DNA from: Gloeomargarita sp. SKYG116
Lineage (GTDB): Bacteria > Cyanobacteriota > Cyanobacteriia > Gloeomargaritales > Gloeomargaritaceae
Assembly (NCBI GenBank): GCA_025056115.1
Contig: JANWVM010000001.1
Location: 81,724-131,301, forward strand
Length of the DNA: 49,578 bases
Direction of reading: 5' to 3'
In this document: one piece after another, positions 1 through 49,578 of the stretch
Layout: each line of letters opens with the position of its first letter
Numbering within the stretch: position 1 is the first letter of the stretch
Translations under genes and position numbers: made by a program
The notes under the pieces: model-generated
The model's input: only the letters and a program-made list of their open reading frames with translations
What the model was told of the DNA's origin: nothing
Databases searched by the model: none

Positions 1-245
1 CCGCAGGGGTTAATCCCTTGAGCCTGGAGCTGCAACAGTTGCTTGATATCCTCCAGCGATAAACCAAACTGCTTGCAGTGCTGGATAAATAACAGTTGCG
101 TCAGGGATTCAGCAGGATAGAGCCGATAGCCACTCCGATTGCGTTCCGGCGGCGCCAATAAACCTTCCCGTTCGTAAAAGCGGATCGTTTGCGGCGATAC
201 TCCTGCTCGACCACTGAGTTCTCCGATTAACCAGCCTCGTTCCAT
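1..245 (-). CDS. MerR-family transcriptional regulator, metal-sensor-like (C-terminus off window)
   Basis: Only the first 81 residues are in the window; the gene runs off the left edge. The N-terminus is a classic MerR winged helix-turn-helix: IGELSGRAGVSPQTIRFYE at about residues 7-25, followed by ERNRSGYRLYP. A cysteine at residue 81 (INPCG) sits about where ZntR and MerR carry their first metal-binding Cys, a position that is Ser in the monovalent sensor CueR. I infer a divalent-metal or thiol-stress sensor; the remaining ligands are not visible. The start is the ATG at 243-245. It is divergent from the tubulin-like gene at 358. The family binds a dyad in a promoter with an over-long spacer and untwists it on effector binding. 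The target gene is not identified. Confidence 0.85.
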   Translation of the reverse strand, partial: MERGWLIGELSGRAGVSPQTIRFYEREGLLAPPERNRSGYRLYPAESLTQLLFIQHCKQFGLSLEDIKQLLQLQAQGINPC

Positions 246-263
246 GCCATCGCTTACTGGATT

Positions 264-324
264 GATACCTATTGTATTTGTATCGGTCCGGGTTAGGGAC
301 AAAACGAAATAAATTGCTTACAAT
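264..324. promoter_or_regulatory. Divergent promoter region with candidate MerR dyad
   Basis: GATAC at 264-268 and GTATC at 280-284 form an inverted repeat with an 11-bp centre. On the minus strand TACAAT (271-276) lies 20 bp from TTGTCC (297-302), a stretched spacer of the kind MerR regulators use, and it would start merR RNA about 20 nt before its ATG. On the plus strand TACAAT (319-324) lies 17 bp from GGGACA (296-301), giving a plausible ordinary promoter for the tubulin-like gene. The dyad overlaps the minus-strand -10 rather than filling the spacer, so the operator call is tentative. Confidence 0.35.
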
Positions 325-357
325 ACAGCCAACGGCGTCCCTTGAGCAACTGGAGCT

Positions 358-3300
358 ATGGCGGAATACCAAGGCATGACCCCCAGCATTGTCGTAGGAC
401 TGGGCGGCACTGGCAAGGAAGTCATCATCAAAATCCGGCGGATGATTGTCGAGACCTACGGCAGTTTGGATGCCTTGCCGATTGTTTCTTTCCTGCACGT
501 GGACACGGAACAAAACGCCAAGGTGTCGGAACCTCAGGTGGTGTTGAAACAAGATATTTCCCTGCGACCGGTGGAGCAAGTCTGGGCCAAAGTTGATAAC
601 GCCAAAGCCATCTTGAATCGCATTGCTGACTATGACTATCTCACCGAATGGTTTCCACCAGAACTCACCGGTACGGATTCCATTCTGGCGGGTGCGGGGC
701 AAATCCGGGCGCTGGGGAAATTCGCCTTTACCGTCAATTACCAAACCATCAAAAACGCTTTTGCCAATGCCCGTGCTCGTATTGTGGGCCACGAAAAATT
801 CATGCTGGACCGCTGGGGTGTGCAACTGGATAAAGGCGTCAACATTTTCATCGTGTGTTCCCTGAGCGGCGGGACGGGTTCCGGCATGGTGCTGGACATG
901 GCCTACAATGTGCGGGATTGGGTGCCGCCGTCGGATTTACCCCAAACCTGCGCATTTCTAGTGTTGCCGGGGGCCTTTTCGGGTCTGGGGGACCGGGTGA
1001 TTGCCAATGCCTACGCCGCCCTGATGGAACTCGACCACTACTCCCGTCCCAACACCCGTTTTGAAACTCAATACAGCAACAACATTGCCGACCGGATCAG
1101 CAGTCAAAATGCTCAAGATACCCCCTTTAGTTTCTGTTATCTAGTGGGCAACAGCAACGACAAGGTCACCCTGCCCAGTTTAGAAGCGGTTTTGGAAATG
1201 GTGGCCCAGAACATCTTTTTGGATTTCTCGTCTGGGTTTAGCCAGTACAAAAAGCTGGTGCGGGACAACATTCGCAAGCACTGGTCCAGCCCCGACCCCT
1301 TGGGGTTTCCCCAAAACTACATCACCTTTGGGTTGGCGAGTATCCAATTTCCGGTGCAGCGGGTGCTCAACGCCTGTGCGTCGCGGTTGGCCGTTGCGCT
1401 CGTGGACTGGTGGGCGAATCCCACGCCGGCCCCGACAGCCATGCGGGATGTGATTAAAACAGAAATTCTACCCAGCTTGGGCCTAGCTGAGTCGGAACAC
1501 AATCACCAATTGTTGGACAACCTGAGCGTGGGCGACAACATGAAACCCTACAGCAAAGAAGTATCGGATTGGGTGGCCAGCCTGCGCAAGCGTCGCAATG
1601 ATTTGAACATTCCCTTTGAGAATTTGCAGCGGTTTATTTCGGTAGAGGAAGAAAAATATCGGGTGCATTTTAACGACGCCGATAGCGACCCCCGCCGCTG
1701 GAGCGATTACTTCCAAAAGATGTGGGATAACCTGAACCGGCTGATTCCTCAGAAAACCAGAGAACTGCGAGAGACAGTGGCGCAAATGGTCGAAGACCGG
1801 TTCCGGGGACCAAAATGGGCGCGCCAGTTTCTGGAAGTGTTAATGGAAGTTTGGCTAGAGTTTCGCACCACGTTTGACCAGTCCCGCCAGAAAGAGTGGT
1901 TAGCCCGCGAGCGCTCTGCTAGTCAAGCCCTGCAAATCCTGCTTAAACAAATTGACAACCACGCCCGGCAAATGTTGCTGGTGAACAAGAAAAAAGTCAT
2001 TGATGACGATTTCAATGCCATCATGCAGGCACTAGAGTCTATTTATGTCTCCAAAGTTGAAGTCAAAGCGCGCGCTCTGGCGATTCCCTTACTTGATGCT
2101 CTGCGCGAAGAAACCCAGCGCCTGCTCAACGACCTGAATAACTTTGACAAAAACTTGGAAAATTTACGGCGGCAACTGGCGGAACGGGAGGAGGTTTATA
2201 CGCGCGAAACCGGCACCCTAACCGTCAACGGTATCCTCCTCTATGACCCCAAAGACATTGAACAAATCTACCAAAAAACCCTGGCGAATCGAGGCGACAG
2301 CGTGTTTCAGAGCATGACCCAAGACATCTGGGGTGGCATGGGAGGACGCCTGTTTGATTTGCACACCTTTGAACATTTGCGGCAACAGGATTTGTATCAA
2401 CGCATCATCAACCGGGCCATTGACGAGTTCAGCAACAGCGAGCAGTTAAAAGTTTCGGTGGCGGAGAAATTCATTGCCCAATATCCAACCGTGGAGCAAC
2501 AAGAAGCCCAACTGAAAAGCACCTTTGAAAAAAGCGAAGCCTTTTTACGGTTCAGCCAGGAACAAGCGCGATTGGGTTGGGATGACCGCCCTGAAAAACG
2601 GCAAACGCTTGTGGGGATTCAAGGGGGCAATAAACCCACCGATCCGGCTGTTGCGGCGTTATTACCCCTGTTGCGCAAAGCCACCACCTTGACGGACAAA
2701 GATATTCGGCCCTACAACGACCCCCACCACATCTATTTCGTGCGAGAGATTGGCGCATTTCCCCTGCGGTTGATTGAGGGGATGGAACGGATGCGCACGA
2801 TTTATCGGACGGTTTCCCAGATGGACCGCAATCCCCTGCACACCCACCACAATCGCCGGCTATTTGCCGATATCATGCCCCCATCGGGCGAAGAAATCCA
2901 AGTGCGGGAGAATTTGGTCTTGGGCCGCGTGTTTCAATTGCTTACCGAATCAGAAAATAAAATCACCGGCTACACCGAAATCAAGCTGAATTACCGCGAT
3001 AGTGCAACAGGTTTGGCGCGGAGTTTGAACCTGGGGAGCACCTGGGAGGAAGCCGAGCAGTATTTACTGGCAGACCAGAACCGGCGGGCACGGGAATTGC
3101 TCAACGATGAGATTCAAAAAATCCTCAAGCAAGCAACCACTAAAGATGCTAAGCGTGCCCTTTATGAACAGTTAATGAGCTACCTGCAAACCGTAGAACA
3201 AACCGTACCGGGTGGGCGTGATAACCCTGAATATCAACGTACCGAGGAAGTGATTAGCAATTGTGTGCGCAAATATGGGTTGTTTGAGCCAGGAATGACG

Positions 3301-3738
3301 GCAAATTCCACACCCACACCCGCAGCGACTCCTACTGTGAGTAAATCTGCCTCTACACCCCAGCTTGTGGCTGAACCGGCTGCCGGTGGAGTAGATAGCG
3401 CCCTTGAGAAATTTACCAAGCTGGTCGAAGCTTGTTTCAAAGGCGGCAAAACCCCATCAGAAAAGGAGTTAGAAATTCTCGATAAATTACGGGAGAAATA
3501 CGGGGTGAGCAAGGAAAAAGCTGCGGAAATTATTGCCCGTTACCAGCCAAAGCAAAATGACCCCGAACTAGCGGCCTATGAGTACGCTTTGATGTTCCGA
3601 GCCTTCTTGGAAAATGACGGCGAAATTGGCCTCGAGGAACGCGCCCAGTTGTTGGAATTACAAGAGGAATTACGGCTGACGGATGAACAGGTGGCAACCA
3701 TCGAAGCCAATATCCGGGACGAGTTGGGTCTCACTTGA
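358..3738 (+). CDS. Large tubulin-like (Tubulin_2-type) GTPase-fold protein
   Basis: A 1126-aa protein of the tubulin/FtsZ superfamily. The N-terminus has the nucleotide-fold opening IVVGLGGTGKE (11-21), and the tubulin signature SGGTGSG is at 170-176 after a hydrophobic strand (VNIFIVCSL). The rest of the first 400 residues fits the Tubulin_2 type seen in many cyanobacteria and other bacteria. The middle (about 430-760) is charged and probably helical or coiled-coil. A Thr/Pro/Ala-rich linker near 985-1010 leads to a 115-residue tail made of two similar helical modules (see findings). No signal peptide or obvious membrane helix is seen. FtsZ is about 350-420 aa, so this is nearly three times longer. 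The biological role is not established; membrane or cytoskeletal scaffolding is inference. The ATG at 358 has a GGAG only 2 nt upstream; Met7 (376) is an alternative start just before the glycine loop. Confidence 0.85.
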   Translation: MAEYQGMTPSIVVGLGGTGKEVIIKIRRMIVETYGSLDALPIVSFLHVDTEQNAKVSEPQVVLKQDISLRPVEQVWAKVDNAKAILNRIADYDYLTEWFPPELTGTDSILAGAGQIRALGKFAFTVNYQTIKNAFANARARIVGHEKFMLDRWGVQLDKGVNIFIVCSLSGGTGSGMVLDMAYNVRDWVPPSDLPQTCAFLVLPGAFSGLGDRVIANAYAALMELDHYSRPNTRFETQYSNNIADRISSQNAQDTPFSFCYLVGNSNDKVTLPSLEAVLEMVAQNIFLDFSSGFSQYKKLVRDNIRKHWSSPDPLGFPQNYITFGLASIQFPVQRVLNACASRLAVALVDWWANPTPAPTAMRDVIKTEILPSLGLAESEHNHQLLDNLSVGDNMKPYSKEVSDWVASLRKRRNDLNIPFENLQRFISVEEEKYRVHFNDADSDPRRWSDYFQKMWDNLNRLIPQKTRELRETVAQMVEDRFRGPKWARQFLEVLMEVWLEFRTTFDQSRQKEWLARERSASQALQILLKQIDNHARQMLLVNKKKVIDDDFNAIMQALESIYVSKVEVKARALAIPLLDALREETQRLLNDLNNFDKNLENLRRQLAEREEVYTRETGTLTVNGILLYDPKDIEQIYQKTLANRGDSVFQSMTQDIWGGMGGRLFDLHTFEHLRQQDLYQRIINRAIDEFSNSEQLKVSVAEKFIAQYPTVEQQEAQLKSTFEKSEAFLRFSQEQARLGWDDRPEKRQTLVGIQGGNKPTDPAVAALLPLLRKATTLTDKDIRPYNDPHHIYFVREIGAFPLRLIEGMERMRTIYRTVSQMDRNPLHTHHNRRLFADIMPPSGEEIQVRENLVLGRVFQLLTESENKITGYTEIKLNYRDSATGLARSLNLGSTWEEAEQYLLADQNRRARELLNDEIQKILKQATTKDAKRALYEQLMSYLQTVEQTVPGGRDNPEYQRTEEVISNCVRKYGLFEPGMTANSTPTPAATPTVSKSASTPQLVAEPAAGGVDSALEKFTKLVEACFKGGKTPSEKELEILDKLREKYGVSKEKAAEIIARYQPKQNDPELAAYEYALMFRAFLENDGEIGLEERAQLLELQEELRLTDEQVATIEANIRDELGLT

Positions 3739-3776
3739 TGTGATAAGTTACTAGGGATTGTTGCGTCGGATTGCCC

Positions 3777-4703
3777 ATGCGTATTTTGCTCACGGGTGGG
3801 GCAGGTTTTATTGGCTCCGCCGTACAAGATATTTACATCCAAGCCGGCCATGAGGTAGCAATTCTGGATGATTTCAGCACAGGCAACCCCGCTTACATCC
3901 ATCCCCGCAGCCAAGTCTATCGAGCCGATTTGCGAGACGCCGCCGCTGTGGAACGGATTATGCAGGAATGGCAACCAGATGTCGTGAGCCATCATGCAGC
4001 CCAAATTGACGTGCGGTTTTCGGTAGCCCAACCGGCAGCAGATGCCCAGATGAATATCTTGGGGTCGCTCCATCTTCTCGATGCGGCGGTGCGAATAGGA
4101 GTCAAACAATTTATCTTCGCGTCGTCAGGGGGGGCTTGTTATGGGGAATTGCAGCAAATTCCCGCGCCAGAAACCCATCCGTTGCAACCTATTTCGCCCT
4201 ATGGCATCGGCAAAGTAACGGTGGAGCGTTACCTGCATTTCTATCACCAAACCTATGGATTGCCCTACGTGATTTTGCGCTATGCCAATGTGTACGGTCC
4301 GCGCCAAGGAATGACTGGTGAAGCAGGGGTAATTACAGCGTTTATTCGTGCTTTTTTGACGGGGCAAACGCCGGTGATTTACGGCCAGGGTACCCAAACG
4401 CGGGACTATATCTATGTTGCAGATGTGGCGCAGGTGAATTTGCAAATTCTGGGCTGGCCGTCACCCTTGACGCTCAATGTTGGCACGGGCCAGGAAACGT
4501 CGGTTTTAGAGCTATACGAGTTGCTCCGGCAATTGATTCCGACGAAAATACGTCCCCAATTTCTACCGGCGCGTCCAGGCGAAGTGGCCCGCAGTGTGCT
4601 GGATATTTCCTATGCTCGTCAGGTACTAGGCTGGCAACCACAGACATCGTTGGTACAGGGATTACAGGCCACACTCGATTGGTACCGGCAAGTGCTACAG
4701 TAG
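3777..4703 (+). CDS. NAD-dependent epimerase/dehydratase (extended SDR, UDP-glucose 4-epimerase-like)
   Basis: A 308-aa extended short-chain dehydrogenase. It has the Rossmann motif GGAGFIG at residues 7-13, an acidic residue after strand 2 for NAD (DDFSTGN), the catalytic Ser region FASSGG (115-119) and Y142GIGK146. The sequence RYANVYGPRQ and the C-terminal half resemble UDP-glucose 4-epimerases and related nucleotide-sugar epimerases and decarboxylases. The likely role is making an activated sugar for cell-surface polysaccharide in the cytosol; the exact substrate cannot be read. ATG 3777 is preferred over the in-frame TTG at 3771 because MRILLTGG is the usual family beginning. It follows the tubulin-like gene by 38 bp and no glycosyltransferase is adjacent. 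Confidence 0.87.
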   Translation: MRILLTGGAGFIGSAVQDIYIQAGHEVAILDDFSTGNPAYIHPRSQVYRADLRDAAAVERIMQEWQPDVVSHHAAQIDVRFSVAQPAADAQMNILGSLHLLDAAVRIGVKQFIFASSGGACYGELQQIPAPETHPLQPISPYGIGKVTVERYLHFYHQTYGLPYVILRYANVYGPRQGMTGEAGVITAFIRAFLTGQTPVIYGQGTQTRDYIYVADVAQVNLQILGWPSPLTLNVGTGQETSVLELYELLRQLIPTKIRPQFLPARPGEVARSVLDISYARQVLGWQPQTSLVQGLQATLDWYRQVLQ

Positions 4704-4751
4704 ATCACAATCAGCCTGCGATGACAAGCTGCGCTTCATGCGGGTAGTGCC

Positions 4752-5153
4752 ATGAATGTTTGTATCCTACAAGCCGAAATTATCCAGGAACCGCAACTGC
4801 GCTACACCCAGGACAGCCAACTAGCTGTGACCGATATGTTGGTGCAGTTTCCGGGTTTGCGGCCCGAAGACCCTCATGGGCGGTTGAAGGTAGTCGCTTG
4901 GGGCAATCTGGCAGAGCAAACAGCGAAGCAGTTTAAGGTGGGCGACCATATTGTGATAGAGGGACGGCTGGGTATGATTAGGGCCGACTTGCCAGGCGGC
5001 GGGCGGATGACACGAGCAGAGCTAACAGCAGCGCGGATTTTCCCCGTTCAGGTGGGTGAGGCGCTAACGGCAGAAACGGCACCAGCATCTGCTCCCCCGA
5101 CAGTGACGGCAACTCTTGAGGATAGTGATGGCGAATTCGCTATCCCCTTTTGA
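4752..5153 (+). CDS. ycf41: Single-stranded-DNA-binding protein, Ycf41-type OB fold
   Basis: A 133-aa SSB-like OB-fold protein. The opening MNVCILQAEIIQEPQLRYT, the LKVVAWGNLAE strand and the IEGRLGM segment match the cyanobacterial and plastid Ycf41 family, a variant SSB group distinct from the housekeeping SSB. The SSB-type acidic C-terminal tip is only loosely present: the protein ends in SDGEFAIPF, and such an aromatic/acidic tail could recruit partner enzymes. It probably binds ssDNA. The ATG at 4752 is the family start. The 3' end overlaps the rdgB reading frame by 26 nt, suggesting coupled translation. Confidence 0.8.
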   Translation: MNVCILQAEIIQEPQLRYTQDSQLAVTDMLVQFPGLRPEDPHGRLKVVAWGNLAEQTAKQFKVGDHIVIEGRLGMIRADLPGGGRMTRAELTAARIFPVQVGEALTAETAPASAPPTVTATLEDSDGEFAIPF

Positions 5154-5712
5154 GTTGGTGCTGGGGACGACCAACCCAGGTAAGGTACGAGAAATTCGGG
5201 CCTGTCTGCGGGAATGGAATTGCCTGATCCCACCAGCGGACCTAATCCTGGAGGAAACCGGCGAGACGTTTGCGGAAAATGCACGGATGAAGGCGGTGCA
5301 GACGGCCTTAGCTTTGGAGTGCTGGGCGCTGGCGGACGATTCCGGCTTGGAAGTCACGAGTTTAGACGGGGCACCGGGGCTGTATTCGTCCCGCTATGGT
5401 CGAACCGATGCCGAGCGGATTGAGCGCCTGTTGTTTGAACTAGGGGATGAACCGGAACGCTCGGCGCGGTTTGTCTGTGTGGTGGCGGTCGCTAATCCGC
5501 AGGGAGAAATCGTGGCAGAGGCAACAGGCATTTGTGAAGGGGAAATTCTCACCGCCCCTAGGGGCACTGGTGGTTTCGGCTATGACCCTATCTTCTATGT
5601 GCCGGCGCTGGGCATGACCTTTGCGGAGATGACGCCCGCCCAAAAACAGCAGGTGAGTCATCGCGGTCGGGCTTTGCAGGCGCTGGTGCCCCAACTGCGT
5701 GCTCTGCGGTGA
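5128..5712 (+). CDS. rdgB: XTP/dITP diphosphatase (RdgB/HAM1)
   Basis: A 194-aa house-cleaning pyrophosphatase that hydrolyses ITP, dITP and XTP to monophosphates and so keeps deaminated purines out of nucleic acids. Family motifs are present in order: LGTTNPGK near residues 12-19 (triphosphate binding), EETGETFAENA, LADDSGLEV (catalytic Asp region), GLYSSRYG, GFGYDPIFYVP and the final SHRGRAL. Length is normal for the family. ATG 5128 is chosen because GAGG lies about 7 nt upstream; the frame stays open to a TTG at 5116. The gene overlaps the SSB gene upstream, and its stop overlaps the GTG of the next gene (GTGA), so this looks like one transcription unit. Confidence 0.93.
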   Translation: MANSLSPFELVLGTTNPGKVREIRACLREWNCLIPPADLILEETGETFAENARMKAVQTALALECWALADDSGLEVTSLDGAPGLYSSRYGRTDAERIERLLFELGDEPERSARFVCVVAVANPQGEIVAEATGICEGEILTAPRGTGGFGYDPIFYVPALGMTFAEMTPAQKQQVSHRGRALQALVPQLRALR

Positions 5713-6596
5713 AACGTTACTGGCGCTGGCTGGCCTGGGCGCTGGTGCTAGGGTTTCTCGGGCGCAAGCTGGTTCAGTCCTGGAGCGAAGTGCAACGGTT
5801 GTCCTGGCAACCGGGCTGGGAACAGTGGTGGCTCATGGCCGGGCTGGTGACCACCAGTGCGCACCTGTGGGCTGGCTGGCTTTGGGGACAAAGTTTAGGA
5901 TTCCTGGGCTATCCCGTGCCGAGTCGCTGGGCCGTGCCTCTGTACGTGCAGACCAATCTGGCGAAATACATTCCAGGCAATGTCTGGCATTTTTACGGGC
6001 GGGTGCGGGCGGCCCAAGCGCGGCAGATTCCCACCGGGATTGTGCTGGTGAGTATTTTGCTGGAGGCGCTGTTGCTGGCGGCGGCGGCGTTGCTGGTGGG
6101 AATCCATCGCTGGCAACAGTGGCCATGGCCGTTGCTGACGCTGGTGGTGGTGCTGGTGGGCATTCATCCCTGGTGTTTGAACCGCCTGTTGACTTGGGTG
6201 GGACGTCGTAAAGTTCAAGGGACAGCTTTACCTCCGTTGCGCCAGTACCCGTTACCTTTGCTGCTGGGCAATCTCTTGTTTCTGGGATTGCGGGGATTGG
6301 GATTTTTGTGTGTGCTTGGGGCCTGGGCGTCGCTTTCTTGGGGTCTGCTACCCGTCCTGTGGGGCGCTTTTGGGCTGGCCTGGCTGTTAGGGTTTATCGT
6401 GCCGCTAGCGCCGGGTGGCCTAGGCGTTTTTGAAGCGACCTTGACCGCCAGTTTGCAGGGCGTTATCCCTACTGGCACCGTTTTGGCGGCAGCGGTTGGG
6501 TATCGCCTGGTGAGTGTGCTGGCGGAAATCGCAGCGGCGGCGGTGGGTGTGGGCATCGGATGGGGGCGGAGGGACTTGAACCCTCACGACCTTTAG
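5709..6596 (+). CDS. UPF0104 / LPG-synthase-type multispanning membrane protein
   Basis: A 295-aa integral membrane protein with about eight hydrophobic segments, resembling the flippase-like N-terminal half of lysylphosphatidylglycerol synthase (UPF0104). Visible hallmarks are YVQTNLAKYIPGNVWHF early on and PLAPGGLGVFEATLTA near the end, both typical of this family. Cyanobacterial versions lack the aminoacyl-transferase domain, so lipid or glycolipid translocation is inferred, not shown. GTG 5709 overlaps the rdgB stop. The last dozen codons (…RRDLNPHDL) are read from the antisense of the trnL 3' exon, and the stop lies inside the tRNA gene, a 36-bp convergent overlap. Confidence 0.8.
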   Translation: MKRYWRWLAWALVLGFLGRKLVQSWSEVQRLSWQPGWEQWWLMAGLVTTSAHLWAGWLWGQSLGFLGYPVPSRWAVPLYVQTNLAKYIPGNVWHFYGRVRAAQARQIPTGIVLVSILLEALLLAAAALLVGIHRWQQWPWPLLTLVVVLVGIHPWCLNRLLTWVGRRKVQGTALPPLRQYPLPLLLGNLLFLGLRGLGFLCVLGAWASLSWGLLPVLWGAFGLAWLLGFIVPLAPGGLGVFEATLTASLQGVIPTGTVLAAAVGYRLVSVLAEIAAAAVGVGIGWGRRDLNPHDL

Positions 6597-6871
6597 GGTC
6601 AACGGATTTTCATTCTCCACCGACTTTCGCCGGAGGGCCTAGGCCCCTGGAGAATTGGACTCTCCCTTTACCCACGACCATCCGTCGCTAGGGTAGCTCC
6701 CGTCGAGTCTCTGCACCTTCCGAACGGTTCCGCGTCCGGCTTGGCTCAGGATTGCCCTATCTGCATGTGCAGACGTAGGTTCCCCTGAATTTGAGAGCGT
6801 TCACTTGCAGGATTTCTCCCACAAGGCTCAATTGCTTAAGTCCGTAGCGTCTACCATTCCGCCACGCCCCC
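6561..6871 (-). tRNA. trnL-UAA: tRNA-Leu(UAA) interrupted by a group I intron
   Basis: The two exons fold into a normal 84-nt tRNA-Leu. The 5' exon (6838-6871) starts GGGGGCG and ends in the anticodon-loop CTT. The 3' exon (6561-6610) starts AAAATCCG and ends CGCCCCCA. Acceptor GGGGGCG pairs with CGCCCCC, and the spliced anticodon loop reads CTTAAAA with anticodon UAA and stem ACGGA/TCCGT. CCA is not encoded. The gene lies 24 bp downstream of purN on the same strand, so it may be co-transcribed with it; TATGCT just upstream of the gene could be its own -10. Confidence 0.95.
6611..6837 (-). other. Group I intron in trnL-UAA anticodon loop
   Basis: A 227-nt self-splicing-type intron sits between U34 and A35, the classic cyanobacterial and plastid trnL position. 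The 5' splice site has the expected U·G wobble: exon CTT pairs with intron GAG (6827-6829) across an 8-nt loop. The core segment GGCAATCCTGAGCCAAGCC and the downstream GACTCGACGGGAGCTACC (minus strand) are conserved P/R-Q-S elements. The last intron base is G (6611), the omega-G required for the second step. There is no ORF inside, so it is not mobile by itself. Confidence 0.93.
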
Positions 6872-6895
6872 AGGTGAGTAATAAGCATAGCACAT

Positions 6896-7507
6896 CTACT
6901 CCTGCACCGCCGCCCAGAGAATCGCTGGGGGATACAGCCGGTGTTCCTGTTCCTGAATGCGGGCGTGGAGCGTCGCCACCGTATCACCCGGAAGGACGGG
7001 CACCGCTGCTTGCGCAATAATCGGCCCCTGGTCCACCGCCAAGATCACCCGATGCACCGTACAGCCTGTGATTTTCACCCCAGCAGCCAACGCCTGTTCC
7101 ACCGCACGGGTACCGGGAAACGACGGCAGCAAACTGGGATGGATGTTGAGAATCCGCGACCCAAAGGGTTCCAGCAAAACCGTCGTCGCCTGGCGCATCC
7201 ACCCCGCCATGATGACCCACTCCGCTCCCCAGCGCTGCAACGTCTGGACAATGGCTGCATCAAAGCTCTCCCGGTCGGGATAATCGCGGTGGTTGATCAA
7301 TGCACAGGGAACGCCCGCTTCCTTGGCCCGTTCTCGCACCGGCGCCTCAGGATTGTTATAGACCACGCCCGTGACTATCGCCGGTAATTTTCCCGCCCCA
7401 ATCGCCTGGACGATGGCTGTGAAATTACTTCCCTTACCGGAAGCCAAAACGCCCAATCGCAGAGGTTCACCCCGGTATTCCGGCCAATCCGGCGGCACGA
7501 CCAACAC
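6896..7507 (-). CDS. purN: Phosphoribosylglycinamide formyltransferase (GART, PurN)
   Basis: A 203-aa enzyme of purine synthesis that transfers formyl from 10-formyl-THF to GAR. It has the opening LGVLASGKGSNFTAI (about 18-32), the folate/catalytic region MAGWMRQ, ILNIHPSLLPSFPG with the catalytic Asn-Ile-His, and the TGCTVHRV…D.GPIIAQ stretch containing the catalytic Asp. Length is typical for bacterial PurN. The GTG at 7507 follows directly on the stop of the upstream small gene, so translation is probably coupled. It is followed by trnL after 24 bp. Confidence 0.95.
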   Translation of the reverse strand: MLVVPPDWPEYRGEPLRLGVLASGKGSNFTAIVQAIGAGKLPAIVTGVVYNNPEAPVRERAKEAGVPCALINHRDYPDRESFDAAIVQTLQRWGAEWVIMAGWMRQATTVLLEPFGSRILNIHPSLLPSFPGTRAVEQALAAGVKITGCTVHRVILAVDQGPIIAQAAVPVLPGDTVATLHARIQEQEHRLYPPAILWAAVQE

Positions 7508-7804
7508 CTACCAGGCCCCCAACCAGTCCGCCAGCAGGAGTCCCAGCAACGTGCCAATCACTATCGGCAGATTGTTCCAGATGGGGGTGGGAATGCGGTC
7601 GAGCCAGGCGTTGATCCTATCGGCCAGCGTCGGCGGTTTGGGGGGCGTAGAGACCTTGGGCTTTACCCAGTGGGGGGGATGGTTTTGGAAATGAGCAATG
7701 CCCGCACGCACCACGCTCTGGGTCTCCCGTACCGCTTCCCATGACGCCTGCCGACTCTGGGCTAACCGTTCCAAACGCCGGTCCAGCTCCTCCACATCCA
7801 CCAT
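7508..7804 (-). CDS. Hypothetical small membrane-anchored protein
   Basis: I do not recognise this gene. From ATG 7804 it encodes 98 aa: a charged helical N-terminus (VDVEELDRRLERLAQSR), a Pro-rich middle (STPPKPPT) and one C-terminal hydrophobic helix (LPIVIGTLLGLLLADWLG). This predicts a small tail-anchored protein with a cytosolic helical head. The frame stays open upstream to 7936, but that extension runs into the divergent promoter region and is unlikely to be translated. Its stop abuts the purN start. The operonic link to purN may be only positional. Confidence 0.6.
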   Translation of the reverse strand: MVDVEELDRRLERLAQSRQASWEAVRETQSVVRAGIAHFQNHPPHWVKPKVSTPPKPPTLADRINAWLDRIPTPIWNNLPIVIGTLLGLLLADWLGAW

Positions 7805-7914
7805 TCCCGTTCCCCAGGCTCTCTCAGACTGTGCTAACGTTAGAAATACCTTTCGCTTGTCTATTCTACGCAAGTCCGTCTTGGAAAACCAAGCCCTTTC
7901 GGTGGGGAGTACCG

Positions 7915-10491
7915 ATGGCGGTAGCAATTGAATCATTACTCCATTCGGGCATCAGTAAACCAGCGCGCTATTTAGGACAAGAGCTGGGGGCGGTGCGCAA
8001 ACCCTGGGAAAGTGCTCAGGTGCGGTGGGTATTGAGCTATCCCGAACTGTACGAAGTGGGCGCCTCCAACCTAGGGCACATCATTCTCTACAACATCATC
8101 AACGCCCAGCCTGATCAACTATGCGACCGCGCCTATTTACCCGCTCCCGATTTAGCGGCCAAATTACGCGCAACCCAAACACCTTTATTCGCTGTGGAAT
8201 CCCGCCGCAGTTTACGCGAATTTGACATTATTGGCTTCAGCTTGAGTTACGAATTGGGGGCGACCAATATCTTAGAAATGCTCGATTTGGCTGGGATTCC
8301 GTTAACGACACAGGAACGGCGCGACGGTCACTATCCACTCATTTTTGCCGGCGGTCCGACCGCAACCGGAAATCCAGAACCCTACGCGGACTTTTTTGAC
8401 TTCTTTGCTATTGGGGATGGGGAAGAATTACTCCCCGAAATTGGCCTGGTGCTCTTAGAAGGAAAAGCCGCCGGTTTATCGCGCCAGGAATTGCTCCTGG
8501 ATTTGGCGCAAATTCCTGGGGTTTACGTGCCCGAGTTTTATGTGCCCCAGCCGGATGGCGCCGTTGTTCCCATTCGCGATGATGTGCCCCCGCGCATCCT
8601 ACGTCGAGTTGCCACGCCCATTCCTGCCTACGGCATTGGATTAGTCCCCTATGTGGAAACGGTGCATGACCGGTTGACGGTGGAAATTCGCCGGGGATGC
8701 ACGCGGGGATGCCGGTTTTGCCAGCCGGGAATGCTCACTCGTCCGGCGCGGGATGTGGACCCGGAAACGGTGATTCAAACCATCGAAAAAGGGATGCGGG
8801 CAACGGGGTTCAATGAGTTTTCATTGCTGTCTCTGAGTTGCTCGGATTATTTGTCTTTACCCGCTGTTGGGTTAGAAATTAAACGTCGTTTAGCTGACCA
8901 ACCGGTGAGTTTATCCTTGCCCAGTCAACGAGTGGACCGTTTTGATGAACATATCGCCGAAATTGTGGGGGGAACTCGCAAAAGCGGACTTACCTTTGCG
9001 CCTGAAGCAGGCACCCAAAGGATGCGGGATATTATTAACAAGGGTCTCACGAATGAAGAGCTACTCCGGGGCGTCAAAACCGCTTGGGAACAAGGTTGGG
9101 ACCGGGTGAAATTGTATTTCATGATTGGGTTGCCAGGGGAAACCGACGCGGATGTGATTGGCATTGCGGAGACGTTGAAATGGTTGCAGCGGGAATGCCG
9201 GGGCAATGGTCGCAAACCCATTGGTTTTAACGTCACCATTTCTAATTTCACGCCCAAGCCCCACACGCCCTTTCAATGGCATTCTGTGGCCACGTCAGAG
9301 TTCCTGCGCAAACAGGAATTACTCCGGCAAGAATTTAAGCATGTGCGCGCTCTCAAAGCCAATTTCACCGATGTCCGGATTTCGGCGATGGAAGACTTTT
9401 TGGGGCGGGGGGACCGCTCGTTAGGAAAAGTGATCCGCCGGGCTTGGGAATTGGGCGCTGGCATGGACGCCTGGTGGGAATCGCTCGACCGAGCTTATGC
9501 CGCCTGGGAGCAAGCAATCCGAGAAGCAAGGTTGACGTGGAAATATCGCTCGATTGAACAAGGACAATGGTTTGAAAAACTAGACAAAGCTTACCTGCTA
9601 AACCAGCCCTTGCCCTGGGACCATATTGATACGGGGATTGATAAAAAGTGGCTGGTGGAAGATTTAGAACGCGCTTTGGCTGCTGCCACCGTTCCCGACT
9701 GTTCCTTTGATGGCTGTTCCCATTGCGGCGTGTGTGGCGTGGATTTGGGTCACAATGTGGTCGTACCACCGCCGCCTTTACCAACGGCAAAAATCACGCC
9801 GAACATTCCCACGCAACGGGTGCAACGGTTACGGGTGCGATTTGGCAAATTAGGGGAAATGGCGCTGCTGAGTCACCTGGATTTAATGCGCTTGTTTGAC
9901 CGGGCCATCCGGCGGGCAAATTTACCCATTGCCTTTACGGAAGGGTTTCATCCGAGTCCCCGCATTGTGCCTGCGACGGCCTTACCTTTGGGGGTAACCA
10001 GCACCGGTGAAATTGTGGATTTTGAGTTGCACCAAGTGTGTGATCCCCAAGTGTTTTTACAAGCATTGCAGGCGCAATTACCCGCCGATATTCCCCTGTA
10101 TGAAGTGCAGGAAATTCCTGTGCGAGCGCCGGCCAGTACCGAATTGCTAGAAGCGGTCGAATACCGGTTAACGTTCGCCCTTGATGCACCAGATGCCCGC
10201 GCCGATTGGTCCACGTGGATTCACCAGATTTTAGCGATGGAAGCCCTGTGGTGGGAAGGCCAGACCAAAAGCGGGAAACCAAAACGGATCAATTTGCGCG
10301 AAAAACTGTACCGATTGGAGTTGGTGACAACCCAAGACCAGCAAGCAGACATTCTTTATCAAGGGTCATGGAGCGCTGATGGTCAATCCCTGCAACCCGA
10401 ACACGTTTTATTCCTGTTTCAAACTGTCGGGTCGCCGGATATTCAGCTAGTTCGTATTCATCGGGAGCGGCTAATTTTCCGCAACAGTTGA
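7915..10491 (+). CDS. B12-binding-like/radical SAM (TIGR03960-type) protein fused to DUF2344
   Basis: An 858-aa fusion. A cobalamin-binding-like N-terminal domain is followed by a radical SAM core whose 4Fe-4S motif is C262TRGC266RFC269. A second Cys cluster ([13 protein letters not shown]) lies near residues 596-608. A C-terminal DUF2344 domain (from about 638, [17 protein letters not shown] and FHPSPRI) follows. This two-part architecture is known in cyanobacteria and other bacteria, often next to RNase E/G genes; no substrate is settled, and RNA modification is the usual suggestion. ATG 7915 has GGGGAG about 6 nt upstream; an open extension to 7741 lacks support. The stop overlaps the mnmE ATG by one base. 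Neither rne nor rplU is adjacent here. Confidence 0.88.
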
Positions 10492-11858
10492 TGCTGGATG
10501 TAGGAGATACGATTGCAGCGATTGCGACGGCGGTGGCACCGGAGCAAGGGAGCATTGCCATTGTGCGCTTGTCAGGCAAAGAGAGCGTCGCGATTGCTCG
10601 TAAAATTTTTCATGCGCCGGGGAAGCAAGTATGGGAAAGCCATCGCATTCTGTATGGTTTTGTGCGCACACCAGCGGGGCAAGTCATTGATGAAGCGCTG
10701 TTACTCCTGATGCTAGCTCCCCGTTCCTACACCCGCGAAGATGTGGTGGAATTTCACTGTCACGGGGGCATTATTACGGTGCAAAAGGTGTTGAATTTGT
10801 GTATTGAACAGGGAGCGCGACTGGCTCGACCGGGTGAGTTTACTTTGCGGGCGGTTCTGAATGGCCGGATTGACCTGACCCAAGCAGAAGCGATTGCCGA
10901 TCTCATCGGGGCAAAATCATCGCTATCGGCGGAAATGGCGCTGGGTAGTTTGCAGGGGAAACTGGGACAACGCATTCGGCAACTGCGCAATCAATGTTTG
11001 GACATTCTGGCGGAACTGGAAGCTCGGATTGATTTCGATGAAGATTTACCACCGCTCAATTCGCAAGAGATTCAAGACCGGATTGGCGATATACTCCGCC
11101 AGATTGAAGAATTATTGGCAACAGCAGAGCGGGGTGTTTGGTTGCGGCGCGGGATCAAGGTGGCGATTGTCGGGCGTCCGAATGTGGGCAAATCGAGCTT
11201 GCTGAATGCTTGGAGTCAAACGGAACGGGCGATTGTCACTGATTTGCCGGGAACTACACGGGATGTGGTGGATGCCTATCTGGTAGTGCAGGGAATTCCA
11301 GTCGAAATTCTGGATACCGCCGGGATTCGTCATACGGATGATCCCGTGGAGCAAATCGGCATTCACCGTTCTCGCCAGGCCATGCAAAATGCCGATGTGA
11401 TTTTACTGGTGATCAATGCTGCGGAAGGATGGACAGAAATGGACCAAGCTTTGTATCAAGAATTAGACGCTAGCAAAGTGATTTTTGTGGTTAATAAAAC
11501 TGATTTGGTTTCATCTCTCCCGCCGCTACCTGCGTACCTACAACCGGTGGTTTATACATCTGCCCTGCAACGGAGTGGTATAGACCAGTTAGAGTCGGTC
11601 TTGCTAGAGCGGATTTTCCAAGGGAAAGTGCAGCAAACCAATCTCACTTATACGATTAACCAGCGCCAGCAAACAGCGTTGCTCCAAGCCCAAAAAGCGC
11701 TGCAACAAATGCAAACGACTATGGCGCAACAATTGCCGGTGGATTTTTGGACGATTGACCTGCGCACAGCGATTCAAGCTCTTGGGAGTATTACTGGTGA
11801 AGAAATCACGGAAGCGATGCTGGATCGCATCTTTAGTAAGTTTTGTATCGGCAAATAA
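10491..11858 (+). CDS. mnmE: tRNA modification GTPase MnmE (TrmE)
   Basis: A 455-aa tRNA-modifying GTPase that, with MnmG, installs the carboxymethylaminomethyl group on U34 of tRNAs reading split codon boxes. The N-terminal folate-binding domain begins DTIAAIATA and contains [20 protein letters not shown]. The G domain has GRPNVGKSS (G1), LPGTTRD (G2), DTAGIR (G3) and NKTD (G4). The C-terminus FCIGK carries the conserved Cys. ATG 10491 overlaps the preceding TGA (TGATG), which argues for translational coupling to the radical-SAM gene. No separate SD is visible. Confidence 0.96.
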
Positions 11859-11868
11859 ACGCTTGGGG

Positions 11869-11874
11869 TATAAT
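11869..11874 (+). promoter_or_regulatory. Candidate -10 box for mutS
   Basis: A perfect TATAAT lies in the 42-bp gap between mnmE and mutS. A weak -35-like TTGTAT is at 11843-11848 (20-bp spacer). Transcription from here would start near 11881, giving a leader of about 20 nt before the mutS ATG. mutS may also be read through from mnmE. Confidence 0.4.
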
Positions 11875-11900
11875 CGGAGAGCAGTGTGGGAACTGGAGCC

Positions 11901-14453
11901 ATGTTGGAAAATAGCGACCATCGCCAGGTAGACCGTGAGCAATTGGTGGATATGTTGCGCCACTATTGCCAGGTCAAAGACCAGTACCAGCACGCGCTTT
12001 TGCTCTATCGGGTGGGCGATTTTTATGAAACGTTTTTCCAAGATGCCATTACGGTGGCGCGGGAGTTAGAACTCTATTTGACCAGTAAATATGGGGGCAA
12101 GGAAATTGGCAAAGTTCCGATGGCTGGTGTTCCCCAACATGCACTCGAACGGTATGCCAATCAATTACTCAAAAAAGGTTATGCCGTAGCGATTTGCGAC
12201 CAGACGGAAGATGCAGCCATTGCCGAAAAAGAACGACGCATGGTGCGGCGAGAAGTTACGCGGGTCTTTACACCGGGGACGCTGTTAGAAGAAGCGCTTT
12301 TGCCGGCGCGGGAAAACAACTTTTTGGCGGCTTTGGTTTTGCAGGGGGAACACTGGGGATTGGCGCACGGAGACGTTTCGACAGGGGAATTTCGTTTGAC
12401 GCAGGCGCAAGGTTTGGACAATCTCACGCAAGAACTGCTGCGCATTCAACCAGCGGAAATTGTTTTGCCCACGGAAATTCCTGATTTGATTGGGCTATTA
12501 CGACCTGGGGAATCGGAAGGGAAAATTCCTGCTGGTCTGCCCACTCAATTTACCTATACATTGCAGCCGCAACGTTTTTTTCAACTGGCCCAGGCGCGAC
12601 AGCAATTGTTAGAAACCTATGGGTTGAAGTCGCTGGAAGGGCTGGGATGTGAGCATTTGCCGCTGGCGATTCGGGCGGCGGGGGGATTACTGGCGTATTT
12701 GGCGCAACATCAAGGGCACTACCATACAGGGCTGCAGTTGCCCACGACCTACTTCATCAGCGAGTTCATGCGGCTGGACCAGCAAACGCGCCGGAATTTG
12801 GAACTGACGCAGACCGTGCGGGAAGGGGCGTTTCACGGGTCGTTGCTCTGGGCGATTGACCGGACGGTGACGGGGATGGGGGCGCGCCTGCTCCGGCGTT
12901 GGCTGCTGCAACCGCTGCTGGATGTGGAGGCCATCAATGCCCGCCTGGATGCAATTGCAGAGCTGGTTAACAAGGGGTTGTTGCGGCAACAGGTGCGGGA
13001 GCATATCAAGCAAGTGTATGACTTAGAGCGGTTGCTAGGGCGGGTGCAGGCGGGAACGGCCAATGCCCGAGATTTGCTGGCGTTAGCAGATTCCCTGTTG
13101 GCGGCAAGTCGGCTGGCCCAGGTGCTGGCTGATGTCCAGTCCCAGTACTTGCGGGATTTGCAGTTCATACCGCCGGAACTAGAAGCGCTGGGGGAACGCA
13201 TACGGGAATCTCTGGTGGAATCGCCGCCGGTGACGTTGACCGAAGGGGGGTTGATTCGCTCGGGTGTTGATGCAGAACTCGACCGCTTGCGCCAAACGCT
13301 CGCTGATGACCAAAACTGGATTGCCCAGTTGGAAGTGACGGAAAAACAACGCACAGGGATTCCGACGCTGAAGGTGGGCTTTAATAAAACCTTTGGCTAT
13401 TACATCAGCATCACCCGCTCCAAAAGTGAACAGGCGCCGCCGGATTATATTCGCAAGCAAACGCTCACCAACGAAGAACGTTACATTACACCAGAGTTGA
13501 AAGAGCGGGAAATTCGGATTTTGAATCTACAGACGGAAATCAATCAACGGGAGTATGAATTGTTTTTGCAATTGCGCCAGGCGGTGTCTTTGCACCAGCA
13601 TCTAATCCGGCCCTTGGCCCAAAAAATTGCGCGGGTGGATGTGCTGGCGGGACTGGCGGAAGTGGCAGTGATCCACAACTATCACCGGCCAGAGATTGTC
13701 CAGGGACGGGAACTGGTGATCAAACAGGGACGGCACCCAGTAGTGGAGCAATTGTTACCGGCGGGGTGTTTTGTCCCGAACGATACGGAATTAGGCACGG
13801 GTACCGATTTGATGATCTTGACGGGGCCAAACGCCAGTGGCAAAAGCTGCTATTTGCGCCAGGTAGGCTTGATTCAATTACTCGCCCAAATGGGTAGTTT
13901 TGTCCCAGCGACGCAGGCCAAAGTTGGCATTTGCGACCGCATTTTTACCCGCGTGGGGGCGGTGGATGACTTGGCAATGGGACAGTCCACGTTCATGGTA
14001 GAAATGTGCGAAACGGCCAACATTTTGCATCATGCGACGGACCGTTCGCTGGTGTTGCTGGATGAAATTGGGCGGGGGACGGCCACCTTTGATGGGCTGG
14101 CGATTGCTTGGTCGGTGGCGGAATACCTGGCGGTTTATTTGCGTTGCCGGGCGATTTTTGCCACGCACTACCACGAGTTAAATCAACTGGAGAATACTTT
14201 GAAAAATGTGGCGAATTATCAAGTGGTGGTGCAGGAGCTAGCGGACCAGATTGTGTTTTTGCACCAGGTGCGACCGGGGGGCGCGGACCGTTCCTATGGC
14301 ATTGAAGCCGGACGTTTGGCTGGTTTACCCCCCATCGTTATTAACCGGGCGCGGGAGATCATGCACCGGTTAGAAAAGCATTCTCAGATCAGTTTGGGGG
14401 ATACGGCGGTGCAGGGAGAGTTGCCACTGTTTGCGCCTAACGCCGCTGGCTGA
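11901..14453 (+). CDS. mutS: DNA mismatch repair protein MutS
   Basis: An 850-aa mismatch-recognition ATPase. The mismatch-binding domain contains [11 protein letters not shown] (Phe-X-Glu) near residues 35-45. Connector, lever and clamp domains follow. The ATPase has Walker [10 protein letters not shown] near 643-651, the Walker B/signature stretch GQSTFMVEM and [14 protein letters not shown], and the FATHYHEL switch. Walker A has Ala-Ser-Gly in place of the Met-Ala-Gly common in proteobacteria. ATG 11901 is preferred; an in-frame GTG at 11886 is possible. The C-terminal beta-clamp-binding tail is short ([20 protein letters not shown] is clamp-motif-like). The 3' end overlaps the convergent spoIID gene by 17 bp. 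Confidence 0.96.
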
Positions 14454-15573
14454 TTTCCACGCCCTGGTAGTAGTACTGGAGAATTTGCTGGTAGTTGTAC
14501 CCGCGTTGGGCCAAGGCGTAGGCTCCCCATTGACTCATGCCCAGCCCATGCCCGAAGCCCCGTCCTTGAAACGTAAAACCGCCAGGTGTGGGGTGGAGCA
14601 AATCGGCGCTGGCGACATCGCTGGGGGTAGGAATGACGTCAAACAAGGTACTGCGCAAGTCCAGCAGTTGTCGGAGTTCAGCCCCGCTGAAGGTGCGACT
14701 GCCCTGGGTGCCTGTGACCCGTATCTGGAGAACGCGACCACGGGGAGTGCGGCGCTCGACGGTAAAGCCCGTGACTCGACCCACGCCGGGGAGCAGGCGA
14801 CTGAGTTCTGCCGAGGTAAAGGTTTTCTGCCAGCTATAAACAGGCGCTTCCTGGTCAAAGTCGGGGACACCGCGCAGGTAGGGCCGGGGCGACGCCCAAA
14901 TATCTTCCACATTTTCAGTATGGCCCCCCGACGCCGCATGATACACCGCTTCGATAATCTGGCCCCGGTAGGTGAGCACTTGACCGGTGGTGGCTAACAC
15001 GGCTTCGCGGGTGCGGTCCGATTCGCGGCTGTAGCCCTTGTAGGCTTGCCAGGTCACCGTGCGGCCCACGTCGAAATCCCGGTCAGCCGGGCGGCGCAGC
15101 CGGTACAGGACAAAGGAACGAGCAGCTACGGCCTGGGCTTTCAGGGCTTCCAAGGGCCAATCGGGGTACATTTCCGAACCCACCACGCTGTAGAGATACG
15201 CTTCCAACGGCACGTGATTGACCGCCAGCAGCCCGTCGGTTCGCGCCACTAAGCGCAGGCGTCCCCGGTACCAATCATCACTGATATAGACAAACCCGCC
15301 ATCGGTCGGTCGCACCCACAAATCCCGCGCCTGGTAGGTGTGTAGCCGGACTTGTCCACCCTGCAGTTGCGCCGTGAATCCCAGCATCGGTGGCAAAGGT
15401 CCCAGCGTGCGTCCAGCTCCATCGGTCACCACTGCTGCGCCGGAAACGCCGACCCGCACTGTTTTGACCCCTTGCTGAATAGACACCCGCAGTTCGGTGG
15501 CCCAGGCGACGGCTCCCCAACTTAGCGCGATGACCCCAGCGACAACCGTTGTGCGCAACCAGCATAAGCTCAT
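14437..15573 (-). CDS. SpoIID/LytB-domain exported protein
   Basis: A 378-aa protein with an N-terminal signal peptide (hydrophobic [16 protein letters not shown], cut near A25). Its SpoIID core contains [24 protein letters not shown] and [12 protein letters not shown], then YHAASGG, and ends in the diagnostic [19 protein letters not shown]. SpoIID proteins in endospore formers are peptidoglycan lytic transglycosylases acting on denuded glycan. Cyanobacterial homologues are exported and assumed to remodel cell-wall glycan strands or enhance amidases; that part is inference. It is divergent from agmatine deiminase (86-bp gap) and convergent with mutS. Confidence 0.88.
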
Positions 15574-15628
15574 GAGCCATCACTCCCCAGCCCAACCCCC
15601 AAAAAGTATAACAGGGCACTCCAGTAGG

Positions 15629-15634
15629 TACAAT
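15629..15634 (+). promoter_or_regulatory. Candidate -10 box for agmatine deiminase gene
   Basis: TACAAT lies 25 nt before ATG 15660 in the 86-bp divergent gap; no convincing -35 accompanies it. Confidence 0.3.
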
Positions 15635-15659
15635 CAGGGGGACGTGCAACGCTGTCTTA

Positions 15660-16661
15660 ATGTCCCCTAGACGCCGCTTACCTGCTGAATGGGAACCCCA
15701 CCAAGCTACCTGGTTGTCCTGGCCCCACAACCGGGAAACCTGGCCACAACAGCTAGCCGCAGCCGAACAGGCGTTGGCCCAAGCGGTTGGTTACCTGCAA
15801 CAGGGGGAAGTCGTGCATATCAACGTACTAGATGAAGCGCACCAAGCTCACGTGCAAACGCTATTAGGTGACTGTACAAACGTTATTTTTCATATCCTGC
15901 CCACCAACGATGCCTGGTGCCGCGACCACGGAGCCATCTTTATCGAGGAAGACCAAAAGCTTGTCGCCACCTGCTGGCAATACAACGCTTGGGGCCAAAA
16001 ATATCCCCCCTGGGACCGCGACCAGCAAGTAGCCAGGCAAATGGCAGCCATTTTAGGCGTTCCCTGTCTCACGTTTGACCTGGTGTTGGAGGGAGGAGCG
16101 ATTGAATCCAACGGCCAGGGAACCTTGCTGGCGTCTCGGTCCTGTTTGCTCCATCCCCAGCGCAATCCTGGGTTGACCACCGCCCAGTGGGACGCGATTT
16201 TTCGGGAAGTTTTTGGGGCGGCGCAGGTGATTTGGCTAGATGTCGAAATTCAAGGCGATGACACCGATGGCCATGTGGATGTCACAACCCGTTTTGTTGG
16301 CCCCGATACGCTGGTGGTCGCGCGCGAGGTGAATCTCGGTGACCCCAACTACCCAGCGCTGGAGGCGAATTGGCAACAGTTGCAAGCCATTGCCGCAACC
16401 CAGGAATGGCAACTCATCGCCTTACCCATGCCCCAGCCGGTATGCCAGCACGGCCAGCGCTTACCCGCCAGCTACGCCAATTTCTACATTGGGAACCAGG
16501 TGGTGCTCGTCCCCACGTTTGCTGACCCCCAGGATGAGGTTGCCCTGAGTCTCCTGCAAAAGTGCTTTCCCGAGCGGCGCGTCGTGGGCATTGATAGCCG
16601 GGCCATTATTGAAGGCTTGGGCGGGCTGCACTGTTTGACCCAACCGGTACCAGCTATCTAG
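15660..16661 (+). CDS. aguA: Agmatine deiminase (AguA, guanidino-group-modifying family)
   Basis: A 333-aa enzyme that converts agmatine to N-carbamoylputrescine and ammonia in arginine-derived polyamine synthesis. It begins LPAEWEPHQATWLSWPHN, typical of the family. It then shows NDAWCRDHGAIFI (substrate Asp and the first catalytic Asp/His region), LEGGAIESNGQGTLL (catalytic Glu region), DDTDGHVD with the catalytic His, and a C-terminal GLGGLHCLTQ with the nucleophilic Cys. Length is a little short of the usual 340-370. Its stop touches the end of the convergent pentapeptide gene. No N-carbamoylputrescine amidase is next to it. Confidence 0.92.
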   Translation: MSPRRRLPAEWEPHQATWLSWPHNRETWPQQLAAAEQALAQAVGYLQQGEVVHINVLDEAHQAHVQTLLGDCTNVIFHILPTNDAWCRDHGAIFIEEDQKLVATCWQYNAWGQKYPPWDRDQQVARQMAAILGVPCLTFDLVLEGGAIESNGQGTLLASRSCLLHPQRNPGLTTAQWDAIFREVFGAAQVIWLDVEIQGDDTDGHVDVTTRFVGPDTLVVAREVNLGDPNYPALEANWQQLQAIAATQEWQLIALPMPQPVCQHGQRLPASYANFYIGNQVVLVPTFADPQDEVALSLLQKCFPERRVVGIDSRAIIEGLGGLHCLTQPVPAI

Positions 16662-17653
16662 GTGATGCGACCATCCGGCATGGTGGTGTGGCGCAAAATC
16701 ACACCATTGAGATTGGCTCCCCCAATGTCAGCTCGGGCTAGGTTGGCATGGCTCAGGTCGGCATCCCGCAAGTCCGCCTTGGTGAGATAGGCTTCGTGAA
16801 GCACCGCCTGGCTTAAACGGGCCTGGCACAGGTTCGTCAGGGTGAAGTCGGCGCGGGCGCATTTGGCTTCATCCATCTGGCAGCGCAGGAAAATGGCTTT
16901 GCTGGCCTTGGCTTCGGTTAAATTGGCCTGCTGGAATTGCGCGTCGGTGCAATCGGTTTCCAGGAGTACAGCTCGCACCAGTTGCGCCAGGTTTAATTGG
17001 GTTCGATGCAGGATGGCTTGGCTCAGGTCCGCTTCGTTGAGATTGGCTTCATCCAAGATGGCATGGCTGAGGTTGGCATTGGCCAGGTGACAGTTTTGCA
17101 ATTTCGCTCCCCTGAGATTGGCCCGGCGTAAATCCGCCCAGCACAAATCCGCCCCCCGCAAATCCGCCCCCTGTAAATCCGCTCCCTGCAAATCTGCCCG
17201 GCGGAGATTCACCCGCTCGCTACCGCCTTTGGTGGCTTTGCCCAAATTGGCATTCCGCAGGCAAGCCCCGCGCAACGTGGCACTCGAGAGATTGGCGCCC
17301 TGGAGATTGGCTTCCACCAGGCTGGCGTCTAGGAAATTGGCAAAGATGGCGTGGGCGCGGGAGAGATTGGCCCGGTACAAGACACTGCCATGCAACTGGG
17401 CGGCGTTCAGGTCGCTAGCGGATAAGTTGGCCTGAGCCAAATAAGCGCCGCTGAGGTTGGCCTGGTTGAGTTTGGCTTCCTGAAAATTCACCCGGCTGAG
17501 ATAGGCAAAGACGAACTCGGCGCTGTGTAAATCGCAACGAGACAAGTTCACATTAATTAAATCCGCTTGGTTCAGTCGAACGCCCCGCAGGTCTTGCCCC
17601 GAAAAGTCGCTCTCTCCCTGGCTGTAGCGCTGGAGCAGTTCCGCCGCCTCCAT
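16658..17653 (-). CDS. Pentapeptide-repeat protein
   Basis: A 331-aa protein made almost entirely of A(D/N)LXX pentapeptide repeats, from about residue 20 to the end. These fold into a right-handed quadrilateral beta-helix. A short helical cap (EAAELLQRYSQGESDF) precedes the repeats. Such proteins are abundant in cyanobacteria; some mimic DNA or act as scaffolds, but the function of this one is unknown. The DNA shows runs of near-identical 15-bp units, most clearly at about 17131-17210. ATG 17653 has a G-rich SD about 8 nt upstream; the GTG at 17659, overlapping the previous stop, is an alternative. It is coupled to the 357-aa gene upstream. Confidence 0.9.
   Translation of the reverse strand: MEAAELLQRYSQGESDFSGQDLRGVRLNQADLINVNLSRCDLHSAEFVFAYLSRVNFQEAKLNQANLSGAYLAQANLSASDLNAAQLHGSVLYRANLSRAHAIFANFLDASLVEANLQGANLSSATLRGACLRNANLGKATKGGSERVNLRRADLQGADLQGADLRGADLCWADLRRANLRGAKLQNCHLANANLSHAILDEANLNEADLSQAILHRTQLNLAQLVRAVLLETDCTDAQFQQANLTEAKASKAIFLRCQMDEAKCARADFTLTNLCQARLSQAVLHEAYLTKADLRDADLSHANLARADIGGANLNGVILRHTTMPDGRIT
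17131..17210. repeat. Tandem 15-bp units inside the pentapeptide-repeat gene
   Basis: About five consecutive near-identical 15-bp units of the form AAATCCGCCCCCCGC (plus strand) encode ADLQG/ADLRG-type repeats. They reflect protein repeat structure, not a CRISPR, and are prone to copy-number change. Confidence 0.7.
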
Positions 17654-17655
17654 CG

Positions 17656-18729
17656 TCACGCCCCCCCTTGGTCTAAGCGGTCGAGAATTTGGGTCAACCG
17701 GTTGGCGATGGCTTGCACCTGGCCGACAAATTCCCGCAGGTAACGATAACGCAGCGAAGGCGGCAAATCACGAGCAACTGCTTCCAAATCCCCTTCTAAC
17801 TGGCGAAAGACCTGTTCGATGTGCTCTACTACCTGCTGCACCGCCGTTGTCACTCGCTGGCGCAATTCGGTTTCCGTCGAAAGTTCCCGCTGCAACACAT
17901 CACTGACCCGTTCAGGATGGCTCTCTGATGTCGTCACGACTGGCGTAACTGCCGATTCTGGGCTAATGATGACCAGGGGTTCGGGAGGCAGTTCCGGCTC
18001 TGGCAGTGGGGGCGACTCGACGGGTGGATTCGGTTCACATGGTTCGACATCCGCTATCGTTGGGCGTTTTTGCAACCGTTGATAGACAGGCTGTAATACC
18101 TCCCGCAGAGTGCCTGCTGCCTGTTGATACTCCTCCACCTCGTCCAATTGGGTAGCCATGGTCTCTAGCTGTTGACACAGTTCGTCATAGTCAGAAAAAG
18201 CCAACAACAAATCCCGCAGTAGCCGCTCCAGTTCCAGCCCTTTGACTATCAACCAGGGAGCTGCCGGCAACTCATCCCCCTGGCGCAGCACCTGAGCCAA
18301 CAAAATCTTGAGGCGTAGGGGATTGGTACGGTTACACAATTCCAGGCGCAGGTCAAACCACTCCTGGGGCGGCAAGATAGCAGCTTGATCCGGGAGCGTC
18401 TGGGTGCGCAACCATTCCGTGGGGTCACCATCGGGGTATAAAACCGCCATGGCCCGCAGGATGGTTTCCGCCACCGTCATGTACTCTACTGGCTTATTCA
18501 AACTGCGTACCAGGTTTTCTAGGGTGGGCCGCAACTCCCGCATGGTGGGCCGGACTTCCAGCGTTTTCGCCACTAACTCCCGCAGGTCAATGGCCGCCAG
18601 CTTGTCCGGTTGGGTTTCCCAGGTGCCAGTGCAGGCAAAAGTCAACAATTTTTTGATGCGCAGGTAATGAGGACTTTGTTCCAGTTGGGCGCTGACACTG
18701 GCAATGGTGGCTGCCTCCGCAAGAGTCAT
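17656..18729 (-). CDS. Hypothetical protein with coiled-coil C-terminus
   Basis: I do not recognise this 357-aa protein. The first 200 residues look like an all-helical soluble domain (for example LRELVAKTLEVRPTMRELRP). A Pro/Glu-rich linker (about 235-262) follows, with PPLPEPELPPEPL. The C-terminal 90 residues are strongly helical, with heptad-like patterns (LRQRVTTAVQQVVEHIEQVFRQ and beyond). No signal peptide, membrane helix or catalytic motif is seen. Its stop overlaps the alternative GTG start of the pentapeptide-repeat gene, so the two are probably translated together and may act together. Many cyanobacteria carry proteins of this general sort. Confidence 0.65.
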   Translation of the reverse strand: MTLAEAATIASVSAQLEQSPHYLRIKKLLTFACTGTWETQPDKLAAIDLRELVAKTLEVRPTMRELRPTLENLVRSLNKPVEYMTVAETILRAMAVLYPDGDPTEWLRTQTLPDQAAILPPQEWFDLRLELCNRTNPLRLKILLAQVLRQGDELPAAPWLIVKGLELERLLRDLLLAFSDYDELCQQLETMATQLDEVEEYQQAAGTLREVLQPVYQRLQKRPTIADVEPCEPNPPVESPPLPEPELPPEPLVIISPESAVTPVVTTSESHPERVSDVLQRELSTETELRQRVTTAVQQVVEHIEQVFRQLEGDLEAVARDLPPSLRYRYLREFVGQVQAIANRLTQILDRLDQGGA

Positions 18730-18778
18730 GGTCGTTCTCCCCCCATACCCCTACTCTACCGCCAGACCCGCCCCCTTT

Positions 18779-19375
18779 CTATGGCTGCCGTTGTTGCAAC
18801 TGTTGCCGCCCCTGTTGCACCCGCTGGAGATTTTCGCCTAGCACCTGCTCTAGCAACGTCAACACCTGATGGGCATAGGTTTGGGCGCCCTGGATCAGCT
18901 GTTGCCGTTCCGCTTCTGCCTGTTGCCGTTGCCGGGCCAGTTCCTCCTGGGTTTGCTGGCGCAGGTGTTGCAACTCCGCCACCGTGCTCTGGCGTAGAGC
19001 GGCGCATTCCTGCTGCACCTGAGTACGCAAGCGCTGGGCCTCCTGTTGCGCCTGTTGCAGGATCACGTGCTGGTCGAGCAACCGCGCCGCCTGCTGTTCC
19101 GCTTGCAATACGATCTGTTGCGCTTGGGTTTGGGCGTGGCGCAGGATTTGCTCTCGCTGTTGCAGTACCTGTTCCGCCTCCAGGACGAGCGCCGGTAAGT
19201 TATGGCGGATGTGGTCCAACTGGGCGAAAATCATCTGTTCATTGACCAGTACCCGGCCACTCAGGGGCACGCGCGGGCTATCGGCCACCAGGATTTCCTC
19301 CAGTCGGTCCAGTTCCTGGCGCAGGTGCAGGATCGCCAATTGGGTTACGTCGCTGACAGGTGAGGTTGGAAGCAT
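18779..19375 (-). CDS. Coiled-coil (DivIVA / ATP-synthase-b-like) protein beside coaD
   Basis: A 198-aa protein dominated by one long Gln/Glu/Ala/Arg-rich coiled coil, from about residue 65 to the end ([17 protein letters not shown] and onward). The N-terminal 60 residues are more ordered and contain [12 protein letters not shown]. Composition resembles DivIVA-like or F-type ATPase b-subunit-like proteins, but there is no transmembrane helix at the N-terminus. I infer a cytosolic filament or scaffold protein. ATG 19375 lies inside the coaD reading frame (31-bp overlap), so it is translated from the same mRNA just after coaD. The low-complexity coding sequence produces long spurious opposite-strand frames. 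Confidence 0.65.
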
Positions 19376-19854
19376 TGTTTAATCTCCGCAACGAGGGATG
19401 GGGGTACGAGATGGTCAATACTGCCGCCGAAGCGAGCAATTTCCTTGACCACACTACTACTTAAAAAACTGTACTCAGTGGTAGTGGTGAGAAACACCGT
19501 TTCAATCTCGGGAGCCAACGAGCGGTTGGTGTGCGCCATTTGCAATTCGTACTCAAAATCCGACAGCACCCGTAACCCTCGCAAGATGACCCGCGCCTGG
19601 CGCTGGCGAGCGTAGGCAACAGTGAGTCCATCGAAACTGTCCACCTCCACATTTGGCAGGTGCGCCGTCGCCTGTTCAATCTGCCGCACGCGTTGCGCCA
19701 CCGAAAACAACGGCGTTTTACTCGGATTGGCCAGCACTGCAACAATTACCTGACTGAACAACCGGCTCCCCCGTTCAATAATGTCCAAATGACCGAGGGT
19801 AATCGGGTCAAAACTGCCAGGGTAAACCGCGATCGTCAAGCCATCTCCATGCAT
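19345..19854 (-). CDS. coaD: Phosphopantetheine adenylyltransferase (CoaD)
   Basis: A 169-aa enzyme of coenzyme A synthesis that adenylylates 4'-phosphopantetheine. The nucleotidyltransferase motif [18 protein letters not shown] carries the T/HxGH signature. The [16 protein letters not shown] segment and the [14 protein letters not shown] motif, which binds ATP phosphates, are complete. Starting at ATG 19854 gives five extra residues before the usual family start. A TTG at 19839, preceded by GGAG at a good distance, would give the canonical N-terminus (TIAVYPGSF), so the true start is uncertain. It overlaps the next coiled-coil gene by 31 bp. Confidence 0.94.
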
Positions 19855-19927
19855 ATACTCCTGTTAGCTTAACATTCCACTGACCAAACGACCAGAGCCG
19901 ATTTCTGAAAAAATTATCCCTCTTTTT

Positions 19928-20932
19928 CTAGCCAGCGGACTCGGGTTCCCGGTGCAATTGGATACGTGGGTCGGCCCACTGCAACAGTAAATCTGCCAAC
20001 AGATTCCCCAGAATCAACATCACCGACCCCAGCATCAAACTTGCCATCACTAAATACAAATCCTGGGCCGTCACCGCCTGCAAAATCAACCGCCCCAACC
20101 CCGGCCAATTGAAGAAGTATTCCGAGATAAACGCCCCACTCAACAGGGTGGCGAATTCAAACCCCAGCAGGGTAATCAAGGGATTAATGGCATTGCGCAG
20201 CGCATGGACGTAAATCACCCGCGTTTCCGGCAATCCTTTAGCTCGCGCCGTGCGGATGTAGTCCTGACGCAACACATCCAGCAAATTCCCCCGCATCAAC
20301 CGTTGCAACCCCGCAAAACTGATGATTGTCAACGTCAATGCCGGTAGAAACAAATGCCACAGAATATCCAGCATTTTCCCCAGTAGCGTCAAATCCTCAA
20401 AATCCAGGCTCGTCATGTCCCCCACCGGAAACCAGCCCGTGCGTTGAGCAATAAAGAGCAGGATTAAACCGGCGATAAAACTGGGAAACCCCTGGGCAAT
20501 ATAGCTAACTCCCTGCAGGAAATAATCTAAACGCCGGTTTTGATGCACCGCTGCCACAATTCCCAGGGGAATGGCCAAGCCCCAGGTCAAGACCAGCGAT
20601 GTGACAGCCAGTAACAACGTGGCCGGCACCCGTTCCCAGAGCAGCATCGCCACCGGTCGCCGATAGACAAAACTCTCTCCCCAATTCCCCCGCAACACCT
20701 GCGATAACCATAAAAAATACTGTTCCACCGGCGATTTATCCAGCCCAAATTGCCGCCGCAACGCCTCGACCGTCTCCGCAGAAATCGCTGGATTCTGTTG
20801 GAGTGTGTTGAGATAATCCCCCGGCGCCAACTGCATAATGGCGAATGACAACGCTGACGCCAGGAATAAGGTCAAGATGGCCTGTCCAATTCGCCTAAAC
20901 CAGTAGCTGCCAAGGAAGCGTGTGAATTTCAT
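19928..20932 (-). CDS. Dpp/Opp-type ABC transporter permease
   Basis: A 334-aa inner-membrane permease of the DppB/OppB family. It starts with an N-terminal helix (IGQAILTLFLASALSFAIMQ). The LAPGDY motif and the NWGESFVYRRPV segment are typical of the first periplasmic region. Five further hydrophobic segments and the EAA-type loop (RTARAKGLPETRVIYVHALRNA) for contacting the ATPase follow. Substrates of the family are peptides, nickel or other small solutes; none can be assigned. No partner permease, ATPase or binding protein is adjacent, which is common for scattered cyanobacterial transporter genes. It lies 6 bp downstream of apt on the same strand. Confidence 0.9.
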   Translation of the reverse strand: MKFTRFLGSYWFRRIGQAILTLFLASALSFAIMQLAPGDYLNTLQQNPAISAETVEALRRQFGLDKSPVEQYFLWLSQVLRGNWGESFVYRRPVAMLLWERVPATLLLAVTSLVLTWGLAIPLGIVAAVHQNRRLDYFLQGVSYIAQGFPSFIAGLILLFIAQRTGWFPVGDMTSLDFEDLTLLGKMLDILWHLFLPALTLTIISFAGLQRLMRGNLLDVLRQDYIRTARAKGLPETRVIYVHALRNAINPLITLLGFEFATLLSGAFISEYFFNWPGLGRLILQAVTAQDLYLVMASLMLGSVMLILGNLLADLLLQWADPRIQLHREPESAG

Positions 20933-20938
20933 CGTCCC

Positions 20939-21454
20939 CTATTCATAAGTCACCAGGGTTTCAATCACCGTGTCTGGCAAGCGCTTGCGTCCTCCCAGAT
21001 AGGCCAATTCAATGATGAACCCGAACCCTACCAGCTCCCCTTGCGCCTGCTGCACCAGTTCGCCAACGGCTCGCGCCGTTCCACCCGTCGCCAACAAATC
21101 ATCCACTACTAGCACTCGTTGCCCCGGCTGAATCCCGTCCTGATGAATCTCCAACTGGTCCGTCCCGTACTCCAGCACGTACTCCCGCCGATGGACAGGG
21201 GCTGGTAATTTCCCCGGCTTGCGCACCGGTACAAAGCCACATCCCAACCGATAGGCCAACGGTACGCCAAAGATAAACCCCCGCGACTCCGGCCCCACAA
21301 TGACATCCACTCCGTAACCTTGAAACCGCCGCGCCAATTCGTCAATGGTGTAACGCAACCCCTCCGGGTGAGCCAGTAGCGTGGTGATGTCTCGAAACAA
21401 AATACCCGGCTGTGGAAAATCAGGAATTTCGCGGATGAGCGCCTTCAAATCCAT
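20939..21454 (-). CDS. apt: Adenine phosphoribosyltransferase
   Basis: A 171-aa purine-salvage enzyme that makes AMP from adenine and PRPP. It begins [22 protein letters not shown], the canonical APRT N-terminus. It has the flexible-loop region [15 protein letters not shown] and the PRPP-binding motif [14 protein letters not shown] (about 113-126). Length matches the family. It lies 30 bp downstream of uvrA and 6 bp upstream of the permease on the same strand. PRPP synthase is encoded elsewhere in the window (41149). Confidence 0.96.
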
Positions 21455-21484
21455 ACCGAATTCCCCCAGGGCAACCGGTTTTTA

Positions 21485-24337
21485 TTATGCCTGATCTGGC
21501 GGTGGCGGATGTTGCGCCAGTACCATTTTCAGATAACGCCCGGTGTGAGAATGGGGATTTTCCGCCACTTGTTCCGGCGTACCTGTTGCCACAATTTCGC
21601 CACCCCGGTTGCCCCCTTCCGGCCCCAAATCAATCACCCAATCACAACAGCGAATCACATCCAGATTGTGTTCAATCACCAGCACTGTATTGCCCTTATC
21701 TACTAACCGCTGGATGATGTCCAATAACCGATGCACGTCGTAAAACGATAGGCCCGTTGTTGGTTCGTCAATTAAATACAACGTTTTGCCGGTGGCGCGA
21801 CGGGACAGTTCGGTGGCCAGTTTAATGCGCTGGGCTTCCCCTCCCGACAGCGTGGGCGCCGTTTGCCCTAAACGAATATACCCCAGCCCTACATCTACCA
21901 GGGTTTGCAAGCGACTCACGGCCTGGGGAATGGCGGCAAAAAACTCGCAGGCCTCCTCCACCGTCATTTCCAGCACGTCGGCAATGGATTTGCCCTTGTA
22001 TTTCACCTCCAACGTCTCGCGGCTGTAGCGTTTGCCTTGACACACCTCGCATTGCACATAAACGTTGGGTAGAAAGTTCATCTCAATCACATTCACCCCC
22101 TGGCCGCCACAGGCTTCGCAGCGCCCCCCCTTGACATTGAAGGAAAAATGGCCTGCTTTGTAGCCCCTAGCTTTGGCCGCTGGCGTCTCCGCAAAAATCG
22201 CCCGGATGGCATCAAACGCCCCTGTATAGGTGGCCGGGTTGGAACGGGGCGTCCGCCCAATCGGCGACTGGTCAATCACAATGACCTTATCCAGTGCTTC
22301 TAGGCCCTCAATCGCCTTAAGTTCCGCCGGAAACGGAATTTTGTGACCGAAATAGTGGGCCAGCGCTGGGTAGAGCAATTCATTCACCAGGGTGGATTTG
22401 CCGGACCCCGAAACCCCCGTCACACACACAAACATGCCCAGGGGAATTTCCACATCAATGTGCTTGAGATTGTGGCGATGGGCATCAATCAAGCGTAACG
22501 TTTTGCCATTACCTGGACGTCGTCGGGCCGGCGTGACAATTTCTTTGCGACGGGATAAATAGGCGCCGGTGATGGAGTCGGGATGGTTGAGAACGTCCTC
22601 TAACCGCCCCTGAGCGACAATGTGCCCGCCATGCACCCCTGCTCCTGGCCCAATATCTACAATGTGGTCGGCACTGCGAATCGTCTCCTCATCGTGCTCC
22701 ACCACAATCAACGTATTGCCCAAATCCCGCAGGCGTTTGAGGGTGGTCAGTAACCGGCTGTTATCCCGCTGGTGCAACCCAATACTCGGTTCATCTAGTA
22801 CATACAAAACGCCAGTCAATCCTGAACCAATTTGGGTCGCCAACCGAATGCGCTGGGCTTCGCCGCCAGAAAGGGTCATGGCCGGGCGGTCCAGCGTTAA
22901 ATAGTCCAGCCCCACATCCACTAAAAACTGCAACCGCGCCCGGATTTCCTTGAGCACCAAATGGGCAATTTGGGCTTGCCGGGGCGTGAGTTCTAAACGG
23001 TTGAGACGCTGCAAACACTCCTGCACGGAAACGCTGGTGAAATCCGTAATGCGATAGCCGCCGACTTGTACCGCTAGGGCTTCGGGTTTTAGACGGGTTC
23101 CCTGGCAAGCTGGACAAGGCGAATCCAACCGATACTGGTCTAATTTTTGCTGCACCAATTCTGATGTCGTTTCCCGATACTGGCGCTCTAAAATCCCCAA
23201 GACGCCCTCATATTTTTTCCAGTATCCTTGCCGGGAACCGTAGGCATCATCGCTCCCCATCCAAATTGGTTCTGGCGCGCCATGTAAGATAATGTCTTGC
23301 TGCTCTGGGGTCAACTTATACCAAGGCGTCGATAGGGAAAATCCATAGGTTTTACCTAAGCTGTCCAGCAGTCCCAAGTAGTAGTCGTGGGGTTTATCTG
23401 ACCAGGGGGCAATCGCTTGATAAAGGGGCAATTTGGGATTGGGTATCACTAATTCTGGACTAAAGCGGCGCAAAAAACCCAAACCATGACATTCAGGACA
23501 GGCGCCATAGGGGGAATTAAAGGAAAATAAACGGGGCGACAACTCTGACATGACAGCCCCATGTTCAGGACAAGCAAATTTTTCCGAAAACACCCAATCG
23601 CGCCAGCTTTCCCCCTCCTGAATACTGGCAATCACTACCCCTTCCCCATACTGCAAACACGTGGTCAACGAGTCCACCAAGCGACTGTATAAATCGGGTT
23701 TAATCACCAGGCGATCTACTACAATTTCGATGCGATGATTGTGATTTTTATCGAGGGGCGGTACATCACTCAATGCATAGACTGTCCCATTCACCCGCAC
23801 CCGCGCAAATCCCTGTTGGGCAATCTGAGCTAAGACCTTTTGATGTGTCCCCTTTTTTCCCTTCACCACCGGTGCGAGCAATTGAAAACGAGTGCCCGCC
23901 GGCAAGCTGAGGATTTGGTCTGCCATTTGGTCCACCGTTTGGGGACTGATGTTGTGGTCGCAAATCGGGCAATGGGGGACGCCAGCACGCCCAAATAACA
24001 AGCGAAAGTAGTCGTAAATTTCCGTGACTGTTCCCACAGTTGAACGGGGGTTATGGGAGGTGGATTTTTGGTCAATCGAAATTGCTGGACTTAACCCCTC
24101 AATTGCATCCACATCCGGTTTGTCTAATTGACCTAAAAACTGGCGAGCGTAGGCGCTCAAGGACTCCACATAACGCCGTTGTCCCTCCGCAAAAATCGTG
24201 TCAAACGCCAGCGATGATTTCCCTGACCCCGACACCCCCGTAAACACAATCAACTGGTTGCGGGGCAATTCCAAGTCTATGTTTTTCAAATTATGCTGGC
24301 GGGCGCCCCGAATCCGAATGACCTCCCCGCTAGCCAT
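21485..24337 (-). CDS. uvrA: Excinuclease ABC subunit A (UvrA)
   Basis: A 950-aa damage-recognition ATPase of nucleotide excision repair. Two ABC modules are visible, each with Walker A ([11 protein letters not shown] near the start; [11 protein letters not shown] in the second half), LSGGEAQRI signature and DEP Walker B. Zinc-binding cysteines are clear: CPIC near residue 125, CPECHGLG and CPACQG in the first half, and CEACGGQG with CEVCQG in the second. The UvrB-binding and damage-sensing insert regions are intact, and length is normal. The ATG at 24335-24337 is preferred; a GTG two codons earlier is possible. It is preceded by the holin-like gene and followed by apt. Confidence 0.97.
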
Positions 24338-24355
24338 GGTCACGCTCGGCTACCC

Positions 24356-24700
24356 TTAGGCCCCTAGGAGCTTAAACAGCACCGCATTCAGCACTGTCAA
24401 TAGGACTGGGCCGACCAGCGCACTCACCCAACTGTTCAACCGGAATCCTTTCACCAGCGATGCAGCCAAGGCAAAAATCAGAGCGTTAATCACCAAGGTA
24501 AACAACCCAAGGGTCAAGATGTTCAAGGGTAACGTCAGCAACAGCAACACTGGGCGCACCAGGGCGTTGAGCAGCCCCAATACCAGTGCCGTCCACAACG
24601 CTGTGCCAAACCCCTCCAGCGTCACCCCTAGCGGCAACCGCGAAATGATCCATAAACTCAGGGCATTGACCACCCACGTTACCAACAATTTTGTCAACAT
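24356..24700 (-). CDS. Phage-holin-family-4-like small membrane protein
   Basis: A 114-aa protein with four hydrophobic helices. Signatures are LVTWVVNALSLWIISRLPLGV at the start, the LGLLNALVRPVLLLLTLPLNILT core and the final VLLTVLNAVLFKLLG. This is the Phage_holin_4_2-type family, which is widespread in bacterial chromosomes and usually unrelated to phage. Function is not established. The ATG overlaps the end of the nrdJ remnant. It lies 18 bp before the uvrA start, so the two are likely co-transcribed. Confidence 0.85.
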   Translation of the reverse strand: MLTKLLVTWVVNALSLWIISRLPLGVTLEGFGTALWTALVLGLLNALVRPVLLLLTLPLNILTLGLFTLVINALIFALAASLVKGFRLNSWVSALVGPVLLTVLNAVLFKLLGA

Positions 24701-25879
24701 GGTGCCTGCCTATCCTCAGAACAGCTACGTGCAACCAACAACTCCCGTAAATAGGCCCTGGCCTGTTCCCGACTTTCATTATACAAAGCCAAAAAATGGG
24801 CCTTCTTCTCTGGCGTGTTCAGCAGGTCACAATTCGCCCGCGCAATGGCTTCCCCTGCCCATTGGATGGCCCCCTCCCCGGAGTAGAACTGGCTGCGGAC
24901 CGACTCCACACATTCCTGGCGCGTCGGTTTGCGATGAAACACACGGGTGTGGTTGGCCATGCGCAGGGCATCGCGTTCCGGGTCAATCCGCCAGTTGCCC
25001 TGTTCGTCCTGTTGCCAGAGATTGGCCTTGGCACAAGCCGCCTCCTGGTCCTCTGCAGCAAACTGCCTCATACCGGCAGACCTGCGGATATTACCCGCAA
25101 CAATCGTGGCTGCGGCTTCATCAATCAACAAGCAACATTCAATCGGGGTTAACTGTCGGCCCACTGCCTTGTTCAAAATCCGCGCCACCCGCGGAAACAA
25201 GGGGGGTAACAGGGCGGGATTGGCAATACCCCCAAATCCTTTGAGAACCTCCCCCTTGGGCCGCACATGACCGACATCTACCGTAACCGTCAGTACGCCT
25301 CCTTCCACCGGCTCGCTGGCCAACTCCAGTAAACTTTGATAGGCCTTGACCCACCCCCGGCGCGAATCCCCTACCCGGATTGTCACGTGTTGTCCCTGCC
25401 GTTCAATTTGGGTTTCCTGCAGGCGTTGCTCCGGCAGCACATCCCCCGGTTGACCCACCACCTGCACTTCGAGACGGGTAGTAATCGGCGGCAACTGGTA
25501 AATGTACTGGGGTTCCAGCACCGCGCCGGTTCCAGCGCCTTGCATCGCCAGGTCCATCATCAGGCCAAAACCGCGCCAATCGTGAATCCGTTGGGACGTG
25601 CAGTTGTACGCTCCCGAAAAATTTTCCGGCTGATGAATCCAATCCGTTCCCCCTACCCACAACCACCGCCCCGACGTCAGGGCCTTCAACTGTTGCTGCA
25701 TTTCCATTACTAACGCTTTTTCCGCCGGGGTGAACCGCCCTAAAACTGCCAAATCCGCCACTGTGCGTTGACACACCTGCGCCCAGGACTCCCGTTGCCC
25801 ATTGAACCCGGCGGCTGTAAGTACGGAAGAAAACAGGATAGGCGCAAGGCGCAGACAAGGATAGTTCTGAATCGGCCAT
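24694..25879 (-). pseudogene. nrdJ: Truncated and frameshifted adenosylcobalamin-dependent ribonucleotide reductase
   Basis: This is the N-terminal half of a class II (B12-dependent) ribonucleoside-triphosphate reductase. ATG 25879 begins a frame with CAYPVFFRTYSRR. A single-base shift near 25800-25808 moves the reading into the main frame (NGQRESWAQVCQRTV). That frame continues with SGRWLWVGGT, ENFSGAYNCTS, MDLAMQGAGTGAVLEP, AGNIRRSAGMRQ and QFYSGEGAIQW, all typical of the family. Homology stops at about YLRELL, and the frame ends at 24694 within the start of the holin-like gene. The entire second half is gone, including the NPCGEI segment with an active-site Cys and the adenosylcobalamin-contacting parts. 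A sequencing error could explain the frameshift but not the missing half. No intein or intron motif is seen at the break. Confidence 0.85.
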
Positions 25880-26020
25880 CACAATCCCTTAGTTATTCCA
25901 TGAGCACTATAGCGCATCCTATCAGGCGAATGGAGCAACAAACCCTTTAGGATAGAGTTAAGAGCCTATGTATCGCAACAGGGCGACGATTTCCTTGGTT
26001 TTGAGGTCATCCCTGCTTCC

Positions 26021-26284
26021 ATGACTGGCGAATCCTATCTCAACCATCCGAACTTTGGCTTGCTCTACCGGATTTGCCGCTTGGGAGATGGAAGCGAATT
26101 GTATATGACCCTATATGCTCACCGCTTGTTTTTTCATGTACAGCCGCGCGGAGACAGCATTGAGATTGAGCCGGTCAGTCGTCACCAAGCGAAAATACTT
26201 CTAGAAATGTACTTGCGAGAGCTGCGGCGGCTCGGCAAACTCGAGGAGTACCAAAAACTCCAACAGTTGGAAAAACGACTGTGA
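26021..26284 (+). CDS. pipX: PipX, PII-interacting co-activator of NtcA
   Basis: An 87-aa cyanobacterial regulator. PipX binds NtcA in its 2-oxoglutarate-bound state to activate nitrogen-assimilation genes, and binds PII (GlnB) when nitrogen is ample. The N-terminal Tudor-like domain (YLNHPNFGLLYRIC, LYMTLYAHRLFFHV) matches the family closely. It is followed by two C-terminal helices (AKILLEMYLRELRR, EYQKLQQLEKRL). Length is as expected. The stop overlaps the GTG of pipY by three bases, preserving the conserved pipX-pipY operon. I looked for a canonical GTAN8TAC NtcA site upstream and did not find a clear one. Confidence 0.93.
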   Translation: MTGESYLNHPNFGLLYRICRLGDGSELYMTLYAHRLFFHVQPRGDSIEIEPVSRHQAKILLEMYLRELRRLGKLEEYQKLQQLEKRL

Positions 26285-26982
26285 CTCCAGAAGAACGTCT
26301 GCGCCACAATTGGGAACGTATCCGCGCCCAGATTCCGCCCCACGTGCGAGTGGTAGCTGTTACCAAACAAGTTCCCATTACCTTGATTCGCCATGCTTAT
26401 AATTTGGGTTTGCGGGATTTTGGAGAAAATCGTGTGCAGGAAGCCCAACCCAAAATACAGGCCCTGCGCGACCTACCTGATATCACCTGGCATTTCATTG
26501 GTCATCTCCAGAGCAACAAAGCCCGCCTGGCCCTCGAACTGTTCGCCTGGATTCACAGTGTCGATAGCCTCGCCCTCGCGCAACGGCTTGATCAAATCAA
26601 TCAGGGTTTGCGGCGGCCTGCCCAGTTGCTGCTGCAGGTTAAACTCCGCCCCGACCCGAACAAATACGGCTGGCAGGTGCCCGATTTACTCCCGGCCATT
26701 CCCGCTTTGCGGCAACTCCAGCACGTGCAGATTAAAGGACTCATGACCATCGCCCCCCTAGGCTTATCCCCTGCCGAACTCCAAACCCTGTTTAGCGAAC
26801 TTGTGGCCCTAGGGAAGCAAATCCGCAACCAGCTACCGATTGTTGAATACTCAATGGGCATGTCGGATGACTATCCCTATGCACTAGCTGCGGGCGCGAC
26901 GATGATTCGCTTGGGTCGTTGTTTATTCGGAGAACGCCCGGCCACTAACGAAGCAACAAACGCTCTGGCTCATCGCCCTTAA
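26281..26982 (+). CDS. pipY: PipY, YggS-family PLP-binding protein
   Basis: A 233-aa protein of the PLP-homeostasis family (YggS/PLPBP), a single TIM-barrel domain binding pyridoxal phosphate on the Lys in VAVTKQV (near residue 29). GLRDFGENRVQEAQPK, WHFIGHLQSNK, GLMTIAP and MGMSDDYPYALAAGATMIRLG are all present and typical. The family buffers PLP and amino/keto-acid balance rather than catalysing a defined reaction. In cyanobacteria PipY works with PipX, as the operon here suggests. The GTG start overlaps the pipX stop. Confidence 0.94.
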   Translation: MTPEERLRHNWERIRAQIPPHVRVVAVTKQVPITLIRHAYNLGLRDFGENRVQEAQPKIQALRDLPDITWHFIGHLQSNKARLALELFAWIHSVDSLALAQRLDQINQGLRRPAQLLLQVKLRPDPNKYGWQVPDLLPAIPALRQLQHVQIKGLMTIAPLGLSPAELQTLFSELVALGKQIRNQLPIVEYSMGMSDDYPYALAAGATMIRLGRCLFGERPATNEATNALAHRP

Positions 26983-27307
26983 GAACTTGTAAAAATCGCT
27001 CAAGCCCACCGATTTTCATCCCTATAATGACCCAGAGCTAGGTTATCTGCATCAACCATGTAGCTAACTATGAGGGTCAGGATGTTGAATTTTGTTAAAA
27101 AAAAGGTTACTGTTCAGGTATCATCCATTGTATTGAAGTACATTGGTAGGCCAATACCTGGACATTCACTGCTGTGATGACGGGTAAGCGTTCGATGCCG
27201 AACTGGCTCTACCAATTGGCAACTCCTCAACACATGCAACGTTCCTCACCGTTGATGTCCTTGCTGTTTATCCATACCTTTATGCCTGTGGCGGGAGTGT
27301 ACATCCC
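26983..27307 (+). promoter_or_regulatory. sepF upstream region with promoter-like box and stem-loops
   Basis: This is a 325-bp gap between pipY and sepF. TATAAT is at 27023-27028. Directly overlapping and following it is an interrupted stem: TGACCC (27028-27033) pairs with GGGTCA (27074-27079), and AGCTAGGTT (27036-27044) pairs with AACC (27054-27057) and TAGCT (27061-27065). A second small hairpin is ATTGG/CCAAT (27142-27155). A possible 47-codon ORF runs from ATG 27177 to 27320 and overlaps the sepF start, but has no recognisable family. I see no clear terminator with a T-run on the plus strand. Confidence 0.35.
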
Positions 27308-27868
27308 ATGCAAATGCTGAAACGATTGCGGGAATGGGTCAGCTTGGGGGAGCCGGTGGAATATGACTATGACCCCGGTCAACACCAAACGACCCCGATG
27401 GCGACACCAACCAGCGACTACCGCGAACCCCCACGCCGGCGGGAACGCCCCTCGACAACGACTGCTACAGAACCCTCTACCCCCCGAACACCGATGAACA
27501 ATGTGATTGGTTTACCAACGGCTCACAACCAGCCCTTCGAAGTGGTGGTGATGGAACCCCGTTCGTTTGAGGAAATGCCGCAAGCTATCCAGGCCCTGCG
27601 GGAGCGGAAATCGGTGGTGCTTAATGTCACCCTGATGGAACCGGAGCTAGCCCAGCGAGCCGTGGATTTTGTAGCTGGCGGCACCTATGCGATTGACGGG
27701 CACCAGGAGCGGCTAGGGGAGAGCATTTTCCTGTTCACGCCCAATGGGGTGCAGGTAACCACCCGGACGTCGGTTCCCAATCCTACGCCGATGGAATCGC
27801 CCAGCCCATTGCGCAATACACCGCCAATTTGGACACCAGAAGCCATGCCGGCTTATCTCGCCCAGTAG
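27308..27868 (+). CDS. sepF: Cell division protein SepF (Cdv2)
   Basis: A 186-aa cytosolic protein that polymerises and ties FtsZ filaments to the membrane. The N-terminal helix MLKRLREWV is the amphipathic membrane-targeting segment. A disordered Pro/Thr/Arg-rich linker covers about residues 20-65. The SepF core follows (about 75-160) with [37 protein letters not shown] and [20 protein letters not shown] Pro/Ser-rich tail ends the protein. It lies 4 bp before proC, a conserved cyanobacterial pairing. Its partner FtsZ is encoded at 39831. Confidence 0.94.
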
Positions 27869-27872
27869 GTGC

Positions 27873-28679
27873 ATGACCTATCGGTTAGGGGTCATTGGCG
27901 GGGGTGTGTTGGCAGAGGCCCTCGTCAAAGGATTATTATCTGAACATCTCTATGCGCCGGCGGAAATCCTAGTCAGCCATCCCCGGCCCGACCGGCGGCA
28001 GTATTGGCAAGACACGTACGGGGTCGCAGTCAGCAGTGAAAATCGAGCGGCAGCGGCGGCGACGGAAGTAGTGCTGGTGGCGGTGAAACCGCAACAGTTC
28101 AGTCAGGTGACACCGGCTTTGAGTCAAATTCATCCCCAGACAGTTGTGGTCTCGGTACTGGCAGGTGTGGCTCTGGCGACATTAGAGCAAGCGGTGCCAG
28201 GTGCGGCTTGGGTGCGGGCAATGCCTAATACACCCGTGCAGGTGCGGGCGGGCATTACCGCGTTGGCCTGGGGGAGTCGCGTCAATGAGATGCAAAAGCA
28301 GTGGGTGGAACGGTTGTTTCTGGCCGTGGGACAGGTGGTCGCCGTACCGGAAAGTTATTTGAACGGCGTGACAGCCTTGGCAGGGTCAGGGCCGGCCTAT
28401 GTGGCAGCGCTACTAGAGGGGTTGATTGACGGGGGCGTACTGGTTGGCCTGCCGCGGCCCCTGGCGACGCAGTTGACTTTACAAACGGTGGCAGGGACGG
28501 TGGCGCTATTGCAACAGCAGGGGATCACACCAGCGGAATTAAAAGCGCAAGTAATGAGTCCAGGCGGGACGACCGCAGCCGGTCTGTTGAGTTTGGAAAC
28601 GCAGGGGGTGCGGGGATGGTTGATGCAAACGGTGCAAGCCGCCTACCAACGGGCACAGGCGTTAGGGCAAACGGCTTAG
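27873..28679 (+). CDS. proC: Pyrroline-5-carboxylate reductase
   Basis: A 268-aa enzyme catalysing the last step of proline synthesis (P5C to proline, NAD(P)H-dependent). It has the Rossmann opening LGVIGGGVLAEALVKG and the LVAVKPQQF strand. VSVLAGVAL, RAMPNTPVQVRAG and the C-terminal dimer domain signature NGVTALAGSGPAYVAALLEGLIDGGV follow, with MSPGGTTAAGL near the end. Length is typical. It probably shares the sepF transcript. The stop overlaps the convergent TPR gene by 4 bp. Confidence 0.96.
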   Translation: MTYRLGVIGGGVLAEALVKGLLSEHLYAPAEILVSHPRPDRRQYWQDTYGVAVSSENRAAAAATEVVLVAVKPQQFSQVTPALSQIHPQTVVVSVLAGVALATLEQAVPGAAWVRAMPNTPVQVRAGITALAWGSRVNEMQKQWVERLFLAVGQVVAVPESYLNGVTALAGSGPAYVAALLEGLIDGGVLVGLPRPLATQLTLQTVAGTVALLQQQGITPAELKAQVMSPGGTTAAGLLSLETQGVRGWLMQTVQAAYQRAQALGQTA

Positions 28680-29506
28680 TGTAATTTTTCCAAAACGGCT
28701 GCCCGTTGCTGGTAGATTTGACTAGCTTCGGGTTGCAGGGATAGGGCTTTTTCAAAGCAGGACAGGGCTTCGCTGTAGCGCTGGCAATGGCTAAGGGCAA
28801 TCCCCAGGTGATACCAGGCTTCCCAGGATTCGGGTTGGCGTTGACTCGCCTGTTGATAGTAAGCAAGCGCGCTTTCCCATTGGCCCAACTGCTGCCACAC
28901 TTGGCCGATCAGTAGGCAATCCCCAGCGCTCAAGGCCGGTTGATCCGGGCTGAATTGGGCGAGGGATGGCTGCAAGTCAGGGGGCAACTCGGTGGTTGGT
29001 TGGGTTAGCCATTGACGCAGGCGTTGCAGGCTGAGTTGCAGCTCCGGCACTTTGGTGACCGGCTCGGTAACTTCCGCAAGGGTATGGAAGCGTTTTTGCC
29101 ACTCCTGTTCAAGGGCTTGTCGGCTTTGGGCGGCGAGGGCGGCTAGGGTGATTTGGTAATGGGTGAGTTGTTGGGCTACGACCTCAGCGACGATGGTTTC
29201 TGCTTGGGTACGCATCGGTTTTTGCGCTTGGTCAGCCGCCATCTGCACCAATTGCTGGATGATGCTGCGGCGCAACCACCACAACCCTAGCCCCGCCGCT
29301 ACTGGTAGTAAAACCAGCACCAGTAACAAAAGATTTAACAGCAGCGTGGTGTGGCGAAAGGCGCGGTCCACTTCCATTTGGACAACTTCCTGCCAGGGCC
29401 GGTATGTAGAAGGTTCGGCGCGATTGCCGCCACCACCTCCTCCTTGAGCCAGCGCCGGTTTAGTGGCTAATAGCAACGCCAACCCTAGCCAAAGCCACCG
29501 TTGCAT
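28676..29506 (-). CDS. Membrane-anchored TPR protein with signal peptide
   Basis: A 276-aa protein. A signal peptide (LWLGLALLLATKPALAQ) and a Gly-rich stretch precede a single transmembrane helix near residues 55-77 (LLLNLLLLVLVLLPVAAGLGL). A helical, Gln/Ala-rich region (about 80-150) is followed by at least two tetratricopeptide repeats at the C-terminus (WEAWYHLGIALSHCQRY, EALSCFEKALSLQPEA). TPRs mediate protein contacts, but no partner is known. If the signal is cleaved, the TPRs would face the cytosol. It is convergent with proC and divergent from ycf36. Confidence 0.75.
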   Translation of the reverse strand: MQRWLWLGLALLLATKPALAQGGGGGGNRAEPSTYRPWQEVVQMEVDRAFRHTTLLLNLLLLVLVLLPVAAGLGLWWLRRSIIQQLVQMAADQAQKPMRTQAETIVAEVVAQQLTHYQITLAALAAQSRQALEQEWQKRFHTLAEVTEPVTKVPELQLSLQRLRQWLTQPTTELPPDLQPSLAQFSPDQPALSAGDCLLIGQVWQQLGQWESALAYYQQASQRQPESWEAWYHLGIALSHCQRYSEALSCFEKALSLQPEASQIYQQRAAVLEKLH

Positions 29507-29598
29507 AGGTTGTTCTCGCTTTTTTTCATCTTAGCGCTGGGTGCAGGGGTCAAAAAGACAGATTAAAATGCGAAAGGATAGCTTTTTTAGCGTCATTC

Positions 29599-30087
29599 AT
29601 GTCTCTTTGTCCGGTTCCCCTAGAACAACAACCCTTACAGGAGTACCAAGCGCTGCGGGATTCTTGGTTTTACCAGTGGCCGACCTTGGGTTGGGCAGCC
29701 TACGGGCGACGGTTGTTGGCGGCGGCGGGTTTGGGGGCGACGGTGGCAGTTCCAGTAGCGGCGGCCAGTTTTGATCCTGGACAAGAACCTTGGTTATTTA
29801 GCTGTGCAGCGGTGGCTGGAGCAGCGGTGTTGCCGAGTTTTCTGTTGTTGCGACTGTATTTGGGGTGGCGATATGTCCAGCAACGGTTGGCCAGCCGCAC
29901 GATTGTGTATGAAGAATCGGGCTGGTATGACGGGCGGACATGGGAAAAACCACCAGCAGTATTTGTCCAGGAACGGTTGGTGAGTATTTACCAGGTCGAA
30001 CCCCTGTTACGGCGACTGCGGTGGAGTTTGGTGGGTATGGGCCTGCTCTATGCCGCAGTGGGTGGGTTGGGGTGGCTGTGTCGTTAG
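29599..30087 (+). CDS. ycf36: Ycf36 / CGLD27-family (DUF1230) membrane protein
   Basis: A 162-aa protein conserved in cyanobacteria, algae and plants. The start CPVPLEQQPLQEYQALRDSWFYQW is characteristic. Two hydrophobic segments near 38-85 and one at the C-terminus predict a membrane protein, and TIVYEESGWYDGRTWEKPPAVFVQERL is the conserved soluble stretch. The plant homologue CGLD27 is linked to iron-deficiency responses; the biochemical role is not known. The 3' end overlaps the start of the asparaginase gene. A TAAAAT box at 29564-29569 might serve as its promoter. Confidence 0.87.
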   Translation: MSLCPVPLEQQPLQEYQALRDSWFYQWPTLGWAAYGRRLLAAAGLGATVAVPVAAASFDPGQEPWLFSCAAVAGAAVLPSFLLLRLYLGWRYVQQRLASRTIVYEESGWYDGRTWEKPPAVFVQERLVSIYQVEPLLRRLRWSLVGMGLLYAAVGGLGWLCR

Positions 30088-31037
30088 CACGGGGGAAACG
30101 TACCCAAGCCGAACCCCTGACCGTCCACCTGTTACGGGAGGGGATTCCGGAATCAATGCATCATGTCCACGCAGCGCTGGCGGATGAGCGGGGGCGGTTA
30201 CTGGCTGTTGCGGGAGATGCAGAAACCACCACCTTTGCCCGGAGCAGCTTCAAACCCTTCCAGGCGCTGGCGGTGGTCACCACGGGCACATTGGAGCACT
30301 TTCGCCTGGGAGAACGGGATTTGGCCGTCATTTGTAGTTCCCACCAGGGACAAACCGAGGCGGTGCGTCAGGTGTTTCGCATCCTTTGGCAGGCGGATAT
30401 TGACCCGGCAGAACTCCAGTGCCCCATTCCGCCCGGTAAACGCAGTCGGTTGGAGCATGGTTGTTCCGGAAAACACGCGGGGATGCTGGCTGTCTGCGCC
30501 AAGTACGACTGGCCGCGCCACACCTATCTCCAACGGCAACATCCGGTGCAGGAGTTGATCCTCAGGCAAGTGGGAGAATTACTCGGGGTGCCGGGGGTGG
30601 AATTTATTGCCGTGCATGATGATTGCGGCGCACCTACTTATCTTTTGCAACTCCATCAACTGGCGGCGCTGTATAGTCGTTTAGCGACGGGGCAACACCT
30701 GGGGCTGGCCCAAATCACCCGAGCCATGACCCAACATCCCGAGCTGGTCGCCGGTTCAGGGCATTTCGATACCGAGCTGATGCTGGCAACTCAGGGAAGC
30801 ATCATTAGCAAGGCCGGCGCTGAAGGGGTGCAGTGTCTAGCCAACTTGGAAACAGGGATGGGGCTGGCGATTCGGGTGCTAGACGGAGCCAAACGAGCGA
30901 AATATGCAACGGCGATTCACTTACTCCACCAGTTGGGTTGGATTACCCCAATCGTGCGAGAACGCTTAGCTGAGCAATTCGTTCAGCTAGGACCCTACGT
31001 GCGTCTAGAGGTGCAGGGGGAATTATCGCTCCTATAG
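30078..31037 (+). CDS. Asparaginase (Asparaginase_II / PF06089 family)
   Basis: A protein of about 319 aa of the thermolabile or plant-bacterial asparaginase type found in Rhizobium and cyanobacteria, not the classical EcAII fold. Family stretches are HHVHAALADERGRLLAVAGD, RSSFKPFQALAVV with a conserved Ser-Phe-Lys, CSSHQGQTEAV, CSGKHAGML and VHDDCGAPTYLLQL, plus GSGHFDTELM near the end. It would hydrolyse L-asparagine to aspartate and ammonia in the cytosol. The GTG at 30078 (or 30072) is the likely start. The frame extends further up to 29940, but only through ycf36. Confidence 0.85.
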   Translation: MSLARGKRTQAEPLTVHLLREGIPESMHHVHAALADERGRLLAVAGDAETTTFARSSFKPFQALAVVTTGTLEHFRLGERDLAVICSSHQGQTEAVRQVFRILWQADIDPAELQCPIPPGKRSRLEHGCSGKHAGMLAVCAKYDWPRHTYLQRQHPVQELILRQVGELLGVPGVEFIAVHDDCGAPTYLLQLHQLAALYSRLATGQHLGLAQITRAMTQHPELVAGSGHFDTELMLATQGSIISKAGAEGVQCLANLETGMGLAIRVLDGAKRAKYATAIHLLHQLGWITPIVRERLAEQFVQLGPYVRLEVQGELSLL

Positions 31038-31067
31038 TTGCCGATAGCTGGGAAATCGCGTTATAGT
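31038..31067 (+). promoter_or_regulatory. Promoter of initiator tRNA gene
   Basis: TTGCCG (31038-31043) and TATAGT (31062-31067) are separated by 18 bp and lie just ahead of the tRNA, predicting a start near 31074. Confidence 0.5.
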
Positions 31068-31079
31068 AAATATCTGCAT

Positions 31080-31153
<74 letters not shown>

Positions 31154-31450
31154 TTGGGAAGAGTGAAAAGCAGGGCAGTTGCTCCCCTGGTAGGTAAACT
31201 GGACGAAGCCTGTAACCTAGGGTTTTGTGGCTAAGCAGCCTCTGCCAGAAACAAGACGGGGCGGTTAAGTAGTAATGACTTGGCTGTACAGCTAGATTAT
31301 CTATGGTTGTCACCCCTTGAGTCGCTAAGGTGTAGCCCCGTTTTGGGTTCTTTTGCATTAATTAAAGCAAAGACGGGCTAGGTTCCCGCGTCAGTTCGAC
31401 TACCATAGGGAGCAGGCAGTGTGCTTTGCGCAAGACAGTAGGGGGAGAGG
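31154..31450. other. 297-bp intergenic region without a recognised gene
   Basis: This lies between the initiator tRNA and the universal-stress gene. I see a weak CCC/GGG stem followed by a short T-rich run (about 31337-31354), which could end tRNA transcription, and an AT-rich patch TTAATTAAAGC. Nothing matches RNase P, tmRNA, 6S or SRP RNA motifs that I can recognise. An opposite-strand open frame here is explained as a shadow. Confidence 0.3.
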
Positions 31451-32326
31451 GTGTTTAAGAAATTATTAATTGCTACAGATTTGCGGGATGGCTTACAGCG
31501 GTTGCTCCAATTTTTACCGGCGTTGGGTGCAGGCGGGATTGAGGCAGTGACTTTTGTCCATGCAGTGCCTTACCTGGATACAGGCGTGCGCGTCCGAGAA
31601 GACAAGGAAGCATTGGCAGCCGCCCAGGCGAAGTTAGTCGCACCAGCAAATACGGGGGGAGTCCCAACGCAGTGTTTGGTGCGCTCAGGCAAACCGGCAG
31701 ATGTGGTTGTGCAAGTGGCGCAAGAAATCAGGGCGGAATTGATTATTTTAGGGACACAACAGCGCAATGTATTGGCAGAAAGGCTGCTTGGCAGCGATGC
31801 ATTAAGCATCATCCGCAAGTGCGATATTCCGTTGATGATTATTCGCCCCCAGTTGGTGCAAGTGCTAACTGCCGAAGAACTGGAATTGCGTTGTCAGCAC
31901 TTGTTCTATCACTTGATGCTGCCCTACCGAGGTCGCCCGGAATCCAAGCATTTGCTGGCCCAAGTGCTGGATCGCCTGCAAAAGGTCTCTCAACCCAAAG
32001 TTGAGACGTGCCATCTGGTATGGGTGGTAGAAGACCCGATTCGCCGGGATTTTGAGCCTGATCCCCAGGAAATTGCCCGCGCCGAACGGGAGTTAGCCCA
32101 GGTGGCGACCCAGTTGACTCCTTACGTTTCCCACGTCCATACCCATGTGCGCACCGGTAACCCAGTCGAAGCCTGCTTGGAACTGGCCCAACTGCTGGAT
32201 ATCAGTGCTGTCACACTCACCGAGGCCCACATGACCAACCTGTGGAATTTGTCATTGTCGCTGGGCGGTGAGTTGTTGCGGCGGATTCCTTACCCATTGA
32301 TCCTCTTTCCTTCGCCAGAAAAATAA
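31451..32326 (+). CDS. Universal-stress-protein-like protein, tandem UspA domains
   Basis: A 291-aa cytosolic protein with two UspA-type halves. The first begins KKLLIATDLRDG and contains the nucleotide-loop-like stretch ELIILGTQQRNVLAERLLGSDALSIIRKCDIPLMI (compare G-2x-G-9x-G(S/T)). It departs from the strict ATP motif, as Gly is replaced in part. The second half ends SLSLGGELLRRIPYPLILF, again USP-like but degenerate. The role is stress response, ligand unknown. The GTG start has a strong GGGGGAGAGG directly upstream. The next gene begins 4 nt after its stop. Confidence 0.8.
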   Translation: MFKKLLIATDLRDGLQRLLQFLPALGAGGIEAVTFVHAVPYLDTGVRVREDKEALAAAQAKLVAPANTGGVPTQCLVRSGKPADVVVQVAQEIRAELIILGTQQRNVLAERLLGSDALSIIRKCDIPLMIIRPQLVQVLTAEELELRCQHLFYHLMLPYRGRPESKHLLAQVLDRLQKVSQPKVETCHLVWVVEDPIRRDFEPDPQEIARAERELAQVATQLTPYVSHVHTHVRTGNPVEACLELAQLLDISAVTLTEAHMTNLWNLSLSLGGELLRRIPYPLILFPSPEK

Positions 32327-32330
32327 CTTG

Positions 32331-33176
32331 GTGCGCACGGACAACCTGTTTTACCGGCTGTTTCAACGGGCGCCTGAACTGGCGTTTGAATTGTTAGGTT
32401 TGTCCCCGCCTGCAGCCCCTTATCAATTTCAGTCGGTAGAACTCAAGGAGTTCGGATTTCGCCTGGACGGTTTGCTGCTGCCGACCGCGCCAGACCCCGC
32501 TTTGCCCTTTATCCTGATTGAAGCGCAAATGCAGCCCGATGCCCGTTTCTACTACCGTTTGCAAAACGAACTGGCCACTTACTTGCTGCAGTATCAACCT
32601 GTTCATCCCTGGCGCGTATTGGTGCTGTACCCTAACCGGCGCACCGAGCGCGTCATCCCCAACTTGCCTGCGTATCTAACCTACTGGCAAGTGCAGCGGG
32701 TTTACTTGGATGAACTACCGGCCAACCAATCACTGGCAATGGAATTGTTGCGTTTGATCGCCGCGCCGGTGGCAGAAGCAGTGGCGATAGGGCGAGCGAT
32801 TCTTCAGCAGGAGCCAGAACCCTGGTTAGAATGGGTAGTGGAAGCACTGGTGCGGAAATTGCCGGGGCAAGGCAGGCGCAGGCTTATGGAAATGCTCGGT
32901 CTGGTGCCGCTACAGCAAACTCAGTTCTATCGGGAAGTGTATCAAGAGGGCGCTCAAGCAGAGGGAGCTACTCTAGTCCTGCGTCTGCTACAGCGCAAAG
33001 TGGGTCCTTTATCCCCGGCCCAAGTCCAACACGTGCAATCCCTATCGTTGGAACAATTAGAGAATTTAGGAGAAGCGCTGCTGGATTTTCAGAGTGTGTC
33101 CGACCTGGAAAGCTGGCTGGCGCAAAACCCGGCGATAGCGCCAACAGAAGACGACCTAGCTACCAATTCGGGCTGA
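32331..33176 (+). CDS. Rpn/PD-(D/E)XK-type nuclease-like protein (DUF2887 + DUF4351)
   Basis: A 281-aa protein of the DUF2887 type common in cyanobacteria. It opens RTDNLFYRLFQRAPELAFELLG and shows a nuclease-like core: FRLDGLLLP (Asp), then FILIEAQMQPD, the E-x-Q form of the PD-(D/E)XK motif used by transposase-like Rpn proteins. YYRLQNELATYLLQY follows. The C-terminus (about 205-270) resembles DUF4351 (LVLRLLQRKVGPLSPAQV). Rpn relatives are DNA endonucleases promoting RecA-independent recombination, and a defence or mobile origin is possible. GTG 32331 fits the family N-terminus. The end overlaps the convergent aldo/keto reductase by 17 bp. Confidence 0.82.
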   Translation: MRTDNLFYRLFQRAPELAFELLGLSPPAAPYQFQSVELKEFGFRLDGLLLPTAPDPALPFILIEAQMQPDARFYYRLQNELATYLLQYQPVHPWRVLVLYPNRRTERVIPNLPAYLTYWQVQRVYLDELPANQSLAMELLRLIAAPVAEAVAIGRAILQQEPEPWLEWVVEALVRKLPGQGRRRLMEMLGLVPLQQTQFYREVYQEGAQAEGATLVLRLLQRKVGPLSPAQVQHVQSLSLEQLENLGEALLDFQSVSDLESWLAQNPAIAPTEDDLATNSG

Positions 33177-34104
33177 CTTGTTCCAGCGCCCGCACTTCAT
33201 CATTGGTCAATCGCCACCCCAAGGCCCCGGCATTTTCCTGGGCCTGTCGCGCATTCTTGGCCCCTGGAATTGGCAATGCCCCTTTGCAGATCACCCAGTT
33301 CAAAGCCACCTGCGCCGGCGTTTTGCCATACTGCTGGCCAATTTCTCGCAATAAGCCCTGCAACGGCTGCACCTGACGCAATCGCTCCCGGTGAAACCGC
33401 CATCCCCGCGCCTTGGGTGGCGGGTTATCAAGGGTGTATTTCCCGGTAAGCAATCCCATGCCCAAGGGGCTGTAAGCAATCAACGTGACGCCCAGCTCTT
33501 GACAACGTTGTAACAACCCGGTTCGCTCCGGCGCCCGGCACACCAAACTGTACTCCACCTGGTTGCTCGCTAGGGGCACCCCCCGGTCAGCTAGCACCCG
33601 CCAGGCTTCTTCCATCTGCGCCAGCGAGTAGTTGGAAACCCCCACCGCTCGCGTCAATCCCAGGGCTACGGCATCCGCCAGCGCCTGCATCCAGCTTGCC
33701 AAAGACACCGGAAAATGGGCAGGCCAGTGAATCTGGTACAAATCCACACGGTCCACACCCAACCGCTGAATGCTCGCCCGCAGGGCATCCAGTAGGGTCT
33801 GGGGCCAAAAGCGCCAGGGGAAAGGCATAAATTTCGTCGCAATGACTGCTTCCCGGCCCGTTTCCCGCACAAATTGACCCAACAACTGCTCCGACCGCCC
33901 CAACCCGTACACTTCCGCCGTGTCGAAAAATGTGATTCCAGCCTCAATACTGACGCGATAGGCCGCCGCTAAGTCCTGGTCGTTGTACTGCTTACCGTAA
34001 TCCCAAAATAGCGTGTCGCCCCACGCCCAGGTCCCCACTCCCAGCGGACTTACTCGCACATCCGTCCGCCCTAGCCGGCAAGCCGTCTGCGTTTCTCCAG
34101 ACAT
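33160..34104 (-). CDS. Aldo/keto reductase
   Basis: A 314-aa NADPH-dependent oxidoreductase with a TIM-barrel fold. The catalytic tetrad is visible: Asp and Tyr in FFDTAEVYGLGRSEQLLG, Lys in VIATKF, and His in YQIHWP. The NADPH-binding end has the motif LIAYSPLGMGLLTGKY and later CKGALPIPGAKNARQAQEN. The physiological substrate cannot be assigned; such enzymes detoxify reactive carbonyls. It is divergent from the riboswitch-metE unit. ATG 34104 (MSGETQT) gives the normal length. Confidence 0.92.
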   Translation of the reverse strand: MSGETQTACRLGRTDVRVSPLGVGTWAWGDTLFWDYGKQYNDQDLAAAYRVSIEAGITFFDTAEVYGLGRSEQLLGQFVRETGREAVIATKFMPFPWRFWPQTLLDALRASIQRLGVDRVDLYQIHWPAHFPVSLASWMQALADAVALGLTRAVGVSNYSLAQMEEAWRVLADRGVPLASNQVEYSLVCRAPERTGLLQRCQELGVTLIAYSPLGMGLLTGKYTLDNPPPKARGWRFHRERLRQVQPLQGLLREIGQQYGKTPAQVALNWVICKGALPIPGAKNARQAQENAGALGWRLTNDEVRALEQVSPNW

Positions 34105-34217
34105 GGGTCACACCGCCAGTTGTTTGCACGTTCAGTATAACAAAACCTAAAAATTTGTAACGTAAGATTTCGACCGCAACAACCAGACAAAGCCGGAGGT
34201 GAGCGGGTGGGATGTGC

Positions 34218-34223
34218 TATAGT
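34218..34223 (+). promoter_or_regulatory. Candidate -10 box of the cobalamin riboswitch / metE transcript
   Basis: TATAGT lies a few bases before the aptamer, so the aptamer would be at the very 5' end of the RNA. No good -35 is visible at standard spacing. Confidence 0.4.
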
Positions 34224-34227
34224 CATG

Positions 34228-34352
34228 CGTAATCGGTTCTGGTGGGGGCCAGCCATCAGACGCAAGGGGGAAAGTCCGGTGCGAATCCGGCGCTGTCCCG
34301 CAACTGTGATGAAAGCGTGTTGGCTTTCTCAGTCAGGATGCCCGCCGAGGAG
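34228..34352 (+). promoter_or_regulatory. Cobalamin (B12) riboswitch aptamer
   Basis: The conserved adenosylcobalamin aptamer core is present: GGGGGAAAGTCCGGTGCGAA and ATCCGGCGCTGTCCCGCAACTG, from 34266 to 34307. The B12 box AGTCAGGATGCCCGCCGA follows at 34331-34348. P5-type pairing CCGG(T)/(A)TCCGG is evident. The aptamer lies upstream of metE, whose cobalamin-independent enzyme is not needed when B12 is available, so binding should switch metE off. About 270 nt of leader separates aptamer and metE. Confidence 0.94.
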
Positions 34353-34543
34353 TCTCGCTTTGAGGCTATTTACTTGTTCACCCTAGTCTGCGAGGTACAG
34401 ATGATGGTTTATTTGCTTCAGCATTGCGCACAACTGAACCGATGTCGGGCCGTTGGGATAAACCGGTAGCTCTGGCCGACACCTAGCAAATTGTTTGGTC
34501 TAGACATGCCGACAGTCTGAGTCTATGAGCTGTTGGTAAACTC

Positions 34544-34572
34544 ACTCCCTACTCTGCTGCAGAGAGGAGGGA
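34544..34572 (+). promoter_or_regulatory. Hairpin in metE leader, possible expression platform
   Basis: CTCTG (34552-34556) and CAGAG (34560-34564), with a 3-nt loop, are extended outward by TCCC/GGAGGG pairing with one mismatch and one bulge. There is no T-run after it, so it is not a standard terminator. It could be part of the switching structure. The metE SD (GAGAGG, 34613-34618) lies 40 nt further on. Confidence 0.35.
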
Positions 34573-34621
34573 ACTTAACATTTTGGCGTGATTGTTCCTT
34601 CACAGAAAGGATGAGAGGGTT

Positions 34622-36883
34622 ATGACGCAGGCAACATCTGGGTTAACGGCAACGTTGGGTTATCCCCGCATCGGGAAACATCGGGAACTCAAGAAGGCGC
34701 TGGAAGCCTTTTGGCAAGGTCAGTTTGACGAGGCGAGTCTGTATCAAACCGCTCAAGCCATTGAACTGCAAAACTGGCAAGTCCAGTTGGCTGCCGGGAT
34801 TGACCGCATTGGCGTTGGCGATTTCAGCTTGTATGACGGGGTTTTGGACTGGAGTTTGCGCCTGGGAATCGTGCCAGAGCGTTTCCAGCATTTGACGGGT
34901 TTAGCGCGTTATTTCGCCATGGCGCGTGGGCAAACGGGCATCCCAGCTCTGGAAATGACCAAGTGGTTTGATACCAACTATCACTATCTCGTTCCAGAAA
35001 TAACGATGCCCCTACAACCAGCGGATTTCAGTGATTTTCTGGCAACGGTGCAACGGGCGCAGGCGGTCTTGGGTGAACGCGCGGTACCCATCGTGCTGGG
35101 GCCGTTAACACTGGTGCGTCTGAGTCGCTGGACGGGGGATTTAGTATCGCTCTTGACGGAGTTCCACAACCGTTATGTGTCGCTTTTGACGGCCCTGAAA
35201 CGACTCAACGTTGTGGAGGTGCAAATCCACGAACCGGCGCTGGTGTTGGGCGACGCGCACCAGTACCAATCCTTCTACCAATCCACTTATCAAACCCTGG
35301 CGCAAGTTGGTTTGCCTATTCAACTAGTGACTTATTTCGATGATTTGGGGTCGGCCTATCCGTGGGTAGTAGAACTGCCGGTCGCGGGAATTAGTTTGGA
35401 CTTCACCAGGGGCCGCAATCTCGAGTTGGTGCAGACGTATGGTTTCCCCAGTAACAAGCAATTGGGGGTGGGAATCGTGGATGCGCGCAATGTCTGGAAA
35501 ATTCGCCCCGACGAGGTGTTGGCAACTTTGAAAACACTCCAGGCCATCACTCCCCATTTGCGGGTACAACCGTCGGCTTCTTTGCAGTTTGTGCCCTACG
35601 ATGTGCGGTTGGAAACCAAACTCCCAGAACCCCTGTATCACGTGCTGAGTTTTGCTGAACAAAAGTTGCGAGAGGTGCGACAGCTAGCGCAAGCCTTGCA
35701 AGGGGTGGCTGAGGTGGCGGCGGAACTGGAGACCCTGCGCCAGCAGTGGCAAGCCTTTTACGCCTTTAGTCCCGTCAATCCGGCGGTGCAAGCGCGCTTA
35801 CAAAACCTGCAACCCAGCGATTTTTCCCGGCCTTTGCCCTATGAACAGCGCAAGTTGCAGCAACCGGTGTTACCGCCTTTACCCACCACAACCATTGGCT
35901 CCTTTCCCCAGACGCCAGAGGTGCGCCAGTTGCGGGTGAAATTGAAACGGGGCGAAATTACCAAAGCCGAATACGAGGCGGCCATTGATGCGGAAATTGC
36001 CAAGTGCATTCGTTACCAGGAGGAAATTGGCCTGGATGTGCTGGTGCATGGGGAGTTTGAGCGCACCGATATGGTGGAGTTTTTTGCCCAGCAGTTGGCC
36101 GGCTTTGCCTTTACCGAGCACGGCTGGGTGCAGAGTTACGGGAGCCGCTGTGTCCGTCCCCCCATCATCTACGGCGACATTGCCCGAACCCAACCGATGA
36201 CGGTGCGGGAGTTCCGGGTGGCCCAGTCGTTGACGAGCAAGCCGGTGAAAGGTATGCTTACAGGGCCGGTGACGATGTTGAACTGGTCATTCCCCCGCAC
36301 GGATATTTCTCGGAAAGAACAGGCGTTCCAAATTGCCCTGGCATTGCGGGACGAGGTGGCGGATTTGGAAGCGGCGGGCGCGCGGATGATTCAAATTGAT
36401 GAACCAGCGCTGCGGGAGGGATTGCCCCTGAAACCGGAACGTTGGGAGGAATACCTAACCTGGGCAGTGGATGCGTTTCGCTTGGCCGCAGGAGTGGCGC
36501 GACCGGAAACCCAAATCCATACCCACATGTGCTACTCGGAGTTTGGGGACATCATTGCCCACATCCAACGGTTGGACGCCGATGTGCTGTCTATCGAAAA
36601 TAGCCGCAGCAACAACCAAACGCTGATGCAGATTGTGGAGGGGGGCTACACACACCAGGTGGGCAACGGGGTGTATGACGTGCATAGCCCGGCAGTTCCG
36701 GCCACGGAACAGATGGTGCAATTGCTGCAAGCGGGATTGGCGCATCTTCCGGCGGAACAGATTTGGGTGAACCCGGATTGCGGCCTGAAAACCCGGCGGT
36801 GGGAAGAGGTGATTCCAGCCCTAAAAAACATGGTGGCAGCGGCTCAACAGTTGCGGGCGCAGGTGCATGGGGCTAGCCATTGA
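34622..36883 (+). CDS. metE: Cobalamin-independent methionine synthase (MetE)
   Basis: A 753-aa enzyme that methylates homocysteine from 5-methyltetrahydropteroyl-triglutamate without B12. The N-terminal barrel starts LGYPRIGKHRELKKALE. The C-terminal catalytic barrel begins near PTTTIGSFPQTPEVR and carries zinc ligands in HTHMCYSEF and NPDCGLKTR, plus QIDEPALREGLP for homocysteine. Length matches the roughly 750-aa family. ATG 34622 has GAGAGG 4-9 nt upstream; an open in-frame extension to 34592 is not needed. Expression should be repressed by B12 through the upstream riboswitch. The next ORF overlaps its 3' end by 17 bp. Confidence 0.97.
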   Translation: MTQATSGLTATLGYPRIGKHRELKKALEAFWQGQFDEASLYQTAQAIELQNWQVQLAAGIDRIGVGDFSLYDGVLDWSLRLGIVPERFQHLTGLARYFAMARGQTGIPALEMTKWFDTNYHYLVPEITMPLQPADFSDFLATVQRAQAVLGERAVPIVLGPLTLVRLSRWTGDLVSLLTEFHNRYVSLLTALKRLNVVEVQIHEPALVLGDAHQYQSFYQSTYQTLAQVGLPIQLVTYFDDLGSAYPWVVELPVAGISLDFTRGRNLELVQTYGFPSNKQLGVGIVDARNVWKIRPDEVLATLKTLQAITPHLRVQPSASLQFVPYDVRLETKLPEPLYHVLSFAEQKLREVRQLAQALQGVAEVAAELETLRQQWQAFYAFSPVNPAVQARLQNLQPSDFSRPLPYEQRKLQQPVLPPLPTTTIGSFPQTPEVRQLRVKLKRGEITKAEYEAAIDAEIAKCIRYQEEIGLDVLVHGEFERTDMVEFFAQQLAGFAFTEHGWVQSYGSRCVRPPIIYGDIARTQPMTVREFRVAQSLTSKPVKGMLTGPVTMLNWSFPRTDISRKEQAFQIALALRDEVADLEAAGARMIQIDEPALREGLPLKPERWEEYLTWAVDAFRLAAGVARPETQIHTHMCYSEFGDIIAHIQRLDADVLSIENSRSNNQTLMQIVEGGYTHQVGNGVYDVHSPAVPATEQMVQLLQAGLAHLPAEQIWVNPDCGLKTRRWEEVIPALKNMVAAAQQLRAQVHGASH

Positions 36884-37217
36884 TGTCTGGCGGGAACCCC
36901 CCGACGATCAGCTCTGGATGTATCTGGAGGCGCTAGGGGATTGTGCTCGGACAGGTTACTGCCGCTATGGACGGGGGCTGGTCTGGTGGGTTCTGGATGA
37001 GGGTCGCGGTCCAGTGATGGACTTTCTGCCAGGGAACCGGCTCTTAACCTGGTTGGAAACCCTGGCGCTGGATGACACCGGCTGGTCGTTGATTGCCGAA
37101 GCGGTGGGCACGTATCATCCCCAGCGGGAAATGGTGGTGCTGCGGCAACAGTCTGGTCAACTGCGCATCTATCGCCTGCCGATGCCCCAGCGTTCCCAAC
37201 GGTCCAGGAGCAGGTAG
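36867..37217 (+). CDS. Hypothetical protein overlapping metE
   Basis: A 116-aa protein that I do not recognise. It is soluble-looking and rich in Trp, Leu and Gly: GLAIDVWREPPDDQLWMYLEAL at the start, LVWWVLDEGRGPVMDFLPG in the middle, and a basic Ser/Arg-rich tail (PQRSQRSRSR). There are no transmembrane segments or catalytic signatures. ATG 36867 lies inside metE (17-bp overlap), and the next ORF begins 2 nt after its stop. This packing makes co-translation with metE, and so B12 control, likely. Confidence 0.55.
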   Translation: MGLAIDVWREPPDDQLWMYLEALGDCARTGYCRYGRGLVWWVLDEGRGPVMDFLPGNRLLTWLETLALDDTGWSLIAEAVGTYHPQREMVVLRQQSGQLRIYRLPMPQRSQRSRSR

Positions 37218-37219
37218 TT

Positions 37220-37645
37220 ATGGACCCAGCAGATTGGCAAGCGCGGTTTATCGCCACAAATGTGCTGGCGCTGGGTTACAACGCCTGGGTGGGCTTTCTC
37301 CACTACGGGCGAGGGGCGGTGATTTGCACCTTGAATCATGCTCAGAATGACGATTACCCCACCTATTTCCTTCCCCGCTTCCGCTTGGCGCCGTTTTTAC
37401 GCGCATGGCTGGCGACCCCGGCAACGCCGCTGTTGTCCCACCACTTTTTCGTGACGCACATCCTGGACGTGGTGGACCATTACGACCCTAGCACGGAGGT
37501 GGTGTTTTTCCTGGAATCGGGCGCCCAGGCCACCTTTTTCTACCTGAAAAACCTGCCGGTGCCGCCCCCCCAAAGCTATCACCACATCTGTCGCCAGGGG
37601 GAGGAATTTCATCTGACGCGCTGTCGTTTACCGCAATCCGATTAA
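37220..37645 (+). CDS. Hypothetical protein in the metE operon
   Basis: A 141-aa protein that I do not recognise. It has aromatic and His-rich segments: VLALGYNAWVGFLHYGRGAV, LLSHHFFVTHILDVVDHYDP and SYHHICRQGEEFHLTRC. Predicted strands and a few moderately hydrophobic stretches suggest a compact alpha/beta cytosolic domain. The clustered His and Cys could bind metal, but this is only a pattern. It is tightly packed between the 116-aa ORF and a 41-codon ORF whose ATG directly follows its TAA. Confidence 0.55.
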   Translation: MDPADWQARFIATNVLALGYNAWVGFLHYGRGAVICTLNHAQNDDYPTYFLPRFRLAPFLRAWLATPATPLLSHHFFVTHILDVVDHYDPSTEVVFFLESGAQATFFYLKNLPVPPPQSYHHICRQGEEFHLTRCRLPQSD

Positions 37646-37771
37646 ATGCGCCTGTGGGGACGTTACGCGCTGCTGTGGTTATGTAAGTACGGGAACGCCG
37701 ACCGCTGGTGCCTGGGGTGCGCGCTGCTGTTAGGCGTAGTTCTGTACTACATTGCCCGAATCGCCTGGTAA
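37646..37771 (+). CDS. Small membrane protein (41 aa), last ORF of metE unit
   Basis: ATG 37646 follows the previous stop with no gap (TAAATG). It encodes 41 aa with a basic, aromatic N-terminus (MRLWGRYALLWLCKYGNADR) and one hydrophobic helix (LGCALLLGVVLYYIARIAW). It overlaps the end of the convergent ABC-ATPase gene by 25 bp. It is short, so the call rests on start/stop coupling and the clean single-helix pattern. Confidence 0.4.
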   Translation: MRLWGRYALLWLCKYGNADRWCLGCALLLGVVLYYIARIAW

Positions 37772-38466
37772 ACGTCGTCGGGACGCAAGTGGTCGTGCAG
37801 GACCTGGCCATCCCGGAACCAGATAATCCGTTCAGCGCGGCGGGCAATATCGGCTTCGTGGGTGACCATGACAATCGTGACCCCCTGCTGGTGCAACTCG
37901 GCAAACAAATCCATGACTTCCTGGCTGGTGCGAGAATCGAGGGCACCCGTGGGTTCGTCCGCTAGGAGCAATGCCGGTTGGTTCACCATCGCCCGGGCAA
38001 TCGCCACCCGCTGTTGTTGTCCCCCAGAGAGTTGGTTGGGTTTGTTGTGGAGACGATGACCTAAGCCCACCTGCTCCAGCGCCAGCCGCGCCCGTTGTTG
38101 TCGTTCCCGGGGTGGCACGCCGGCATACACCAGAGGCAACATCACATTTTCCAAGGCGGTCAACTGGGGCAACAGATGAAATTGTTGAAACACAAACCCA
38201 ATTTGTTGATTGCGGATATGAGCCAGTTGGGCGGACGAACAGCGGGCGACGTTTTCCCCTTGCAAATAATAATCCCCAGTGGTGGGCCGGTCCAGGCAAC
38301 CAATGATATTCATCGCAGTGGATTTGCCCGAACCAGATGCCCCCATAATGGCGCAGTATTCTCCCGGTTGAATTTCTAACGACACATTCTGGAGCGCTTG
38401 CACCTGATTTTCCCCCAGGCCATAGACCTTGCTGACATTCACCAGTCGAATCAACGGTGCTTTCAT
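37747..38466 (-). CDS. MacB/LolD-type ABC transporter ATP-binding protein
   Basis: A 239-aa cytosolic ATPase. It has Walker A GASGSGKST, Q-loop VFQQFHLLPQLTALENV, signature LSGGQQQRVAIARA, Walker B LLLADEPTGALD and switch TH (MVTHEADIA). The opening LVNVSKVYGLGENQVQAL is typical of the LolD/MacB/FtsE group that powers mechanotransmission-type export. It lies 3 bp downstream of its permease at 38470. Substrate unknown: candidates are lipoproteins, peptides, heterocyst-type glycolipids (DevA-like) or drugs. Confidence 0.93.
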   Translation of the reverse strand: MKAPLIRLVNVSKVYGLGENQVQALQNVSLEIQPGEYCAIMGASGSGKSTAMNIIGCLDRPTTGDYYLQGENVARCSSAQLAHIRNQQIGFVFQQFHLLPQLTALENVMLPLVYAGVPPRERQQRARLALEQVGLGHRLHNKPNQLSGGQQQRVAIARAMVNQPALLLADEPTGALDSRTSQEVMDLFAELHQQGVTIVMVTHEADIARRAERIIWFRDGQVLHDHLRPDDVYQAIRAM

Positions 38467-38469
38467 GGT

Positions 38470-39687
38470 TCAGGTACTCCGTAACGCGACGATGGGGTCC
38501 AACTGGGCGGCCCGCTGCGCCGGTGCGACGCCAAAGACCAGGCCAATCGTTCCCGATACCCCCACCGCGAGGATGACAGCTTCCCAGGACACCTGCGCCT
38601 GCAACGGGGTCACCCAGCCAATGCCGATGAGCCCCAGCGTTCCCACGGCGGTACCCAAGATACCCCCCGCCACGGCGAGCACGATGGCTTCCAGTAAGAA
38701 TTGCTGGAGAATATCTCCTTCTGTAGCCCCCACCGCCTTGCGTAAACCGATTTCCTGGGTACGTTCTGTCACCGAAACCAGCATGATATTCATGATCCCA
38801 ATCCCGCCCACCAACAGCGAAATCCCTGCCGTTGCCGCAAGTAAGATGGTCAACACCCCCGTGATATTGCCCGCAATCGCCACGGCTTCTTTTTGGGTGC
38901 GAATGTAGAAATCGTCTTCGTCCACAATCTTGTGCCGGCGGCGCAGCAAGTTGGTGATTTGAAACTGGGCGGCACTCACGCTGGCTTCATCTCGCGCCGA
39001 GACGGAAATAAACGCCACTGTTAACCCGTAGGGCGACCGGCGGCCCGTGAGTTGATAGGCCATCGTCGTTAGGGGAATGTAAGCCGCGTCGTCCCGGTTC
39101 GTCCCGAGAAAGGCCCCTTTAGGCGCTAGGACCCCAATCACTTCAAAGCTCAGGTTGCGCAGCCGGATGCGTTCACCGATGGGAGAGCGGTCGCCAAACA
39201 GTTTGGCCGCCAAGTCGCTCCCCAATACCACGACCCGCCCTTGCCGCTGGACATCCAGTTCATGGAAAAACCGGCCCTGTTGCAAGTCAAAACTTTGCAC
39301 CCGGAAAAAGTCGGGCACGGTGCCAGTGACAGCGGTGGGCGTCGTGCGGTTGCCATAGCTCGCTAGGGCGCTCTCGTTGATTTGGGCGGCAACCCAGCGG
39401 ACGGTGGGAACTTGGGCAGCGATGGCTTGGGCATCTTCCCAGGTGAGGGTCGCGGGTGGTTCAATGCCCCGGCGGCGCGCATCCTCCCGTCCCGGCACGA
39501 CAAACAACACGTTGGTCCCCAAAGATGCCAGTTGTTCGGCGGTATAGCGCTGGGCCGCTTGTCCCACCCCCACCATGGCGATCACGGCGGCGTTGCCGAT
39601 GACAATCCCCAACACGGTGAGAAAACTCCGCAAGCGGTGGGCAGCCAAGGTACGGAGGGCCATGCTTAAAGATTCGCGAATATCCAT
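38470..39687 (-). CDS. MacB-like ABC exporter permease (FtsX/MacB_PCD family)
   Basis: A 405-aa membrane subunit with four transmembrane helices. TM1 is near residues 20-42 (FLTVLGIVIGNAAVIAMVGVG). A large periplasmic domain (about 45-275) follows. Then come a FtsX core with TM2 (LLAATAGISLLVGGIGIMNIMLVSVTERTQEIGLRKAVGA, the signature stretch of the family) and TM3-TM4. Start ATG 39687. With the ATPase it forms a two-gene exporter, but no HlyD-type adaptor is next to it. It is divergent from ftsZ, where many cyanobacteria instead have ftsQ. Confidence 0.92.
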   Translation of the reverse strand: MDIRESLSMALRTLAAHRLRSFLTVLGIVIGNAAVIAMVGVGQAAQRYTAEQLASLGTNVLFVVPGREDARRRGIEPPATLTWEDAQAIAAQVPTVRWVAAQINESALASYGNRTTPTAVTGTVPDFFRVQSFDLQQGRFFHELDVQRQGRVVVLGSDLAAKLFGDRSPIGERIRLRNLSFEVIGVLAPKGAFLGTNRDDAAYIPLTTMAYQLTGRRSPYGLTVAFISVSARDEASVSAAQFQITNLLRRRHKIVDEDDFYIRTQKEAVAIAGNITGVLTILLAATAGISLLVGGIGIMNIMLVSVTERTQEIGLRKAVGATEGDILQQFLLEAIVLAVAGGILGTAVGTLGLIGIGWVTPLQAQVSWEAVILAVGVSGTIGLVFGVAPAQRAAQLDPIVALRST

Positions 39688-39737
39688 CGGACGGGGGCGA
39701 TAAAGTCGCTACAATGCAGGTGAAATAGTCAGCGGGG

Positions 39738-39765
39738 AGAGTTTCTTTTTTCCAAAAGACCCTCT
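39738..39765 (+). promoter_or_regulatory. Hairpin in the ftsZ leader
   Basis: AGAG (39738-39741) pairs with CTCT (39762-39765). The inner stem TCTTTT (39744-39749) pairs with AAAAGA (39754-39759) around a 4-nt loop, with a TT/CC internal loop between the two helices. It lies between a TACAAT box (39710-39715) and the ftsZ start, so it would be in the mRNA leader. Confidence 0.35.
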
Positions 39766-39830
39766 AATATGTTAGGGATAAATACAACTGGTCTGGGCAA
39801 CCGGATGCAGTTTTGACCTTTAGGGAGATA

Positions 39831-41078
39831 ATGTCTATCCATGAAGGCAACGAGTCGGGGGGCGAGTTGGGCATCTTGGCGCCCACTCCAGCGAGTGAAA
39901 CCCTACTGCCGAACGGGGACTCTAATACTACGCTCGTTCACCAGGTCGAAGCCGTGACATACAGTGATGAGATCATACCAAGCAATCTTGCTCGAATTAA
40001 GGTTATTGGCGTCGGCGGCGGCGGCGGCAATGCCGTTAACCGCATGATCCACAGCAACCTAACGGGGGTGGAGTTTTGGATCATCAATACGGATGCCCAG
40101 GCGCTCCATCATTCGGCCAATGCCAAACGGTTGCAAATTGGGCAGAAATTAACGCGCGGCCTAGGAGCAGGCGGCAACCCAGCTATTGGTCAAAAGGCGG
40201 CGGAAGAATCCCGCGAGGAAATTATGGCCGCCCTCGACCAGTCGGATTTAGTGTTTATCACGGCAGGGATGGGCGGCGGTACGGGGACTGGTGCAGCGCC
40301 AATTGTGGCGGAAGTGGCGAAAGAACTAGGGGCCTTGACCGTCGCCATTGTCACGCGGCCATTCACGTTTGAAGGGAAACGCCGGGCAGCTCAGGCGGAA
40401 GAGGGTATTGCTATGCTCCAGAGCCGGGTGGATACCCTGATTGTCATTCCTAACGACCGCCTGTTGACCACAATTGGGGAATCTACACCGGTGCAGGAGG
40501 CGTTTCGGGTGGCGGATGACATTTTGCGCCAGGGGGTGCAAGGCATTTCCGACATTATTACGATTCCGGGTCTAGTCAACGTGGACTTTGCCGATGTGAA
40601 GGCGATCATGGCCGATGCTGGGTCAGCGTTGATGGGAATTGGTACAGGTACGGGGAAAGGCCGGGCTGCCGAAGCAGCGAATATGGCGATTGCCTCACCC
40701 CTGCTGGAGTCTTCGATTCACGGGGCCAAGGGTGTGCTGTTTAATATCACCGGGGGCAGCGATTTGAGCCTGCACGAGGTGAATACGGCAGCAGAAATCA
40801 TTTACAACGTGGTGGACCCGGAAGCGAACATTATCTTCGGAGCGGTATTAGACGACCGCTTGCAGGGAGAGGTGCGGATTACGGTGATTGCCACTGGTTT
40901 CCAACCGGCTGTACCGAGCACTAGTTCATTGCCGCGACCGCAACCTACGGTTCGGCCTGTGACCCCGGTGCCCAACCATGCCGCCACGCCTAATGTGGAC
41001 CTGAAGCCCCAGGTGGAGGAGCCACCGCCAGAAATTGATATTCCTGATTTCTTAAAACGGCGACGGCCACGGCGTTGA
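39831..41078 (+). CDS. ftsZ: Cell division GTPase FtsZ
   Basis: A 415-aa tubulin homologue that polymerises into the division ring. A variable N-terminal extension of about 60 residues precedes the core opening [18 protein letters not shown]. The GTP signature [10 protein letters not shown] is near residue 147, the nucleotide-contacting NDRLL and the T7 synergy loop [11 protein letters not shown] follow. The C-terminal peptide [15 protein letters not shown] binds membrane tethers. The long N-terminal extension is normal in cyanobacteria. ATG 39831 has AGGGAG about 4 nt upstream; a TTG at 39813 is less likely. SepF, its tether, is at 27308. Confidence 0.97.
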
Positions 41079-41148
41079 ACCTGAGCTTCCTGCAGGGAGT
41101 CGTCCAGCGGAAGTGCTACGATGACAGGTAGGATTTTGCCGGGGTGAG

Positions 41149-42141
41149 ATGGTGCTGCCAGCTTCTCGTCCTCTGTCTGTACCAATGCCAGTTTCGACCG
41201 ACCATGGTCGCCTACGCCTGTTTGCAGGTTCAGCTAACGTTCCTTTGGCGGAGGAAATCGCTCGGTATCTGGGCGTAGATTTGGGGCCAATTGTCCGCAA
41301 GCGCTTTTCGGACGGCGAGTTATACGTCCAGATTCAGGAATCCGTACGGGGTTGTGATGTCTATCTGCTGCAACCGACCTGCCATCCCGTTAATGACCAC
41401 CTGATGGAATTGCTGATCATGATTGATGCGTGTCGGCGAGCCTCCGCACGGCAAATTACCGCCGTGATTCCCTATTACGGCTATGCACGCGCCGACCGCA
41501 AAACTGCTGGCCGTGAAGCGATTACGGCAAAACTGGTGGCGAATTTGATTACCGAAGCGGGGGCTAGCCGGATTCTGGCAATGGATTTGCACGTGGCTCA
41601 GATTCAGGCCTACTTTGACATTCCCTTTGACCATGTCTATGCCAGCAATGTCCTGCAACAGTACATCCTCAGCAAGGGGTTGACCGACTTTGTGGTGGTG
41701 TCACCGGATGTAGGTGGTGTCGCCCGAGCCAGGGCCTTTGCCAAGAAATTAAACGATGCCCCCCTCGCGATCATCGACAAGCGGCGCCAGGGGCACAATG
41801 TGGCCGAGGTATTGAATGTGATCGGGGATGTGCGGGGCAAGACGGCAATTCTAGTGGATGACATGATTGACACTGGCGGCACGATGACCGAGGGGGCGCG
41901 GTTGCTGATGGAACACGGGGCGCAAGCAGTCTATGCCTGTGCTACCCATGCCGTCTTTTCTGGACAGGCGCCCCAGGTGCTTGCTAACAGTGTATTTACG
42001 GAGGTGATTGTGACCAATACGATTCCGGTGCCACCAGAGAAGCGGTTCCCCCAGTTAAAAATTTTGTCGGTGGCGAATGTGATTGGCGAAGCCATCTGGC
42101 GGGTGCACGAGGACAGTTCCGTCAGTAGCATGTTCCGTTAG
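41149..42141 (+). CDS. prs: Ribose-phosphate pyrophosphokinase (PRPP synthase)
   Basis: A 330-aa enzyme making PRPP from ribose-5-phosphate and ATP, feeding purine, pyrimidine, His, Trp and NAD pathways. It has LRLFAGSANVPLAEEIA, RFSDGELYVQIQESVRG and YYGYARADRKTAGREAIT (ATP/flexible loop). VVVSPDVGGVARARAFA and the PRPP loop VDDMIDTGGT are also present. Asn-Arg contacts and the Mg ligands are intact. A 25-residue N-terminal lead precedes the core, as in other cyanobacteria. ATG 41149 follows GGGGTGAG. It is used by apt and purN, also in this window. Confidence 0.96.
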   Translation: MVLPASRPLSVPMPVSTDHGRLRLFAGSANVPLAEEIARYLGVDLGPIVRKRFSDGELYVQIQESVRGCDVYLLQPTCHPVNDHLMELLIMIDACRRASARQITAVIPYYGYARADRKTAGREAITAKLVANLITEAGASRILAMDLHVAQIQAYFDIPFDHVYASNVLQQYILSKGLTDFVVVSPDVGGVARARAFAKKLNDAPLAIIDKRRQGHNVAEVLNVIGDVRGKTAILVDDMIDTGGTMTEGARLLMEHGAQAVYACATHAVFSGQAPQVLANSVFTEVIVTNTIPVPPEKRFPQLKILSVANVIGEAIWRVHEDSSVSSMFR

Positions 42142-42208
42142 AGGGCTTGCCGGAACGGTCACTCCAGGAGTAAAGTCGCATCAAGCAGTGTTTGCCGAGG
42201 TCGGTGCT

Positions 42209-42646
42209 ATGGAATCTGAAACCCATCCGCTCGAAAACCATGACCAAGAAACGCCACCCGTGACGGCATCTCCCCAGGCGGAGACAGCAGAAGCAGACCA
42301 TGTCACGCCGCCGAAAAGCAAGGCAGGTGCAGTGGTGGACTCGCTACGACACACGCTGGCGGATTCCCTCAGTTTTCTGGGGCCGACCTGGGAAAAGGTG
42401 CAGAGCTTTTTTAGCGAACAGCGCAAGACTATTAGTTTGGCGGTGGTCATTGCCCTGGCGCTACTGGTTCTGGCGTTGGTGTCGGGGGTGCTGGGGATCA
42501 TCAATGCCATCCCGCTGTTACCAGCAGTCCTGGAATTGTTGGGGTTATGGTATATCCTGCGTTACCTGCTGATGGCGGAATCCCGCAAGGCAGTGGTGCA
42601 GGAACTCAGCGAATTTATTAGTAAAGTCACGGGTCAACAGTCGTAA
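42209..42646 (+). CDS. curT: CURT1/CAAD-domain thylakoid curvature protein
   Basis: A 145-aa protein. An acidic, disordered N-terminus (about 1-45) is followed by an amphipathic stretch DSLRHTLADSLSFLGPTWEKV. Two transmembrane helices come next (SLAVVIALALLVLALVSGVL and AIPLLPAVLELLGLWYILRYLL), then a C-terminal amphipathic helix (AVVQELSEFISKVTG). This is the CAAD fold, identical to plant CURT1, which bends thylakoid membranes. ATG 42209 has GAGG 8 nt upstream; the frame is open further up but only through the end of prs. Presence implies a thylakoid-bearing cyanobacterium. Confidence 0.88.
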   Translation: MESETHPLENHDQETPPVTASPQAETAEADHVTPPKSKAGAVVDSLRHTLADSLSFLGPTWEKVQSFFSEQRKTISLAVVIALALLVLALVSGVLGIINAIPLLPAVLELLGLWYILRYLLMAESRKAVVQELSEFISKVTGQQS

Positions 42647-43180
42647 GTGCTGGGGGAGTTTCGCCAGAAGTATCCCTTGGGTTGCCTCACCAGCGAACTC
42701 CTGCAAATCCACCAGGGGCAATACCTGGTACGGGTGACAGTGCAGGTGGGTGGGGTGACCTTGGCAACGGGACTGGGGAGTGGCAGCACCATCGAGGGGG
42801 CGGAAGACCGCGCCAGGGAACGGGCCTTGATGGCTTTGGGACTGACACCCAAGGAAAAAGAAATGACCCGCCCCGTGTTACTCGCCACTGCTGAACCCAA
42901 ACCAGTCTCTGCATCACCAGCGGTGGAAGCGCCGGCCGCTACACCTCCTCCCGTAGAAGAGGTCCCCACCCCCCCCAAACTGGATATGCTCGACATCCTA
43001 GCCCAAACCACAGCCGAAATGAAGCGATTAGGGTGGACAAATGCCCAAGGGCGGGAATATCTCCGGCGCACCTACGGTCGCAACAGCCGGCAGGAATTGA
43101 GTGATCAAGAATTACTCGACTTTTTGAATTACTTGCGTAGTCAACCCAGTGGCAATAGTTCCTTACCCTCCGTTAGTTAA
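42647..43180 (+). CDS. Conserved hypothetical protein with small alpha-beta N-domain
   Basis: A 177-aa protein; I do not know its function. The N-terminal 70 residues (LGEFRQKYPLGCLTSELLQI, then YLVRVTVQVGGVTLATGLG and EDRARERALMALG) look like a compact alpha-beta fold reminiscent of double-stranded-RNA-binding or Rad52-like domains. A Pro/Ala/Val-rich linker (about 83-112) follows. A conserved C-terminal helical motif contains TNAQGREYLRRTYGRNSRQ and LSDQELLDFLNYL. The GTG start abuts the curT stop. The end overlaps the convergent gene by 8 bp. Nucleic-acid binding is a guess from pattern only. Confidence 0.6.
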   Translation: MLGEFRQKYPLGCLTSELLQIHQGQYLVRVTVQVGGVTLATGLGSGSTIEGAEDRARERALMALGLTPKEKEMTRPVLLATAEPKPVSASPAVEAPAATPPPVEEVPTPPKLDMLDILAQTTAEMKRLGWTNAQGREYLRRTYGRNSRQELSDQELLDFLNYLRSQPSGNSSLPSVS

Positions 43181-43820
43181 CGGTGGAGTTGGGTGTAGGT
43201 GCTGGTTGGGCTGGCTCTAACGCAATATCCCGCAACTCAATGAAGGGAATGGTTTGCCCCACTTCTGTCAGGCCCACCCGCACCTTTCCCAGCCGGATAG
43301 GCACTTTCACCCGCACGGCTGTGGCTTGGTTGCCCGGCGCCAGTTGAACGGGTAACCCTTCGACTTCAACGTCCAGGATTTCGCCTCGGTCATTGCGCAC
43401 GATGAATTGTCGCTGGAGTTGCACCGCCTCTGCTCGTTCATTTTGTATGCGCAATAGCAGTACAGCTTGGTCACCTTCTTGGTCTATTCGTTCGAGGGCC
43501 ATGTAAACTCCTCCCTCTTGCAACGCCAGCAGCGGCAGACGCAAGTTAGGGTCGCTCGGAGCAGGAGTCGGTGTGTTGGGACGAAAATGACTGACGCCCA
43601 TCAGCGCTTGCACTTGTCGGATAATCGCGTCCTCTGCCAGCAATGTGAAAGGCTTGGGGTCGTCATCAGGCGTCACCGGATTCAACGCGGGTTGTCTTAC
43701 TTTACTCAACGCTTCCTGTCCCAGTCGATAACCAAACCAGGTCGCTACTCCCCCTGCCACCAGCGCCAACACTGTAAACCCTAGGGTGACGACCCCTATC
43801 CATCGCTTGGCTTGCCCCAT
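43173..43820 (-). CDS. Hypothetical membrane-anchored protein
   Basis: A 215-aa protein with an N-terminal transmembrane anchor (VVTLGFTVLALVAGGVATWFGY). A Pro/Asp-rich linker is followed by a beta-rich domain (about 95-205): PLLALQEGGVYMALERI, AVQLQRQFIVRNDRG and TAVRVKVPIRLGKVRVGL. The domain looks like a periplasmic or lumenal beta-sandwich, and the C-terminus is Pro-rich. I do not recognise the family. The start (ATG 43820) is just upstream of tRNA(CAU), which is transcribed in the opposite direction. Confidence 0.6.
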   Translation of the reverse strand: MGQAKRWIGVVTLGFTVLALVAGGVATWFGYRLGQEALSKVRQPALNPVTPDDDPKPFTLLAEDAIIRQVQALMGVSHFRPNTPTPAPSDPNLRLPLLALQEGGVYMALERIDQEGDQAVLLLRIQNERAEAVQLQRQFIVRNDRGEILDVEVEGLPVQLAPGNQATAVRVKVPIRLGKVRVGLTEVGQTIPFIELRDIALEPAQPAPTPNSTVN

Positions 43821-43857
43821 GGGTTTGCTAAAATCGCCTATGCTATTGTATCAGCCC

Positions 43858-43929
43858 GCACGAGTGGCCGACTGGTAGGGCAAGCGACTCATAATCGCCG
43901 GTATGTGGGTTCAAATCCCACCTCGTGCA
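43858..43929 (+). tRNA. trnM-CAU: tRNA with CAU anticodon (elongator Met, or Ile2)
   Basis: A 72-nt gene. Acceptor GCACGAG pairs with CTCGTGC, followed by discriminator A. The D arm contains GGCC…GGC, the anticodon loop is CTCATAA with stem GCGA/TCGC, and the T arm is GTGGG/CCCAC. It lacks the C1×A72 mismatch and triple G-C stem of the initiator. Without sequence comparison I cannot tell elongator tRNA-Met from lysidine-modified tRNA-Ile2. CCA is not encoded. Confidence 0.85.
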
Positions 43930-43936
43930 TCGGTCG

Positions 43937-44380
43937 CTAACCTGGATTGTCTGCCGGGGACTGCTGTTCCGCTTGTTGACGTGCAGCGCAACTCTGCAAG
44001 ACTTTGGTGTCTTTGGTGACTTCCGCCGCCCGGCACAAGTCGGCATTGCCCTGGTCCGGTTTCCCCATCCCGAAGTAGGCAATGGCCCGGTGGCGCAAGA
44101 TCACAGGGTTATCTGGCTTGCCCTCCAATGCCTTGGTCAAATCCCGCACGGCCTCCCGGTATTCCCCCAACTTCAGATAGGCAATGCCCCGTTGTTCGTA
44201 GGCCTCCAGGTAATCGGGGCGCAGGCGAATCACCTCGTTTAGCTTGGTCACCGCCTCTTGGGGACGGCCCTGTTTGAGCGCTAGCGCGCCTTCTTCATAG
44301 ATTTTGTTGACATTCGGGGCGCAACTACTGGTCACCAGCAGCATCGCGATGAACCCTCCCCACATGTGCCATCCCCTCAC
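43937..44380 (-). CDS. TPR lipoprotein
   Basis: A 147-aa secreted lipoprotein: MRGWHMWGGFIAMLLVTSSC is a signal peptide ending in a lipobox with Cys20. Three tetratricopeptide repeats follow (YEEGALALKQGRPQEAV, YEQRGIAYLKLGEYREAV, LRHRAIAYFGMGKPDQG). The GTG start at 44380 has a perfect AGGAGG 5 nt upstream, a stronger SD than any other here. It lies 12 bp downstream of the cup gene, so it may be in that operon. It could be an assembly factor, but this is inference. Confidence 0.8.
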   Translation of the reverse strand: MRGWHMWGGFIAMLLVTSSCAPNVNKIYEEGALALKQGRPQEAVTKLNEVIRLRPDYLEAYEQRGIAYLKLGEYREAVRDLTKALEGKPDNPVILRHRAIAYFGMGKPDQGNADLCRAAEVTKDTKVLQSCAARQQAEQQSPADNPG

Positions 44381-44392
44381 ACGCTCACCTCC

Positions 44393-45502
44393 TCATTGCA
44401 CCGCCAACAACCGCGATTCCGCCAGCCGCTGCAACCAAGATTCCAGATAGCGCTCGTTGGCCGCCCGTTCCCGCGGGTCTGTACTCATCAAGGGATAGGG
44501 CGCTAGCGCTTGCATCGCCGCTGTTGTCACGCAGAACATGGCCTTTTGAAAACTCACACAAATTTTAACCCGCAGGTCGCCCAAGCCCCGGGGTGTTTGC
44601 CGGTAGCGCGCTAGCAGGTAATCCGGTAAATAATGGCGCATATCTTGCATGAGTAAGGTGGGGGGAATGCCCGCGCCGCCAATGGGTAACGGGTCCGCGT
44701 ACAAAGCGCCGTAGTTAAAGTCCGCTTGGTCGGCAGGAATCTGGTACGCCTGGGCGTTGTAGGACACGGTGCCCATGAAGGGAAACGACCGGAAAAACAC
44801 CGCTTCCACGTAGGGCACCGCCGCCGCCGTGAGAAAGTTCAATCCAGCGCTTTCTGGAACCAAGGGATAGGCTTCTCCCCGGATTTTAACCGCATAAGTA
44901 ATCGGCTGGGATGCGGCGTTGACTAACCCCGTGCGAATGTGGTCCACCACATCAGCAATGGATGCAATTTCACCTCGGTCGTAACGGTCAGATAAATCTA
45001 GAAATAGGGGACTCATTACCCGCCAAAACTGCCCTAGTACGCTGGTGTAAACCATTTGTTTGACTTGTTCCGGGAGAAAGGTGGGAAAAAGGGCGTGCAG
45101 GATTCGTAAAAGCCAGTTCCCCTGGATTTTGGCTCGAATAGCGCGCTCAGCGTTTTGGGCAAATTCCGGTGAATCCAAATAGGCATCCAAGGGGGGACTC
45201 CCATGCCACAACATCGCCCGCATGCAGTATTCGGAAAATTCGTAGTTAATCCGGTCGTGGTTCCAGTGGCGCCACAGTTTTTGCCAGGTGATTTCCCCGT
45301 TGAAGTACTTGAAAAAGGGAAAGATCACCAGGAACTGGTCTTGAGCCATGTAAATCAAATTTTCCCAGTAAGACCCCAGCACCACGCCGTAGCTTTTCAA
45401 AATGCCCACAACTTCCACCACATTTTCCGGCGTATCCGGCAACAGCGCCCCGCCCTTGAGCAAGCGTTCTTTGACCGTTTCCAACGGTGTCGCCAGTTTC
45501 AT
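44393..45502 (-). CDS. CO2 hydration protein of the NDH-1 CO2-uptake complex (ChpX/ChpY, CupA/CupB family)
   Basis: A 369-aa protein matching the cyanobacterial ChpXY family, which gives NDH-1MS/MS' complexes their light-driven CO2-to-bicarbonate activity on the cytosolic face of the thylakoid. Visible family segments are YGVVLGSYWENLIYMAQDQFL, FPFFKYFNGEITWQKLWRHW, FFRSFPFMGTVSYNAQAY and DPLPIGGAGIPPTLLMQDMRHYLPDYL. Length is nearer to the shorter CupB/ChpX type than to CupA, but the assignment is not decided. ATG 45502 overlaps the ndhD stop (ATGA). Confidence 0.85.
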   Translation of the reverse strand: MKLATPLETVKERLLKGGALLPDTPENVVEVVGILKSYGVVLGSYWENLIYMAQDQFLVIFPFFKYFNGEITWQKLWRHWNHDRINYEFSEYCMRAMLWHGSPPLDAYLDSPEFAQNAERAIRAKIQGNWLLRILHALFPTFLPEQVKQMVYTSVLGQFWRVMSPLFLDLSDRYDRGEIASIADVVDHIRTGLVNAASQPITYAVKIRGEAYPLVPESAGLNFLTAAAVPYVEAVFFRSFPFMGTVSYNAQAYQIPADQADFNYGALYADPLPIGGAGIPPTLLMQDMRHYLPDYLLARYRQTPRGLGDLRVKICVSFQKAMFCVTTAAMQALAPYPLMSTDPRERAANERYLESWLQRLAESRLLAVQ

Positions 45503-46938
45503 CCCAGCCCCCAATCACTCACTGTCACTTCACTCCAGCGAACCAACCAGCTTGGTTGCAACCCCAACATCACCACGAGTCCGGCCAAGACCACGGCTGG
45601 CAGGCGTTGGCCCCAGGTAACCGGCGGCAGTTCCGCCAAAGCGGGGGTCAATCGCCCGAAAAACGCCCGGTTCACCAGCAGTAGAAAATACACTGACGTC
45701 AGGGCAGTCCCCAGCATCGCCAGCACTGTTGGCACCGGAAACACCGGAAAACTGCCGCGAAACACCATGAACTCGCTAATGAAACCGACCATCCCCGGAA
45801 TGCCACTGCTAGCCATCACCGCCAGGATCATCAAACTGCCCACTACCGGCAAGCCCCGCTCAGGCGTGAGCAACCCCTGCAATTTCGCCAAATCCCGTGT
45901 GCCCGTGACCCGATAGACCACCCCCACCAGGAAAAACAATAGCGCCGCAATCAACCCATGGCTTACCATCTGGGCCACCGCCGCCACCAGGGACAAGGGG
46001 GTTGCCGCCGCTGCTGCCAGCAAGACATAGCCCATGTGCCCAATCGAGCTAAAGGCCACCACCCGTTTCATATCCTGCTGCCCAATCGCCATCAACGAGC
46101 CGTACAAGACGCTCACCACCGCCCAGACCGCCAGCACCGGCGCTAGCACCCGCCACCCCTCTGGCAGCAACTGCACCCCAAACCGCAACAACCCGTACGT
46201 TCCCAGCTTGAGCAAGACGCCCGCCAACAACATGGAAACTTCCGTGGACGCTTCCACATGGGCATCCGGCAACCAGGTATGCAGCGGCACCAATGGAATC
46301 TTGATGCCCAGACCCAGCAGCAATAAAACCAACAGGCCGATTTGCGCCCCTAAACCCAGCTTTTTCGCGGCAATCACTTCGTAATCAAAGGACCCTGCGC
46401 CGCTGAGCACCACCAAACCAAAAAACGCCGCCAACAGGAGCAACCCCGAAATGGCCGTATAGACCAAAAACTTGACCGCTGCGTAGTCCCGCCGTGGCCC
46501 ACCCCAGATGGCAATGAGTAGATACAGGGGCAGCAACTCCAGTTCATAAAACAGGAAAAACAACAGCAAATTTTGGGCCAGGAATGCGCCCGCTACCGCC
46601 GCACCCGCCAGCAGCACCAAGCTGTAGTACAAACGGGGACGAGACGCCGGATGATGGCTAGCAACGACCAGCGCCACGATGAGACTGTTTAATCCCAGCA
46701 GGGGCAATGACAGGCCATCCACCGCCAAGCGATAGCTCAACCCCAGGTTGTCTAACCAGGGGAGCGATTGCACCATTTGCCAGCCAGCCGTGTGGACATC
46801 AAACTGGGCCAGCAACACCCCCGTCCAGACGGCCACAACAGCAACCGTTGCCAAGGCGACTGAACGCACCCACCGCCCCGGCGCCAGCCACAGCAACAGC
46901 ACCCCCAGCAACGGCCAGCCAATCAAGCCACTTAACAT
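45499..46938 (-). CDS. ndhD: NDH-1 subunit NdhD (D3/D4 CO2-uptake type)
   Basis: A 479-aa proton-pumping membrane subunit of NDH-1 with about 14 transmembrane segments. The Proton_antipo_M core includes YELELLPLYLLIAIWGG with the conserved Glu, ALLLLGLGIKIPLVPLHTWLPDAHVEAST with key Lys/His, and the SSIGHMGYV stretch. It is shorter than respiratory NdhD1 (about 525). It is coupled to a CO2 hydration gene, so it belongs to the NdhD3/NdhD4 class. No ndhF is adjacent. ATG 46938 has no obvious SD. Confidence 0.92.
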   Translation of the reverse strand: MLSGLIGWPLLGVLLLWLAPGRWVRSVALATVAVVAVWTGVLLAQFDVHTAGWQMVQSLPWLDNLGLSYRLAVDGLSLPLLGLNSLIVALVVASHHPASRPRLYYSLVLLAGAAVAGAFLAQNLLLFFLFYELELLPLYLLIAIWGGPRRDYAAVKFLVYTAISGLLLLAAFFGLVVLSGAGSFDYEVIAAKKLGLGAQIGLLVLLLLGLGIKIPLVPLHTWLPDAHVEASTEVSMLLAGVLLKLGTYGLLRFGVQLLPEGWRVLAPVLAVWAVVSVLYGSLMAIGQQDMKRVVAFSSIGHMGYVLLAAAAATPLSLVAAVAQMVSHGLIAALLFFLVGVVYRVTGTRDLAKLQGLLTPERGLPVVGSLMILAVMASSGIPGMVGFISEFMVFRGSFPVFPVPTVLAMLGTALTSVYFLLLVNRAFFGRLTPALAELPPVTWGQRLPAVVLAGLVVMLGLQPSWLVRWSEVTVSDWGLG

Positions 46939-46985
46939 GGGATAGGGAAACGCGCCAGCATGAATTCATTCTAGGGAACTTGGTG

Positions 46986-48278
46986 ATGCTGCTTGCCTAT
47001 TTAGACCCAGACCAGCGGGCGTTCTTGACTCGCATTGCCCAGGCCGTCGCTGCCATGGGTGGGCACGTGTACTTGGTAGGGGGCGGGGTACGGGATTTGC
47101 TGCTGGCCCAATCCCAGGGGCAGACCATCACCTTGAGCGACATGGATTTGGTGCTCGATCAGGTGTCTCCGGATGCCATTGGCGAATTGGCGCAACAGAT
47201 GAGTCGCTGGCGTCCTGGCGCCCTGGTGCAACCCCATCCCAAGTTCCACACCTGCGATTTGCTCTGGCCGGATTTGGCCTTGGATTTAGCCCTAGCGCGG
47301 CGAGAGACCTATCCCCATCCAGCGGCCAACCCCCTGGTCACGCCAGCGGACATCCACCAGGATTTACACCGCCGCGACTTTACCATCAATGCCATGGCGC
47401 TGGGTTTACATCCCGCAGGCGTTTTGCTGGACCCATTTGATGGGCAGGGGGATTTGCAGCGCAAGTCTTTGCGGGTGTTGCATGAACGGAGCTTCGCTGA
47501 TGACCCCACTCGGCTATGGCGGGGCGTGCGCTATGGGGTGCGCTACGGGTTGCAATTTGCCCCGGAAACCGTAGCCCAATGGCATGCGACGTTAGCCAGC
47601 GGTGTGTATGAATACTGGCGCCAACAACCAGGACAAGCGCCGGCGTTGCAAACCCGCTTGCGAGCGGAATTGCACTATCTCTGGCAAATGGCGCAGTGGG
47701 TCCAGGCGGGACGGTGGTTAGAAGCGCTAGGCGCCTGGGCCTGCATTCACCCCGAACTGCACTGGACGCCGGCGTTGGAACGCAGTCTGCGCACCGCCAG
47801 TTACGTCCTGCGCCACCATCCCCACCGGCATCGGTGTCTCACCGAATTACTAGTCAGCTACGTCCCACCGGCGGATCGCTATGCTGTGGCGCATTGTCTG
47901 GATTTACCTTTGGCCGCCCAGAAACGCTTGGCCCAACTGGAGCACCTGGAAACTCAGTTGCCGGCATTACCCGCCTTGCCCGTGAGCCAAATTTGCCAGA
48001 CATTAGAGCCTTACGAGCCGGAACTCCTCTGGCTGGCCCTATTTCGGCAGCGGGGAAACATCCGCAACATCCTACGCAACTATTTGCAGTACTGGTCCCA
48101 CGAACACCCGCCCTTAAACGGCAAAGATTTACGGGAGCTAGGGTATCAGCCCGGACCCCAATTTCGTCAGATTCTTTCCCGTTTGCGTTCCGCCTACCTA
48201 GACCGAGAAATTACCGACCGCACGGAAGCCATTGCCTACGTCCAGCGGTACTTCCCTAGGGTTTCACCCGGTCAATGA
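46986..48278 (+). CDS. tRNA nucleotidyltransferase / poly(A) polymerase family (class II)
   Basis: A 430-aa template-independent polymerase. The head motif VYLVGGGVRDLLL is near residues 20-32, and the metal-binding Asp pair is in SDMDLVLD. RRDFTINAMALG and the ADDPTRLWRGVRYGVRYG motif (nucleotide selection) follow. The C-terminal body and tail domains are present. In several cyanobacteria CC- and A-adding activities are split between two enzymes, so the exact activity is open. It fits the three tRNA genes here that lack encoded CCA. ATG 46986 (or GTG 46983) follows AGGGAA. The end overlaps the convergent gene by 23 bp. Confidence 0.9.
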   Translation: MLLAYLDPDQRAFLTRIAQAVAAMGGHVYLVGGGVRDLLLAQSQGQTITLSDMDLVLDQVSPDAIGELAQQMSRWRPGALVQPHPKFHTCDLLWPDLALDLALARRETYPHPAANPLVTPADIHQDLHRRDFTINAMALGLHPAGVLLDPFDGQGDLQRKSLRVLHERSFADDPTRLWRGVRYGVRYGLQFAPETVAQWHATLASGVYEYWRQQPGQAPALQTRLRAELHYLWQMAQWVQAGRWLEALGAWACIHPELHWTPALERSLRTASYVLRHHPHRHRCLTELLVSYVPPADRYAVAHCLDLPLAAQKRLAQLEHLETQLPALPALPVSQICQTLEPYEPELLWLALFRQRGNIRNILRNYLQYWSHEHPPLNGKDLRELGYQPGPQFRQILSRLRSAYLDREITDRTEAIAYVQRYFPRVSPGQ

Positions 48279-49479
48279 CGCGAATTTTGCCATCGGGCGT
48301 CACCTGCCACACATCATAGCTCCCCACCACATCCCCAAATGCGTCAAAATCCACATTGCCGCTGGCGCCCTGGTAATTAATGTCCTGGCCCTGTTTGAGC
48401 AGCGCCAAACCCTGACAGACATCCGTAACCGGTTGACCTGGTGGATTGCCAATCTCGCGAATCTTGGGCGCAATATCCACCCCGCGATTGCTCTGGGCCG
48501 CCTGCGCCGCTAAGATAATCACCGCCGCCGCATCCCAGGTTTGGGCTGTAAAAGGGGGCAAGGCCGTACCCCGTTTCTCGCGCCAGAGTTTCTCCAAGGC
48601 CGCCAGTGCTGGTCCATCCGCCCCCGGCACCGTGCCAATCGCTCCCGCAATAATGAATTGCCCCTGGGGATTTTTGCCCACACTGGTGACGAACTGCTCC
48701 GACTGCACCGCATCCGTCAGTAACAATTGCACCCCTGGCAACAGCCCTTGCTCATAGGCCGATTTCAACAACAGCGCTCCCGTTTCCGCATAGACCGCTG
48801 CCATCACCGCCTGGGGTTTGTTAGCGAAGGCGCTGCGGGCTTCACTTTCCAAGGTCGTGGCATTGGGGTCGTAGCGGGTGGGACGATTAACAATCTGGCC
48901 GCCTTTTTGGGTGAAGGCTCGGGTAAACTCCCGTTCAAACCCCAGGCCATAGCTGTTGTTAATCACCACCGTACTGACACGCCGGAGTCCCCGTTTCAAG
49001 GCCAAGGCCGCCAATGCAGCACCCTGGTAGGTATCCGGCGGAGCTGTGCGGTACCAAAAGCCCTTGTATTCGCCTTTCTTGGCCCGTTCGGTGAACTCGG
49101 GACTGGTGCTCCCCGGCGACACCAGCGGCACCTGGTTACGCACCGCCACATCCAACGCCGCCTGGGACACGCTGCTGGCAAAAGAACCCACCACACCCCC
49201 CACCTGGTTGACTTCCGCCAGTTTGGTCATCGCGGCGGCCCCTGCGGTTGGTTGCGTCTGGTCGTCTTCTTGGAAGACCTGCACCGGCTGGCCGTTGACC
49301 CCCCCGCAGGCGTTCACCTGTTCCACCAGCAGATTCACCGCCGGAATCATCTCTTGTCCCAAGGGCGCCAAATCCCCGGTTGCCGGCAACAGGACGCCCA
49401 ATTTCAACCCTTGGGGCGCTGGTTGACAACCCGCCAACAACCCCGTCAATGCCAGTCCTGGAATCACCCACCGTTTCAT
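48256..49479 (-). CDS. Branched-chain-amino-acid-type ABC substrate-binding lipoprotein
   Basis: A 407-aa periplasmic binding protein (peripla_BP_6 type). The signal ends in a lipobox: VIPGLALTGLLAGC, Cys18. LGVLLPATGDLAPLGQEM, VNACGGVNGQPVQVFQEDDQT, VGGVVGSFASSVSQAAL and QVPLVSPGSTSP are the typical LivJ/NatB-like ligand pocket segments. The C-terminal half carries DYQG-like SGNVDFDAFGDV. Cyanobacterial relatives take up neutral amino acids (NatB-like) or urea; the ligand cannot be read. No permease or ATPase genes are adjacent in this window. Confidence 0.9.
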   Translation of the reverse strand: MKRWVIPGLALTGLLAGCQPAPQGLKLGVLLPATGDLAPLGQEMIPAVNLLVEQVNACGGVNGQPVQVFQEDDQTQPTAGAAAMTKLAEVNQVGGVVGSFASSVSQAALDVAVRNQVPLVSPGSTSPEFTERAKKGEYKGFWYRTAPPDTYQGAALAALALKRGLRRVSTVVINNSYGLGFEREFTRAFTQKGGQIVNRPTRYDPNATTLESEARSAFANKPQAVMAAVYAETGALLLKSAYEQGLLPGVQLLLTDAVQSEQFVTSVGKNPQGQFIIAGAIGTVPGADGPALAALEKLWREKRGTALPPFTAQTWDAAAVIILAAQAAQSNRGVDIAPKIREIGNPPGQPVTDVCQGLALLKQGQDINYQGASGNVDFDAFGDVVGSYDVWQVTPDGKIRVIDRVKP

Positions 49480-49523
49480 GAACTCCCCACCCCTGCGATG
49501 GCCTGTTGCACTGAAATTCTAGT

Positions 49524-49578
49524 TTAAGGGTCAATGCGATGGTCCACAAAATAGGTAATCCGGCGGAACTGGGACAAC
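49524..49578 (-). CDS. C-terminal tail of an unidentified gene (5' part off window)
   Basis: A minus-strand frame enters from the right edge and ends at TAA (49524-49526), reading LSQFRRITYFVDHRIDP. It ends 45 bp upstream of the binding-protein ATG on the same strand and has a plausible protein-like tail. It is too short to assign a family, and another frame cannot be excluded. Confidence 0.35.
   Translation of the reverse strand, partial: LSQFRRITYFVDHRIDP

Follow-up and report, generated by a model that had tools for sequence, protein, structure and literature searches.

A Tubulin_2 protein of Gloeomargarita and its candidate zinc-ribbon receptor partners among the cyanobacteria

The stretch of DNA analysed here (49,578 nucleotides from Gloeomargarita sp. 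SKYG116, referred to below as the window) carries near one end an intact gene for a protein of 1126 residues whose N-terminal part matches the Pfam family Tubulin_2 (E 3.9e-96, curated cut-off 27; see Table 1 for the score and for all coordinates). The classic Tubulin model gave a sub-threshold match only, around the GGTGSG loop, and Pfam searches found neither an FtsZ_C domain in the protein nor any family in the central region, while no NCBIfam model matched it. The gene is single-copy in its own genome (2.37 Mb, placed with the Gloeomargaritales) and a relative of 87% identity is found in Gloeomargaritales cyanobacterium VI4D9; orthologues that match it in length and architecture were found in many genomes, which rules out misassembly or an artificial fusion as the source of its length. 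The window protein belongs to a known family, named FtsZ-like 1 (FtsZl1; Pfam Tubulin_2, PF13809) by Makarova and Koonin in 2010, who described an N-terminal tubulin-like domain, a coiled-coil middle and a helical C-terminus with no identifiable T6–H7–T7, and who already noted cyanobacterial members (PMC2875224). With that description it shares the tubulin-like N-terminus with T1 and T4, the long helical middle, the helical C-terminus and the lack of a recognisable T6–H7–T7. A later survey set Tubulin_2 proteins apart as divergent and excluded them from its main trees (PMC9871819).

Table 1. Positions of the features in the window, with the evidence on which each was assigned.
Feature	Position	Strand	Evidence
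Gene for 1126-residue Tubulin_2 (FtsZ-like 1) protein, type A	358..3738	+	Intact ORF, ATG start
Tubulin_2 domain, residues 11–349	388..1404	+	PF13809, 322.8 bits
T1-like phosphate loop GLGGTGKE, residues 14–21	397..420	+	G14 and G16–G19 invariant in types A, B and C; aligns with FtsZ GVGGGG
T3-like loop AGAGQIRALGKFAF, residues 111–124	688..729	+	G112, A113, R117, G120 and A123 invariant; aligns with FtsZ
T4 signature loop GGTGSG, residues 171–176	868..885	+	Invariant in types A, B and C
Long central region, residues 350–975, predicted mostly helical (long helices 484–538 and 544–618)	1405..3282	+	Low-confidence model
Variable Pro/Ser/Thr-rich linker, residues 976–1010	3283..3387	+	Mean column conservation 0.36 (0.7–0.8 where the tail is best conserved)
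Tail unit 1, three helices, residues 1013–1070	3394..3567	+	Profile comparison and tail model
Tail unit 2, three helices, residues 1071–1124	3568..3729	+	Profile comparison and tail model
NAD-dependent sugar epimerase/dehydratase family gene	3771..4703	+	Same strand, 32 bp past the Tubulin_2 stop
sepF	about 27308..27868
ftsZ	39813..41078		Tubulin and FtsZ_C domains
Separate Peripla_BP_6 / ANF_receptor protein without zinc ribbon, far end of window	48256..49479	-

A full-length AlphaFold2 model (mean pLDDT 52) was too poor for detailed reading; most of the top matches in a fold search with this low-confidence model were tubulins (best 9e2g_AB, probability 0.99, E 0.07), with nothing below E 0.001. 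A PDB sequence search with a single Tubulin_2 protein gave nothing useful, and one with the Tubulin_2 profile gave tubulin matches which were all sub-threshold. When 52 Tubulin_2 sequences were compared with 28 FtsZ sequences in a blind profile alignment, T1, the acidic turn after strand 2, T3, T4 and helix 5 (H5) were in register (P 0.0015, with low probability), and the key residues of T1, T3 and T4 are invariant over the three cyanobacterial types of Tubulin_2 described below. The T3 match would add a third nucleotide loop beside T1 and T4, and nucleotide binding by the domain is likely given the alignment of all three loops with FtsZ and the invariance of their key residues. The initial annotation had read a tubulin/FtsZ nucleotide fold of the Tubulin_2 type in a chain of 1126 residues with GGTGSG at residues 171–176, and the chain was confirmed and the fold supported. 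The T6–H7–T7 segment, which in FtsZ is required for hydrolysis and filament contacts, was not recognisable in Tubulin_2, the alignment to FtsZ ending at H5 in agreement with the 2010 family description, and a T7 loop picked by eye (NIFLDFSS or RDN motifs) was rejected for the same reason. The window protein and FtsZ/tubulin thus share the order of T1, T3, T4 and H5, but the window protein is more than twice as long, is without FtsZ_C or tubulin_C and a recognised T7, and has a central helical region and a tail as extra parts.

Column conservation drops to 0.36 over residues 976–1000 of the variable linker and rises again to 0.7–0.8 in parts of residues 1026–1125, making the tail a conserved module on a variable tether; it is single-copy in its own genome. 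The tail had been described from the sequence as a duplicated, TerB/EF-hand-like module. A profile–profile comparison of its halves over 25 orthologues aligned positions 17–50 with 17–50 in register (P 6.5e-4, but with a probability of only 28%), the halves of the window sequence alone gave 0.08 in a shuffle test, and the tail modelled by itself with AlphaFold2 (pLDDT 85.5) has six helices in two consecutive sets of three, so that the duplication is supported, if weakly, though not proven. Sub-threshold matches were found to TerB in 7/17 orthologous tails (best E 0.0016) and to DUF533 in 10/17 (best E 0.0014), while the window tail itself had no TerB match in Pfam and a PDB fold search with the tail model found no TerB structure and no close fold. 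The recurrent matches would be compatible with a distant kinship to TerB-type helical modules, which they do not establish. The EF-hand part of the description found no support, with no EF-hand family among the Pfam matches of the window tail or of the orthologous tails, and only weak calbindin-type matches (E 0.17 or worse) between the tail and PDB sequences.

Tubulin_2 matches were found in 83/291 sampled genomes of the cyanobacterial class, and three types exist, a distinction that is new here. Type A proteins are 61–96% identical to the window protein over the full length of intact genes (53–81% for fragments of broken genes); type B proteins, from Thermosynechococcus and others, are only about 30% identical (about 35% in the best segment), and type C proteins, from Nostoc-type genomes plus two Gloeomargarita genomes, about 26–29%. 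Types A and B are separated with full support in the gene tree, the Gloeomargarita type A genes form one clade, and Gloeobacter, whose position was read for signs of deep vertical ancestry of type A, was not at the base. At the C-terminus, type B proteins have a SHOCT-like segment (a helix pair in the Thermosynechococcus relatives), a zinc ribbon joined on by fusion, or a different tandem tail. We note that the Tubulin_2 reading frame is broken, or mis-assembled, in several genomes (L043, L047, L051 and G290).

The gene immediately downstream in the window, for the epimerase/dehydratase, occupies the same place in 7/7 Gloeomargarita genomes and in no other genus; it was rejected as a partner on this account, and is probably a local neighbour rather than part of a system. 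As the initial annotation had stated, ftsZ and sepF are found in the same 50 kb, and this proximity might point to a protein that assists FtsZ and SepF in cell division. The implied tie is not supported, however, as the two genes are 24–36 kb off and are not among the genes conserved near type A in other genera, and we regard the proximity as chance. Type A is moreover absent from about 90% of the sampled cyanobacterial genomes (present in 30/291) while ftsZ is general (29/29 genomes), and a role in division is very improbable.

A more promising neighbour became apparent in the 20 type A loci outside Gloeomargarita, where in 17/20 cases a gene for what we refer to as the receptor lies downstream within 3.3 kb (15 within about 211 bp), usually as the very next gene. 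At their N-terminus the receptors have a zinc ribbon with four cysteines that resembles CPKCGxDxNPxTAxKCEICGxxLKK; one membrane helix follows, and after it a large domain which varies with lineage: Peripla_BP_6 in the Nodosilinea group, PBP_like_2 in Nostoc, Phormidesmis and Gloeobacter, and NMT1 plus OmpA in Xenococcus and a Nostocales MAG. Among the three loci with no linked receptor, one genome (G249) has an unlinked receptor and the other two loci end at contig breaks; in one of these two, Gloeobacterales ES-bin-141 (the same assembly as G113), the receptor lies beside the 3′ half of the type A gene on another contig. In two Nodosilinea-type genomes (L038 and L039) unrelated genes, AAA-like and GIY-YIG/T5orf172-like, stand between type A and the receptor.

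There is no receptor beside the Tubulin_2 gene of the window, and its genome encodes three zinc-ribbon proteins elsewhere, two of them tandem receptors with PstS-like domains (G000:C11) and the third (L079, G000:C177:4915-6039) joining the zinc ribbon and membrane helix to a seven-repeat WD40 propeller. In this last protein and its relatives (L142 and L150) the propeller replaces the solute-binding domain, and the arrangement is conserved in Gloeomargarita. The other Gloeomargarita genomes also retain unlinked receptors, with the exception of one that is 83% complete (G096). The receptors share the PBP_like_2 or Peripla_BP_6 domain family with PstS and LivJ-type periplasmic binding proteins, but differ in being fused through one membrane helix to a zinc ribbon and in having no transporter genes conserved alongside. 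As the domains are of solute-binding families and no permease or transporter gene is conserved beside the receptors, sensing or anchoring is favoured over transport.

A zinc-ribbon/helix profile run against the 291 genomes matched strongly (E no higher than 1e-15) in 28/30 genomes with type A and in 0/261 without. It should be noted that the profile was built mainly from receptors linked to type A genes and would miss quite different ribbons; Fisher's exact test (5e-37) overstates the case because species share ancestry and because of this origin of the profile. The co-occurrence spans eight families, and the receptor is retained though unlinked in six Gloeomargarita genomes and in G249. The two type A genomes with no strong match are the incomplete G096 and one in which the tubulin gene is cut at a contig end (G083). 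The next scores, 52 and 48 bits, came from two genomes that are 82–83% complete and in which no type A was found (L145 in G201 and L146 in G241), and these proteins, one OmpA-ended and one PstS-like, are receptor relatives by reading of their sequences, so that the pairing is very strong but not absolute.

Type B offers a further comparison, as at several of its loci a variant zinc ribbon, a helix and a domain 29–38% identical to type A receptors are encoded upstream, and this architecture would be independent support for the pairing; a linked receptor is absent at the Thermosynechococcus type B loci and the type C loci examined. Two type B proteins (L086 and L097) carry a zinc ribbon, CTSCGFKNPATSNFCAKCGTKL, as a C-terminal fusion within their last 40 residues. 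Fusions of this sort are often a sign that the joined parts interact. Shown by comparative genomics, the pairing suggests the receptor as a specific candidate partner for type A Tubulin_2.

In 2010 the FtsZ-like 1 family was predicted to act in membrane remodelling because vWA, GTPase and OmpA proteins are encoded nearby, a vWA operon being common in the family but not universal; a reviewer noted a branched-chain amino acid binding protein beside one Arthrospira gene, and the authors deemed such cases lineage-specific (PMC2875224). Type C loci fit the vWA pattern, with a vWA protein upstream in 15/15 and a MotB/OmpA-like protein nearby in 14/15. The conserved order is vWA, Tubulin_2, a membrane/coiled-coil protein weakly like MotA/ExbB (20.5 bits in the one tested, just under the cut-off), and a small protein whose membrane start resembles MotB and whose end resembles OmpA (L054, L059, L069–L071, L089–L095 and L098–L100); a tubulin-like protein beside a possible ion-driven motor pair merits a study of its own. 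Type A differs: a search within 9 kb of the 27 type A loci found nothing related to the vWA proteins of type B or C, and the conserved partner is instead a zinc-ribbon/membrane-helix/solute-binding protein. For type A, a remodelling machine would form filaments at the inner membrane, tethered by the zinc-ribbon proteins, and the solute-binding-like domains would be mere envelope anchors. Such a role would be in keeping with the published proposal, with the membrane-anchored partner found here and with the OmpA peptidoglycan-binding domain in which some receptors end, but type A loci lack the vWA partner emphasised in 2010, T7 is not recognised, and the periplasmic domains, being of known solute-binding families, speak for sensing; we consider it rather unlikely.

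Tubulin-domain proteins are also among the listed components of the GTPase-centric conflict systems of Firmicutes and Actinobacteria (Kaur et al. 2020; PMC7159879), and type A shares with these the tubulin-domain protein, an extra C-terminal helical region and membrane association. An anti-phage or stress role of this kind is nonetheless improbable, as no vWA relative was found beside type A, which is a stable chromosomal gene in Gloeomargarita (the same neighbour in 7/7 genomes and a single clade for the genus), and no meaningful PADLOC match was obtained. No relative of the Tubulin_2 protein was found in the viral contigs searched, and there is therefore no phage link. Of the alternatives, membrane remodelling ranks first, a conflict system second and a role in division last.

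Our preferred reading, to which we would give about even chances, is that the window protein is a cytoplasmic, tubulin-fold and nucleotide-binding hub of the FtsZ-like 1 family that works with orphan envelope receptors. The hub would bind nucleotide through its Tubulin_2 domain, while each receptor would have its zinc ribbon in the cytoplasm, one helix in the inner membrane and a sensor domain in the periplasm (PstS-like, branched-chain-amino-acid-binding-like, NMT1-like plus OmpA, or WD40). The helical tail on its flexible linker might bring the tubulin protein to the membrane by docking to the zinc ribbon, and the nucleotide state of the tubulin domain, and probably its self-association, would be coupled to what the receptor binds. 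GTP turnover, assembly, the direction of signalling and the ligand are all conjectural elements of this model. A more specific form, which is possible and which we offer tentatively, is that one tubulin-fold switch serves interchangeable receptors through a shared zinc-ribbon plug, with the binding of solute in the periplasm controlling nucleotide state or assembly.

Tubulin_2 proteins are among the most divergent of the tubulin superfamily and are present in many bacteria and archaea, and we found no experimental or functional study of any of them in the open-access literature. Type A is kept in Gloeomargarita (7/7 sampled) and in a family of the Gloeobacterales (6/6 sampled), two lineages that matter for the evolution of plastids and of early cyanobacteria. 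The repeat in the tail, which is moderately supported, is a modest detail, and it is the receptor pairing that specialists would want to test. With a partner whose sequence, gene order and distribution over the phylogeny are conserved, a 'function unknown' becomes a testable two-component interaction, and if the model is true, ligand sensing would join the known uses of tubulin folds.
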